From Planoprotostelium fungivorum (taxonomy: Eukaryota; Evosea; Variosea; Cavosteliida; Cavosteliaceae), in assembly GCA_003024175.1 (NCBI GenBank), contig MDYQ01000036.1, forward strand, positions 105,180 through 169,179: a DNA stretch of 64,000 nucleotides. Reading direction: 5' to 3'. Positions 1 through 64,000 of this stretch are shown piece after piece (the stretch's first letter is position 1; every line of letters starts with the position of its first letter). The notes beneath the pieces are model-generated. The model saw nothing but the letters and a program-made list of their open reading frames with translations. It was not told the origin of the DNA and made no database searches. The position numbers and the translations under genes were made by a program.

Positions 1-103
1 TGATACCGTCTATGTCATCATCACATGGTACACATCATCAGAACACATCGCATCACATACATCATCATGAGACATGCAACACCACATCGGCGATCTGATC
101 CGA

Positions 104-489
104 TCACGATGACATCTCTGATGATCCGATCAGATCAAATACGGTAACGCACCAGACACGGCCGACATACCAGTGGAAGATCTACAATCGAGGGTGATCA
201 TCAGTGTCCATAAGCATCTCACTCTCTTCAGTCTGCAGAGTTGGGCATCACCGATCTGTCTGAATTTTACAGCAGCGACCTCTTCAAGAAGAACAACTTT
301 CACCTCGATCGGTCGTCCAAGGTCATCAAGAAGATTTTTGTTTGATAAAGAAGCTCTCTGTGTTACGATTGTGATGTTCGTTACGCGTCTCACTTGTGGT
401 CGATGTTGGAACGAAAAAAACCTAGTCACGGGCTGTAAGATGGTAGCCGTGAGAGGTTGATCGGTCAGCAGTGACAGTTCGTTGTCCAA
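104..489 (-). CDS. Possible small hypothetical protein
   Basis: An ATG at 489 opens an ORF on the minus strand. Two GTGAG...AG segments inside it look like introns of about 40 nt, one ending in TTGTAG like many introns in this window. Spliced, they give roughly 100 residues ending at a TGA near 104. The middle (about residues 35-65) looks like ordinary globular sequence, for example DDLGRPIEVKVVLLEEV. I recognise no family, signal peptide or clear membrane span. The plus strand is also open here, so this could be a chance ORF. It lies downstream of the amine oxidase gene on the same strand. Confidence 0.3.
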
Positions 490-683
490 TACCCAGTGTC
501 ATAGATGAATCGATCTTTGTGCAGAGTGACCGATCGGTGTCAGTGATGCAAACCTATCAGCATCCAACAAGGCTGGATTCACAATTTGATGATGTGATGA
601 AGAGATGTCGATGTGCCGCAGTTTACAAGTGTTGTGACGCACGATGATCAAGCGAAGAGATCGGATCCTTTATTCCCCATCTC

Positions 684-2137
684 TTAACGAAGAGAAGACA
701 AGATCTCAGCGGCCACTCTGTACCCCGATCGAACGGCTCCCTCCATGTAACCGGACCACTCTTCACTCGTTGCCTCTCCAGCAAAGTGAAGGTTACCCAA
801 TGTCTTTGTCCTCGTCTCGTCTTGGAACTGAAAGAGGACACCGGGTGGATTGTACGAACCGTACGCTCCATGAGCGAACTCGTCTTCGGCCCAGACTTTC
901 TCGTGGAACTCGGTGAAATTTCCGGCCGAAGGGCCGTACAGCTGGACCAAGAGGTCGACGGCTTGGAGCTGACGCTCTTCTTTAGACAGCTGAGCGAGCT
1001 GACGCGCGCGAGAGCCGATCATGAGACCGATGATGATACCTTCGCTTCCATCTGGAGGCGAGTTGTCGTAGGTCACGACAAAGGGACTGTTTTCTTCGGG
1101 CAGGAGGGCCTGGCCGTTGCTACCGGTTTCCCGCCAAAAAGGTGTGTCGTAAACGATGTTCATCTTGATGACGTTGCCCATCGGCTGTCTCTGAAGGAGC
1201 TGGACGAGAGGTGCGGGGAGATATGGAGAGAACTGGATGCTGCTGATGGTGGGTCTAGGTAATGTGACGACCACGTGCTTCGCTTCGTATCGCCCGAGGT
1301 CACTGTGAACGATGAAAGATCCTCCGGACTCCTCGATGCAAACCACTTTCTCTTTGAGATGGACGATGGCGCCGAGATCTTTCGCCATGGCGATGCTGAT
1401 GGACTGAGGTCCCTGTTTGAATCTCGTATCTTGAGCGCCATCGAGAACAGCGTCGAGGCCGCCGGAGCTGGCGATGAGGCTCAAGAGATCGAGAAGACTG
1501 ACGGAACCGACGTCCTCTCCGTAGACGGCCTTGAGCGCCATGCGAACGACCTGCTTGGCCTCTAAAGTCCACATGTTGGCTTCGATCCAGCTGCCGATGG
1601 AATTCTCGTCGTATTCTTTGGCCGATGGAGTGTTCCAGGGTCTCTCCTTGTCCACATTGTTGACGCGATTGAGTTTGTAGCGGGCCTGAAGAAGATCTGC
1701 CTTGGCCAGCAGCCCGATGGGAGGAACGTCTCCTGAATAGCGAGTGTTCTGTCCGTTCCAACGATAAGTCACATCTCCTTTGGTGTACATGTCGAACGTC
1801 TCGATGCCCAATGCTCGGCTGAGATTGAACATCTCGTCTTGACCTGGGCCGATCCACTGGCCACCCATTTCTAAGACGTTGCCCTTTGAAGTCTTCACGT
1901 CCAGTGTGCGACCCCCGACCCGATCTTGAGCCTCTAAGACGAGGATGTTGTCCTTTCCGGCTTGGTGTAACCTTCGGGCAGTGGATAAACCAGACAATCC
2001 TCCACCCACGATGATGGCATCGTAGAGGTGACCGTCTGCAATCGGTTTGGCTGACGGATGTGAGGCGATGGTTAGAAACAGTGTGGATCACCTGCGATAC
2101 AGACCACAAGAGCGACCAATACAAAGACACTCCGCAT
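684..2137 (-). CDS. Flavin-dependent amine oxidase, secreted/lumenal
   Basis: This is a member of the flavin monoamine oxidase family, which oxidises amines to aldehydes using covalently or tightly bound FAD and O2. Exon 1 (2137-2092) encodes a hydrophobic start, MRSVFVLVALVVCIA, that looks like a signal peptide. A 41-nt intron (2051-2091, GTGATC...TCAG) follows, and the rest is one exon. The FAD-binding dinucleotide fold is clear at about residues 26-60: IIVGGGLSGLSTARRL, then an acidic strand end and DRVGGRT. The C-terminal FAD motif is present as HFAGEATS, followed by WSGYMEGAV near the end, typical of MAO-like enzymes. Total length is about 470 residues, near the family norm, so it is probably intact. 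The substrate cannot be told from sequence. The signal peptide suggests secretion or an endomembrane location, unlike outer-mitochondrial animal MAOs. Confidence 0.9.
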
Positions 2138-2493
2138 GCTGTTCGTGTTCGTATGGAATGCCAATACCGCGCATACTGGTCTATTGACGGTTGACAAGTC
2201 TACAATGACGGAAATAGCCGGAAGGGTCGATTGCAAATTGAAGGATGGATGTGACGTGAACATGATGATGATGTGGACAGAGTGACCACCCGTTGAACAC
2301 CTTTTTATCCATGTGATAATTTATTGTGTCGCTAACGAAGTCGGTTCGTACGCGACTAAATAATGCACGAGTGATGATTTCTGATGTCGATGCATCATAA
2401 ATAATCTGATGGATCTACCGAGAGCGTGATACGACGTCTTTTCATGTTCTTAACAGCCGGACAGGATCTCGAGAGGAAGGTGATATCATCACG
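2138..2493. other. Intergenic, no gene seen
   Basis: About 355 nt between the 3' end of the UPF0060 gene and the 5' end of the amine oxidase gene, both on the minus strand. It is AT-richer than the genes and probably holds the amine oxidase promoter. I see no ORF with coding character. Confidence 0.5.
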
Positions 2494-2951
2494 TCACAAT
2501 TGAGGGTTGATGTCGTCCTCGCCTTGTCCTCTGGGGACGAACATGATGAAGATCACTCCGATCATAACGATGACCCCTCCAATCAGATCCCATCGATCAG
2601 GTACACTGTCGAGTTCAGTTGAAGAAGTGATAATCAGCGATCATCTCACGTCTTGTCAAAGATGTAACCCCACAAGAAAGACATGGCCACGAAAATACCT
2701 CCATACGCTGCATAACTTCGAGAGAAACTGGTCTTCTGTAAAGTTGGAATGAAGCCATACGCGACTAAAATGAGACTGCCCAAGAGGGCCCACCACCACG
2801 GTCTCTTCTCTCTTATCGTCTGCCACACCAGCCATCCTCCACCGATCTCTGCGATGCCTGCCTCATCTTCAGATCACATCAGGAGACGTATACTCCCACC
2901 TGCTAATATGAAGATGAGAATAGAGACGAAAATCTGCAGCGCTGGGTTCAT
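2494..2951 (-). CDS. UPF0060/YnfA-family small membrane protein
   Basis: This is a four-helix membrane protein of the UPF0060 (YnfA) family, related to small multidrug transporters and best known from bacteria. I read three exons: from ATG 2951 ([18 protein letters not shown]), across a GTGGGA...GCAG intron to [22 protein letters not shown], and across a second intron (donor after FDK, about 2651) to [16 protein letters not shown] and the TGA at 2494. The family hallmarks are in order: a first helix, the AEIGG-WLVWQ-REKR block, [20 protein letters not shown], and RWDLIG with a last hydrophobic helix ending MFVPRG. Length is about 120 residues, slightly over the bacterial norm. The introns show it is a resident eukaryotic gene and not contamination. 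The transported substrate is unknown. No upstream in-frame Met is visible, so the start is well supported. Confidence 0.85.
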
Positions 2952-3070
2952 CTCGTTCAAGATGATTCTGGTCTGACTACCGATGTTTATTTTCTCGAAA
3001 TTCTCGGAATGTCAAACAGAAGACAACCATCGTGGTCCTTCATCTTCTAAACCACTTGTCATCGTCCTCT

Positions 3071-4868
3071 TTACTCTGGAATAGTCGTCTTCTCTCTCGG
3101 TGGTAATTGATTCAATTTCATCTGCAACACGATGGCAATCACAAGACATCCCAAACACATCATGAACGATGTCGAGTGGCTCTGACTTCCCGCCTGATTT
3201 CAAGTCAATCAACCACCCATCCAAACGATCTCGTCTTTCACCTGTGTGAGAACAAAGACGACGATGAGATTGAGGGGGATCCGGGCAAAGTTCATCACCC
3301 CCGAGCGGCAGCTCTCGGGTATCATGCGACTCCGAATGGTGCCGTAGCAGGGCCAATACACTCCACAGCACATTTCGAAGACGAGAAAGGCCGGAAGATT
3401 CACGTAGAGGTTCTAAAGAGTCACCGTCATCATGATGTCCGTGTCGGCGTGACGATCACCTCGAAGAGGATAGGAACGGATAGTGTCAGAGCGGAAACAC
3501 ACAGCATGATGGTTGCGACAGTTTCTGTGGTGAAGAGGTGACGCTCGCTGATGATGGAGAAGACGGACGAGCCGATCATGAGAGAGACCATGAAGCAAGC
3601 AAAGACAAGACCCAATGGAATCTGTACGCTGGCATCGGGCCTAGTAGAAGTCAGAGATATTGCGAAGAATTCATCTTACGTCAGTACAGGAGTCCACATG
3701 AACACAAAAGTGTACATAGCAGCTTCGAAGAAAGATTGGATGAGGCACAGCAATACGATCCTAACGTCTGATTGGGTCAGCGGCGTAACTGCGTACCGTA
3801 CTTACCCTTACGTATGGCCTCCCACGCACCATCGAATGTGGACCAGAATTGTACGTTCTCGTCTCCAAAATTTTCACTCCACTGAGAATGAGCCAGAACG
3901 ATCTGCGATGATCATCAACATCACGAACATGGGCATCACACGATGACCTCGAGTGATGAAACATGACATGGATGACGATGATGTGGTGTGGATGGAGAGA
4001 GATCGATGAGAGAACATGCATCACCATGATCGCCAGCAAGATGATCGACAAACCGAAAGGTGCGACGTAACCAAAAGTATCTGCCACGGCCGACGCAGCG
4101 AGACCAGCTGATGATTCCATCAGACGATCTCATCCATCATCTCATTTGGACTCACCCGTGATAGCAACGACTCCGTTATAGAAGGAAGTGAGAGAGAAAG
4201 TCAAACTCAACAGATTCTCTCCAAAGCCTCTCTGTGTTGGGTCACGAGATGTTCTATCCGATGCAATCATCCATCCACCTTGTGATGTTCGGCGACCATC
4301 CATGCCTCTAAGACGGAGAAGAGGAGAGAGGTGGAGATACCTCCCAATATCCTTCCAAGCATGAGGACCCAAAAGTGATTGATGTATTTAGTAAGACAGG
4401 AGAGGATGTATGAGATTCCGAAGACGATGGTCAACCTCTTTCGGCCACTGCATCATCTGTGAATCACATAGAAGATGAATGACGTAGGTGTATGTTAATC
4501 TCGTGGACGTGTCTGTGACTCACTATTTATCTGCCAATGTCCCAACGAAAGTACCAAAGATGGCGCCTGATAAGAATCCTCCCACAAATAGTTGACTGAT
4601 CTCCTCTTGGCTGAAGTCGTAAGATGAATACAATTTATATACATAAGGTCCCTGCAGCCAATCGGCTCCTGTTTGATATCAGATGCGATTCCACTTGACA
4701 CTCACCCATTGCCAACAGATAGACGATCAGATACCGGTATTGGAAGGATCGAAAGCCATCGTCTTGTGATGCTCTAGTATCCTTCCCCTGCAGACGTCGT
4801 ATGAAGATGCAAAGGAGGACAAGTCCGATGAACAGAACAGTGATCTGATTCGCGTGACTCTCAATCAT
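3071..4868 (-). CDS. MFS transporter, MFSD5/molybdate-anion transporter-like
   Basis: This is a major facilitator protein of the MFSD5 type, whose algal homologue (MOT2) takes up molybdate. It has about seven exons with short introns. The N-terminal helix (VLFIGLVLLCIFI) is followed by FQYRYLIVYLLAMGADWLQ-GPY-like text, then a GAIFGTFVG segment, the LGRILGG-STSLLFS-LEAW motif, an NWGEN motif and a first-half end. The second half contains FACFMVSLMIGSSVFS, then CCGVYWPCYGTIRSRMIPES-RSGVMNF-RIPLN, matching the conserved second-half block of the human protein. It ends at a TAA at 3071 after QLPPREKTTIPE. The start is either ATG 4868 or an in-frame Met at 4907; I chose 4868 because it leads directly into the first membrane helix. 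Substrate assignment rests on homology only. Confidence 0.85.
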
Positions 4869-5501
<633 letters not shown>

Positions 5502-5921
5502 GAGATCGCTCTACCTCGTGGCCTTCGCGGCTCTACCAAACAACAATGGTGTTATTCAACACCACCACTAGCACTCTGGTCAAAGCCGCAAGCTTTATAT
5601 AAATTTATGATCGATCTGTACTGCCTATTGCTTCTGTTGCGTCTGTGTTCCAAGGTCCAGTCGTTGTGAAAGGATTGTTCAGGACAGCTGGCTCCAGGCC
5701 TCTTGACCACCCGATCGAAGCTAGAAGCATCGCCGAGGCAGTCGAGCGAGCTATCTCTAAAGAGGTCTCTCCATCGCCTGAGAACCCAACTCTCCAATCT
5801 CCGAGTACGGATATTCGCTTTTTGTTTTGTGACATCTACAACCGCGGGAGATGTCGCACGTAGGATATCATAAAAACCACATCATCTGATCCGTCAGCCG
5901 TATCGATCACCACGCACAAAC
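5502..5921. other. Intergenic, no gene supported
   Basis: Between H4 and the Sm-G gene. Both strands carry short open frames (for example 5605-5835 minus and 5645-5863 plus), but neither resembles a known protein or has clear splice structure. A TATATAAATT run lies near 5596, too far from the Sm-G start to be called its TATA box with confidence. Confidence 0.4.
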
Positions 5922-6272
5922 ATGTCTAAGTCCGGAGTTGATTTGAAGAAGTATCTGGATAAGTCCTTGAGCAGTGAGTAGTAGACCTATGCGCTCATAT
6001 AGCCCAACTGAATCTTTTCAGTTGGGATGAACGGAAACCGTAAGGTTATTGGAATTCTGAGAGGTTACGATCAATTCATGAACCTCGTTTTGGAGGATGC
6101 CGTCGAGCAGGTGTCCGCCTCAGAGAAGAACGAGATCGGCATGGTGGTGAGTGAAATCGACTAATACGATCCTTTGCAGGAGATAAAGGAGGAGAACTGA
6201 TATAGAAAATAGGTCATCCGTGGAAACAGCGTCGTGATGATGGAGCCACTCGAGAGACTTGACCCTTCATAA
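5922..6272 (+). CDS. SNRPG: Small nuclear ribonucleoprotein Sm-G
   Basis: Sm-G is one of the seven Sm-ring proteins that bind the Sm site of spliceosomal U1, U2, U4 and U5 snRNAs. Three exons: 5922-5973, 6022-6146 and 6213-6272, with introns of 48 and 66 nt. The product is about 78 residues, near the family norm. It opens MSKSGVDLKKYLDKSLS, and the Sm1 motif runs through GMNGNRKVIGILRGYDQFMNLVLEDAVE. The Sm2 motif is MVVIRGNSVVMMEPLERL. The IRGNS and GYDQFMN signatures distinguish it from LSm7. The start is fixed by the short N-terminus typical of Sm-G. The complete copy lies on the left side of the N at 6694; a second, 5'-truncated copy follows on the right. Confidence 0.95.
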
Positions 6273-6399
6273 AAGTGTATCTCTTATTTTTGCATCTCGA
6301 GCGTGAGACGAATACGAAAAGATCTCATTCCACGATTACACATCTTTCATGTCTTCCATTACACCGCGTTGCCATGTCCAAAGACGTTTGTAGATTCGT

Positions 6400-6693
6400 T
6401 TATGAATGAAACTGCCGCTGTTTGATCTGGAGGATCCTCTCTTGAGCTCTCGCCCTCAGAGCTGCCCTCTCATCTGAGGTCAAACTGCCCACGTTCAAGG
6501 CAGTGATCGACCTGATGTCGATTCCCGACTTTGGCTCTTCATCTGATCCTGAACCTCCATCATCTCCTGCAGCCGTTAGACGTGCCATCACCGTCACATC
6601 CAACTCACCCTTCTTCTCTTTGTACAATTTATCTGTCTTCGCTAATGTTGTATCTGGGTTCGGGGTATCTTCACCGTCTTCATCGTCCGAGTC
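6400..6693 (-). CDS. Partial copy of the Lys/Glu-rich protein gene (3' end)
   Basis: This is the C-terminal part of the gene found complete at 7213-8461, cut off by the N at 6694. It reads from DSDDEDGEDTPNPDTT through the basic-helical end SDERAALRARAQERILQ to the stop at 6400. Against the complete copy it differs by whole-codon changes: an extra Glu in the acidic run, a missing Val before DKLYKEKK, and an extra Gly-Ser before DEEPKSG. Indels confined to whole codons suggest that both copies are, or were, functional alleles and not decay. It most likely represents the second haplotype of one locus. Confidence 0.75.
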   Translation of the reverse strand, partial: DSDDEDGEDTPNPDTTLAKTDKLYKEKKGELDVTVMARLTAAGDDGGSGSDEEPKSGIDIRSITALNVGSLTSDERAALRARAQERILQIKQRQFHS

Positions 6694-6694
6694 N
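6694..6694. other. Assembly gap (single N)
   Basis: The only ambiguous base in the window, lying exactly at the junction of the two duplicated segments. It truncates one gene copy on each side. Confidence 0.95.
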
Positions 6695-7006
6695 TAAGTC
6701 CTTGAGCAGTGAGTAGTAGACCTATGCGCTCATATAGCCCAACTGAATCTTTTCAGTTGGGATGAACGGAAACCGTAAGGTTATTGGAATTCTGAGAGGT
6801 TACGATCAATTCATGAACCTCGTCTTGGAGGACGCCGTCGAGCAGGTGTCCGCCTCAGAGAAGAACGAGATCGGCATGGTGGTGAGTGAAATCGACAATA
6901 CGATCCTTTGCAGGAGACGAAGGAGAGGAACTGATATAGAAAATAGGTCATCCGCGGAAACAGCGTCGTGATGATGGAGCCACTCGAGAGACTTGACCCT
7001 TCATAA
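6695..7006 (+). CDS. SNRPG: Sm-G, 5'-truncated second copy
   Basis: Continues the duplicated segment: the last codons of exon 1 (6695-6708), intron 6709-6756, exon 2 6757-6881, intron 6882-6946 and exon 3 6947-7006. The encoded residues from GMNGNRKVIG to the stop are the same as in the complete copy; the coding differences seen are synonymous (for example GTTTTGGAGGATGCC against GTCTTGGAGGACGCC). The first 13 codons are missing because the sequence starts at the N. Best explained as the other allele, not a paralogue. Confidence 0.85.
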
Positions 7007-7212
7007 AAGTGTATCTCTTATTTTTGCATCTCGAGCGTGAGACGAATATCGAAACAAACCTCCATCCTTTATATACTGTTCCATCATCGCATAGGAAGCC
7101 CGCTGAATCCATTTCACTTTCAGAACATGAAAAGATCTCATTCCACGATTACACATCTTTCATGTCTTCCATTACACCGCGTTGCCATGTCCAAAGACGT
7201 TTGTAGATTCGT

Positions 7213-8461
7213 TTATGAATGAAACTGCCGCTGTTTGATCTGGAGGATCCTCTCTTGAGCTCTCGCCCTCAGAGCTGCCCTCTCATCTGAGGTCAAACTG
7301 CCCACGTTCAAGGCAGTGATCGACCTGATGTCGATTCCCGACTTTGGCTCTTCATCTGATCCTCCATCATCTCCTGCAGCCGTTAGACGTGCCATCACCG
7401 TCACATCCAACTCACCCTTCTTCTCTTTGTACAATTTATCTACTGTCTTCGCTAATGTTGTATCTGGGTTTGGGGTATCTTCACCATCATCGTCCGAGTC
7501 GTCCTGTATGAGGTGAGATGACATTGTCCAGAGACACCTCTTTAGCCCCACCTCTTCTTCTTCCTCTTCCTCTTCTTCAGCTTCGTCTTTAGAGTCGTCT
7601 GCATCGCTGATCAACTGTTGGATCTTCTCTTTCGTTTCCTCCACAGGAATACCTGAAGAGGGTTGGTTTAGATGTTGGGTAATAAGAGCTCACCCAGGCT
7701 GATGAGATGATGTTCGAGGATGGTCTTCAGCTGTAAGACTATCTCTGGGCTGCTGCATGCCTTCAAGAGGGCCAAAAACTTCTCTCGTACGTCGTCGTCG
7801 TTGGCATTAGAAGTCGTCGGTTGATCCTCCGTCGCATCTTCAGAAGGAGCCAAAACGTCGGTGCTTTCATCAGCTGGTGCCTATTGAAATCAGAATACAG
7901 ATGCACTGAGATCTGAATCACCTTCTTCTTCTTCACGACCTTCTTGACTGTCGAAACTTCTTCTCCGACTTCATTTGAGGATGATGTCTTCTTCGGTTTC
8001 GTTATGACGTTCCCATCTTGGTCTTTGACTACTTTCTTCACCTATCACGCGTTCACATTCCATCTCGATCTCACTCCTCACCTTCTTCTTCACCACAGGG
8101 TTACCATCCTTGTCTGTCTTCTTCTCCGCCTTGTCTTTGGGTTCTTTATCGCTTGTTACCTTCTTCACCTTCTTCACTACTTTGACTTTCTTCGGCTCTT
8201 CGGTGGCTGTGGGCGTAGCCATCGGTGACTTCGGCGTGCTAGGTCTTACGACTGGGGATCCAGGTGCCTTTTTGGGTGAACTGCTGCCTATCGTTACGTT
8301 TCCACTCGATGGCATCCTCTCTAAAGCTGGTGGCTTTTTATTCACGCTCTTTGTGGATACCACAGAGGTTCCGTCGGAGCTGACCTATAGAGGGTCAGTC
8401 AACGTTTTCAAGAGGATCGCGACACCTTCTTGACTTTCTTTACTTTCTTTGGCTCCTCCAT
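7213..8461 (-). CDS. Lys-rich / Glu-rich low-complexity protein, unknown function
   Basis: I read it from ATG 8461: MEEPKKVKKVKK, an intron, then VSSDGTSVV and a long Ser/Thr/Pro/Lys region with repeated KKVKVVKKVKKV and KKKVKKVVKDQDGN blocks. A short helical segment follows (DDVREKFLALLKA then LQLKTILEHHL), then an acidic run and a final basic helix (SDERAALRARAQERILQIK) before the stop at 7213. The acidic run probably contains an intron (about 7513-7560, GTGGGG...ACAG); its 48 nt keep the frame open. About 340 residues. Alternating Lys- and Glu-rich stretches suggest a nuclear or nucleic-acid-associated protein, but I recognise no domain. Convergent with the truncated Sm-G copy; the 3' half is duplicated across the N. 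Confidence 0.7.
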
Positions 8462-8621
8462 GCGTCGTTGATCGTGAGGGATATCCAATTGAACAGCCAG
8501 GCGATGCCGGTGTAGACAAGCTAAAAATAATTAGCCAGGGTCAAATCTGTCCGTCACAGCATATCTGATCCCATAGAGTCAGAAGCCTCCAGCAACAGAT
8601 GTCTGCAGTGTCGATCTCATT

Positions 8622-11600
8622 ATGACGGAGTATCAGGATGGCGAAGTCTATATAGATGTCGTCACACCAACGGAGAGGCTTCTTCCTGTAGCTTGGGAAG
8701 ATGTCCTCGTCAAAGAGATCGATTACAACAATAATGAGAAGGCCCGAAGGAGGACGGCTTCCGATGAAGAGGAGAAATTAGAACTGCTACAGGAGAGAGT
8801 TTATGAAGGATGCAGAGAGATCGAGGAGCTGTGGGACGTCCATTACGATCTCGGTCTAGGGAACGGCGTCCTACAAGTGTTAAATATGACCGTTGCAGAA
8901 CGCGCGATGAGAGAGTTTCGAAACTCTGTGCGTCCAATACAATTAGATCACAAACAAACCTTTGCTTATCACAAGGAGACCGGTGAGCTGCATCACATCA
9001 TCACATGTCTAATCCTTCAGGGATCAATCCTTTTCGAGATGAAGACACTCCCTCTACACCTTCTAGCACGGGACATTTCCTGTCGGGAGAGTTCACCACG
9101 AAAGAGAGGAAGGACAGAAACAGGGAGCAACTCAAGAGACAGATCGAAGATCTCGTGTCAAACGTGGTCACCGATGCATGTCTCATCCAATCTGAATCCG
9201 AAGAGAAACTGGCTCGACCGCTCGTCGACGCCGAAGTCTTGAGCTTCATTGAACGAGAGAGACAGAAGGACATTCTCATCGACACATTGAGAGGTGATCT
9301 CGTTCGCAAAGAGGACAACGTGTGACATGATGTCAGGTCAGCTCATCCGTAGAAATCGTTCTCTGGCCGAACAACGCACTGCATACATGAGAGAACTCCT
9401 CGTATTAAAGAACCAACTCAGTCGAAGAAAGGACCTGGGAGAAGAACCCGCACAGTGGGGTCAGTTTTGGAAGTACGATTTAGGCAGTTTAGAAGAGGCA
9501 ACACGAGAAGAGGCACCGGCGTCCACCACACCGTCTCACGTCATCATGAAGATGCAAGCACAATTCGATGCGGAGAAAGAAGAGATGCAGATGCGATTTG
9601 ATGATGAGATGGCTCTGGTCAACGATCAGCTCCTCAGCCAGCAGTTTTTGAGGGAGGCACAAGACAAAGACTTTCAATTGAAGATGAAGGAGATGAAATC
9701 GGAGACAGAAAAGAAGGTCAGTGTGTCACACATCTTCTGATCAGCTGATCATCGACAGCTCCTGACGACAAAAACTCTATTCGAAGAAGAGAAGAAGGCC
9801 ATCCAGATCACCATGGAAGAGACCCTGAGAAAGAACAAGGAGAGGTACAAGGACATCAAGAGGCGAAGTGGAGAAGAATCCGCCTCTCGCATCCGGACAC
9901 TCACCCAGAGAGAAGAATATCTCAAGGACAGTATCGAAACGTTGAAGGCTCAACATCGTCGTGAGCTGTCCGCCCGAGAGACAGAAGTCAAAGCCAAATC
10001 CATCGCCATAGAAGAGCTCAAGCAGAGGCTGATAAGCGCCAGCAGCACCAACAAGGAGAGGACGGACGCAGGCTATGTACAGATGAGATTGATCGAGAGA
10101 GAGAACGAGAGAAACGAAGAATTCAAGTTCATGTCGGCCTCCCTCTTGGAATCTAGAAACGAAGTTCTAAATCAGAGGACGAGGTTGGAGACGTCTGCCA
10201 TGATGTTCGAAGAGCTGTCGGTCAAGTATCTCACCTTGCTCGAAAACTTTAAAAAGTCCGAGCAGTCGCTGAAAGATGCCCAACAACTGGGTGTCGTTGG
10301 TAAGTGTGATCGAACTGAATGTTTGTCTCTGACGATCTCCGTTCCAGCTTCGAGTATGAGAGTGCAAGAGAAGGAGAAGAAGTCACTCATGACGGAGATC
10401 TCTTCCATACAAAAGGAGTTGCTCAAACGTCGCAATTCGATCAACAAGGGAAATCGTAAACCGGAGGTGATGTTTCTCTCAACGCCCTTCGCTGAATCCC
10501 ATCAGGATGACGAAGCCTTATCGCGACGACTTAAAATCGCCGAGAAATTGCTGGGCCAGAAGATTGTACAGATGGAGAATAACTCGGTGGAATTTCTAGA
10601 TCTCCTTCACCGCTTCGAAGAGTTCGAGGCGGAGTTGGACATGGTAGAAAAAGATGCCAAAACAGCTGGGGCAGTGGAAGAACTTCTCAAGTCTTCATAC
10701 AAGACCGGACCGGTCGACATAACCAACGCGAGCGTGGCAAAAATCAAAGGAAGTCTGGCGCGGCGAAACAGCTCCAAGGTACACGACACAAATGAAGATC
10801 GAGACTGATGTACGCAGGATGTAACGGAGGACGTCAAGAAGAAGGCATCGGCTGGACTGAAGAAAACACAGTCTAAACCTGCGTTGTTTCCAGGTCGAGC
10901 TGCATCTTCTTCCTCTCAACCGAATCTGAACCACAACTTGGAGCCCTCGAGGCCGGTGAGTGATGACCCACTTTCAATCGACACATCGTCATCCTTCGAT
11001 TACGATCATCTCCACTATCAATCATCACACCTTCACGTACTGAACGCATTCAGATCGCCATAGAGAAGATTAGAGCCGAGAGATTGGATGCACCAGAAGG
11101 GAGATTGAGAGCTGGATCCTCCCCTCCGGCCGTCAATTACTTTGATACTTCCGTAGGAACTCGTGGACATCGATCCATGTCCCGTCACCTCCAGTTACCG
11201 AACCCAGAAGTTTTTGGCGGGAACAGCCTCGACGAGGTACCTTCGCCCCGAACCATTTCCACGGAAGAAGACACGTCATCGAAGGGAGACACCTCTCAGT
11301 ATCTACCGGAGAGAGAGGATCAATCGACTCCATCCACGATCACCATCCATCTCCCCAGCAACTCTTCAGAAGTCCCGGACGACACTGCACCTAGTGGCGT
11401 CACTATCAGTCCCAGTCACTCCACCCTCTTGGCGATACCGCAAGAACAAGCTGGAAGGAGATCGAGATCCGTCAGCCTACGCATTCCAGAAGACATCGAA
11501 GTCATGGGACAGCCCTCTCCACGTCTCTCACCGCGCCGCATCGATCCAGCTTTGGAGGAGATGAAGAGGGAGGGAGCTTCAACGAAGAGAGCTTTAGAGG

Positions 11601-12645
11601 ATGCCAATCGACAGATCGACTATCTGTTGTCCGAGAACGAGAGGTTGAGAAGACTGACCGTGACCATGGCCCAAAATCCTGCGGAGGAGGTGAAGGAAGT
11701 CATCACATCACGAACTGATGATGAGATAGACACCGACGAGAGAGAAGAGAACGTCTAAAGCACCAGTGCCTTACCTGGGATTATCCATCGTGTCGAGAAC
11801 TGATGACAAGGGCAAAGTGTTGATGTCACCTAGACAGCAACTGGCCTCGCTGAATCAGCCATCACCTACCTCTAATCCGCCATCACCTACCTCTAATCCG
11901 CCAGAAGAGCAGGATCCACGAAGTCTGACACCAGAGCTCATGGCCGCCCTTGCATCACGTTCACAGAAGGTAAACACGAGCAAGCCGAATGCGCTGGGCA
12001 ACGAAGACTGGATCTCACAACTCAGCGTATGGGAGAGACTTCAGATTCGAGCCAGAATCTTGTCTCACAAACTGAGGTGAACTCGTCATCACCATCGTCC
12101 AACACCTGACGCCATGCAGACACACCATCGGCAACATCAACCAGAAGAGGAGAGAGGACATCGAACGCACACTGCGCGATACTGCCCTCCTCCAATCAGA
12201 TGACGTGGCGCAGAGAGAGACCGAAGACTACGACTCTTACATGTACATCGGAACGAACCCGTCCATCACCCGAACTCGAGTCGTAACCGCCAACTTTCAA
12301 CCTCATGCACCCTCCTCTGTCACCGTGAAGGAATTTGAAGAGTCTCTCCCCATCAGCCAGGGCTTCAACCAGAACTCTTTCTTTCCTCTGCCACGAGACA
12401 TCAACTTGGAACCATCACCGAGAAAGACACACGGACCATCACCACCGCAGACGGCAAAGACGAACAATCTGACGTCGACCTCTTTACCTCAATCCCGTCT
12501 GGGGACGACCATGCTGTCCACCGGTGTGAAGCAGAAAGTCAAGTTTCCCGCACCGCCATCGAACATCGAAACCAGTCCGACCATCAAACCGACACATGCA
12601 GTGAAGATACCGAGCTCTCTAAGGAAGAATGATGTCACATCGTGA
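8622..12645 (+). CDS. Large coiled-coil protein, unknown family
   Basis: At least eight exons chain in frame from ATG 8622 (MTEYQDGEVYIDVV) to the TGA ending at 12645. Joins I could check include the TG/GINPFRDEDTP join around 8991-9029, LRGQLIRRNRSLAEQR across 9292-9336, KKLLTTKTLFEEEKK across 9716-9761, VVASSMRVQ across 10300-10350, SKDVTED across 10779-10820, and HKLRHTIGNINQ across 12079-12119. The product is roughly 1,050 residues. The first 120 residues look globular; residues about 170-650 are strongly heptad-like, rich in Glu, Lys, Arg and Leu. The rest is Ser/Pro-rich with a short helix (LEDANRQIDYLLSENERLRR). Two 21-nt coding repeats (SPTSNPP twice) occur near 11865-11905. No motor, kinase or membrane domain is visible. 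It could be a cytoskeletal or centrosomal scaffold, but that is a guess. Confidence 0.7.
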
Positions 12646-12677
12646 TGAGATCCATGATCGATACAGTCCGCGATCTT

Positions 12678-13126
12678 TTATTTCTTTTTTAGCTCTCTGG
12701 CCTCGACACGTGCGGAGTCTTGCAGCAGCTGGATGTCTACTTCAGCTGATGGCAACTGAACATATCGAACGACGGATCCTCGAATAAAGCAGTTCTGTAC
12801 TGATATCTGTCGCATTCTTTAGAGGAGATCTTGCATCGTGAATAAGATGAACTTATCGAGTGATTTCATGTTCTTCGGTGCTGAATGCAGATGTACGATG
12901 GGAAAAGAGTCTCACCATGTGGGGAAACTTTTCGCTATCTACGACGCTGATGTCCTTGAGTTTGATGTTGAGATACTGATCGACTGAATGTAATGTCCCC
13001 TTGATGCATAGGTCGCTCTTCAATTCGACTATGATTTCCTTACCGACCAAACTCTTGAAGAAGGAGAAGAACAACTGTCCATTATGAGATATCCTTGACA
13101 TGAAACAGGATCTTATAAGTCACCAT
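12678..13126 (-). CDS. LSM2: U6 snRNA-associated LSm2
   Basis: LSm2 is part of the LSm2-8 ring on U6 snRNA and the LSm1-7 ring in cytoplasmic mRNA decay. Exon 1 is just the ATG (13124-13126). A 49-nt intron (13075-13123) follows, then exon 2 (13074-12916) LFFSFFKSLVGKEIIVELKS ... SVDQYLNIKLKDISVVDSEKFPHM, a 109-nt intron, and exon 3 (12806-12678) ISVQNCFIRGSVVRYVQLPS ... LLQDSARVEARELKKK. Sm1 and Sm2 motifs are both intact (SVDQYLN; IRGSVVRYV). Length is 95 residues, as in the family. An unspliced reading would add ten odd residues before LFFSFF; the spliced reading restores the conserved M-LFFSFFK start, so I prefer it. Confidence 0.92.
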
Positions 13127-13601
13127 CGAATCTTATGTAAATAGACGTTGGTTAATCGCCAGAAGCGTAAAAGTATCCGAGAGAGGTCTCTAGATCTCGA
13201 TGGCTGATGTGATACGGCAAGATCAGATGTTGGTGCAAAACAACTCGCCACGCCAAAATTCGGCTCGTAACGGGCAACAACATTGAATGATTCATTTCAG
13301 CGACCTCTATATAGAGGTGAAGACGCCAAGAAGTATGTCCAATTGTACGTGATGGCGCTTCAGACACTGCACAATAAAAACCATAAAACATACCATAAAA
13401 TGATAACCCATACAGAGGAACAATTAGACAACGTGTACAGTCCATGCAGAGTGTGTCAGGTCGATACCAGAGGATATATAGATATAAACCTCAAAATGAT
13501 TCCGAAACAAACATCGGAATCGTTCCATTTTCTGACCGAACTTCGCTGAACGCTCGGAAACAGACGAGAAAGAAGAGGCCACATCTTCAGATCAACTCAC
13601 C
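13127..13601. other. Divergent intergenic region (LSm2 / zinc-binding protein)
   Basis: About 475 nt between two divergently transcribed small genes. Short open frames exist on both strands but have no protein-like features. TATATAGA-type runs occur near 13310 and 13474, the second about 130 nt before the plus-strand start. I see no RNA gene here. Confidence 0.4.
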
Positions 13602-13874
13602 ATGCCGCAGTCTAAGAAGGATCTCCGTAAAGCAAAGCAGAAGGAAAATGCGGCCGCCGGTGTCGTCTACCAGAAGAAGGAGCCCGAACGTATGGCCAAA
13701 TGTCAGAAATGCAAGGTGAGGAGTCGATTTAGAGGCGAAGTTTTGCATGAACTGATGGAAGATCAGTTGGATTTTCGCGCCACAAAACGAAATGTAGAGT
13801 TGTTATCTCACGCCACAGCGAAGCACTCAGATTCTACTTTCACCGACTGCTTCCCAGGAGAGGTACATGAATAG
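13602..13874 (+). CDS. Small zinc-binding protein, At2g23090/zf-met2-like
   Basis: Two exons (13602-13715 and 13767-13874) separated by a 51-nt GTGAGG...TCAG intron encode about 73 residues. The N-terminus is Lys-rich (MPQSKKDLRKAKQKENAAAG), like the 4F5-type start of this family. A zinc site follows: C-Q-K-C, then after about 18 residues HATAKH, and finally DCFPG. This matches the pattern C-x2-C ... H-x4-H ... CFP of the plant protein At2g23090 and ZNF706-like proteins. Function in the family is poorly known. The acceptor choice is supported because it brings the two halves of the zinc site into one frame. Confidence 0.75.
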   Translation: MPQSKKDLRKAKQKENAAAGVVYQKKEPERMAKCQKCKVRSRFRGEVLHELMEDQLDFRATKRNVELLSHATAKHSDSTFTDCFPGEVHE

Positions 13875-14074
13875 ATGGGCTCGTAACCTGTAATGTGATG
13901 TCATTTTATGTATCAAAGCGAAATGCGAATGAGGGTGTCACGATTCGTTCGTGAACCATCCCTTTTTCACCCTGATGACACGTTCTCTTCAAACCATTGT
14001 GAACAATTCGAGTCTGTGACGTACAAAGAGATAGAAGGTGCACCACTGTTGTCGTATTTATATTGAAAGATGGA

Positions 14075-14520
14075 TTACTCGGCTGTCTCGAAGCTGAAAG
14101 TCTCTCTCTTCTTGAATCCCCTCAGACAGATGTATCTGGCTCCACAGAGGACGAAGAAGATGGCGTAAATGAGAGCAGCGATTCCAGATGAAACAGCAGC
14201 GAAATGGGGGTCGAACTCCGTTGGGGGAACGGACTGTTTAGCACTCTCTATGGCGGCGTGGTACATTTTCTCATAACCAGCATTGTATAAGAGCGCCATG
14301 ACTCCCTACCCAGATTTAATGTGGGTTCAGATGATGCAAACAGACGGATCGACAGGGTAACCGTTCGGGTCGATGAGACGACCGACCGGCATGGAAATGT
14401 CTAAAGAAGCTCACCAGCATAAGGGCTCCCCAGAGAGAGAAGATGGTGCAGCATATCGAACCTGACCGTTGTCAATGGAGTGTGAAGGGTGATAAACTCA
14501 CAGACGGGACCGGGGAACAT
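14075..14520 (-). CDS. RNase kappa (RNASEK) family membrane protein
   Basis: Three exons from ATG 14520: MFPGPVC, then SICCTIFSLWGALMLG, then VMALLYNAGYEKMYHAAIES through to the stop at 14075. The layout is that of RNASEK: a first helix with the S-x-WG-x-(I/L)ML signature, a lumenal stretch, a second helix (GIAALIYAIFFVLCGARYICL) and a short basic tail. About 95 residues, matching the family. RNASEK in animals is associated with the V-ATPase and endocytic acidification; its nuclease activity is less certain. The two splice joins are supported because each restores family sequence. Confidence 0.82.
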
Positions 14521-14723
14521 GGTTGCCGAGAGATGATGTGTTCTTGTGATCTTGGGGTTTCTGTTGCCGAAAATGGGCTTCCTCAGTCACAGCTGAAATG
14601 TCCAAAAACTTGGTAAAACAAAGAATTCTTGTAGAAAGGAGAAGCCTCAGACAAAAGAGAAGCACTCTCTCTTCTCTTTAACCTTCCCACAGTGGATGAT
14701 CCATTTCTGTGAAGAGTCCACAT

Positions 14724-14858
14724 ATGATGCATAGAACTTTCCTCAGAGCGGTGCTCGCTCTTGTCGCTGTCTATGTCATAATGCTCACCTACGAGTTGTT
14801 ACCATCGATTCGAACTTGCATCATCTGTTACGACATACCTCCGTTCTTCGATGAGTGA
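14724..14858 (+). CDS. Possible 44-residue single-span membrane peptide
   Basis: An ATG-ATG start opens a 44-codon frame ending TGA at 14858. Residues 6-22 (FLRAVLALVAVYVIMLTY) form a hydrophobic segment after a basic start, like a signal anchor or signal peptide. I know no homologue. It stands alone in an intergenic stretch of about 570 nt between RNASEK and the membrane protein gene at 15095. Could be chance. Confidence 0.25.
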   Translation: MMHRTFLRAVLALVAVYVIMLTYELLPSIRTCIICYDIPPFFDE

Positions 14859-15094
14859 GACGTCAACATCAATCGGAACGCATCCGATTGCTCATCGTGT
14901 GCAGGTGATCTCCGACCATTACAACAAGTCATCCAGAACTCAATGCAAGATATCTCCAGCGATTCGATTCAAACATAATCCGTCACGAGTCACCCCATTC
15001 AGAGTCTTAATCGGCTGATCATCATGGACGTCACGACTCTGTCACTTCGAACCCATTGATCGCGATCCAATAAACTCTTCATCGATCGCATCTT

Positions 15095-16333
15095 TTATCT
15101 CTTCTTCTTTCCCTCCTTCTCATCCACCATCGCTGTCCTCTCCTCTCTCATCGTCCATGCCGCAATCAGCACAGCACCCGGTCCGATGATCACAGATGCA
15201 AGAGACAAGAGGAAGAAGAGAACAGAGACCTTCACTATGCCACTCGTCAGAGTCAGAGCCGAAAGCAAGACGGCCGCCGCTGCCGACCAGATGAGATCCC
15301 ACTGGAGGAAGACCTACGTCTCGTTACGTACGTAGGGTACGTACACCCACCTGGGCTCCAGTGATGACATCAGGAACGGTGGATCCGTAACCGTGGGCGA
15401 CGGAAGGGACGAATGCACCTGATAGACCTTGCAGTCCTCGCATCATGATGAGTTTGTGCATGGATGTCACGTGAGCCGCGAGGGTTAAGAAGAAGGCAAA
15501 GACATACAGACGTCTTAAGGTGGGCATCTTGCCTCTACCAAAGATGAGACCCCCCGACGATGTCTCGTCTCGAGAGAAGATGAGCCGGTTGATGTGATAG
15601 AAGATGAAGAATGAGATGAGGATATAGACGGGGAAGGGCTGCCAAGCGGCGATCAACCTGTAAATGTCAACGATGTCGAAGAGATGGAGGATACATCATG
15701 ATGGAGACGATGTGAGATGATGTGATACCTCGATTGGAGTTCGACTCCGATGACGGTGGGGTCTAATTTCATGAGAGCCGATGGAAATAAGAAGCCGAGG
15801 CAGATGGAGGGGATGATGGCGGAGCTCAGAGATGATTGGATCGATGAGCGCCCGGGACGGTTGCCGATGGCACCGAACACGAGAGGGGTGACAATGCCAC
15901 TGCCAATCATCTGCATCATCAAAAGATAGAAAGTGACGGCGAATAGACCCAACCGAGTGTTTTTGTTCTCTTCTCTAATCGCTGTGGAGAGGTGAGATGA
16001 CGTAAGAGGGTCAAAATGTCACATTCTGTATAGATCACGAACAGAGAAGCGATGATGGTGCCTAAGAAGGTTTGAAGTTGTGACTCGATCTCAACGGGTG
16101 GGTTGTGGATCACAGGACGGAAGAAATTGACCATGCCACAGAGAAACTTATCTAACGGTATCTTACCACGATCAATATGTATTTTCGTACATCGATCGAC
16201 TCACAATGCGAGTTATAGACAGGTGATTTGCATCACAGCCATCACTCATTAGTTTGAATGTCCCATTCGAAATGGAAAATCCTAAAAGAGTCAATAGTCC
16301 GAGAAGAGAGATCAAGTAGAAGGTGACGTTCAT
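15095..16333 (-). CDS. Polytopic membrane protein, fungal natural-product-cluster type
   Basis: Five exons join in frame. ATG 16333 gives MNVTFYLISLLGLLTLLGFS. After an intron from 16204 the next exon reads FLCGMVNFFRPVIHNPP, then SIREENKNTRLGLFAVTFYL, LIAAWQPFPVYILISFFIFY and VFLQWDLIWSAAAAVLLSAL, ending KEGKKKR at 15095. About 340 residues with seven or eight hydrophobic segments. Conserved-looking loops include GNRPGRSSIQ, AWQPFPVY, FLQWDLIW and GPGAVLIAAW. I have the impression of a relation to fungal polytopic proteins with FLQYD and GPGA motifs found near secondary-metabolite genes, but cannot name the family or function. The gene structure itself is well supported. Confidence 0.65.
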
Positions 16334-16680
16334 TACGTGAGTTGCGCCTTGGTGTTGTATGCAATATCGATTTAATTAAAATATCCATAATAATAATTAG
16401 AACTCCATTCTGTCTCAATGGATTGCAACAGGCGGCGAATACAACCACGCAATCACCAAGAGTTCCATAGTGGAAGACAAAGTCACCATTCAGAAGGTCG
16501 TCTTGAGCGCAATTTTTTCTATCCTACGACGGAGCGATGACCTTGAGAATTGACAAGCTTGCAGCGTATTCATCTGATGATGGATGGAGTCATCGCGGTT
16601 GGTCCATTTTATTTCCGCGGTTTGTTCTGACGTCTGCGAGATCAGATCATTAACATCAGTCGCCTTCTCTGCTGAGTCGG

Positions 16681-17672
16681 ATGATGTCTAACGGTATCAT
16701 CTCCAGTCACGACGTTACGAAAGTCGTCTTGGACTTCGCGCTGAACGGAGGCACAACAAATGAAACTGAGACACAACGAGGAGCAGTTTGCCATTCTTCG
16801 TATGACGTGCAAGTTGTGGAAGGACATCGGTGAGTCACTCAGTGGTAATAGACCCTTCTGATGTTTTCTCAGTGGACAGCTTCACTGACTGGCTGACCAA
16901 ATATGATCTGCCTTTGGCTATAGAGAGAGGCAATATCGAGTCATTACGCTTCCTGTCAACTCGCAACGAGCTGGATCCATGCATCGAGGATATTCAGCTG
17001 CTCATCATTGCATCGACCAAGGGCTCTATGGAGATTGTACGGCTTCTCTTGAGCGATATTCGCGTGGACCCATCAACACAAGACAACGAGGCCATCAGAA
17101 ATGCAGTCAGTGAGGGCCATACAGAGACTGTACGGTTGCTCTTGTCTGATCCTCGTGTGGACCCATCAGCACAAGACAACTACACGATGGTACGAGCAGT
17201 AGAGAGGGGATATAGAGATCGTACGGCTGCTGTTGTCTGATGCTCGTGTGAACCCATCAGCAGGAGACAACTTCGCCATCAGATATGCAGCCTTTAAGGA
17301 TGATAGCGAGACCATACGGTTGGTCTTGTCTGACTCACGTGTGGACCCATCAGCAGGAAACAATGAGGCCCATCAGTACAAGACAATTATGCCATCAGAT
17401 ACGCGGCCAAACAGGGTCATGCTGGTAGAGCAATTGAGGGCGGTTACAGCAAGACCGTACGGTTGCTGCTGGCCGAACAGCCAGAAAAAACAAATACTTT
17501 CTGGATTGAAAAGCCAAAAATTCAAGGGGAGGAAAGTTAGCGCATGGTCTGACCATCCCCCCAGAGTGGAACGTATATCCCCAACCATTCCTTTTGCAGG
17601 GTCAGCATTGAATCTTTTGCCAAAAGATGAAGACGAGTTCGCTGCGCTCAAACAATTGAAAGCGCCAGCCTA
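16681..17672 (+). pseudogene. F-box-like/ankyrin repeat protein, decayed copy A
   Basis: Starts MMSNGIISSHDVTKVVLDFA; in another frame EQFAILRMTCKLWKDI follows, an F-box-like hydrophobic/Trp pattern. After a 44-nt intron comes VDSFTDWLTKYDLPLA, then ankyrin units of about 31 residues built on VRLLLSDPRVDPSAQDN. The frame breaks at least twice more: near 17210, where a base is missing between the repeats, and near 17370. After that, ankyrin text (DNYAIRYAAKQGHAG, TVRLLLAEQ) continues out of frame. Related copies lie at about 31863, 45304 and 52971. The frame breaks make it a probable pseudogene, though the shared early break could have another cause (see findings). Confidence 0.75.
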
Positions 17673-18154
17673 GAGGAGGAGTTCGATCGTGCCTGCATCA
17701 GAAGATGAGGTGCTCGAGATCACTCGACTACCACCGATGAACGAGGTATCATCTTCCACCGGCGAAACATCGAATTCAGATAGACATGAACGTGAATGTA
17801 AATATTGAAGGGAAAAGCAAAAGTTCTCGCGACATCCACGCCTGTCATCACGTAAGTCGTGACGCTCGATGATGAGCTCACCTCATCAGGTGAGAACTGG
17901 TCGCTGGTATCGGGCTGAAGATCTTGTCTGCCGGAGGTGAAGTCTCTCAGTTGGGTTCCTCTTCAGTGAGAAAATTCAAGTGCCAATTCAACTTGACGAC
18001 GACGGCCGTGATGTTGTACAGTGTTCCCATGGATGTACGTAGTCGACGAAACGCTTGGTGTATGTTTCCTCTGGAGAGTAGAATCTGCGAACAATGTCGA
18101 AAGCAGGTGATTGTTGAATTGTCTACTCAAATAATCGCTAAGGTGAATGCACCA
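17673..18154. other. Region without a resolved gene
   Basis: About 480 nt between ankyrin copy A and the tRNA. A plus-strand frame (17924 on) runs straight through the tRNA gene and is therefore doubtful. The minus strand has short frames with weak coding character around 17900-18080. I cannot assemble a gene on either strand. Confidence 0.35.
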
Positions 18155-18235
18155 GCAAGTTTAGTGAAGTGGTCAAACACGCTAGCTTCAGGTGCTAGTC
18201 CTTCGGGTTCGTGGGTTCGACTCCCACAGCTTGCA
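18155..18235 (+). tRNA. tRNA-Leu (anticodon CAG)
   Basis: The acceptor stem pairs GCAAGTT with AGCTTGC (one G-T pair), followed by discriminator A. The D arm has a GTG/CAC stem. The anticodon stem pairs CTAGC with GCTAG around loop TTCAGGT, anticodon CAG. A variable region of 12 bases follows, then the T arm GTGGG-TTCGACT-CCCAC, which holds the B box. No intron; CCA is not encoded. Short T runs follow (CTTCTTTTG), fitting pol III termination. Length 81 nt. Confidence 0.93.
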
Positions 18236-18420
18236 ACTTCTTTTGTAATCTTTTGGTTCGCTCGTTCTAAGTCATTCGCATCAGCATCAGCACCGCACTC
18301 TTTTGTACTTTCACATCTCTCAAGTGAGATGACTGTCGACATTTCCGACACCTCACGGAATGCATTGTTTGTCGCAATTTGTTTTTTCACGAATTTAGGA
18401 AGAGATCATCACACATCACG

Positions 18421-20281
18421 ATGGCGGTCCAACCAGAGCTAAACAATGACGCATTCAAAGCAAAGGTGGAGGCTCTGAAGAAGGATTTGAAGAGCCCACG
18501 GACTTTTGTGTCAGGATGCAACAGTCTCATAGCATTGTTCCCTAACAACTGCATCCCAATGTACAAACGACAGTTCTATGATTCTCTCACCATCATAGCT
18601 CATCGGTTTCATCAATCTGGCTTCGAGGTGATGCGATCGGCTGTTCATCACAGACTCATTCGTTTCAGTCGCACTTAAATACGACGAGAGAAGTGTTTCG
18701 GATGGCAGAGACATACAAGGACAACTTTACAGATGGCTATCGTGCCAAGATCTTGGAATGGAAAGCCCAAGTCGATGCACACCCCCCCGGAGTGGTGCTA
18801 CCCTCACCATCATCGGCTCCGCCGGCCAGAAACAACCGAAACAACACCACTTCTGCGGACTTTCAGACCTTTCTGATGAGAGCCATCCAGTGAGCTCCTC
18901 GTCATCACATCATCCTCTGATCCGATGACACATCATCAGGAGCGTGAGAGATTCTTCTCGTCGAGGATCTCTTAATTGGGGATCAGACAGCAGCGACGGC
19001 AGCAGCGACGATGATGCACCCGCGGCGGTTCCCATCTGGCCCCCACGCTACGCTGCTCCAAAGAAAGAAGACGACATCGAATATCCTTATTCGAAATTCA
19101 CAGACGATTCTGCTCTGTTAGAACCGCAGGAGATTCGGCACAGTCCTGTACCATCCGTACACGATTTCAAATTTCAAATTTCAGAAACACAGTATGCCAA
19201 GTGAGAAGCCTTACACGGAACGGCATCTTCATGTCATCACACATCACGATCGTGATCATCTCGTGATGATGATCGATCACCTGATGTGATGACAGTTTAA
19301 AGAAAGAACCGAGTCTATTCGTGGGACTCTGTACTTACAAGACGGACACGAAGAGGTGTGCAGAGAGCCCACCGGGCATAGAATTTCGAGTCAATTCGTC
19401 GAACGTCGATCTGAAGGGAGCTGTGAGTCTTTCTCTCTCTTCGCTCTCGTTCATTTCGAGCAGACATCGTTTGTTCACGGATACAACATCACATCTTTGT
19501 GCAGATCGGGGCCGAATCAATTGCGCGTCATCGTGCCGAATTGTTGTTGTGTGAGTCTTTCGATCGTACGCATCAGTGATCATGATCACGATATAATCAT
19601 GTTTCGTGATCATCGGTCATCATTGATCATCCCACCAATTGTTGATCATCTTTGATCATCGGTCATCATCGAACATCATCGAACATCGATCGTCATCGAT
19701 CATCGATCGTCATCGATCATCGTTGATTCTGATGTAGGGTCACTCGTTCGGAGTCCGAATATCCCAGATGAATTCGTTCGAAACGCTCCAACTGAAAGTG
19801 GAGAAGGAGAGCGTTGTAGACGAAGCCGCCTGCCTCACCCGCGTCAGAGACTCCTTCTCCACCGACGCAGAAGTCGCCGAAATTTCGCGATGCATTTCAG
19901 TGAAAGACCCGTTGAGTCAGATGAGAATCAATATACCTACTCGAGGGAAGAAGTGCAAGCACATCCAAGTGAGAACCTAACCGTCGCGGTACGTACCTTA
20001 CGTATCGACAGTGCTTCGACCTCAACTCGTTCTTGCAAGTGAACAAGAAATTTCCAAAGTTTAAGTGTCCCGTGTGTTCGAATGTTGTGCCGTATTCGGA
20101 CCTCATTGTAGATGGACTGATGAAGAAGATTTTGGTGGGAATTAAAGAGAACGAGGAGGCCGATGAGATCGAGATGATGCCAGATGGCTCGTGGAGGGTT
20201 GTGGATCCGGAAGAGAAGTCGAAGAAGAGAAAGAACACGTGGGAAAATGTACAGCAGGTGACCACCATCACATCACCATAA
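18421..20281 (+). CDS. PIAS/SIZ-type SUMO E3 ligase (SP-RING)
   Basis: Multi-exon gene starting MAVQPELNNDAFKAKVEA. The N-terminal third is helical, followed by Pro/Ser- and Asp-rich linkers. A PINIT-like domain follows (FVGLCTYKTD ... RVNSSNVDLKG ... GPNQLRVIVPNCC ... HSFGVRISQM). The SP-RING/zf-MIZ domain is clear: DPLSQMRINIPTRGKKCKHIQ, CFDLNSFLQVN, FKCPVCSNVVPYSDLIVDGLMKKIL, with its C-x-H-x2-C and C-x2-C ligands. Such ligases move SUMO from Ubc9 to nuclear targets. One joint is not clean: exon ...VDLKGA to the next PINIT exon differs by one base in phase from the family-like reading, so either a splice site is misread or there is a one-base error near 19430-19510. The C-terminal end is uncertain. 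Confidence 0.82.
19555..19735 (+). repeat. GATCATC/CATCGATC-rich intron repeat
   Basis: An intron of the SUMO ligase gene made almost wholly of GATCATC and CATCGATCGTCATCGATCATC units, many self-complementary (ATCGAT, GATC). It is the longest intron in the gene. Similar ATC-rich text recurs in introns and intergenic DNA across the window. Confidence 0.7.
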
Positions 20282-20345
20282 TCACATTACCATCAACACA
20301 TCACCATAATCACATTACCATCAACACATCACCATCACCATTCAT
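20265..20345 (+). repeat. Short tandem repeat, ATCACCATAATCACATTACC units
   Basis: Two near-perfect copies of a unit of about 30 nt (ATCAACACATCACCATAATCACATTACC) followed by a partial third, just after the SUMO ligase stop codon. Low complexity; no function seen. Confidence 0.7.
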
Positions 20346-20425
20346 CCGACGAGCACACGAGAGGGAGAATGACACAAACAGATGACACCAAAGAAGATGA
20401 GAACAGAACAAGTCATCGACTTGAC

Positions 20426-20956
20426 TTAATTCGTGGCGTCTTGTAATTCGATAAATTCTGCTCGGGATAAAGGTTTTCCAGACGCCACCAGCCCCAGATA
20501 AGCGTAGAGCGTTGAATAGCAACCGATAAATAGTCCCCACTGCCACCGTGATAGAGGGTAGGTCGAGTTGAGCAGCATGTGAAAGAAGAGTGTGAAGATG
20601 AAGACGAGCTCTCTCAGACCGAGTCTGGACCACGTCTTGTGAGTGATGGAAGACATGTGGAGGAAGTGCATGATGGTTTCCTGTTTGTATGAGATCGACA
20701 TTTGTGAGATGAGAGAAGGAGAGAAGGTGATTACCTCTTCGGTGTCGTCGTTGTGGTTCATGTCGTTGTGCCACAGACGATCGCAGAGTTTGTAGACGCC
20801 CAGGCCGATCATGTTGGCTCCGACGAAATAAGAGAGGAGGAAGAAGAAGAGGTTCGTGTGGAAGAAGAGATCGGCAAGGCCGGTTCCGACTAATCCCAAG
20901 ATGAGAATGACCCAGTCGAACAGCATGCACTTGTATGTGTTGATGGTGTGGCCCAT
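20426..20956 (-). CDS. Small polytopic membrane protein, unknown
   Basis: Opens MGHTINTYKCMLFDWVILIL at 20956 and ends ELQDATN before a TAA at 20426. A GTAATC...ACAG intron in the middle (about 20680-20737) keeps the frame open, so the spliced protein is about 157 residues. Four hydrophobic segments are visible: WVILILGLVGTGLADLFF, FFFLLSYFVGANMIGLGVY, ELVFIFTLFFHMLLN and WGLFIGCYSTLYAYLGLV. I recognise no family. It lies in tandem with another small membrane protein just upstream on the same strand. Confidence 0.6.
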   Translation of the reverse strand: MGHTINTYKCMLFDWVILILGLVGTGLADLFFHTNLFFFLLSYFVGANMIGLGVYKLCDRLWHNDMNHNDDTEEVITFSPSLISQMSISYKQETIMHFLHMSSITHKTWSRLGLRELVFIFTLFFHMLLNSTYPLSRWQWGLFIGCYSTLYAYLGLVASGKPLSRAEFIELQDATN

Positions 20957-20977
20957 CTGTCACCATTAACACGGCGT

Positions 20978-21301
20978 TTATCTCTCAATCACTCTCACTG
21001 TTCTAGATTGGGTTCCGATCGTTAAAAGGAGGACTACGATAGTCGATAGAATGGAGGTGGACAACGAACCAGAACGTTCGTAGCTATCATCGAAGAAGGC
21101 GGCAAAGATGGCTAGAGATAAAGAATATCGGATAGGTGAGGGAAGCACCACACACCATGCTAACAGGAAGGTCGATAAGAGGGGAAAGAAGATGTTGAAG
21201 CGCCAGAATGGAGAGACATCCGATCTAGTCGTGAGGATGACTATGGCGGCTGCAGATGCGGCGGCAATAACGGTGGCTGCGCCCTGCTTGAAGTTGATCA
21301 T
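20978..21301 (-). CDS. Small hydrophobic membrane protein, unknown
   Basis: From ATG 21301 (MINFKQGAATVIAAASAAAIVIL) to TAA 20978, about 107 residues. Three or four hydrophobic stretches (AATVIAAASAAAIVILT, FFPLLSTFLLAWCVVLP, LSLAIFAAFF, STIVVLLLTIG) leave little soluble sequence. An in-frame Met further up (about 21358) would add the leader MGLVVSFADRNLF, but the divergent HEPN gene begins at 21394. No family recognised. Confidence 0.5.
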   Translation of the reverse strand: MINFKQGAATVIAAASAAAIVILTTRSDVSPFWRFNIFFPLLSTFLLAWCVVLPSPIRYSLSLAIFAAFFDDSYERSGSLSTSILSTIVVLLLTIGTQSRTVRVIER

Positions 21302-21393
21302 GATCGTGAATGTTGCGAAAAGATTCCGATCTGCAAATGATACAACCAGCCCCATCTGTGACACCACACTCACACGAGTGTTACGTGAAGAAC

Positions 21394-22050
21394 ATGGCCT
21401 CAGAAAGACAAGACAACTCACTCAGGATATCGAGGTGTCTCGATCATTTTAATGAGGGAGTCAGATCGTATCTAGCTTTGGTGATTAGAGCATCTGATCA
21501 ATAGTGGCTAATGGTAACAGAAATTATCGGTGGTTTTCGGTGCTCAATGGTTTCAGATCGCATTGAAATACGTGGATCGAAGATCAATCAATAAGAATAC
21601 CACAGATCTGAGCCGAGTCGACACAACAGCTCTCATAGCGATCATTTTTGGCTGCTGGAAAGACCTCATAGAGCTCCAACCACAACACAGGACACTTCTA
21701 CACGAGATACGTCACGCTCGCAATCGCTGGGCTCATCAAGAAGACTTTAGTCTCGATGTGATCACACACACATGATGCTTTACCACCATTGATCCTTATG
21801 TAGGATTCTTACCGCATCATTGACAACATGGAGAGATTATTGGGATACTTTGGAGAGTTCCCATTATGTACAGCTATTCGCGATGAGAGACACGCACTCA
21901 TCTTGGCCATGGCAGATCGGATCCTCCAATCGAGAACGAATCAGGTGAGAAAAATGAAGGAGACGACCCATCTGAATTGCCTCGCAGACACCACCTCCAA
22001 CATCTGTCTACACGTCCACATTAGCCCCTGATGTCATGGACATCGAGTGA
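21394..22050 (+). CDS. Swt1-like HEPN domain protein
   Basis: Exons join as MASERQDNSLRISRCLDHFN ... SYLAL / IALKYVDRRS ... / DSYRIIDNMERLLGYFGEF and continue to ILQSRTNQ. The block HEIRHARNRWAHQEDFSLDDSYR-DNMERLL is the signature of the Swt1-type HEPN domain, in which R-x4-6-H forms a potential RNase site (here R-N-R-W-A-H). The domain is all-helical and found in the mRNA surveillance endonuclease Swt1 and in some bacterial defence proteins. Here it seems to stand alone, with no PIN domain in view. After TNQ the reading could stop at 22050, or splice onward into the unresolved stretch beyond. About 180 residues. Confidence 0.7.
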
Positions 22051-22627
22051 GTGAAACGCCTCCCCACGTCTCATCCATACACTTCCAACCTGAGCAGCGG
22101 CTGCAAGTTGTTCAACTCGGCCAATGCAGTTTTGTCTCCTTCTTCACTTTTCCTTAGTTGCTCGATGTTGTGTTCATGTGAATCTACTCGTATTATAAAT
22201 GACTGTGATGAGAAGCACACACAACCAAATGTATTACGAAACGTTCTAACGCACCGTTTCACGCCACAAAAAAACTGTTTTTTATGGAAGAATAAAATGC
22301 GTTTCCCACTTTTAACGGGCGCAATGTGCATCACTTGTAGATATCCGATTGACGTTATTATGGGCGCAATGGTATGCGATGCAACCCATTTCGATATCAA
22401 TCAGTATCTTCTTCAAGATGGATCTACTTGTTCGGATGTTGCATAATGGTTCACTTTTTACTCCAGCGATCAAGTCGATCGATCAGGTGATCACCACCAC
22501 GATTAGCGTCAGTGGATACAGCACGAATGTCAAACTCTGTGTAAAGCTAGCATCATTCAACAACACTACCCAGAGATTGACACAATATCAATCAAATCGA
22601 AATCGAATATCTCAGACAATCTATTCA
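22051..22627. other. Unresolved stretch between HEPN gene and ELP5
   Basis: AT-richer DNA with an open frame on each strand (plus 22051-22446; minus 22071-22400). The minus frame has a short heptad-like end (NIEQLRKSEEGDKTALAELNN) and the plus frame could be a spliced continuation of the HEPN gene (donor after GACATCGA, acceptor GAGCAG near 22099). I cannot choose between them. Confidence 0.35.
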
Positions 22628-23969
22628 TCAGATGTCCAGATCATCATCCTCATCGTTGAACGCATCATCGTCATCATCGAGGTATATGACACTCTTCTTC
22701 TCCTCTGTCGAGTCTTCAGACCATGTCCACACCATCACGTCTCCCTCTCACCTTTCGCGTTGAGGTGGTGACGATAAGGCAATACGACACTCTCTCTCGC
22801 CTTGTTCTCTTCGTCTGTCAGTTTCAAGTTGAAAGTCAAGTTGGCCGTGGGGTCGCTCTGTTTACCCGCCTTGGCCTGCTCGAGGGTGAATTCTCGACGA
22901 GATTTCACGATTTCACTCACCGGTTCCCCGGAACTGGCCTTGGTCAACTCAAAGTCAACGAGCCTCCTGACATTATCCGTTGTACGCTTGTACAGTTCCT
23001 GGGAAACTTGGGATTTCCCAGATCTCCTCCGCAGTACAGTCTCCGTCTGAATGCGATTAAACCCTAAATCCAGAAATAATCTTGTACCTTGACCAAAGGT
23101 TGGCTCGTTGTAGTTGTGTCCAGCGATACACGAACGATGGCATCTGATATGTATTCGAGTGCTGATGCAGCAGAAGCAGAGAGCAGTTCGGTGTGTGAAA
23201 AAGCGATGACGTGGCAAGCATGAGTGGAGGACACCTGATATCAATGAATTCTTTTCTTCTTTAGATCATGATAGTGATCGCACCTCTTGACGAAGAGACT
23301 GTAAGATGAGTGGAAGGAGACCTCCATCTGTGATGGTGAGTATTCGTGAGAGGTTCAGAATGTTTACCGGCGGGGGAGTGATGGTGAAGGCGTGAGATGT
23401 GATCGAGGACGATGAATGCGTCTTGTGGATGCTTCTTTCTCCACTCTGTGATGTATGACACGAGGCCGGCCGTATCGTTGATATCCCTCCAGATCTGTGT
23501 GAATGGTGGGTGAATACTTCATTCTAGTGATGACATAATCGATTGGGAATGATGTGATGTGATCTTTAAGAGGCAATAGTTGATGAACGAGTGAAGATGA
23601 TCACAGAAGGAATATTTTTTGCACCTCTTCTGAAGGATTTTGATCCTCTGCGTTCCATCCATATGCATCTGACCAACAATCTAGAAATATGATCTGGTTT
23701 GTCTTCTGGCCCAATCGAGCTGACATGGCTGCCTTCTTCGCTGCGGCACTGTCTTCTAACGAAAGATACAGAATGGATGTTGAATTGCTCAGTCCATTGA
23801 GAAACTCCTCCAGTAATATCTTTGCCTCCACGACTGTTCTCAAGTGTCCATTTTGAATGGAAATCAATCGGCTCTCGTTCGATTTGTCCTTCTTACACCA
23901 ATCGAACACCGGATGAGAAAACTTGACATTCTTTGTGGCCTGACCTCTCCTGACGAAAGAGCTGGTCAT
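22628..23969 (-). CDS. ELP5: Elongator complex protein 5
   Basis: ELP5 with ELP4 and ELP6 forms the RecA-like hexameric ring of Elongator, which modifies wobble uridines of tRNAs. The gene reads from the MTSSFVRRGQ exon (to 23601), through SYITEWRKKHPQDAFIVLDH, to the diagnostic C-terminal part: SDPTANLTFNLKLTDEENKA then RESVVLPY, an intron (GTGAGAGGG...CGACAG), and the acidic tail ending DDDLDI. Human ELP5 has the same pattern (NLTFNL-type strand, RxSLxLP) and the same last residues. A RecA-like strand (AFIVLDH) fits, and Walker motifs are absent in this family as expected. The start is not certain; several Mets lie in the first exon. Confidence 0.85.
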
Positions 23970-24112
23970 ACTTTGTCTTGACAGAGAGAGCTGTGATGTG
24001 TTCCTTTTATTCAGCTGTCACCTTGCGCACCCGAACTTTCCCTTCCAAAGGGACAAACAACAGCATCTGCTAAACACAACCAGCAGACCAACAGTCGGCT
24101 CATCTTCTTTAG

Positions 24113-27100
24113 ATGTCCTTCTTAATCGGCACGAGTCGAGGGGACCAACCCAACAGTCCCTGGCAGGCTCTGAGAAGAGCTGCGATCGGTGAGTGTCCGA
24201 CGCGTTCAAAAGTGCAATTCGTGGTGGCTGATCATATGCGATAGCTCTGTTTCCTTTTTCGGGCGAGGGTAGACTCGAAGTCTCCCTTGAAGTTGGAGAT
24301 GAACTTCGAATCGAAGAGGAGGTGAGCGACAGACTCTCTCCTCTATATTGCTACCTCTTGTCGAGTCGAGTCGATCTCATATCTCACACATTCGGATCGT
24401 CCATCGATTTATGATTTCTGACACAACATTACAGACGGAAGGTTGGTTCAAGGGAATCAACTTGACAAAGAGTGGAAAGAGAGAAGGTCGAATCCACGGT
24501 GTCTTTCCAGCTGCATATGTAAAGTATGGCGATTCCCTCGAGACCTTGAAACTCGATCAACACGTTCTACTCGTGGAGGTGATCTTCCTCCATCTTCGAG
24601 ATGAAATGACTCACCATCTCTAGACACAAGCTTACCTGTCCGAGAGGGGCAAGTTACTCATGGAATATTTAGAGGTGAAACGAGTCCCCACCTCTCATCA
24701 TGCATCTGATGGACGTAGGATGGCGACATCGACAACTTTGTCCGTCTCAAAGACGAGATCCACAAAGTCATATCCATCAGAAAGCGCGTCATCAACAAAC
24801 AGCAGGTGAAGTCCATCGACTCTTACACCCTAAATGCGTCAGAACGAGCACTTGAGAATCGAATTACGCAATCTCCTCGGCAAGCCGAGCGGCCACGCAC
24901 CCATCAGCCCGAGGACTCCTCGGAGTGTCCGACGTAACAAATCATCCACAGGGAACGTTCAGCAGAACGACTCCCCGGCCGTGGAGTGTTCTCCATCACT
25001 GACGACAGATGCTATTCAGGTGAATCTGTGATTGAGTGTGGAGGATCTGAAGATATTCCAGGAAAAGGGAGGAGAAAAGGAAGAGAAGAAAGGAGAGGAG
25101 GAGACGGAAGAGAAGACTGTCGTTGTAGACAGAGAGCAGCGTAAATCGACGGACGACAAACAGAGGAGATCGAGTAGGGTGAGTCATCATCACATCATCT
25201 CGATGATGAGAAAATACGATTTTAATGTTCGTCTCATAATCGATCTACAACGTTGTAGTTGGACATGAAGAAGGCGAGACAATCGATCTACGGCGTCGCC
25301 GGTGGCGAAAATCCCGTCAGCACCTACAAATCCGTACGTATCCATCTACACCGTTGTAGATCGACTCACCCCCGCAGCTCATCGAGCTGAGAAATCGTCT
25401 CGCTCAGCAGATGAAGCCGAGAACTTCCACGGATAATTCACCCTTCGTGTCACCCATAACCTCCCCCGTTATCTCCCCCATCCAATCGCGCGGGAACACA
25501 CCCCCCTTGTCCCCCACCACTTCCAAGAACGATGTTACAGTTTCCCAGGGAACTTTCCGCGGAGGAAAATCTTCCGCCCCCCGCAAGGAGCTACTCAAGG
25601 GTGAGAATTTTCTCGGAAAAATTTCTGAAATTTCTATGAAAGGTCTGGCCTCCCCGCCTGGATCGCCCAAACAGGGTCACAACATGTTCAAAGGAAGTTT
25701 CAGACAATCTTCTGACATACCCATCAAATTGAAAGACAGGACCTATCATCTGATGGTTGAGATCGTCGTATTCATGTTCACGGTGAGAGATGAGGTTCGT
25801 TGTAGACGGATGAAATGACACGTTATAGACGGGTGATCCCACGGAGGTGGCTCTGTCGCTCTACAACGGAGAGACGAAGCGGTCGGTTACGGAAGAATTT
25901 GTAATCAAATTGACACCACAGGGCATGCCAGAGGATGCCTCTCGAATTGGAAAATTGAAATTCATATTCAAGGTAAGACCGTCGATCTACAACCCACCAC
26001 GTCCACTCGTTGTAGATGCACGGATATGTTTTGGCTCGTTGTAGATGACGGAAATCCAGGACATCAACGAGGGAGATCTCAACGGAAACGTCTTCTTGTT
26101 GGCGAGGATCAATCGTTTGGGCCGATTGATTCCAGGAAAAAAGAAGGAAAAGGGAGACAAAGATTTCAGGAGACCCTTCGGTGCCGCCGTACAGCAGCTC
26201 AACTTGAACGGTGAAATGTCGCGGAGATTTCGAAGAATTGACGGAACAATAGATCTCATGCCAAATCCTGAGGAAGATGAAGATGAAGGCCCGGAGGTGT
26301 CTTATAATTTGGCGATCTACACTGCAGAAGATGAGAATGACACGGCCATTTTGTGTGACGGTGAGATTCCGTCGAGATTTCATCATTTTGACTCGTTGTA
26401 GACATACCCAAGAGGAGAAACATCAAAGAATTATCTTCGGCCAAGGGTATCGCCACGAACGTCCAGGTGATCCGTCTACAACTTGCCACTCCCCCCTCCC
26501 CCCTCACTTTTTCTCAGATTCTCATCGGGTCGTTAGACCGACGTCCGACGGCCAAATCGATTCCCAAGATTTCCCGCCTTTTATTCCCGGAAACGGGTGC
26601 CATGGGTATCACAAGGAACGACTTGTACATCACTCTGGACTCTCTCAAGACAACACGCAGCTCTGAATCTCTACAACTCTCCCTCATCCTCCGCGATGCA
26701 GAGGGTAACGTGATTCCGGTGATCTTCTCGATTTATTTTCGTCTACAACGTTGTAGATTGACGGATATTCAGAATTGCATCGTGAACGGAGTGGACGCAC
26801 CGATCGTGTCAGAGTACACGTCGTGCGTTATTTTGAAGGAAGGTTGTCCCGTTTGGCGCGACGTTTTCAATTTGAAAGTCAAACCGGAGAAATTGAGCGG
26901 GGCTCACTGTTACTTCACGGTGAAGACGGTGCACGAGGCGACGAGTGGGTCACGTGATCTCGAAATTTCACTGACATTCCAACAGCGAAAGACAAAGAAT
27001 TTTGTTTCGGATATTTTCCGCTCACTACAACGGAGGGTAGTGTCATTGCAGATGCGGAGCACGTCGTGCAGGTGAATTTTGGCGGGAAAACGAGTGATGA

Positions 27101-30100
27101 CGTCATCAGTTGTACAATATTCCCAAGGACACCAATCTCTTCAGTGACACGAACATGTCGCTCGTACCGGCCAGCCTCTACCTGAAAGACAAAGAAGGTG
27201 GGTCGATCTACATCGTTGTAGATGCTCACCCTCTCAGATTTCAAGAACAACAGTAAATTGTTGAGAAAAGACGAGACACTGAAGATCCGAACGCAACTCA
27301 CTTCGACCAAACTGACCTCGAACGGTGAAATTCCACTGAAATTTCGTTTTCAACTGAAAGTTCTCAGTCTCCATGTATCAGATTCTCCACTGGAAAGAGA
27401 TGCCAAAGGCTTCGATTCCCGATATCCTCAATCGATTCACTTACATCCCTACCAACGAAGTACTGAAGGTGACGGATTGACCTTTCGTCGAATTCCAACC
27501 GAAATTTCTGCAGTTTTTCCAAGAGGCTTTCGATACCCTCTTCGCTATCATGGATTCCGACGCGGGTGAGCCGTTTTGGCGGGAAAATTTTCTCTGAACA
27601 GTCTCAGGCGTCGACCAGCTCGTCTACAACGCTCTCGTCTTCATGATCAATCTATTCGTTGACGACAAGAGCACTCTGGCCAGTCACCTGCGGGTGAGAG
27701 ATCTTCCGTATTTCCCCGAAATTTCACTGACATTTCCGCGTAGCCGGTATTAGATCGTTACGTGGGCGAACACTTCGTCGGAGTCAATGCTTACAAACCT
27801 CTCATGAAATCGATGAAAGAGTGTCTTCTACAAGCAGACAGCGCAGAGACAGCCACATCCATGTCCGCTTCCAAAATCAACGCCACGCTGAAGGTACAAT
27901 TTCGAGATCACATGATCGTTGTAGATGGCTGACGGCGGTAGGCCATGGAGCACCTTCTCCACTTTATCATCAAGAGTCGATTGCTGTACGCGTCGAAAGC
28001 TGATTCTCCCGCTGCACCCGACGAAGACGAAGCGTTCAGGAGAGAATTGGGGGAGGTTTTAATCTTTTTTAATTCGATCATGAAAATCTCCCGCCCTCAA
28101 TTCCGCGGGGCTCAGGCCATGGCGGTCAAGGTGACACGTCGACGTCGAAATTTCACTGAAATTTCACAGAGTTTCGGACAATTGTCGTCGCAGATTCGCA
28201 AGATTTTCTTCGGCCCCGATTTCGCCAACATCGTCAAGAGTTTCGTTGAATGCATTTCTCTGCAGACTCACGACTCTTCCCTCAAGCATTTCAACTCTGA
28301 GAAGCTACACTACATACGTAAGATCATCCAGTTGCCCTACAACGAGGAAGGTGCGAAATTTCCGCGAAATTTCATCGAGATTTCTCACGCACAGTAGAAT
28401 CGCAGACGATCGTCTTCACCATCATACCTACCGCTCTCATTCCTCACTTGAAATCTTCCGCGGAAGAAGAAAAGTCCGAAGCCGTTTCCATACTGCTCGA
28501 TCTCCTGCACAAACTCGAAAATGGCGCCAAGAGCCCCGCAGTCATCACGGCCGTTGTAGACGAGCTGACTAAGGTCTTCATCCTTTTGCTCAACCTGTTT
28601 AGCAACATGAAGGTGGGAGATATATTTGTCTTCTGGCTCATTGTAGAAGGAGGATCAAGCTAGAACGGATGTTCTCACGGTCTGTTATGCAGTCTTGGGC
28701 CTCATGTCCGAAGAGCAATTGATGAATTCGTGCAGAGTGGCCGACGGAATGGTGAGACGAATTTGTTAACCCCGCCGGACACCCCTGACCTCCGTACAGA
28801 ACAGCATCACGTACATCGTCAAGACCATGACACTGACCATCACCCAACCTCTATACGCAGAGACGTGGACGAAACTGATCATCTTCATGCATCAGACCGT
28901 TGTCGACGTGTCGACCAAACTATTCGCATTGTCCCAACAGGGGCCCACGCAAGCGAACCGACCGAGTGAGATCTCCACGAAATTTCCGCGACTTCTCGCT
29001 GACGTTTCAGTTACGAGACGTGGAACGATGGACCTGGAAGTCAGAAGCCGAACGTTAGGCCACGAGGCTGCCCGGCTCGAATTCTACCGCAACATCTTCC
29101 TCTTAGTCTCCGCCTTCTTGAACTCCAAATTACTCTTCACCATCTCGAACACCGAGCGCACACTCGATCTACAACGAGGCATCGCCGGCATCATGGAGCA
29201 GGTGTGGAACGCCATAGATCCCATCATGTCCCTCCGTTTCATCCCGCACGTCGTCCCTGTCTTCATGGACACACACTTGGTCCCCGATCAGCTCGTGAGG
29301 GAGATCGCCAACCGACTCTACTTCTCCGCTCTGTCTGCAGAGTTCACGTCTGCCGGGGATTTCAGTGTCATGGAAGCGAAGACGTTCGATGCGTTGAGGA
29401 AGATATCGGAAGAACAGAATCCGTTGTTTAACGAGGACTCCATATCCTTCTTCACGGACAGGTGACACAATCTCGATAGACATATCACATGTGATCTACA
29501 TCTACATACATATGTGGATCGTGTGATATATGTATTTATTTTTGTACATCTGATGTACGTGTGGGAGAAAAAAACTGACGGCTTGTAGTCTGGCGGCCAA
29601 GGTGGCGGCATTGGAGCCGTCGGAATTTCAGACCAAGGCCGGAAAATACGCGGAAGATCTCAAGTATTTCACCGGATTATTGTACGAGTTACGTACACTA
29701 CCCACGGGTACGACACGTGACGTTATAGACGTAGAACTCACTGAAATTTCAGGCGTGGCCTACGAGGACGATCGCACGGTTGCCAACCTCAAATTAGTCG
29801 ATTATTTGAGACAGACCAACCGCTCCGAAGGTGAATTCCACCCGAAATTTCCAGCCCGTTAAACCTTAAATCCAGCGTACCTCACCTTCATGCACTCCCT
29901 CGCGGAGACGCACGAAAAGGCGCGAAATTTCGTCGAGGCGGGTCAGGCCATCCTTCTCATCACCAAGTTGTACAATTGGTCCGACACCATCGTCCCCGAA
30001 ATTTCAAAATACTTTCCCGCCGAAACTTCTTACCGCAGAAAGGAGAAGCTCATCACAACTGCACACTCCCTCTTTACCAAGGGAAAAATGTGGGAAAAGT

Positions 30101-31490
30101 CGCTGGAACTATTGAAGGAGCTATCGGAGGAATACGAGACGAAGAGTTTCGAATACGAGAAATTGTCGGGAATATTGGAGATAAGAGGAGACCTACTGAA
30201 GAAGGTGGCGAGGGAGAACAGGTGTGTCGACGTCGACATTTCTTGGGAGATTCTCAGATTTTTCTCAGATTTTTCAACGAATATTTCAAGGTAGGCTTCT
30301 ACGGAACTGGCTTCGACAAACAACTGAGGGTGCGTGAAATCTCATCGAAATTTCCCATCCACAGAATTTCTCAAACGACATCACATACGACATCACCACT
30401 ACACAAGAAATATCCTCGAATATCCTGACACTTTTCCAGGGAAAGATCTACATCTACCGAGGCTTAGAGGCAGAGAGAAGAGAGGACTTTGTTGAGAGGA
30501 TGAAAGTTTTATTTCCAGACGCAGAGATTCTCAACTATTCAGAAGATCCCGGCCCGGAAATTTCCGAAATTTCGGGTCGGCACCTGCAGATCACCCCCGT
30601 TAAACCTTCATCTGTAGAAGAGAGGGACCACTTACCCTCCAAAATTCCCGCCAGAATGCCGGGGAGGATGAGAAAGTATTATCAGTACAACGACGTCAAC
30701 GTCTTTGTCTTCCAGAAGCCATTCAGAAAGACGAAGGAGAAATCGGGCAACGAGTTCAGAGACCTGTGGTTACGTAATACGTATTACGAAACGGAAGATA
30801 CGTTTCCCATGGTACAGAGGAGATCAATCATCGCGAGCCGATCCATCGTGGAGGTGGGAGATCGGAAGTTCCGATGTCAGATTGACATGTTTGACAGATT
30901 TCACCCCTGCAGACGGCGGTTCGAGCGATGCGGGATAAGAACGAAGAGTTGAAGGACCAGTTGGCTAAGAATGATAATCAGATTGTGGCGCCGGGCGCGC
31001 TGCAAGACTTCCTCATGGTGTTCAAGGTGAGCTCATTCGACTCATCGTCGTCTTCTTCTGCTCTCATCATCACCATCATCATCTCACGATCGGCTCTTGT
31101 CACGATCGCGATCGTGTATCCTCATCATCTGCATCACGATCGTGTATCCTCATCATCTGCATCACGATCGTGACATGGAACAGGGTGTTATCGACGCCGC
31201 CGTCAACGGAGGTACGGAGAGATACAAAGACGCCTTCTGCTGCTCTTCTTACCTCGACGAGAACCCACAAGATTCTCATCTGGTGGAATCTCTATTAGGA
31301 GAGATCGACTATCAGATGGAGTTCTTAGAGAAGGGAATGACCGTTCTAAAGAGAAAGGTGAGAGGGAGGGGGGAACGTGAAGATTGACACGAGACAGACC
31401 GAACCGGGCAGCGACATGATGAACCTCATCGGTCTGCTGGAAGAACAACTGGTATCGATGTCGGCCAAGGCATTGACAAAATCAACATAA
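24113..31490 (+). CDS. DOCK-family Rho GTPase GEF (SH3-DHR1-DHR2)
   Basis: The largest gene here, with several dozen exons and introns mostly 40-60 nt. ATG 24113 gives MSFLIGTSRGDQPNSPWQA, then an SH3 domain (ALFPFSGEG..LEVSLEVGDELRIEE, WFKGIN, GVFPAAYVK). The DHR-1/C2-like lipid-binding domain lies around 26.4-27.2 kb (NDLYITLDS, NCIVNGVDAPIVSEYTSCV, PVWRDVFNLKV). The catalytic DHR-2 lies around 29.6-31.4 kb: FMHSLAETHEKARNFVEAG, KWEKSLELLKEL-type text, FYGTGF, YNDVNVFVFQKPFRK, RRSIIASRSIVE, then GTERYKDAFC and the end near 31490. An N-terminal SH3 places it with the DOCK-A/B (DOCK180) group acting on Rac with an ELMO partner. Linker exons after the SH3 are Lys/Glu- and Ser-rich. No break seen. 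Confidence 0.9.
25245..27221 (+). repeat. Recurrent intronic palindrome CTACANCGTTGTAG (four sites)
   Basis: Within DOCK introns the 14-mer occurs at 25245-25258, 25346-25359, 26743-26756 and 27208-27221. Two further copies lie in introns of minus-strand genes at 34368-34381 and 63971-63984. Three are perfect palindromes (CTACAACGTTGTAG). At 25245 and 26743 its right half supplies the 3' splice site (TTGTAG then exon). Half-sites CGTTGTAG also end other introns, for example near 26044 and 26400. Confidence 0.8.
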
Positions 31491-31704
31491 AGAAATACTA
31501 CAGAGGGTGTTCCTCTGGAAAATTCTCCTCATCATCTCTCCTTTTCAACATATTTTAAAATTCTCCGCTCTCTACTTCTGTGTCTTTAACCATTATCCTA
31601 CTGAGTTTGCCGAACCACAGACGGTATCAGCTTGGATTATAAACGGAAAATGTAACATATATGCTGCTTTCGAACTCTCAGGCAGTCAGAAGAATCACCA
31701 CGTG

Positions 31705-31860
31705 ATGACACACTTCGAGAGAAGAATTGCCAGCATAGAGGATCAGATCTTGAAGCCAGGAAATTTGGAGAATCTGAGCACCACGTCGGATGCCATCTTC
31801 GATGTGTTGACCAATCTCATGATCTTGCACTCTGATCCAGCTGTTAGATATGCACCATAG
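31705..31860 (+). CDS. Short ORF, possibly a gene fragment
   Basis: MTHFERRIASIEDQILKPGN runs to ...ILHSDPAVRYAP, 51 residues, just after the DOCK gene and convergent with ankyrin copy B. The text looks like a real soluble helix pair. A longer open frame reaches back to 31507, but its upstream part is hydrophobic and unlike protein. No family recognised; it may be a remnant. Confidence 0.3.
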   Translation: MTHFERRIASIEDQILKPGNLENLSTTSDAIFDVLTNLMILHSDPAVRYAP

Positions 31861-31862
31861 AT

Positions 31863-33120
31863 GAGAAGGTCATCGGTTTATTCTCCAAGTGTCGACTTCT
31901 GTGCGACTGACTCCTTCAGCTCGTGATCGTCGAGCAGCTGCACCACCTTTGTATGTCCTCTTTCGGTCGCTGTTCTCTTGGCCTCATCAAACTGTGGCGA
32001 TACATCCACGCGAGGATCGGGCAACAGTAGCTCGACGACGCCAGCGTGGCCTCTTGCTGCTGATATGAGCACAAGCGGATTGCTGGAGAGATCGATTCGC
32101 TCGTCGGCCAGTAGCAGCCGCACAATTTGGACGAAGCCACCCTCACAATTTGGACGAAGCCACCCTCACATATTGTGCTGACAAATCCCCTCAAGGATCA
32201 GCCAAAAGGAGCTCTACCACTAGATGATGCCCTTTCGATGCCGCATACCCGATGGCTTCATTGTCTCTTGCTGATGGATCCACGCGAGAGTCGGACAAGA
32301 GCAGCTGTACGATCTCAGTGTGACCTCCAAAGGCTGCGTATCTGGTGGCCTCATTGTGTGGATGGATTCACACGAGGATTATTCAAGAGCAGCTGTACGA
32401 TGTCACTGAGACCCACTTCTGCTGCTTTTCTGATAGTATTATTGTCTGCCAGTGATGGATTCACACGAGAAGCAGACAAGAGCAGCTGTAGAGTCTCATT
32501 TTGTCCCTCTCAATGGACTGATAGTGAATTGCTGATGGATTCACACGAGGATCAGACAAGAGCAGCTGTAGAATCTCATTGCAGCCTTCATAGACTGCAC
32601 ATTCGATGGCCTGATTCTCTCGTGCTGATGGGTCCACTCGTGAGTCAGACAAGAGCAGCTGTAGGATGTCACTGTGACCCTCTGGCTGCACTTCTGATGG
32701 CTTTGTTGTCTCTTGCTGATGGGTCCACACGAGGATCATTCAAGAGTAGTCGCACCATCTCAGTCGAGTCTCTCTGCACTACGTTGATGAGTAGCTCATT
32801 GTCTTCACTGGATGGGTCGAGCTCATTGCGAGTTGACAGGAAGCGTAAGGACTCTATGTTGTCTCTCTCTACAGCCAAAAGCAGATCAAAGTTGGTCAGA
32901 CAGCCAGTGAAGCTGTCCACTGAGAGCATCAGAGGGGTCTATTACCACTGAGTAACTCAGTGCAGCCTCACCGATGTCTTTCCACAGCTTGCATGTCAGA
33001 CGAAGAATGGCAAACTGTCTTCTCGTTGTGTCGTCAGTTTCATCTCTTCCTCTGTACATTGCAAAAGTCCAAGACCACTTTCGTGATATCGTGGCTCGAA
33101 ATGATGCCGTTAGATATCAT
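31863..33120 (-). pseudogene. F-box-like/ankyrin repeat protein, decayed copy B
   Basis: Opens MISNGIISSHDITKVVLDF at 33120, then the frame shifts to QFAILRLTCKLWKDI (F-box-like), an intron, and VDSFTGCLTNFDLLLAVERD. Ankyrin units (EMVRLLLNDPRVDPSARDN; ILQLLLSDSRVDPSAREN; ILQLLLSDPRVNPSA) fall in different frames, broken near 32690, 32500 and 32140. A 23-nt tandem duplication at 32121-32166 breaks the frame again. The end is in frame and well kept: LLLADERIDLSSNPLVLISA, then HAGVVELLLPDPRVD and a last unit with KVVQLLDDHELKE. Relative to copy A the order of parts is the same. Confidence 0.75.
32121..32166 (-). repeat. 23-nt tandem duplication in ankyrin copy B
   Basis: CACAATTTGGACGAAGCCACCCT occurs twice in direct succession. 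As 23 is not a multiple of three, it shifts the ankyrin reading frame. Probably replication slippage. Confidence 0.85.
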
Positions 33121-33397
33121 CTGTCTCTGCTGAGACGAAAGATGTTGATGATCTGATCTTGCGCTCCAGATGTTGGCAGAATAAAAAAAATTGTTCTTAT
33201 TTTCTGCGGAAAAGACATAAGCCTGGATGGGGTATGAACGAGTGCTATGAGCACCTCTGAAATCGCCGTCAGATGACTCTTCACATCGACCCATCGGCCG
33301 AACCAAAGAGTCTCACCATCACCCATCCACCTTGAATCGGCCTGGTAAAGTTCGTGGGCTCAATAGAAAAGGTCGAGACGGATAGCTTTTATTCATC

Positions 33398-35377
33398 TCA
33401 CACCAAGTAACGTCTCTTGCTTCTCCTCTTATCAGATGGGAAGGCCAACAGGTAGATGAGAGTGACGAAGAAGAAGAGAAGGATGGCGAGGTAGTAGTAC
33501 CTCCAGAAGTATTTGATGTACTTCAGATTCTGCACACCGACGTTCATGATGACTGTGGCGTTTCAATCGAATGAGATCGGCGCGTTGTAGATCAATTCTC
33601 ACCGTCGATTGTAGTGTAACGACTGTACAGAGAGAAACTGAGAGAGCAGAACTGTAGGACACAAATGGTGGACGTCAGCAGGAGCATCGTATTGAACAAG
33701 AATGCGTTCATCATCGTGCCGTTCACCCTGCAGAGATTTCAGCGAAAATTCTCGAGTCACGTGACCTCACTTCATGGGGTGGATGGAGAAGAAGAGTGGA
33801 ATACGTAAACCGAATTTGAAATTTCCCTTGATCGTACATAGAAGGAGGTAGAAGGCGAAAATTCCATAAGCAGTCACACCCAACAGTCCCCACGCATCGT
33901 CTAATTCTGAGAAAAAGGTGAGAAATTTCTGAGAATGTTCCGTCTACAACTCACTGACGAACATCTGATTTAAAAATAAATTGAGAGGGGGACCGGTGAA
34001 CTGCGGTGCGTCGTAGACGATGATGTGGATGACCCACGCGATACTGACTCCCGCCCTTTTTGTGAATTCAATTTTTGAATCTCCGCGACGACTCACGAGA
34101 GGAAACTGAGGACCAATTGGATCCAACTCCACACGATGATGAGAATTTTGGGTCCGAGTCCCTTGTTGTACATCTTCTCCATCTTATCGTAATCGTCTTG
34201 TAGAAAGTACACCTCCTGTAGGTTACGTCAATCTACAACGGTTCATTTGTATCATCTCACCGTTTTGAAACGGTTGTAAGCCTTGCGATGTCTTCTCGTG
34301 GTAGGACGGGTGGATCCCTTCCTCTTGAACATGTCCATCAGCTTCTCTCCTACCTGAAGAATTTCATCTACAACGTTGTAGATGGAGCAAATTTACCTCC
34401 AATAGACGAGTCGACTCGTTACCGACGATGTTGCGTTGCTCGTAGTACCTGGTGGGGTCAGAAAATTCCTGGAAAAATTTCCCGCGCTCACACTTCGGCG
34501 GGGATGAAGCGGGGACGGTTCTTCCATGAGTGGAATAGGTCGAGGGGGAGGGCCGCGAGGCCGACGCCACCAAAGACGACAAAGAGGATGACTCCCATCA
34601 ATGTCAAGATGGAGATGCCATACAGGATGGGTGATACGATGAAGTTGAGTGTTGCCGTCGTGGAAGAAGGCTGTCGAGGGTTAAGAAGGTGATGGAGGGG
34701 AAGATGAATCACTTGGGTGATGACGGCATAGAACGGGATGTAAAGACATGCGGGTTGTGGAGTGCAGATGGAAGTGCTCTCGATGGTCGTCTTGACGTAG
34801 AGAGCCCGGAGGTGAGTGTATGGCACCTGAGACGAATCAATCAGGTGTGATTTGAATGTGCACAATACCTCTGCCTCTCCGATGAAAACCCACAAGACGG
34901 TCGTGAAGAGAACGTATAAGAAGAAAACGACCAGAGAGTATTTTAGACCTTCGGCAAACTTTTTTCCAAAACTGAAATGATTGTGAGATGGTCGCAAAGA
35001 GGAAGATGATCACCTGTCTTGACCCGGGTCTTCCGCTTCATAAAAGAAGATGGCGAACGGCAGGACGATGACGATCAGAACGACGGCCGCGATGAAAGCT
35101 GCTATCCACAGCCCGTTCATCGCGAGTCCGCCGTTCGTCCTTGCATTTGCCACGTCCAAAGGAAGGAGTAGAATCATGACAAAAGATAGAAACAGGCCCA
35201 AGACCTGGGGTGTCAATCGAACATGCGCGGGAAAAGATGTCTCACCACTAGCCCCTTCGGGAAGTATGCAGTGTTCTTGTCCGCCTCGTCTGAGAAGTAT
35301 ACGAGCACATATATGCAGGACGCCAGAATCACGAGACTCATCACAACGGCGATGACGATGAGAATGACGTTCACCAT
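33398..35377 (-). CDS. LMBR1-like (LIMR family) multipass membrane protein
   Basis: Nine-helix membrane protein of the LMBR1/LIMR family, closest in pattern to the plant LMBR1-like protein At3g08930. ATG 35377 starts [20 protein letters not shown], with YFPKG and a [11 protein letters not shown] motif soon after, then [20 protein letters not shown] followed by FFYEAED. Later come [20 protein letters not shown], a charged cytoplasmic loop ([20 protein letters not shown]), [40 protein letters not shown] and FALLFLVTL-type helices, ending KRRYLV at 33398. At least ten exons with introns carrying GAAATTTC motifs. About 510 residues, near the plant protein's length. Animal relatives act as lipocalin receptors or in lysosomal cobalamin export; the role here is unknown. 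Confidence 0.87.
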
Positions 35378-35587
35378 TGTGGTGAATGAGTGATTGTATC
35401 TGCTGCTGAGAGTTGGTTTGTTTAGAGAGGAGTGCCGTTGATGCGCCCGCGGTCGGGCAGAACGTCAGGATTAAATGAATGACCGAATATTGCAAACAAT
35501 ATTTTGTTCCTTCTACAATCAAGGCTGTGATGGGACATGTGATCACTGGCACGCGCTCAAGCATGGATATAGACGTCCTCACATGAC

Positions 35588-36542
35588 ATGGACCACATTG
35601 TTAATTCTTACGGATCGTCGGACGCTGAAGGTGGATCATCTGCAGAAGAAAATGTGTTAGTGTCTGTCCCACAGTGTTGGTCCTTCGGTAATGATGGACA
35701 AGTGACGATAAAAACTTGTCAGGTGAGCTTGATTTTGATGATTGACACTGATGTGTGCAGGTTATGTCAGACGATTATGGATTGTTTCCGTGGCCAAGTG
35801 CCTTTCTACTTGCAGAATTCATCATCTCTCATTCTCACCTCTTTGGAGACAAGACGATCATTGAGGTGATGCCTCCATGGACATCTCTATCGTCTAAAAA
35901 TCAACAGCTGGGATCAGGAACATGTATTGGTGGCCTAGTTGCAGCTTCCATCGGTGCATCACGAGTCATCCTCACTGATCGCGAGGAGATATCTGAAAAC
36001 TGCGTCAAGATCCAGCAGATGAATGCGAATCTGCGCGACCGTATCACTGTACAGAGTCTGGTGTGGGGGGAATTTCGCTCGGATTTATTCGATCTACAAT
36101 GTGCCAACGTCATCATCGCTGCGGACATCTTCTACGATGAGAAAGGTGAGCTGGATATTTCAAGTCCAACTCCGACCACCTCTAGATTTTTCAGACATAT
36201 TTGCCACTTTGCATCACCTGATGAAAGACGGGGTTGTGTTCTATACAGCTTATCAAGATCGCAGGTATGTTTTCGTCACATCATCACATCATGAATAAAA
36301 AATGATTTGATTCTTCTTCATCACGTATGATCTGACTTATCGTAGCGAGGAAAACATGGACATGTTGAATCTTCAACTTGAAAATTGGGACATGACCTTG
36401 GAAGAAGTGCCTGATGATTTCGTTTGTGATGAAACGAGAGATAAGATGGTGAGGTGTATGGTTGACGATGCATTGATCGTCTCAGGGCAATCACTTTTTG
36501 CGCATGTTCATCATCAAGATGAAGCCAAACTATAAAATATAA
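35588..36542 (+). CDS. METTL23-like protein methyltransferase
   Basis: A seven-beta-strand SAM-dependent methyltransferase of the METTL21/METTL23 group, which methylates lysine or arginine side chains. Starts MDHIVNSYGSSDAEGG at 35588; exon 1 runs to TIKTCQ, then VMSDDYGLFPWPSAFLLAEF (the conserved WPS/A entry helix). SAM motif I is LGSGTCIGGLVAA, motif II is VILTDREE, and the family signature D-I-F-Y occurs in VIIAADIFYDEK. Then come ATLHHLMKDGVVFYTAYQDR and a C-terminal helix and strand ending KPNYKI at 36542. At least five exons. About 240 residues. Substrate not inferable. Confidence 0.85.
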
Positions 36543-36585
36543 AGAGGAACATCATTCACCAATTATCTTCTGTATAGGATACATC

Positions 36586-37883
36586 ATGTATGATTTGAGA
36601 TGTAGAGTGGATGTTTGTGTCACACGGATAGATCCCATTTTTTTGAGCCACAAGACACATCAGGAGATGAATATTCCTCTTCCCGAGCAGTCAGGTCACA
36701 CCTTCGCTTCATGGTGCATCAGTGATTCGGGGGATGCGATTGAGAGACCCATCTTTGATATGGAGGATTACCTTCATCAACTTCAAAACATCAATGGAAA
36801 CACAGAAGTCCTCTTTTCCGTAATTGTTTGTATTGAACGAGGGATGGACGAGAAGACTTTTCAAAGTATGATGGAGGACGTCTGGAAGAAGACACAGCAC
36901 ACCTACGAACCTGACTTCGCCGTAACATTCTGTGACGAGGAGAAACGAAGGATCAGTTACAAACCCTTCCGATCCAACATAGAGCATGATGTTTGGGTCG
37001 GAAAGACAACCACCGCTCACAGATACAACGTAAAGAACCAAAGCCTTTTCGATGTAAGAAGACAGCTGAACGACATCTCGTGAGGAACTTTGATATTCAC
37101 CATCCATCGTAGTCCATTGACGCAACTCACCAGAAACAAGATCTTCATGGGTCCCATCCTATCGGAGGGCTCTCATCCTTATCTAGCAGAGTTGCACTGG
37201 ACGTCTAACTCTTGGGAGGATCACGTCACTGGCATGCAGGGAATTCTCTTGCGGACAGACCACACCAGCTACGACGGTGTCGGTGCACTCAAAGCTCTTT
37301 CGCACCTCGCCAGAGTCTTATCCACCGTCCTCAGTGGTGAGCCGCCGTTCATCTCATAATCATTTGCATCATCGAACATCTCCAGCATGTCTCTCAAACG
37401 ATGAATTAGGAAGAGATGATGCTTTGGTATACGATCTCTCCGAGATTCAAAAGTTGAAAGTCAATTACATCAACCTCTTAGACGTCTCTCTGAAGGATTA
37501 CGATGAGAGAGAACCGAAGACGATGAAGCCATCTACCATCGGTGTACCTCTCTCGAGTGAGAACGATGGAGTCTAGAGTCACACACTGAATGAATTCAGG
37601 TACTTTTGCAAATCAGAGTAAACCGTGGCCAACTGTACCAGGAAGATATCAACTGTCGTGAGTTGATGAGCGTCACATCACCATCATCATCGATCTCTCG
37701 TCTTTTCGTAGAACTGAATGACCGTTACAGATACCTCGACGAGACATCGAGTGATCTCATCATCAAGATGGCAAAGAGGGAGGGTGTCACCGTGAACTCT
37801 GCCCTATCCGCATCCAATCTCCTCACTTGTCTGTCGCTCGTCCGTAAAGACGTAAATCAGGTGCCGAATGCATTTACGAGATC

Positions 37884-37914
<31 letters not shown>

Positions 37915-38796
37915 CAGATGAAAGCAGGAGCAGAGAGGGTGAATGCCGTTTGTGTCTTTGATATGAGATCTTCAATGAAGACGGAAGACAGAGACAGGGC
38001 AGCGTGTTCTGTCGTGTTCAATTATTATCAGACGGATACAACTGCCTGGGACGAATCGATCTTATCGGGGTGATCATCATCATCGTCATCACTGTCACCT
38101 CATCCACTACATCGTATCATACACCCATCTCTGCATAAATCTCAATAAACATGACAAGATCACATCATCGTCGCATAGCCATCACCACATCACCAACATC
38201 ATTCATCATCACATCATCATCACATCACCATCACATCATCATCATGATCACCGAGAGAGAGTAACACATCCATAGACGATCCATCGAGGAGACGAAAGAG
38301 AAACTCTTCTGGGCTCTCGCTCGTGACTTCCATCGTCACTTCAGAGAGAACCGTAATCCCACCATCATAGGAGGGACGAAGATGCTCCTCCTGCGTGAAT
38401 CCATCCAGAAGACGAAGGCAATGTGCTCGGGTTCGACTCTCACTCCTTCCACCACAATTTTGTGGCTCAATCAGATGGGCATACTCGATCCCTACTTTGT
38501 CGACGTGGGAAATTCCGTGAAGGTTCGTCGTCGATTGATGTGGCTTCCATGTGATGCGATGACAGGTGTTGGATGTCATTCCGAGGACGAGGAGAGGGGG
38601 CACTGGCTATTCGGGTCACCAGTACACGTGGAAGGGAAAGATTCAAACGCACATGACGACTGCGGAGGGCTTCTTTGAAGAAGATGAGATCGATGAGATG
38701 GTGTGTGAGAGTATGTCTTTCTTGGCCAGACTCGCCGGGGGAGATGACCGAGTGCACGATGGTTACCCACATCATCATCGAGAGGGAGAGTCATAA
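36586..38796 (+). CDS. Condensation/BAHD-like acyltransferase, unknown substrate
   Basis: Exons join to about 560-580 residues, from MYDLRCRVDVCVTRIDPIFL to the TAA at 38796. The active-site motif H-x3-D-G is visible as DHTSYDGVGA, the pattern shared by chloramphenicol-acetyltransferase-like, NRPS condensation and BAHD enzymes. Flanking parts fit: an N-terminal PLPEQSGHTFASWC strand region, MAKREGVTVNSALSASNLL (helix after the crossover), and a C-terminal VFDMRSSMK ... FNYYQTDTTAWD. An intron around 37860-37917 contains a (GAT) run and an open frame by chance. The last two exons (from about 38275) read KEKLFWALARDFHRHF ... YSGHQYTWKGKIQ. These enzymes transfer acyl groups from CoA or carrier proteins to alcohols or amines. 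Confidence 0.65.
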
Positions 38797-39104
38797 AGAT
38801 GGTGAGTTCACATGGTGCATCGAACGAAGATGATGAAACTCTCTTATGCTGAAGGTCGCGACATCTGTGATGACCGCATCATGCGAACAACTGCTGTAGG
38901 GCCTGACGACTGGCTCAAAAAAGAGCCGGACGAACTCTGTCACCTGTGGCATGTCATCGTCTCATGTCAACCAAATTTGTGCGTCGACGTTCTTTCGTTG
39001 CAGCGCACAAGTTACCACAAAGTGTCGACACATTGAAGAAACCTCCTTCAACGAATCCCGGACAAAGCACCGTCCCTCTCATCATTTCATTTTAGACGAC
39101 CGAC
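38797..39104. other. Intergenic, no gene seen
   Basis: About 310 nt between the acyltransferase stop and the CAP protein start. The open frame here (38812-39036) has no protein-like character. Probably holds the CAP gene promoter. Confidence 0.45.
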
Positions 39105-40241
39105 ATGCTCAAGGCTTGCCTCTTCGTCGCTCTCGCTCTCGGCGCAACTGCCTCGCAGTTCTCTGATGCTTGGGTGGATGCCCACAACGCATACAGAGCC
39201 AAGTATGGACTCAACCCTCTATCGTGGGACGACAAAGCTGCCGCTCTCGCTCAATCGTGGGCCGACGTGAGTCATTTCCATTCCGAACATCACATCCATT
39301 CGATTCGTTCGACTGATATCGTGTCTTTAGAAGTGCCAGTTTCAGCACGGAGGTGCTTCCGGATATGGACAGAACATCTGGATGAGCTCTGGTGGTGGTA
39401 CCTGCAACCTCAATGATGTCAAGGGCTCCGTCAACTCCTGGACAGTTGGAGAGGAGAAGAGCTGGACCTGTGGACAGGACATGTGGGGAGCTGGATGCAA
39501 GGGAGGGTGAGCATATCATTACAGTTCGAAGGTCTCTGATGGAAAATGAAGATGGGCCAACTGCGGTCACTTGACTCAAGTCGTGTGGGAGACTACCACC
39601 AAGGTCGGATGTGCTTGCGGAAGCACATGCAAGTTGGGTGAGTCCAATCTTCAATCGACACCCATCGGCTCACACGATGAAAGTTGTTTGCAACTACAAC
39701 CCCCCTGGAAACTTCCAGGGACGCCAACCCTTCCCTGCCGTACGTCTTTTCACATCATCGTCATCATCATCATCACGTTCTCACATCATCACAGAGCAAG
39801 TGCAGCGGTAACCACTCCACCACCACCACCGGCTCCACCACCTCCGGTTCTACCACCTCCACATCCACATCGGGCACGAGCGGCAATCACAATGTCACTC
39901 GCTCGCATCGCCCCACAACTGGCGGCACCGGCACCACCCCCACCACTCACGAGAGACCGACTGAGTTCCCCACAAACCAAACTCGCCCCACCTTCCACAG
40001 GCCAACAGAGAGACCGACTGATTTCCCCACCAATCAGACTCGCCCCACCTTCCACAGACCCACAGAGAGGCCGACTCATCACAGACCCACCGGAAGACCC
40101 ACTCATGAGAGGCCGACGGATATGCCAACGGAGAGGCCCACGTTTAGACCTCCCTGGACTGGAGGCGGCAGCGGTAGACCCACGGAGAGACCCACCGTGA
40201 GACCTCCCTGGTCTGGACGTGGTAGTGGACGTGGAAACTGA
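39105..40241 (+). CDS. Secreted CAP/SCP domain protein with Pro/Thr-rich tail
   Basis: Signal peptide MLKACLFVALALGATAS, then a CAP (CRISP, antigen 5, PR-1) domain: AWVDAHNAYRAKYGLNPLSWD, WADKCQFQHGG-SGYGQNIW, WTCGQDMWGAGCKGG, WANCGHLTQVVWETTTKVGC, CNYNPPGNFQG. The His and Glu/Gln positions and the HLTQVVW and CNYxPPGN motifs are those of the family. After the domain (about residue 160) comes a long tail of Thr/Ser/Gly, then repeated PTERPT, RPTHERPT and PTNQTRPTFHRPTERPT units, with NQT sequons. Five exons with short introns. The tail resembles a mucin-like or wall-binding stalk and is likely heavily O-glycosylated. Ends RGSGRGN at 40241. In protists such proteins are exported to the surface or matrix; exact role unknown. 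Confidence 0.88.
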
Positions 40242-40334
40242 AGACTTTTCACGTGATTGAATACACCGTGTTGTAAGAGTGTCAACCTCTTTCTCATCAT
40301 CATCGTGAAAAAGAAAAAATTTCACGGAGTGCGA

Positions 40335-41598
40335 TCAGTTTGTGATGAGAGCATTCTCGTGAAGTGGAGGAGATAGCAATGGTGTCCTCTCGTTTTCTCC
40401 TCCAATCAATGCGCTCAGCAGGTCTGTCTGCTGACGCCTGTGGAAAGAAGAAATCTTTGGTATCCAAGACAGAACGAAGAGGAGAAGGATGAACAGATAA
40501 CCCGCAAAGAGGGCGATGAGAGGCGGTGGAAATCTGACGAATTCAACACGTGTCATCTGTCATCATCGTCACCTGTCGTTCTTGTTTCGCACTTGTGCCC
40601 ACAGTGACATGCACGCTGTCCAGAAGGCTGCGATGTACATCACTGTCTGTGTTCGATTGATCCATCTGACGTTGCAAGAGCCGTCAAAGCTGACGAGAAA
40701 GAGGAGGAAAGAGACGACGATGGCACAGATGATGTTGTACAGCTCTTCTGAGCAGAGTACCTGCACAAAGTGAGCAGAAGGTCAATCGATATGGGAGGCA
40801 TACGACCTGAATGACTACTATAGAGACGTATAACATCTTTTGAATGAACAGAAACCTGTTACAGATCAGTCTTCCGTCATCGATGTTGTGATACTGAGCA
40901 CTATCGTGATCGAGATGATGATCCTGATCCTGATCGAGATGATCATGAGATTGTGTTTGTGATGATCATGAGATCATCATGGAGACATACAGTATATACA
41001 ATCACCTCGTGTTACGCAGTATCTCTGCCGTCCCATCTGACGTCTGTATCTTTGGCAGTATGTACACTGCGAGCGGAAAGTAGATGCCCAGCCCTATCAG
41101 TCCCATCACACACAGAACAATCTGATCTTGTGTCCAGCATTCCATCATCGTGTCCCTGACAAATAGTCCAACTTGATTCTGCATTCTTCAGTCTATTTAC
41201 ACACGTATCGTCATAGAAACCTCACCGTTACGTGTTTGCATTCTGACATTCTCAACAGCATTCGAATGCTGGGCAACACTAGAAATGTTCCAAATGGTAT
41301 GATCAACAGCACACCCAGAGAGAACAGTGATCTGACATGTGATCATCACCACATGTGATGGACATCATCGTGTGAGGGTCCTCACCTTACGGCAGGAATT
41401 CGAAGTAATGTGGCTATGAGAGGCTTTCCTCTGTATGGAATCATGACAGGCAATATGAGAAGACTCCACGATGGTGGGACCAGAGATGTATACCGTTTTG
41501 ATGGATCGGAGTGAGCCACAATTACAGAGGTCAGGTGTTTGACCATTTGAATGGGATAAGATGGAGAGAATTCCAAAGAGCAGAATGGTTTCTCTCAT
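40335..41598 (-). CDS. Polytopic membrane protein, truncated tandem paralogue
   Basis: Exons on the minus strand match, in order, the last five transmembrane exons of the gene at 42267-44583: SLVPPSWSLLILPVMIPYRG, an IRMLP-type segment, DQIVLCVMGLIGLGIYFPLA, ELYNIICAIVVSFLLFLVSF with MYIAAFWTACMSLWAQVRNK, and PPPLIALFAGYLFILLLFVL, ending LLSPPLHENALITN. Upstream the reading stops at a short hydrophobic start, MRETILLFGILSILSHSNGQ (41598), which could be a signal peptide; the EGF ectodomain and first helices of the paralogue are absent. About 178 nt (40581-40758) are identical to 42519-42696, so the duplication is recent or has been converted. Confidence 0.6.
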
Positions 41599-41601
41599 CT
41601 A

Positions 41602-41977
41602 TTGATGATGTCTGCTCGTGTTCCTCTTCTATTCAAGTACAACAGAGAAGCCGATGACAGCGAATGTCCGCTGAAGCGCGAGTTTGATAGCTATCTGAAC
41701 TGCTATGTGGAATTTTTGTGTCGCAGGCAATCGCGAATCTTCCCCCATACGAGGCACCCTGCCGTGCCGGTGTTTCACAACTATTCATTTGATGCTGAGA
41801 GAAGATGCAGCGTGATAGTTAGTCCCGTCTTCGTGGCCTACGCGGGAAACAACATCGCCACTCTCTTTTACGAGCAATCGGTCAATGCATTCCTGGTGAG
41901 ATCTCATCGACATTTCGTGATCGTTCTTCACACATCAGATCATCCTACATCCAAATCAAGGCAGTTCCATCCTATAG
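41602..41977 (+). CDS. Possible hypothetical protein
   Basis: Opens MMMSARVPLLFKYNREADDS and reads through DSYLNCYVEFLCRRQSRIFP and SPVFVAYAGNNIATLFYEQS to NAFL, where a GTGAGATCTC donor and a CACATCAG acceptor would join IILHPNQGSSIL and a TAG at 41977. About 110 residues with scattered cysteines. It lies between the two tandem membrane-protein genes, on the opposite strand, and may have come along with the duplication. No family recognised. Confidence 0.35.
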
Positions 41978-42266
41978 TAAAAATTCTAGGTTATGCATCC
42001 ACGGTAAGCTTACCGAGTCTCCAGACTCACCGTTACCATCTCCACCATCCACGCCGTCTACACTTCTGTAGATTGGAAGAACACCGGTTGATGCGTGACT
42101 CCTCCCCCACCATCTGTTCTCACGACATCTCATATGATTCAGATGACTGTGATGGTCAGCTCTACAACGTACACTGCGACCATCTGATGTGTTTTTGTGA
42201 TTACGGCCTTTTCGGATAAAATTACATAATATTGTATTTGCACTCTTTTCTGTTGACACTCCATGG

Positions 42267-44583
42267 TCAATCTGAAATCAAATTGTTCTCAGCAGAAGAA
42301 GGACATAGCAGCGGCCTCCTCTCATCTTCCTCTGCTCCCATCAGTGCACTCAGCAGGTTCGCCTGCTGTCTATCATGGAAAGAAGAGATCTTTGGTATCC
42401 AAGACAGAACGAATGAGATAAGGATGAACAAGTATCCCGAGAAGAGACCGATGAGAGGTGGAGGAAATCTGACATCCATCATCAGATGATCTCCGTCGTC
42501 ATCACGTCACCTGTCGTCCTTGTTTCGCACTTGTGCCCACAGTGACATGCACGCTGTCCAGAAGGCTGCGATGTACATCACTGTCTGTGTTCGATTGATC
42601 CATCTGACGTTGCAAGAGCCGTCAAAGCTGACGAGAAAGAGGAGGAAAGAGACGACGATGGCACAGATGATGTTGTACAGCTCTTCTGAGCAGAGTGTCT
42701 GGAAAGAATAAGCAGAGAACGATCGATTTGAAACAGATCCAACCTGAATGACTACTATAGAGACGTATAACATCTTTTGAATGAACAGAAACCTGTTACA
42801 GATCAGTCTTCAATCGTTGTTGGCGTGCGATGATCGTGATCGAGATGATGAGGATGGTTGATGAGATCACGAAGACACATCGAGTATCCACAATCACCTC
42901 GTGTTGCGAAGTATCTCTGCCGTCCCATCTGACGTCTGTATCTTTGGTAGTATGTACACTGCAAGCGGAAAGTAGATGCCCAGCCCTATCAGTCCCATCA
43001 CACACAGCACGATCTGATCTTGTGTCCAGCATTCCATCATTGTACCTCTCACATACAGTCCAACTTCATCCTGCTTCTCATCATTCTATCGTTCCATTCC
43101 TTCACGCCATTCTTGTTATATATAGGAGAAGACAGTTATATGCGAGAAGTCATGAAAATCTCACTGTTACGTGTTTGCATTCTGACATTCTCAGCAGCAT
43201 TCGAATGCTGGGTAATACTAGAAATGTTCCGAATGGTATGATCAAAACCACACTGAGAGAAAACAGTGATCTATCGAGTCATCGTCACCATCATCCATCG
43301 TCTGTCACTCACTTGATGGCGGGAATCTTCATCAGGATAGACATCAGTGATCTTCCTTTGAATTTGATCATGACAGGTAACACCAACAGACTCCAAGACA
43401 ATGTACAAGCGAACACGATGAAGAACTCTACCATGACTAACTCTCCACTGAACAACTGACGTCTCATGTAAGTGACTGAAACTCTGTGATGATTGGTGTA
43501 CCCCATTTGAGATGAGGCGTGTGAAAACGAATGAAAATAGATACTTACAAAATCGAGGGTGGTGGGTGAGGCTACCCTTCGAAAAATTCTTGTCCATCTA
43601 CAACGGTCACTTGGCCATTCTTACATTCATTTTCTCTCACCCCTCTCGCAGTGCCAGACCAAAGAAGGACAGCTGCAAGAACTCGATGGGAAGATTGACT
43701 ACTGTCAGTATGTTCTTCAGGTTTAACAGCGTCAGCCTCTCTGTTCGATAAGCTAGCCTGTTGACTATCACTCACTCGCCTCTCTGTCTGCATCTCACCT
43801 GACATACGAGATGTTGCGAAAGTAGAAGAAGGCTGTGACAAGTGCGAGGAAGAGGACATAGAGGCCGATGACGATGGATGCTTTGACTCTCTTGTCTTTC
43901 CATTCTGCTTGGTCTCGTCAGTCACGTGATTGCTGCGATGTCAGTGTGAGTGGAATGTACCTGAATCATCCAAAAGAGCGGAAGTAGAGGTAGAGGTGGT
44001 GTTAAGACTCGTAGTGGTGGTGTGTGATGACGTCATAGGTACATACGTACCAGTTGTATTGGCAGTGGAAGTGAGTGAGTGTCTCGTTGTAGACGAAGTG
44101 ATCGATTGGCTCGTTGTAGAAGAGGATTTCGTCTCTGGTTGACTCGTCAAAGTGCTCGGAATTTGACTGATCGTAGTCTTCGAGCTTGTGGTCGTGGTCG
44201 TTGTAGATATAGGGAATGGAGGTATCTCGCATTTCCCTCCATAATATCCATCCTGGCAGTCACACTCTCCCTCTGCATAATCACACGTTCCGTGTGGGCC
44301 ACAACCACAGTCTCCCACCATCAGCTTCACTCTTCCCTGTCATCGTCACTACCTTCTCTCTCTCCTCTCCACTCACTGATACATCGCTGACCGTGATGTC
44401 ATAGATGCCATCGGTCATTGTGTCGGGCAGAGTACAACTCATCTCTTCTCCACTTTCGACTGTAGCAGGAGATGAAAAGAGTCCATCAGCTGCCGAGGGT
44501 GAGACGAGAGTTGCGTAAAAATGGGAGGAAAGTCAATCGTTACGATATCTAGACGAGATAGCCTGCGTAACAATTCCGGTTGC
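42267..44583 (-). CDS. Receptor-like protein: EGF ectodomain plus multi-helix membrane domain
   Basis: Minus-strand exons read: ATGIVTQAISSRY / PDGLFSSPATVESGEEMSCT with ITVSDVS (possibly an IPT-like strand end), then an EGF-like module CGCGPHGTCDYAEGECDCQD with GYYGGKCE. A Ser/Thr-rich stalk of about 85 residues follows, then WKDKRVKASIVIGLYVLFLA (helix 1) and LKNILTVVNLPIEFLQLSFF (helix 2). The exons with VEFFIVFACTLSWSLLVLPV, SLSVVLIIPFGTFLVL, DQIVLCVMGLIGLGIYFPLA, ELYNIICAIVVSFLLFLVSF, TVMYIAAFWTACMSLWAQ and PPPLIGLFSGYLFILISFVL complete about eight helices, ending NNLISD at 42267. The extracellular module plus polytopic domain suggests an adhesion or sensing receptor. The true N-terminus (signal peptide) upstream of 44583 is not resolved. 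Confidence 0.65.
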
Positions 44584-44648
44584 CTAGATCTGTTCTGGCA
44601 GGCTCTTTATCTGTGGAAGCGGGGTGATCGATGACGATGCGTAGAGGC

Positions 44649-45196
44649 TCATTTATTGATGGGATTGAGGAAAAATGGTTTGGAGTGGTCGGGAGCGCCT
44701 TCTATCTGGCTCAATTTACTCGTCTTGTGTTTGAGTTCATCTCTCGTCGTATTGATCTTCTCATCTAACATTTTCTGATCTGATTTATTGATTAGGAGGA
44801 GGGTGATTCAAGTAACGACGTGCAGCGATCACCTTTCGAGATGAATGACTCTGCGGTGTCTGTTGGTAATAGAATGAAGATGTCCCTCATGCATAACCAC
44901 GTCTTCCTGATTGAATTAGATTTAAAGTGTGAGTCAATTCTCACTTCTCCTGCTGTGCTAATGGTCGTTTCTTGGCGTCTGTAATCTGTCTCAATGCTTC
45001 ACGATTCGTGTTTCTTCTTCTGTCTAGATCGATCAACTGTAGGGTATTACGATGTGAATCACAATTGTCGCTTGACATGAAGACGATGATGATCGATGTG
45101 AATCACCTGTTGTTTATCAATCAGAATGTCTTCAGCGAGAACCTCTGCTTTCATAAGATTCTGTTGCACTAACGCTGCTTCTGATGGTTGCGCCAT
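44649..45196 (-). CDS. PDRG1: PDRG1-like prefoldin-fold protein
   Basis: PDRG1 is a beta-prefoldin-like subunit of the R2TP/prefoldin-like (PAQosome) complex. Four exons from ATG 45196: MAQPSEAALVQQNLMKAEVL ending at KQQ; LIDLDRRRNTNREALRQITD ending QQE; KTWLCMRDIFILLPTDTAES; DQKMLDEKINTTRDELKHKT to FFLNPINK and TGA at 44649. The pattern DLDxxRNxNREALR, then (K)xW/VxxxxxxFIxxP, then a second helix and FxLNPxxxx is that of human PDRG1. About 118 residues, slightly shorter than human (133). The helix-hairpin-helix layout fits a prefoldin fold. All joins are in phase. Confidence 0.83.
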
Positions 45197-45303
45197 TTTT
45201 CAAGATCGATTGTGATGTGATGTGATCAAGTCAAAAACGAATAAATAAATAAATTCCATCTCAGGATTGTCGAGATCACACGCGGTTTGTTCTAACAAAG
45301 TCT

Positions 45304-46120
45304 ATGCGAGATCGGAACATCTTCCTCTTTCGACCCAGCAGAGGAGCCCAACTGATGTCTAACAGTATCATCTCGAGTCGCGATGTTACAAAACTCATCT
45401 TGGAAATGGCGATGGATAACACGGCCATCATCAGTGCAGTGGGACATGGTCAGACTGCCACCGTACAGTTACTCTTGTCCGACCCACGTGTGGACCCATC
45501 AGCACGAGACAATAGCCATCAGATCCGCAGCCGAAGGATCACGTTGAGACTAACTTCGCGTGTGGACCCATCAGCAGACGACAATTACTCCATCACGAAA
45601 GCGGTATATGGAGGCCATGATGAGACTGTACGGCTGCTCTTGTCTGATCCACGTGTAGATCCATCAGCAAAAGATGATTATACTATCAGATATGCAGCCG
45701 AGGACGGTAGAATTGAGACTGCACAGCTGCTATTGTCCGATCCTCGAGTGGAACCATCAGCAAATGACGATTATGGCTATCAGATACGCAGGCTGTCCGT
45801 CATAGTGAGACAGTACGGCTGCTATTGTCTGATCATTGGGTGGATCCGTCAGCAAAATCCAACGAGGCCATCGCAAAAGCAAGTTACGGCGACTGTGCGG
45901 TTGCTATTGGCCGACAACAATCTGTCTAAAAATAGCCTTGTCGTCATAGCAGCAGCAAGAGGACATCCTAGCATCGTCAAACTATTGTTGTCCCATCCTG
46001 CGTGGATGCAGCAGCGCAAATGGTTGAGGCCAAGATAGGAGCAACGGAGGTAGGACACACAAAAGTGGCACAGCTGCTCCACGATTGCAAGCAGAAATCG
46101 GCCGTATACAAGTCCAGTAT
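45304..46120 (+). pseudogene. F-box-like/ankyrin repeat protein, decayed copy C
   Basis: Has the family start LMSNSIISSRDVTKLILEMA but the F-box-like QFAILR part is missing; it passes directly into ankyrin units (TATVQLLLSDPRVDPSARDN; ETVRLLLSDPRVDPSAKDD; ETAQLLLSDPRVEPSANDD). Two stretches (about 45515-45560 and 45770-45890) are ankyrin DNA read out of frame, yet the frame returns, leaving one open frame of 244 codons to 46038. The terminal unit (LVVIAAARGHPSIVKLLLSH) is kept; beyond it the last unit (KVAQLLHDCKQK) lies in another frame. The continuous ORF could still be translated. Confidence 0.65.
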
Positions 46121-46124
46121 ATAG

Positions 46125-46459
46125 GAATAAATTCACGTCAACACATGGTGTGATCGTATTCCGTGAGAATGCCGGGGCACATATATCGATACAAACTCCT
46201 TCTCCTCCTGATCATCATAGCTAACCCCAAGTGTGATTCATTCCATCAGAATCACAGCCAGCCACGTCAGCAGGCACCGCCAACGTATAGACATTTGACT
46301 TGAGGACGGATAAAAAAAGGTTGGGAAATTCGAAAAACCGAGATCCGGTGAAACAAGCGAGAGAAAGTACAAAGTCCCAGGAAGTCTGAGAGCATCGGCC
46401 AAACCAACCACGTGAGGAGCTGACAAAGATATCACGCCTGTTCGGACACCTAATAACGT
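46125..46459. other. Intergenic between ankyrin copy C and HMG-CoA synthase
   Basis: About 335 nt. Minus-strand short frames here have no coding character. Likely holds the HMG-CoA synthase promoter. Confidence 0.4.
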
Positions 46460-48446
46460 ATGGAGGTGAGTCGATGATCATCCATCGCCACGAATTTGGC
46501 GGTGTGTGGTTGACTGTTGCTCAGATGATGCTACGAACCACCAGACTCTTGACAGGTCACCTGAGGCCTCTTCCAAGTGACTCACATCGTGACGAATCGC
46601 GCTGATGTAATCGTCAGGGCGTTCCATTTCCTCCTCTCCATTCCACTCGAAGAGCTTCGAACACTATCCAAAGGGAGTTGGGATCCTGGGGATCGAAACC
46701 TATTTTCCAAAGACCTACGTGAAACAGAGTGACCTGGAGGTGATTGTGATTTTCGCATGCTGCATCGAATGGACACGTCACTGGTCGGCCGCGTGACCCT
46801 TTGAAGGTGTTCGACAAAGTTGGTAAAGGGAAATATACCATCGGACTCGAACAAGAGAACATGGCCTTTTCGAATGACAGGGAAGACATCTATTCCATGT
46901 GTCTCACGGGTGAGTCACACTTTGACCATCACAGTCCAATCTCATCACCTGCACAGCCACTCACAATCTGTTGGATAAATACAACATATCTCCTAAGGAC
47001 ATTGGTAGGCTCGAAGTGGGCACAGAGACTGTGTTAGACAAATCAAAGTCCATCAAATCCGTATTGATGCAGATCTTCGCTTCCGGTGGTAATTACAACG
47101 TGAGAACCATCTCATCCACCATCGTCTAATCATCATCGTTGACGGAGACAAGATCGAAGGTATAGACACTATCAACGCGTGTTACGGCGGCACCTCTGCT
47201 CTCCTCAACGCCATCTCTTGGATAGAGAGCTCGGCTTGGGACGGTCGATATGCAATGGTCGTCTGTGGTGACATCGCTGTCTACGCTCCTGGTCCAGCCA
47301 GACCCACCGGTGGAGCAGCCGTCGTTGCCATGCTCATCGGTAGAGATGCACCCTTGGTATTTGAGAGAGGTGAGATGAAGAGACGAATAGACGAGCCCAG
47401 TTGTGGGGACGATGAAGTCGATGATGATGATGACGGGGTGAAGGTGTGAGGGCATCTCACGTAGAGAACGTGTACGACTTTTACAAGCCAAATTTGGATT
47501 CAGAGTATCCATCGGTGGATGGGCATCTGTCGATCAACTGTTATTTCAGAGCTCTGGATCATTGTTACAATTTGTACAGAAACAATTTCAAACAGACAGT
47601 GAGGAAGATTACATTTTTCAACATCATGATGTCGTGATGTATACAGCACACCGACTGATGTCATCATCTAGTACGGAGAGACATTCTCTCTCGACCGGAC
47701 AGATTACGCCCTCTTTCATTCACCCTTCTGGAAGCAAGTTAAGAAGTCTTACGCTAGAATGGTGATCATCATCCACCGTCATCCATCACCGTCTCACGCC
47801 TTTAGACCTACTTGGATTATCTCAAAGATCCCACGTCCGCTCGTTTCTCATCCGTTCCACACCATCTATCCCAGATGGAGACGGAGACATCCTACACAGA
47901 CAAAGAACTCAACAAAGTCTTCTCAGACCTGTCTTCTTCTTCATTTCAAGAGAAGGTGAGAGAACATGGAAATGGCGTATACCGATGATGATGGAGGATG
48001 TAGGTGGAGAGCAGCTCACTATTACCCAAGCAGTTAGGAAACTCTTACACTGCTTCTCTTTATACTGGGCTCACGTCTCTCATCTCAAATGAGAGAGAAA
48101 AGTTGCAAGACAAGAGACTTCTGATGTTCTCATATGGATCAGGCATGGCAGCCACTCTGTTCTCCGTCAAAGTAGAGAAGTCAGTCAAGGATATTGTAGA
48201 TCGAGCCAATGTAGAGGAGAGACTCTCCCAGAGAAAGAGTGTCTCCGCTGAAGAGTACACACAGGTGATGGATGATGATGATGAGTTGTTTGTTGATGCG
48301 ACATGCAGACTCTGAAAGAAAGAGAAACGTTCCATTCAGCCACTAATTACACACCCACATCCTCCATATCCGAGTTGTTTCCGAAGACTTACTTTTTAGA
48401 GAAGATCGACGGAGAGAAGAGGAGGTCTTACATACGTTCTGAATAG
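46460..48446 (+). CDS. HMGCS: Hydroxymethylglutaryl-CoA synthase
   Basis: Condenses acetyl-CoA with acetoacetyl-CoA to HMG-CoA in the mevalonate pathway to sterols and isoprenoids. Exons read [56 protein letters not shown] (catalytic Glu), [19 protein letters not shown] (nucleophile Cys), [40 protein letters not shown], then [20 protein letters not shown] (catalytic His), [34 protein letters not shown], and end RRSYIRSE at 48446. Every catalytic block is present. About 450 residues, short at the C-terminus like cytosolic forms. The start is tentative: ATG-GAG at 46460 followed by a 187-nt intron joins in phase to SFEHYPKG; an ATG at 46525 does not. Confidence 0.93.
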
Positions 48447-48693
48447 ATGTATCCATCGTCGTCTCGCGTCTGGTGATGTCATTTGAAACACCAGTCATTC
48501 TGTCAGGCGGGTTTGTAGGAAGCAAAATCATTTTATATCCCCAGATCAGTGCTGAGACAAGCGCACCCTCTATACCGCACTCGGTTGACGGTGGCTTGGT
48601 GCATATCTGACACTGATCTTCACAACCGCATCCCTTAGGTGATGTCACTCTTATCGATAGACGGACCGTCGGATCTTCGACATTCGAATCCAT
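48343..48693 (-). CDS. Possible Cys-rich small protein overlapping HMGCS 3' end
   Basis: A 116-codon frame, MDSNVEDPTVRLSIRVTSPK, with KGCGCEDQCQICTK and a short hydrophobic stretch (GALVSALIWGYKMILLP). The last 100 nt overlap, antisense, the final HMG-CoA synthase exon. Only the part outside that overlap (48447-48693) has independent coding character. Could be a real convergent gene or a chance frame. Confidence 0.3.
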   Translation of the reverse strand: MDSNVEDPTVRLSIRVTSPKGCGCEDQCQICTKPPSTECGIEGALVSALIWGYKMILLPTNPPDRMTGVSNDITRRETTMDTSIQNVCKTSSSLRRSSLKSKSSETTRIWRMWVCN

Positions 48694-48859
48694 TTGTTGC
48701 GGGCTTCGAGACGTAGTTGTATTCTACCTGTCTATATAACATCCTCTTCATCTCTCGATATGATTTGTATGATACAAATCGTTCTATAACAACGACACGA
48801 ACATTCAAGTCCTCTATTTATCTGCCAATGTCAACAACGTCATCTAATAGACGAATAGT

Positions 48860-51800
48860 ATGCAGCCCATTCCACGTAAACCGTCGACGGTCGAGCGGAG
48901 ATTCACTGATAAGAACCTACTGAAGGATCTCTTGGAGTGGGCTGAGAAGGTGTGCGGTAATGATCGATAATGGCAGCTGATATCGAATGCAAGGCCACAG
49001 GAACGAAGAGATCCAACGGTAGTTTCGCAGAAGCCTTAAAAAGTGGAGAGATCCTCTGCAAGTGAGACCACCCCCTCACAAATCTCATCCATCTTTCACA
49101 TCGTCTCGCGATTCCTTCAAACACGACAGAAACAATCGCCCATCACAGGAGACGAAACACCATGGACATCATCTGATCGAAACATGCAGATTGGCCAATG
49201 TCGTCGAGCCCGATGTGGTGAAGAAGATGTCCACACGACAGAACAATCTAGGTGCAGCCGAGAACATTGGACAGTATCTGAGAGCTTGTTGGATCTTAGG
49301 CCTCCCCGCCGAATTTCTCTTCAACATTCCAGACTTGACAGCGTGTAAAGGGTTAGACAAGGTGAGCTCTCGTCTCGATGACACATGCGATCCCATCATC
49401 ACATCATCTCACATCACGATGACGATCATGTCAACTCGTTCTTATTCTTCGTCCTCGTTTTTGTCGTTCTACAACGAGACGAAAGAATTGAATCGAGTAG
49501 GTGGCAAGAAATCTGTTCGAACTGTCTCGGCTAGCTCAATCAAAGATCACTTGGAGTGGTCCCGTACTCCCCCACACTGCACCACACGGGTGAGATCATC
49601 AGTCTTCTCATTCGACATCATCAGACATCTCACGCGTGTCATGATCAAACACTCCGATTGCACATAGAATCCTCGAGGAAAATTCTGACGAAAATTCAGC
49701 GAAAAGAAGACGAAACCGGACCGACCACCCCGCCCAGGCATGCCCGAAATTCAGATCAAAAATAGAGTGAGAAAACACATATTCCATCTACAACGCTCAC
49801 CCCTCCAGCTCCGAGACTTAGAACTACAATTCAAACAGAAAGATGCCCTACCATCTGACACACTAGAGAACATCAAAATAGAAATGAAGAACAGAAGGTC
49901 GACACTGAGAGACATCGACATGCTCAGAAGGGCAGTCGCCAACAACAAGAGCCTCAATGTGAATGCGGTGAGTGTCGACACGCGTCGACATTTCATGCGA
50001 ATGAAACGTACAGTCGTCGACGGGGGTTCGGATGTCGTTAGAGGATGGAAATTATGTCGGACTGTGCGAGTTGATCAATTCTGTTTTCGATAAGAACGAA
50101 GAAGAGAAGACGATGGAAGACTTTCGCAACTACACAGACGTGAGTCATCATCGTCATCACCATCATGATGATCGTCGCGATCGTGAGATTGTCTTCAGAC
50201 GTTCATCGTAACGTAAGATGGCGATTTGACTTGACAACAGATATTGAGACACGAAGTGAACCGTCGATATTTCTCGAACCAATTGTACGGCCATCTGAAG
50301 AGGGTAATGATCCACTCTTCACCTCCATCCAATTCTCATCCGATCAGGTGGTGATGGTGCAGCTACCGGACACACACTTTCAAGGTATCCTGCTGCTGAT
50401 GACGACAGCCTTGGAGGAGATGAATATGGGAGGTAGCAATGATTTCATGTTGGGCAGACGCTTCATGTGGTGTGCCAGTCGTTTGTCTCATAGGGATGTC
50501 AATGGATCGATCGAGCCACTGCAGGTGAAATTCGAAATCGCACCACGACATCATCACGACATCATCTTGACGACATCATCATGACGAAGATGAGAAGACA
50601 CGATCACAGTGATCATTGATCGTGATCATCATGACGAGATGAAGGAGTTGACGTGCGACAGAAATATCTGACGGGGCATTCCATCTTTGGTCTGACGTCT
50701 TTCTGGTACGATTCCTTTCTGGACGAATTCAACAAGAAGTACAGTCGATTCTTTCCTGGTTTAGACACTGCTCCTGATCTACAATTCGTAGCCACGCTGT
50801 GTGGGACGTACGGTGAGTTTCCATCGATATTTCAACTTTGCTCGTGATTTATTCTGATTTGTTCTGACGAGTGAATAGTCATGAACATGAGAGATTGGGC
50901 TGTACCTGAGTCGGTGAGACGTCTTCACTAAGCTGTTACGTCATAATCTGTTGAGGGTATGAATGATCACGTGACTGATAGGAACAGATTATAACGGATT
51001 TTGTGAAGGAGATCATCACAAATAATGAAATTGGGATGAACGAACCACAACAATTAGAAGTGAGTTCATCCTGTCATCCTGTTCTTCGTCATTAACATTC
51101 ATCACCATTCTACTCTACGATCGTCACTCACTTTTTACCATGATCACTTTTTATTATCACTTTACATCACAACTAAATCAATTGTCATCACTATACCAAT
51201 TATCATCACTTATCATCACCGTGTTAATCTATCATTCAACTGATGATGTGAATAGGAAGCCATATCCTCCGTGTGGAGACGCAACAACAACAGTTCACCC
51301 CTCTCTCATCACCGAACGACATCTAAAGTCAGGGGATCCTACCGTGAATCGAAAATGTTCTCTGAGCCGAAGTTTATGAATCGAGACGAAGCTGCGAGAA
51401 GGTGAGACACGGTACGTCTCCTTATGGGCTGACGTAAATAGAATTTTCATTGAAAAGCTGATACCGTTGGGACCCATCGTTTTGGCGGGAAATCTGTTGG
51501 TCAAATTTGGAATCGCATGGTGTGACGATGAGGTCGCTCATCATGAAGGTCGCTGACGACTTTGACAGGAAGATTCGGCCGGTTCTCATCAAGAAGAATT
51601 TTCTCATCGTATTAGATGCACTTCCCATTCGGGTGAAATCTCACGCCATCACTTCACCATCACATCACGATCACTTCACCATCACATCACGATCACGATC
51701 ACGATCACCATCGCGATCACCATCACCATCAGCATCAGCATCAGCATCACATCATGACGATCTAACGATACAATGCAGGCCACATCGAGGTCCAGAATGT

Positions 51801-52907
51801 CCATTCCTCTCTTCTACGCCAGAATCGCACAATCAGAAAAGAGGAGCTACAGTCTAGTGGTGGGAGAGAGCATCATATCACAGAGTGATGTCTTCTTGTC
51901 CTTCTCTTCAGAAACCGAGAGGGCCAGGTGGCAGGCAGCCATCGCCGCTTGCACCGCAAAATCTTCTCAGTGTTCGGAGGTAAGACGTCTCACGAGACAT
52001 CTCTTGATGACGTCATCATACGTCATACTGTGAGGGGATCTGATGTGTGAGATAGATCGTAGAAGATAGAAACACAGCGATGGTGGCACTGTTGAGCACG
52101 TTACCTAGTCAGCCTCCTACGGTGATTGTCATCTATACATTGTCATGATGCAGATCGTGATCGTCTAATCGATCATCATCACCATCACAGACATGATGCT
52201 GATCGATGATGCAGCCACCACCGGCGAGCAAAGAGACCATCACGAAATCGATTCCCAATTCGGGCACTTGGAGTTTCTTCTTCGATTCGATGATTGGTCA
52301 AGTTGCCAACAGCTCCAGCAACTTTTTTCAGACGATATCACAAAACCTGCGTGAGACAATCATCCACCATCATCATCATCATCATCAGATCATCCTCTGA
52401 TCATCATGATTGATTTATCATCGTCCTACTAATCTCATCACCATCTGATGATTATCCTAATCTCATCATCGTAACACGATACATGATGCGAGACTGATGA
52501 TCGTGATGCAGCGACATCATCGAGCAGCGGCCGATCGGGCCGAGGGCAAGATCGTTCGGACTCGATCGTGAGAAGGCACGGCAGCACCGAACATCAACCT
52601 TCATCATCATCAGGTGACTTCTTCATCACCATCATCAACTCACTCGTACAAGCAGAATACACTTCGACCAAGTTTCGGTTACCCGCCAGAACAGGTGAGA
52701 GGATAGCGATAGACGATCATCATCATTATGATCGTGGAGGTGCTGATGATGATGATAGACGCGAAACCTCTGAGTCAGAGCTCACCGGGCGTTGGAAAAC
52801 AAACGTTAGGAGAGACACCGTCCAAGAGCAAATTTTCACTCAGTTCATTTGGGAGGAGGAACACGGAAGTCAAAGAGGCTTCGACGTCACTGCCCGATCG
52901 GCAATGA
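48860..52907 (+). CDS. CH domain - SBF2/KIAA0513-like - PH domain protein
   Basis: More than fifteen exons read in phase from MQPIPRKPSTVERRFTDKNL. Residues about 15-120 are a calponin-homology domain: LLEWAEK, GSFAEALKSGEILCKLANVV, NIGQYLRACWILGLPAEFLF. A basic linker and coiled coil (LRDLELQFKQKDALPSDTLE) follow. The middle (50.2-51.1 kb) resembles the SBF2/KIAA0513 domain: QGILLLMTTALEEMN, DFMLGRRFMWCASRLSHR, YLTGHSIFGLTSFWYDSFLD, FVKEIITNNEIGM. A PH domain spans about 51.4-52.0 kb: LGPIVLAGNLL, KKNFLIVLDAL, SLVVGESIISQSDVFLSFSS, ARWQAAIAACTAK. A Ser-rich tail ends SLPDRQ at 52907. CH suggests actin binding and PH suggests membrane phosphoinositides; together a cortical adaptor is plausible. 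Exact family unknown. Confidence 0.7.
51655..51765 (+). repeat. CATCACGATCAC / CATCAGCATCAG intron repeat
   Basis: Low-complexity tandem array inside a PH-domain intron: CACTTCACCATCACATCACGAT twice, then ATCACG and ATCACC units, then three CATCAG units. No coding role. Confidence 0.8.
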
Positions 52908-52970
52908 TAAATATGTATCAAAGTGAATCCATTGCGTCCATCTCTGTATATCAGCAGAGCGTGTGTGATG

Positions 52971-53440
52971 TCAACGCGAAGAGAGAAGCCAGGTAGAGCG
53001 TACAAAGACTGTATCGTCTGTATCATTCGCAATAAGCGTTGTTCGTTTGGCATCCTCCTTCCATCGGTCTTCTCTCGGCCTCATCGATCTGCGTTGCTGC
53101 ATCCACGCGAGGTTGAGACAACAGTAGCTTGACAACGTTGGTGTGGCCTTCTGCTGATGATACGAGAACGAAATTCTCTCTGGATGGATCGACTCGGTCG
53201 TCGCCAGTAGCACAGTCTGGATGAAACCTCCCATCATTCATCATCGCGTGGATTGGACAAGAGCAGCTGTACAGCTTTCTCCTGAATGATCCTCGTGTAG
53301 ACCCATCAGCGCAATCCTCCAGAGGTTGCATATATGATGGCCTCGTTATCTTTTTCTGACGAGTCAATCCGAGGAGCCGTACAATCTCAGTATGGCCTTG
53401 TTGTCTTCTGCTGATGGATCCTCACGAGGCGGCTAGCCAC
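52971..53440 (-). pseudogene. F-box-like/ankyrin family relic, copy D
   Basis: Only the C-terminal end of the family is left: degenerate ankyrin text around 53230-53440 in mixed frames (for example DPRVDPSAE-type and CADGSTRGSF), then a readable terminal block DDRVDPSRENFVLVSSAEGH with TNVVKLLLSQPRVDAATQ. No F-box-like start and no intact frame. A dead fragment. Confidence 0.7.
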
Positions 53441-53738
53441 GGTTGGAACGGTTGTGGAGTTTTACACCTGAGCGACTGTTGGGCTATTTCAATGGTGGGC
53501 TCACCGGAGCACCCTTGTTGAACGGGTGAGCGCTGCCCGTCGAGGGAACTCCATCACACAGAGTATCGTAGAGTACCTCGAAGCTCGTGGTCAAGGAACA
53601 ACACATTCTGGCTTCAATATTCATTTATCACCTGGGTGACTGGAGCAGACGTAGAATTGGTAGAGAACTCGATGTCACCACGTGACCGCAGGACTCCGAG
53701 GTCTGAAGCAAAAACACCGACCGACCAACAACAGCAGC
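53441..53738. other. Intergenic, nothing recognised
   Basis: About 300 nt between the ankyrin relic and the TspO-related gene. GC-rich with no open frame of note. Confidence 0.4.
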
Positions 53739-54743
53739 ATGAACGGAGGACGTTCTCTCACTCTCTTTCGAATCGCGTCAGCCATCAGCTGCACCGTGCT
53801 GATTGCTTGTAATGCACTCTACGGACAGCAAACGGGAGAGACATCGAAGAGATTTCCCACACCCATCACTCCCGCACCTTATACCTTCTCCATTTGGAGT
53901 GTCGTGTTCATCTTATCCAGTGAGTAGACCATTTCATCTTGTGTTTGTGATCTGATTTACGTGATGTTATCCGTCTTAAACTCTCAACTGAGGCCGTTCA
54001 GTTTTATGGAGTGTCTTCATTTCCTTCTCTTACCGGCTGGAAAAGAGGAGGCCACAGATCGAAGCGCTCGGTCTCTACCTCCCCGCTGCATGGTTCCTTA
54101 CGGGTGTCTGGCCAATCGTATGGAATCACGAGCTGGTGATCCTGTACATCCATTGTTTCCCTCTGATCCATCATCAGATCTTCACTTCGTCTGTCGTTCT
54201 CTTCACCATCACTGCTTTCGCCAGCATCGCATGGTCTCGCATCAAGTCCGCCTACGAACACAACCCTCAACTCACGTCCGACTCAGATGATTCCAAGGTG
54301 AGTCTCTCTCACCTCTCCATCTCAACTCGATCAGATCTGGCGCGCTGTCGATTACGCCTGCACATCTTTCCTCATGTCCGTCTATCTGGGATGGTTGGTC
54401 ACCGCCTCGTTGGTCAACTTTGTCGCCGCCGGAGTATCCAGAGGCATTCACCTGAGCCCCAGCGCCAGCGTCGGCGCTCTCACCATCTTGTCCATCATTG
54501 TGATGGGCCTGTCTGTCCATAGAAAGGATCCCTGCCTGCTCTTACCCGTCGTGTGGGCCCTGTTGGGACTTTATAATGTCAACCCGAACGATCAGGTGAT
54601 GAAGAAGATGAAGAAGATGGGCCATCTGACCAGAGAAGGTTGAGAGGGCATCTGGAATTTTGGCAGGAATCCTGGGAGTCTGGTGTCTCTTCTCTCTCAC
54701 TATCAGTGTTTGGAGATCGACTCAGAGGAGGAGCGTGTATTGA
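53739..54743 (+). CDS. TspO/MBR-related (tryptophan-rich sensory type) membrane protein
   Basis: Starts MNGGRSLTLFRIASAISCTV at 53739. The diagnostic block is TGETSKRFPTPITPAPYTFS followed by IWSVVFIL, matching the F-P-x2-F/I-TPAxxxFSIW pattern of TspO-like and tryptophan-rich sensory proteins. Exon 3 reads RRPQIEALGLYLPAAWFLTG then VWPIVWNHELVILY, with W-N-H like the conserved W-x-x-x-(W/N)H region. Helices continue with IFTSSVVLFTITAFASIAWS, TSFLMSVYLGWLVTASLVNF, SVGALTILSIIVMGLSV, LLLPVVWALLGLYNV and LAGILGVWCLFSLTISVWRS, ending at TGA 54743. About 260 residues. Classical TspO binds tetrapyrroles and cholesterol; whether this long form does is unknown. Confidence 0.75.
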
Positions 54744-54850
54744 GCACGATGATGATAGATGATGTGATTTTATTTGATTTTATTGTCTGCGTTAATGGAT
54801 GAGATCAACGTGGTGATACCGAAGATGATGAGGCACGATGGAAAACGTCT

Positions 54851-55403
54851 TTATTGCTGTTGCTTCGAGGCCAATTGTTGCATCTGTTGTTGCAATTCCA
54901 TGACCTTCTCAACGTCAATCGCTGATTGTATTTTAAGACGTCACATCACCTTGTTCTTCTTATCCTCAGACTTCTTCTCCAGATCACCGATCGTCGTGTC
55001 TACCTTCTTCCTACAACATAATCAGATCGACAGCCACCTAGCATCCTCTCACAATTCGCCCTTGATGAACTCCAATCGCTTGTTGACATTGGACAACGCT
55101 TCCGTCCTTTAGAAGTCAATTCCGATGTCTCAATTGCATGATGGCTCACTTCTCCTGCTTGATGAGGGCGGGGCCGATCAACTTGAAGATCTCGCCGTCG
55201 GCCTCGACCAACTCGAGCTCCTTCTTAACCATATCATTCTCGTTCACTTGAGTCAGATACTGTGCTCGTGAGTTCTGGTAGTTTCCAATCTCTGCAAAAG
55301 ATAAGAGTTTCATCTTCGCATCGCGCAGCTCACGTTTCTGGAGGCTTCTGAACTCTTTCAGCTCGGCTTCCAGCCTGACTTGGAGGGCTTGTATGGCCTG
55401 CAT
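54851..55403 (-). CDS. PFDN6: Prefoldin subunit 6
   Basis: A beta-type subunit of the hexameric prefoldin chaperone, which passes unfolded actin and tubulin to CCT. Five exons from ATG 55403: MQAIQALQVRLEAELKEFRS with LQK; EIGNYQNSRAQYLTQVNEND with MVKKELELVEADGEIFKLIG and PALIKQE; KTEALSNVNKRLEFIKGEL; KKVDTTIGDLEKKSEDKKN; KVMELQQQMQQLASKQQQ and TAA at 54851. The Q-Y-L-T-Q-x-N-E-N-x-MVKxEL and K-L-I-GP-x-L-(I/V)-KQ blocks are those of PFDN6. About 125 residues, as expected. Divergent from the PCD gene, 256 nt away. Confidence 0.92.
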
Positions 55404-55659
55404 TCTATTCTGATCTGATGTGATTGGTGATCTGGTGATCTGTTATCGTTGTAGATTGTCAAGAAGCCTCTTGCCTAAAAAAATTCACCTCGACTGTTGT
55501 GCATGAATGAGTGTGCTTTAGATGCTTTTTGCGGTGTAATTCTGGATCATCAGCACTAGGGATCTGTAAGTGAATCACCTCCAAAAAATCTCATTTTTAT
55601 GTGTCGGTGACGTTTACAAATCATCACATCACCAAATCTTCATCACCTGACAACAGAGA

Positions 55660-56056
55660 ATGTCTGGACAGAAATTAGTAGGAAGCGAGAGACAAGAGGT
55701 GTCGTACATCTATTGAACGATCCGAATATCTCACAACCTCGATAGGCTTTGTCTCAGATCCCCCAATGGAAAGAAGCAGAAGGCCGTGATGCCATCAAGA
55801 GAACGTTCCAATTTAATGATTTCAAAGAGGCCTGGGCTTGGATGAACAAAGTAGCAGATGTTGCCGATAAGGTGAGGACGATGCAGCTCTTTCATTGTCT
55901 CGTATTCTGATTAGACGAATGAAGGACGACCACCACCCGGAATGGTTCAATGTCTATAACAAGGTCGACGTACTCCTCGCGACACACACGTGCAATGGTG
56001 TCTCCGATAAGGACATCAAACTGGCCAAAACGATGGACTCCTTCTTCCAGAACTAA
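55660..56056 (+). CDS. Pterin-4a-carbinolamine dehydratase
   Basis: Recycles tetrahydrobiopterin after aromatic amino acid hydroxylases by dehydrating the 4a-hydroxy intermediate. Three exons: MSGQKL (55660-55677), [20 protein letters not shown] with [22 protein letters not shown], and [20 protein letters not shown] to the TAA at 56056. The active-site HHPEW motif, the FxF-FxxAWxWM helix and the late His (here LATHTCNG) are all present. Second intron: the acceptor is GAATGAAG (not the earlier TTAG), since only that restores D-D-HHPEW. About 97 residues, full length. Confidence 0.93.
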
Positions 56057-56098
56057 ACCACATGAAGTCGACTTCATCTTACACCACTTCTTTACAAT

Positions 56099-59000
56099 CT
56101 AATACATTCTCTTGTGACTCTCTTCTGGCTCCCCGGGCAGCCGCATGTGATTCGTGTAAGGCTCTCCAGGAGGTCCGCTCTTCCTCTTTCCACCCTTCAT
56201 CTCTGTTACCTCTGTGATGAGCTGATCGAGTTCTCTTCTGAAGGTTCGAATCTGTTCGTTCTTCGATGTCATCTCCTTGCGGTGTTGCTGTTGCATCTGT
56301 TCCAGCTGTTTCTCCATCAGACCTCCCTCTTCTTGTCTCCTCCTGCTTCTCAGGAGGTCCGTAGAATTAGTCTGTTCCATCCACTGAGAGTCTCTCTGTC
56401 GACACATCAGCATCGGACGATGCATCGTCATCTTCTTCACCCTCTCTTCCAATTGTTTCTGAGTGAAATGGAGACGACTCTTTAAAGTCATGTTCTCCTC
56501 TATCGTCGATTTCAACGAAGCTCCTAGACTTTCGATCTCCTTCCTCGGAACGGCTCTCGATATCTCTGCCTCCAACTCTTTCACCTGTCTCAGCGTCAGC
56601 CCCAGATCTTTTAGACGTCGTGATGTCCATGATGACAACCCACCTTCAGATTCAAACCGGTGGCAATCTCCTGTGCACCTTCTAATGCCCTCTGTAAAGC
56701 ATCCACGACACCACCTCTCTCAGGTCCCTGCTGTATCTGTGCTGCCATGAGCTGCCTGGACAACTCTTCGTTTCTCGTCTTGAGATAATCCACTTTCGAT
56801 TCCAACTTGTTGGCACGGTTCTGAGCTTCGGTGAGCTGGCCCTGAATCGTTCGAAGGGGAGAGGTGATCAGATCGGGTGCATCGGACGGTGGTCGGCTCT
56901 TTAGACGTTCGAGTTGCTGTCGGTGTTGTTGAACGAGGATCTGCAGCTCGTGGGAGTGCATCTCTTTCAGATTGTTCATCGTGTTCTCGTGTCGATGTTG
57001 TTGCATCATCTGATGATCGAGATCAGACGATGATGATGGATCAATGATCGTGACACCTGTGACTCTTCTAATATGATTCGCTCTGCTTCACTGTCTCTCA
57101 GTTTTCCCTGTAGTCCGACGATCCTCCTCTCTAATTCCGTGATGCGATCTTGCATCTGTCTTCTTAACGTGTCCCTCTCGGTAGTTGACGGGTTGAATTG
57201 CGTCTGCTGATCGCCGGGAGCAGATGTCTCTCCGTTTGAGTTGGAGTCCTGATCTCTCAATAACCTTTCACACTGCTCCTCTAAAAGTTGGATCTTAAGT
57301 TGCTGACGTTGAATCAAATCATCATCCTGTTGATGATGAGATCCACTTCTGTCCAATCATCGTGTCTACACTCACTTCTACATTCGATTTAGAGTCGTCC
57401 TTCTTGATATTCTTTCCTTTCTGTTGCTTCAGTTTTGCTTCTAATGTTTTGATTTCGTTTTCCCTCTGCGTTAAATTCGCTTCCAGGGTGGTTAGCTTGG
57501 CGTTTAATTTCTCCGAAATGATCCGATGTGTCTCTGACTTTTCTGCGGCTTTTCTGATCGAATCTGCTACCTACTCATGTTGGCACCATCTATAACGAGT
57601 CACACTGATCACCTTCGCCGCTCTCGTTTGTTCTTCTAATTTTGATTCTAATTCTCTCATCTTAGCCCGGTGGATCTCTCTCATCGCATCAATCTGCTTC
57701 TCTTCCTTCTTGTTGACCTTCACTTCTCTGTTTTGTTCTGCGGATTTCTCCGCGTGTAGCCTCTCGATGTCTTCTCTCAGTCTCCGGTTCATTTCTCTCT
57801 CCTCCATCAGTCTCTTGTCTAGCTCATCAAGATGGTCTTCTAAGTCTTCTACTTGTCTCTGTCGATTGTCCTCGTATGCTTTCCATTTGTTCAATGCATC
57901 TTCCATCTGTTCTTTCTGTTTTCTCAGGCTATCCACCTGTTTAGGAGTGAGTGATGACGATCATGGTGGTCGTAATGACACGATGATCACCTCCTCCATC
58001 AGCTGGGATTCTTGTTGTTTGGCGTGATTGAGGTTCTCGTTGAGTCGTTGCACGTGTTCCATCGTTACGTTGTGTCGTTTCATCTCGTTCAAAACGTGTG
58101 CTTGCTCCTCCACCATTTCCCTCGCCGCCTCCAGCTCCTTCACGAAATGTCAAAAACGTCATCACGATCACGATCATCACCTTCTTCAATCTGACATTGT
58201 CCATCATGACTCGATCGTCAACTTGCCTCGGCATCTCTTTCATCTGTACGATCAACTTTTCGTTCTCTTGCTGGTATCCTCTGATCAGAATCTCCTGCTC
58301 CTCCATCTCCTTCTGCAGCCTCTCCAGTTCCTCCCTGCTGGCGATCTCCGTTGGAGCACGTATGGGAACCTTCTCCGTGGCTGATGGAGAACGGAAGGAG
58401 CGTTGGTGGGACAATTGAAGATTCTCCTGCCGCAGCTGCTCGACTTCCTCGCGGTATCGATTGACCATGACGGTCTGATGGTCTTGCTGGCTGACGCTCT
58501 GATGGAGCTGGTACTCCATGGTCTGTCGATCAGCGTGGAGGACTTGTACCTGCGAGGGTCGGTCGATGGATGATGTGATGACTTCACCTGACGTGTGAGG
58601 TCACCGATCTCCCTTCGCAGTTCTTCTTCTTTGGCGATGAAGGAAGAGACGTCCTCGTTGATGGAGGGAGTGAAGTTGGGTTGTCTGAATTGGTAGCGAT
58701 CAGAGGGTGTCTGCTCTCCTCCCGATGGTCGGATGCCGCTGTTGGACATGTACACGTGATCTTGAAAATGAGTCAGATCGTGATGATGATGGTGATGGAC
58801 TCACCTTCTTCCATTTCAAGTGGTTTGGCTTTCACAGGGCTCTTTTTCGTCTGTGCGGTGGATGTCTTCGGTCGATTCTTCACAGGTGAGACCAACTGAT
58901 CGTGTCAGTGCATCCGATGAGCGATCGTGCGGGGTATCACCTTCTTCGCAGATGCGATCGCAGTTTTCGGTTTCGGCGGTGGGTACAACCTCGACGATAC

Positions 59001-61345
59001 ACCCGTCTTCTTTACTTGAGGCTTCTTCTCTTCCTTGTTGACTTTCTTCTCCGTTGGAGGGATGGAGGGAGCAGGATCGGGCTTTCGTATCATCTGCTCC
59101 ATGATCCAAGCGGGTAGGTTCGATTTGGCCGCGTTACTCTGACTTGTTCGAACAGTTTCTTTACGATCGCTCTCCGCATGGATCTGTGCATAATGAGATG
59201 ATGATGACGATGATCAGGATGATGACGATGATCAGGATGATGACGATGATCAGGATGATGACGAGGAGGAGGAGGAGGAGGATGTATGACAAGTGAAGAT
59301 GATTGTGATGATGATGAATGTCCTGACCTTGATATTCGAAGGTGTCGAAGCCACGATCGGAATGGTCAATCGAGTGTTCTGTATCTTCTCGATGGCTGCC
59401 CTCTGCTGTCTTTCCTCATTCTCCATCTGAAATTGACCATCCAGCTGGGAGAGGGTGAACGGTGGTCGATTTGTGGATGCCTCTCTTCTGTCCTCTCTGG
59501 GAGAAAATTTCATCTGGGATGAAGAGACCACGACAGATTCTTCAGTTTGAAATTGGGGCTCAGCGTGAGGTGCATGAGAGACTGCCGTAGATTTCAATCG
59601 ACGAAGATGTCGTGGATGATTTACCTCCCACGGCGGACATCAGTTTGTTGGCCAGTCGATCATCGGACATGAGGATGCTGTCGGTGGACATGATCATGAC
59701 ATCCTTCGACTTGCCTTCGATTGCCTGACTCGATCGAATGGGAGACTGATCCATGTTCATGATCATGCGATGACGATCGTGATCGGAGGTCATCGTCTTA
59801 TTTGGTGTGCTGCTGGGAGGTGATTCACCATCTGTGCTTTGTATGAGAACGCATAAACATCATGATGTATGAGAATGTATAGAGATGTCATCACGGTGAT
59901 GGGTTGTGATCATGTGCGTGATCGTCTCACCACTCAAGGCCACAGATTCAGAAAGGTTGACATATCGATTCGAGATGATGAAATTGGCCTTGGCTATGGT
60001 TGGCTTGCTCGACGTCATACTCTCCATCTCTTGCATCTTCTTCGTCTCTTGTTTCTTCTGTTCCTCTCTCCTCCTCTCTTCCTCTTCATTTCTCTTCTTT
60101 TCCTCTTGTCTTTTTTCTTCTTCCCTCCTTCTCTCCTCTTCCTTCTTCTCCTGTTCTCTCCTGTTCTCTTCCTCTCTCTTCCTCTCCTCTTCCCTCTTTC
60201 TCTCCTCTTCTCTCCTCTTTTCTTCTTCTATCTTCTTCTCTTCCTCCCTCTTCTTCTCCTCTTCTCTCTTCTTCTCTTCCTCTCTCTTCCTCTCCTCTTC
60301 CCTCTTTCTCTCCTCTTCTCTCCTATTCTCTTCCTCCCTCTTCGCATCTGACGTAGAAACAACACTTTGCGCCAGAGTGATCGTCCTCAGTGGTGGGACG
60401 AACGACACGTCAACCTCCTCACTGGACTCTTCCTCTTCACTGCTGGTGTGTCTCTTCTTCACTTGGTCTCGAGTCGGGGAACTCGTGTAATGTTCTGCAC
60501 CCGCTGGCTGCGATGACAGACCAGATGGCTTGCTCGATGGAGCGACGGATGATGCGGTGATGATCGGCGTGGTCTCTCGCGGGGGTGGTGTGTAGTGCAG
60601 GAGGTCGTACTCTTCTTTCGTCAATTGAAAGGAAGAGATGGGTTCGCGGAGTTTCTTCAGATCGGCGTCATTGTCAAAGTCCTCTTCGTATTCCTCTTCT
60701 GATTCAGATGGAGTGAAGGCTGTTCATTTCAATCTCTCGCATGAATCACAGATGCTCACACAAGGGTTTTGGTTCGACCTTGGGCTTCACCACTGGTTTT
60801 GTTGAGATTACAGCCTTCTTCTTCATTTTCTCCTCCTCTTCTCTCAGTAGCTGTTCATACTCATCTTCGAGACTGGACTCCACGGGCTTCCTACTGATCT
60901 CGACCGATGAGCTGAATTCATCATCGTAGTTGATACTGTTCTTCAGATAAGGTGTCGTGGGCATCTTTGTTGTCTTCGTGACGCTTCCCGTCGATGCTGT
61001 CATGGCTAGCTTCTTCGATGCGCCGTAGTCGAAATCACTCGAGTCTTCATCGGAAGAAATTCCGCTCTTTAGATAAGAGTTGGGGTTCACTTTCGGTTTG
61101 TAATCATCCACATCGCTGTCCGATGGAGATGGATATGATTGAGGCTGTTTCTTGGTGACCTGAAGAGGAGCGGCTTTTACTACAGGTTTGACGAAGGACG
61201 ATGGTCTCTTCTTGATCTCGGGTGACGAATCTGAAGACTCTCTTCGAGCGAGAAAGGAATCGAAGTCATCGTCTATGTCATCCAAAACGGAAGTCTTCTT
61301 CTTCTGTGGTGCCTTTCGATTGAGCAAGGCCTCTGCTCGGTGCAT
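56099..61345 (-). CDS. Large coiled-coil protein with a charged single-helix region
   Basis: One long gene with more than a dozen exons from ATG 61345 (MHRAEALLNRKAPQKKKTSV). The N-terminal 400 residues are acidic and Ser/Pro-rich (LDDIDDDFDSFLARRESSDS; DSDVDDYKPKVNPNSYLK repeated twice in variant form as LKSGISSDEDS and LKNSINYDDEF). Then comes a region of KREEERKREEE repeats about 110 residues long (60050-60345), likely a stable single alpha helix. After basic linkers with WIMEQMIRKPDPAPS, a coiled coil of about 850 residues follows (for example LRRLREDIERLHAEKSAEQ, KELEAAREMVEEQAHVLN), ending EPEESHKRMY at 56099. Roughly 1,500 residues. The size and layout recall centrosome or basal-body proteins such as CEP162, but I cannot show homology. 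Confidence 0.75.
59198..59283 (+). repeat. 18-nt tandem array plus GAG run in intron
   Basis: GATGATGACGATGATCAG repeats about four times in an intron of the coiled-coil gene, followed by a run of GAG triplets. Variable-number candidate. Confidence 0.85.
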
Positions 61346-62128
61346 CAAACTGCCGCTCTCAATTCGGCTCTTGGCGGGAAATATATATTGTAGTCCGCCT
61401 AGTTTTTTAAAATAAAGAAATTCACACATTGGTTGGCTAGACCGGAACACAAGGAGATGTATCTATTGTGACCTGTTGAATTCGAGGAGAACGTGATGAT
61501 AACTTCTGATCATACACTGACGAAATGATAGACAACCGTAAGATGCTTCATCCTTATTCTCTTTTCAATACATCATTTGTCTCTTCGTGAGCCATTCGAA
61601 TACGATCCGTTCATCTGCTCCACGATGTCCATCTGTCCGTACAGCTTCTCCCCTCTACTTCCCCTGCTACATCACTTTCTTCTACTGTCGAGATCTCCTC
61701 ACGAGAGCCCTTCTCGACAATCAAAATTATCTCCTCTACCTCTTCCACGCCGGATCAAACGCTATTGATACATAGATATGTACTAGAAGACCACGATAAG
61801 GCTGTTATGGTTCACTATACCCTGAAGGAAGTTTTGTTCAGAACCCTCTGAAATTATAGCGATACAAAGATCATCATATTTCTAGTCAAGAAATTGTCTC
61901 GTCAAGCGAAATTGATGTGGGATATATTAATACAATCCAATGTAGATGAACGTAGAATAAGACGTGGCCACGTGATTTGGGACAGAAATCGGGCCGATTT
62001 TAGTCATCCCATTGCAATGCAACTACTCCGGGACCCGCGCGAACTGATGTCGTCATCCACGGGTCATCGAACGCCATAGACAGCACATCACATCATTTAG
62101 AAAGAAACAGAAAGATTAGAAACAGCAA
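61346..62128. other. Intergenic with two weak short ORFs
   Basis: About 780 nt between divergent genes. A 62-codon plus frame at 61587-61775 contains a hydrophobic stretch (LYFPCYITFFYC...NYLLYLF), and a 61-codon frame at 61894-62079 is basic (DERRIRRGHVIWDRNRADFS). Neither is recognised and no splice structure links them. TATATATT at 61380-61387 lies 35-40 nt upstream of the coiled-coil ATG on its own strand and could be a TATA element or part of the 5' UTR. Confidence 0.35.
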
Positions 62129-63555
62129 ATGTCTGAAAACATTCCAACTCAAATGAAGGCAGTCCTTAGCGAGAAGGACAGGAGAACCCTCACCCGTATT
62201 TCTGTCCCTAAACCAGGTCCCAATGAAGTACTCATCAAGAACGTGAGATGATTCCTCCGTTTGATGATGTGACAAAGTTGTACAGGTAGCTGTCGCTTCC
62301 AATCCAAAGGACTGGAAGGTTCCTCTCTGGTTTGCTCAGCTCCCCTGGCCCATGGTGGAGGGGAATGACGTCGCGGGAACCATCGCATCCGTGGGAGAAG
62401 GTGATCGGAGGTGCTTCCCTTGAACCAAACTGACCGAGACAGGTGTCACAGAGTACAAAGTGGGTGATCGTGTGGCAGCGTTCTCTCGCATGGCGACCGA
62501 CTCGAAATACGGAGCTTACGCAGGTGAACGTCATCACACCGTCCCCAAATGTCGCTGATGATAACAGAGTACACCGTATCACCCGTCAACACTACCTTTC
62601 CTCTCCTGGAAAGATCTTCATTCGAAGAGGCAGCCACGTTTCCACTGGCCTACATGACCGCGGCCTTGGGGTGAACGATCTCCATCGCGATCACCATCTC
62701 ATCCGTGGCAGCCTCTTCGTAGCTCTCAAGTTACCTACACCTCTGGAGCCTGCGACATCCGAACGTTGGGTCGTCATCAACGGTGCATCTTCTTCGGTCG
62801 GCCACTTCGCTCTACAACTTGCCAAGCTCGCTAACCTCAAGGTCATCGCCGTGGCGGGTGCCTCTAAAGACGTGAGCGGCTCTCCGTCATCATCTCATCT
62901 CATCTCTCAATCATCTAATCTTTCTCTTGACCTCACCTGATTGTATCATCCCAGCTCGCCTCTCAAGCCGACGTCACCATCGATTACAGGGGAAAGTCCT
63001 CAGAAGAACTGGCCTTGGCCATCTCTGCTGCTGCTCCCGGAAAGATCAATGCCTTCTACGATGCCATCTCTGAGCCCACAACCATTCAAACCGCACTGAA
63101 CGTCATCAAGCAGAACGGAGGAAGGATCACCGTCGTCCTACCACCTCCAGAGGACATCGAGGTCCCTTCCAACGTGACCATCATCCGCACCATGTGAGAA
63201 AAAAACGATGATGCACCGACACATCGCATCGTGGTGGATGACAACGACACAGGGTCGGATCGTCTCATGCAGCTCAATTGACGGGACCTCCACTCAAATA
63301 CTCTGAAGGCACCGGTGACGACAGCGAATTCGCGGCAAAGTATTACAGACTCCTCTCCAAGTGGTTCAGTGAAGGAAAAGTGAAGGCCAATCCCGTCAAG
63401 GTAAGAGATTGAATGAGCGAGAGACCGAGTGAAGGTGTTTGTAGATCATCGCTGGGGGTTTAGCAGGAGTGGACGAGGGATTGAGGCTGTTGCAAGCGAA
63501 CAAGGTGTCAGGTAGCAAGCTCGTGTATCGAATTGCAGAGACCCCCGACGTATAG
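62129..63555 (+). CDS. Zinc-less MDR oxidoreductase / enoyl-reductase-like
   Basis: NAD(P)H-dependent medium-chain reductase of the quinone-oxidoreductase/trans-enoyl-reductase branch. Starts MSENIPTQMKAVLSEKDRRT; N-terminal GroES-like fold with PKPGPNEVLIK, AVASNPKDWK, WPMVEGNDVAGTIASVGEGV, and YKVGDRVAAFS. The Rossmann domain has the motif NGASSSVGHFALQLAKLANL (A-S-S-x-V-G), ADVTIDYRG, INAFYDAISEP and GGRITVVLPPP. It ends VSGSKLVYRIAETPDV at 63555. No structural zinc Cys cluster is visible. Six or seven exons, each join in phase. About 345 residues. Homologues act on quinones or as trans enoyl reductases of polyketide synthases; substrate unknown. Confidence 0.87.
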
Positions 63556-63717
63556 ACTCTTCTTGTTTGTAGAAATAGATATAATTCTTCTTTCAATTGT
63601 TATTCGATCGATTTAGACTTGCCTATTATCACGGTCGCGATCCTGTGATGGTCTGACATCGTGAATCAGTATCATACCACATAAATAGAACAGGTTGATC
63701 ACTGTTTATTCCCAAAA

Positions 63718-64000
63718 TCAATCCGTGATGTCAACGATCTCATCTGCATCCAGTCAGCCCGGAGAAGAAGAGAGGGAGAGGCTCACCTTCGCTGGCGTCA
63801 AAAGGGGTATCTTCTATCTCCTCCTCTTCCTCTTCCACAAAGGTGATCGGTGCGGTGCTCCTCCTCCTTCTAGAATTGATGGACGTGCTCTTCGTGACTT
63901 CCTCGACCACTTCGTCTCCTTCAAAGTCGCTGTCCTCCGATTTCACCTTCCTCTCCTGAGCCGAGTCAATCTACACCGTTGTAGACGCGTCGCTCACTCT
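63718..64000 (-). CDS. Acidic protein, 3' end (gene continues beyond window)
   Basis: The last two exons of a minus-strand gene. An intron with the palindrome CTACACCGTTGTAG and a CTCGGCTCAG acceptor leads to ERKVKSEDSDFEGDEVVEEV, RRRRSTAPITFVEEEEEEIE and DTPFDASE; a final intron (63733 to about 63784) joins DEIVDITD and TGA at 63718. Acidic with a basic patch, like many nuclear proteins. The rest lies past 64000, so the family cannot be judged. Confidence 0.6.

Follow-up and report, generated by a model that had tools for sequence, protein, structure and literature searches.

Control of gene bodies is usually attributed to histone marks and to the polymerase itself, and to our knowledge no class of sequence-specific sites that mark gene interiors and avoid gene starts has been described in eukaryotes. 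DNA-level signatures of gene interiors include CpG methylation over the gene bodies of plants and animals and, in nematode introns, the PATC sequences. Dimeric transcription factors such as bZIP proteins (ACGT core) and bHLH proteins bind sites that have dyad symmetry and fixed spacing and usually lie near gene starts or between genes. HIP1 (GCGATCGC) is a highly iterated palindrome of cyanobacteria whose function is unsettled and which has been tied to matching DNA methyltransferases (PMC4390886). Some families of introners carry terminal inverted repeats (PMC9860276).

Here we analysed a window of 64,000 nucleotides from Planoprotostelium fungivorum, in which a sequence-only reading had picked out a recurring 14-nt palindrome, and scanned the assembly (36.86 Mb, 471 contigs) with the reversed word as control. 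Gene models came from a small gene finder self-trained on the window and 200 kb of contig C1, 264 kb in total. The C1 region (C1:140001-340000) is a non-random sample, since it was picked because palindrome matches were already listed there, and the gene models represent 0.7% of the assembly, in regions with the word already known to occur. They comprise 140 genes with 883 introns (median length, 44 nt), an internal stop being present in 1 of the 140 spliced models, and divide the sample into 163 kb of exons, 46 kb of introns (17.5%) and 54 kb of unassigned DNA. Masking the motif during decoding left 877 of 883 introns unchanged and 29 of 30 intronic palindromes within introns, and circular gene models were therefore rejected as the source of the intronic signal. 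The palindrome consists of two half-sites, each CGTTGTAGAT with weaker flanks giving gCTCGTTGTAGATGgA, which overlap at a central NCGN to yield ATCTACA-NCGN-TGTAGAT. In the window, the following features are relevant:

24411..31490, plus strand: DOCK-family gene of the self-trained model, 34 predicted exons and 33 introns, part of the predicted protein matching Pfam DOCK-C2 and TPR_DOCK
25245..25258, no strand assigned: perfect palindrome CTACAACGTTGTAG, its right half being the end of intron 25179-25258
25346..25359, no strand assigned: palindrome variant CTACACCGTTGTAG, within intron 25334-25377
25626..30573, no strand assigned: zone of the second palindrome GAAATTTC in the DOCK-family gene, 11 of 33 introns
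25798..25805, plus strand: half-site CGTTGTAG, within intron 25783-25828
25861..25868, minus strand: half-site (CTACAACG on the plus strand), in a predicted exon
26037..26044, plus strand: half-site CGTTGTAG, 3' end of intron 25973-26044
26394..26401, plus strand: half-site CGTTGTAG, 3' end of intron 26361-26401, after TTGAC
26743..26756, no strand assigned: perfect palindrome, within intron 26710-26772
27025, 27624, 28337, 29169: further exonic half-sites of the DOCK-family gene
27208..27221, no strand assigned: palindrome variant CTACATCGTTGTAG, within intron 27198-27237
27917..27924, plus strand: half-site CGTTGTAG, within intron 27894-27941
33398..35377, minus strand: LMBR1-like membrane protein gene, Pfam LMBR1, one palindrome and three more half-site introns
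34368..34381, no strand assigned: perfect palindrome, within intron 34354-34396 of the minus-strand LMBR1-like gene
63971..63984, no strand assigned: palindrome variant CTACACCGTTGTAG, in predicted intron 63956-63997; the gene, on the minus strand, is partial and lies at the window edge

Intron 25973-26044 also has CGTTGTAG at 26008 and CTACAAC at 25987.

All six CTACANCGTTGTAG sites listed by the sequence-only reading (25245, 25346, 26743, 27208, 34368 and 63971) were confirmed, as was their presence in genes of both strands: four lie in the plus-strand DOCK-family gene, which also holds many half-sites in introns and exons, one in the minus-strand LMBR1-like gene and one in the partial minus-strand gene. 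The reading had also been right to doubt chance recurrence, as the window gave 15 match rows (up to two mismatches, both strands) against a mean of 0.52, and 0 of 100 shuffles reached 15. Across the assembly, CTACANCGTTGTAG yielded 1,160 forward and 1,195 reverse matches, compared to 1 and 0 for the reversed control, and 1,728 places lay within one mismatch of CTACAACGTTGTAG, compared to 19 for the reversed word. That the palindrome is always intronic held for the window, where 6 of 6 sites fall in predicted introns, but proved too strong for the wider 264-kb sample: here, 36 palindromes (either inner base free) comprised 30 intronic, 5 exonic and 1 labelled intergenic, the 30 being in strong excess over the intron share (binomial p ~1e-17). 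Inspection by eye of the six non-intronic copies suggested that C1:146512 and C1:201901 are introns missed by the model; three belong to a single repeated coding motif that has one mismatch in its arm core, and C1:155225, a perfect palindrome, lies in apparent coding sequence. Half-site density amounted to 2.50 per kb in introns, 0.40 in exons and 0.11 between genes. A search of viral contigs for the 18-mer found none, and a search for known RNA families returned only a tRNA at gathering thresholds.

Palindromes are also unevenly distributed among genes. Same-gene pairs numbered 17 against 5.0 expected (p 0.001), revealing that motif introns cluster by gene, and the distances between sites showed clustering within ~1.5 kb and, when inspected for regular spacing, no clear period. 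The word could be the footprint of an intron-spreading, introner-like element, as had been proposed, and inverted half-sites 0-30 nt apart do exist (80 places, control 0), in keeping with the inverted ends of some introner families. However, the median length of motif introns is the usual 44 nt, and these introns are alike in the word only, which they hold at positions ranging from just past the 5' splice site through to the very end; the similarity of whole introns across genes that introner elements should produce was not observed, the word is enriched in exons, and motif frequency does not track intron density (rho 0.12, p 0.21). In view of the normal intron lengths, the lack of other shared sequence, the variable position and the enrichment in exons, the proposal of an intron-spreading element is not supported. 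The motif introns are probably not introners, and we regard such a footprint as highly improbable.

The anatomy of the word showed the dyad symmetry, fixed spacing and sequence-constrained arms expected of a site for a homodimer. The pattern ATCTACAN{0,30}TGTAGAT occurs at 1,027 places in the assembly (control 3), and among the first 50 of these listed, 43 have a spacer of 4 nt, 35 of the 43 with a central CG. Changes of one arm at arm position 3 are found at 67 places only (control 9), as compared to 1,728 for all matches with at most one mismatch. Half-sites standing alone outnumber palindromes: apart from those in palindromes, introns hold 53 in sense and 17 in antisense orientation. Pairs of half-sites no more than 30 nt apart are less frequent than the overlapping palindrome, with 80 inverted, 18 everted and 312 direct pairs (controls 0, 0 and 11). 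A 1-nt spacer is seen in 11 of 50 listed inverted pairs (of 80) and a 20-24 bp period in 57 of 100 listed direct pairs (of 312), the latter count being inflated by tandem arrays and apparent coding repeats among the direct pairs. Several direct pairs build short tandem arrays. The A-T flank after CGTTGTAG is common to sense and antisense copies in introns and exons alike, and an upstream CT is clear in three of the four orientation/compartment groups, the exception being the 17 antisense copies in introns, where it is weak. Outside TCTACA....TGTAGA (transcript strand, n=29), the bases are A..T in 11 cases, G..T in 7, A..C in 5, G..C in 2 and others in 4.

Symmetry of this kind would also arise if the transcript folded into a hairpin with a 4-nt loop that brings the splice sites together, and the sequence-only reading had envisaged a hairpin presenting the acceptor. 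The fixed 4-nt spacer fits, and introns carrying the palindrome exceed their shuffles in folding (mean z -1.38, n=29), while for introns free of these words hardly any such excess is seen (mean z -0.08, n=616; t-test p 0.046, KS p 0.40); any palindrome, however, must fold in this way. The changes within the arms speak against a stem: double changes at arm position 3 occur at 98 places (control 19), and of 50 listed only 12 are compensatory, against 16.7 expected if the arms varied independently. For arm position 4 the same comparison is uninformative, because most of its 43 places belong to an unrelated repeat word. Outer A-C pairs (5 of 29) are about as common as G-U pairs (7 of 29). Intronic inverted repeats with a 6-bp stem numbered 63, 46, 51, 50 and 25 at spacers of 0, 2, 4, 6 and 8 nt (shuffles 11-16) and only 22, 19, 13, 17 and 13 at spacers of 1, 3, 5, 7 and 9 nt (shuffles 12-17), giving no excess at odd spacers. 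The even-spacer excess is largely driven by the palindrome families studied here. As the arms show no compensatory change, the element is probably not an RNA stem, and we consider the hairpin highly improbable.

A role in splicing deserves more weight. The earlier suggestion of a splicing signal is borne out in part, since CGTTGTAG tops all last-8-nt words of introns (21 of 883), often in the form TGACTCGTTGTAG, and the right half of the palindrome does serve as the 3' splice site at one of the six window sites (25245) and at 4 of the 30 intronic palindromes of the 264-kb sample. On this basis, the sense half-site (U)CGUUGUAG/AU could act as a strong acceptor or as an intronic enhancer that introns need when they are distant from the cap, and palindromes and antisense copies would then be by-products. 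In line with such a function, TGACTCGTTGTAGAT is present genome-wide 553 times against 0 for the control, non-palindromic intronic copies are biased toward the sense orientation (53 to 17), and 2 first introns contain a half-site where 15.9 are expected. Of the 53 intronic sense half-sites, 17 end an intron, and the remainder lie at many distances from the splice site; among 10 additional sense copies that follow a branch-like word, 9 are separated from the chosen intron end by a multiple of three and may thus be acceptors as well. The restriction to one orientation and to introns that a sense-strand splicing signal should display was nevertheless not found, which is where the suggestion falls short. 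Over the 264-kb models, introns contain 77 sense and 39 antisense half-sites and exons 16 and 49, antisense copies being enriched in introns and both orientations occurring in exons. Moreover, the word extends past the splice site into the exon: the exon base following introns that end in CGTTGTAG is A in 20 of 21 cases, compared to 41% after other TAG introns (n=93, TTGTAG ends excluded) and 34% after CAG introns (n=662). Donor score, CAG share and branch-motif share are nearly alike in deep and shallow introns. We consider an RNA-level splicing element unlikely. At the same time, the sense bias of intronic half-sites counts against a DNA reading, and acceptor use covers only part of it.

The exonic copies bear on which nucleic acid is recognised. 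In 122 coding sequences, CTACAACG occurred 49 times compared to 11.8 in synonymous shuffles, and CGTTGTAG 16 times compared to 0.8, a control that is imperfect because other words, namely purine-rich GAAGAAG types and CATCATC, exceed it too. Words of the CTACAACG and CGTTGTAG types head the list of exon 8-mers, and CTACAAC is used in all three frames (22, 14 and 48). Being over-represented in exons beyond codon choice and present in both orientations in both compartments, the word fits double-stranded DNA.

We found that the half-site depends on depth inside genes. Among 881 introns ordered by distance from the start codon, it was present in 0 of 78 within 150 nt, in 1% of 95 at 150-300 nt and in 27% of 84 at 1.5-2 kb, and its share fell to 8.7% of 69 introns beyond 3 kb. 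When distance was taken from both gene ends, introns at 750-1000, 1000-1500 and >1500 nt carried the half-site in 26%, 30% and 21% of cases (n=90, 103 and 67). Exonic density climbed from 0.14 to ~1.1 per kb from the 5' end in genes of at least 1.5 kb, and showed no gradient when exons of these genes were tested from the 3' end. Shuffling labels within genes left the start-side effect intact (0 of 2,000 as low) as well as the greater mean depth, and gave the half-site no 3'-end effect of its own (p 0.29). With only palindromes counted, the depth tests were borderline or not significant (p 0.051 and 0.18). The window and C1 point in the same direction, the window alone weakly (shallow versus deep introns with a half-site: 4 of 66 versus 10 of 59 in the window, 7 of 234 versus 58 of 201 in C1). 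Comparing 285 deep with 394 shallow introns, every word with p<1e-5 belonged either to the half-site word or to GAAATTTC, a second palindrome of similar behaviour (32 of 285 deep versus 4 of 394 shallow introns). A fixed order of the two deep words was considered, GAAATTTC lying downstream in 120 of 178 pairs, and is not claimed because the pairs are dominated by the DOCK gene. The words TGACGTCA and TCACGTGA are intron-rich and gave no significant within-gene depth effect, and TTCCCGCC, which we take to resemble an E2F site, is exon-rich in both orientations.

This distribution is relevant to a further explanation, namely that the palindrome is an iterated word upheld, in the manner proposed for HIP1, by a DNA maintenance or self-marking process and has no local job in the genes that carry it. 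A single invariant word at very high copy number would be the expected outcome, and so would an uneven spread such as that on contig C1, which lacks an exact palindrome before 144461. Depth dependence and rarity between genes, however, are not expected of a general DNA process, leaving this explanation a small chance.

According to these data, the pattern is more reminiscent of a site at which a paired DNA-binding protein docks than of an RNA hairpin or of a trace left by a mobile intron. Judging from the sequence, we slightly favour a putative homodimeric DNA-binding protein that uses the palindrome and its half-sites within gene bodies. The palindrome would be the two-half form of an element recognised, as double-stranded DNA, by a sequence-specific and probably homodimeric candidate protein; the sense half-site, carrying TAG, would serve as a 3' splice site where it lies behind a branch point, and the palindrome may be mostly intronic because coding sequence seldom tolerates it. 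From the distribution, we would guess that the target of the bound protein is gene-body chromatin or the passage of polymerase through long genes, and if the protein suppressed internal initiation, the avoidance of gene starts would be explained. More tentatively, and with somewhat less than even chances, the interiors of long genes may be marked by an intragenic DNA code of at least two palindromic words, CTACAACGTTGTAG and GAAATTTC, bound as DNA by putative dedicated dimeric proteins. Such words would be kept off promoters and gene starts and would reside largely in introns, since no coding constraint applies there, and the tiny introns would be landing pads at which elongation factors or factors of gene-body chromatin settle. 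Binding at these sites, if it occurs, would make it possible to study directly how internal initiation and other faults are prevented in long genes, and very short introns may be kept since they are able to carry DNA sites that are awkward for coding sequence.

In the literature searched, which covers a minority of subscription papers, the 14-mer was not found, and among the papers listed for intragenic or intronic palindromic motifs and gene-body factors none provided a match. By analogy, the nearest relatives in kind appear to be HIP1, gene-body methylation and PATCs. With gene-body CpG methylation and PATCs, the present word shares the character of a gene-interior signature that avoids starts and is stronger in longer genes, but it is a discrete palindromic word and not a base modification or periodic A/T runs. 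A methylated CpG gene-body mark was rejected, as CpG is not depleted in gene interiors, the observed/expected ratio being 0.97 in exons and 1.10 in introns deep in genes and 0.86 and 0.88 near gene ends. Like bZIP and bHLH sites, the word has dyad symmetry, fixed spacing, sequence-constrained arms and both orientations; unlike them, it is rare between genes and near starts, and its arms are more constant than the ACGT core. Introner elements are likewise intronic repeats across many genes, some families with inverted ends (PMC9860276), whereas here only a word of ~14-24 bp is shared, intron length is normal and the word is found in exons too. HIP1 is similarly a short palindrome repeated very often in one genome, but it is bacterial and methyltransferase-linked, whereas the present word is eukaryotic, intron-preferring and depth-dependent (PMC4390886).

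Exact copies of the palindromic word CTACANCGTTGTAG were unevenly spread along contig C1 of the Planoprotostelium fungivorum assembly (G000): among the matches listed in the genome-wide word search, none fell within C1:1-144460, the first lying at 144461, whereas copies were numerous in the following 200 kb. In a 5 kb sample of the CTACANCGTTGTAG-free part (C1:60001-65000), genes and introns resembled those elsewhere, G+C was lower (44%), and the palindrome's half-site was absent. At four loci of the assembly, the half-site lay within the 17-23 bp unit of short tandem arrays:

G000:C8:38995-39104, tandem array
G000:C47:133391-133503, tandem array
G000:C49:132864-132961, tandem array
G000:C40:42766-42842, tandem array

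A separate repeated word distinct from the palindrome, CTAAAGCGATTTAG, occurred on many contigs, with some copies close to contig ends (e.g. C95:152 and C398:428), and accounted for the majority of 43 places returned by one unrelated pattern search of the assembly. Searched against Rfam at gathering thresholds, the window matched nothing beyond one tRNA:

window 18155-18235, tRNA-Leu gene, anticodon CAG

With a median length of 44 nt, the predicted introns of the window and C1:140001-340000 were very short. Three branch-like words in them, CTGAC, CTCAC and CTGAT, mostly ended 8-11 nt upstream of the 3' splice site. In these regions, further palindromes were also concentrated in predicted introns:

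TGACGTCA, intron 57, exon 11, intergenic 3
TCACGTGA, intron 23, exon 5, intergenic 5
ATCATGAT, intron 22, exon 2, intergenic 4

In the exons, GGCGGGAA/TTCCCGCC, which resembles an E2F site, exceeded synonymous shuffles in both orientations; it was scarce in intergenic DNA.
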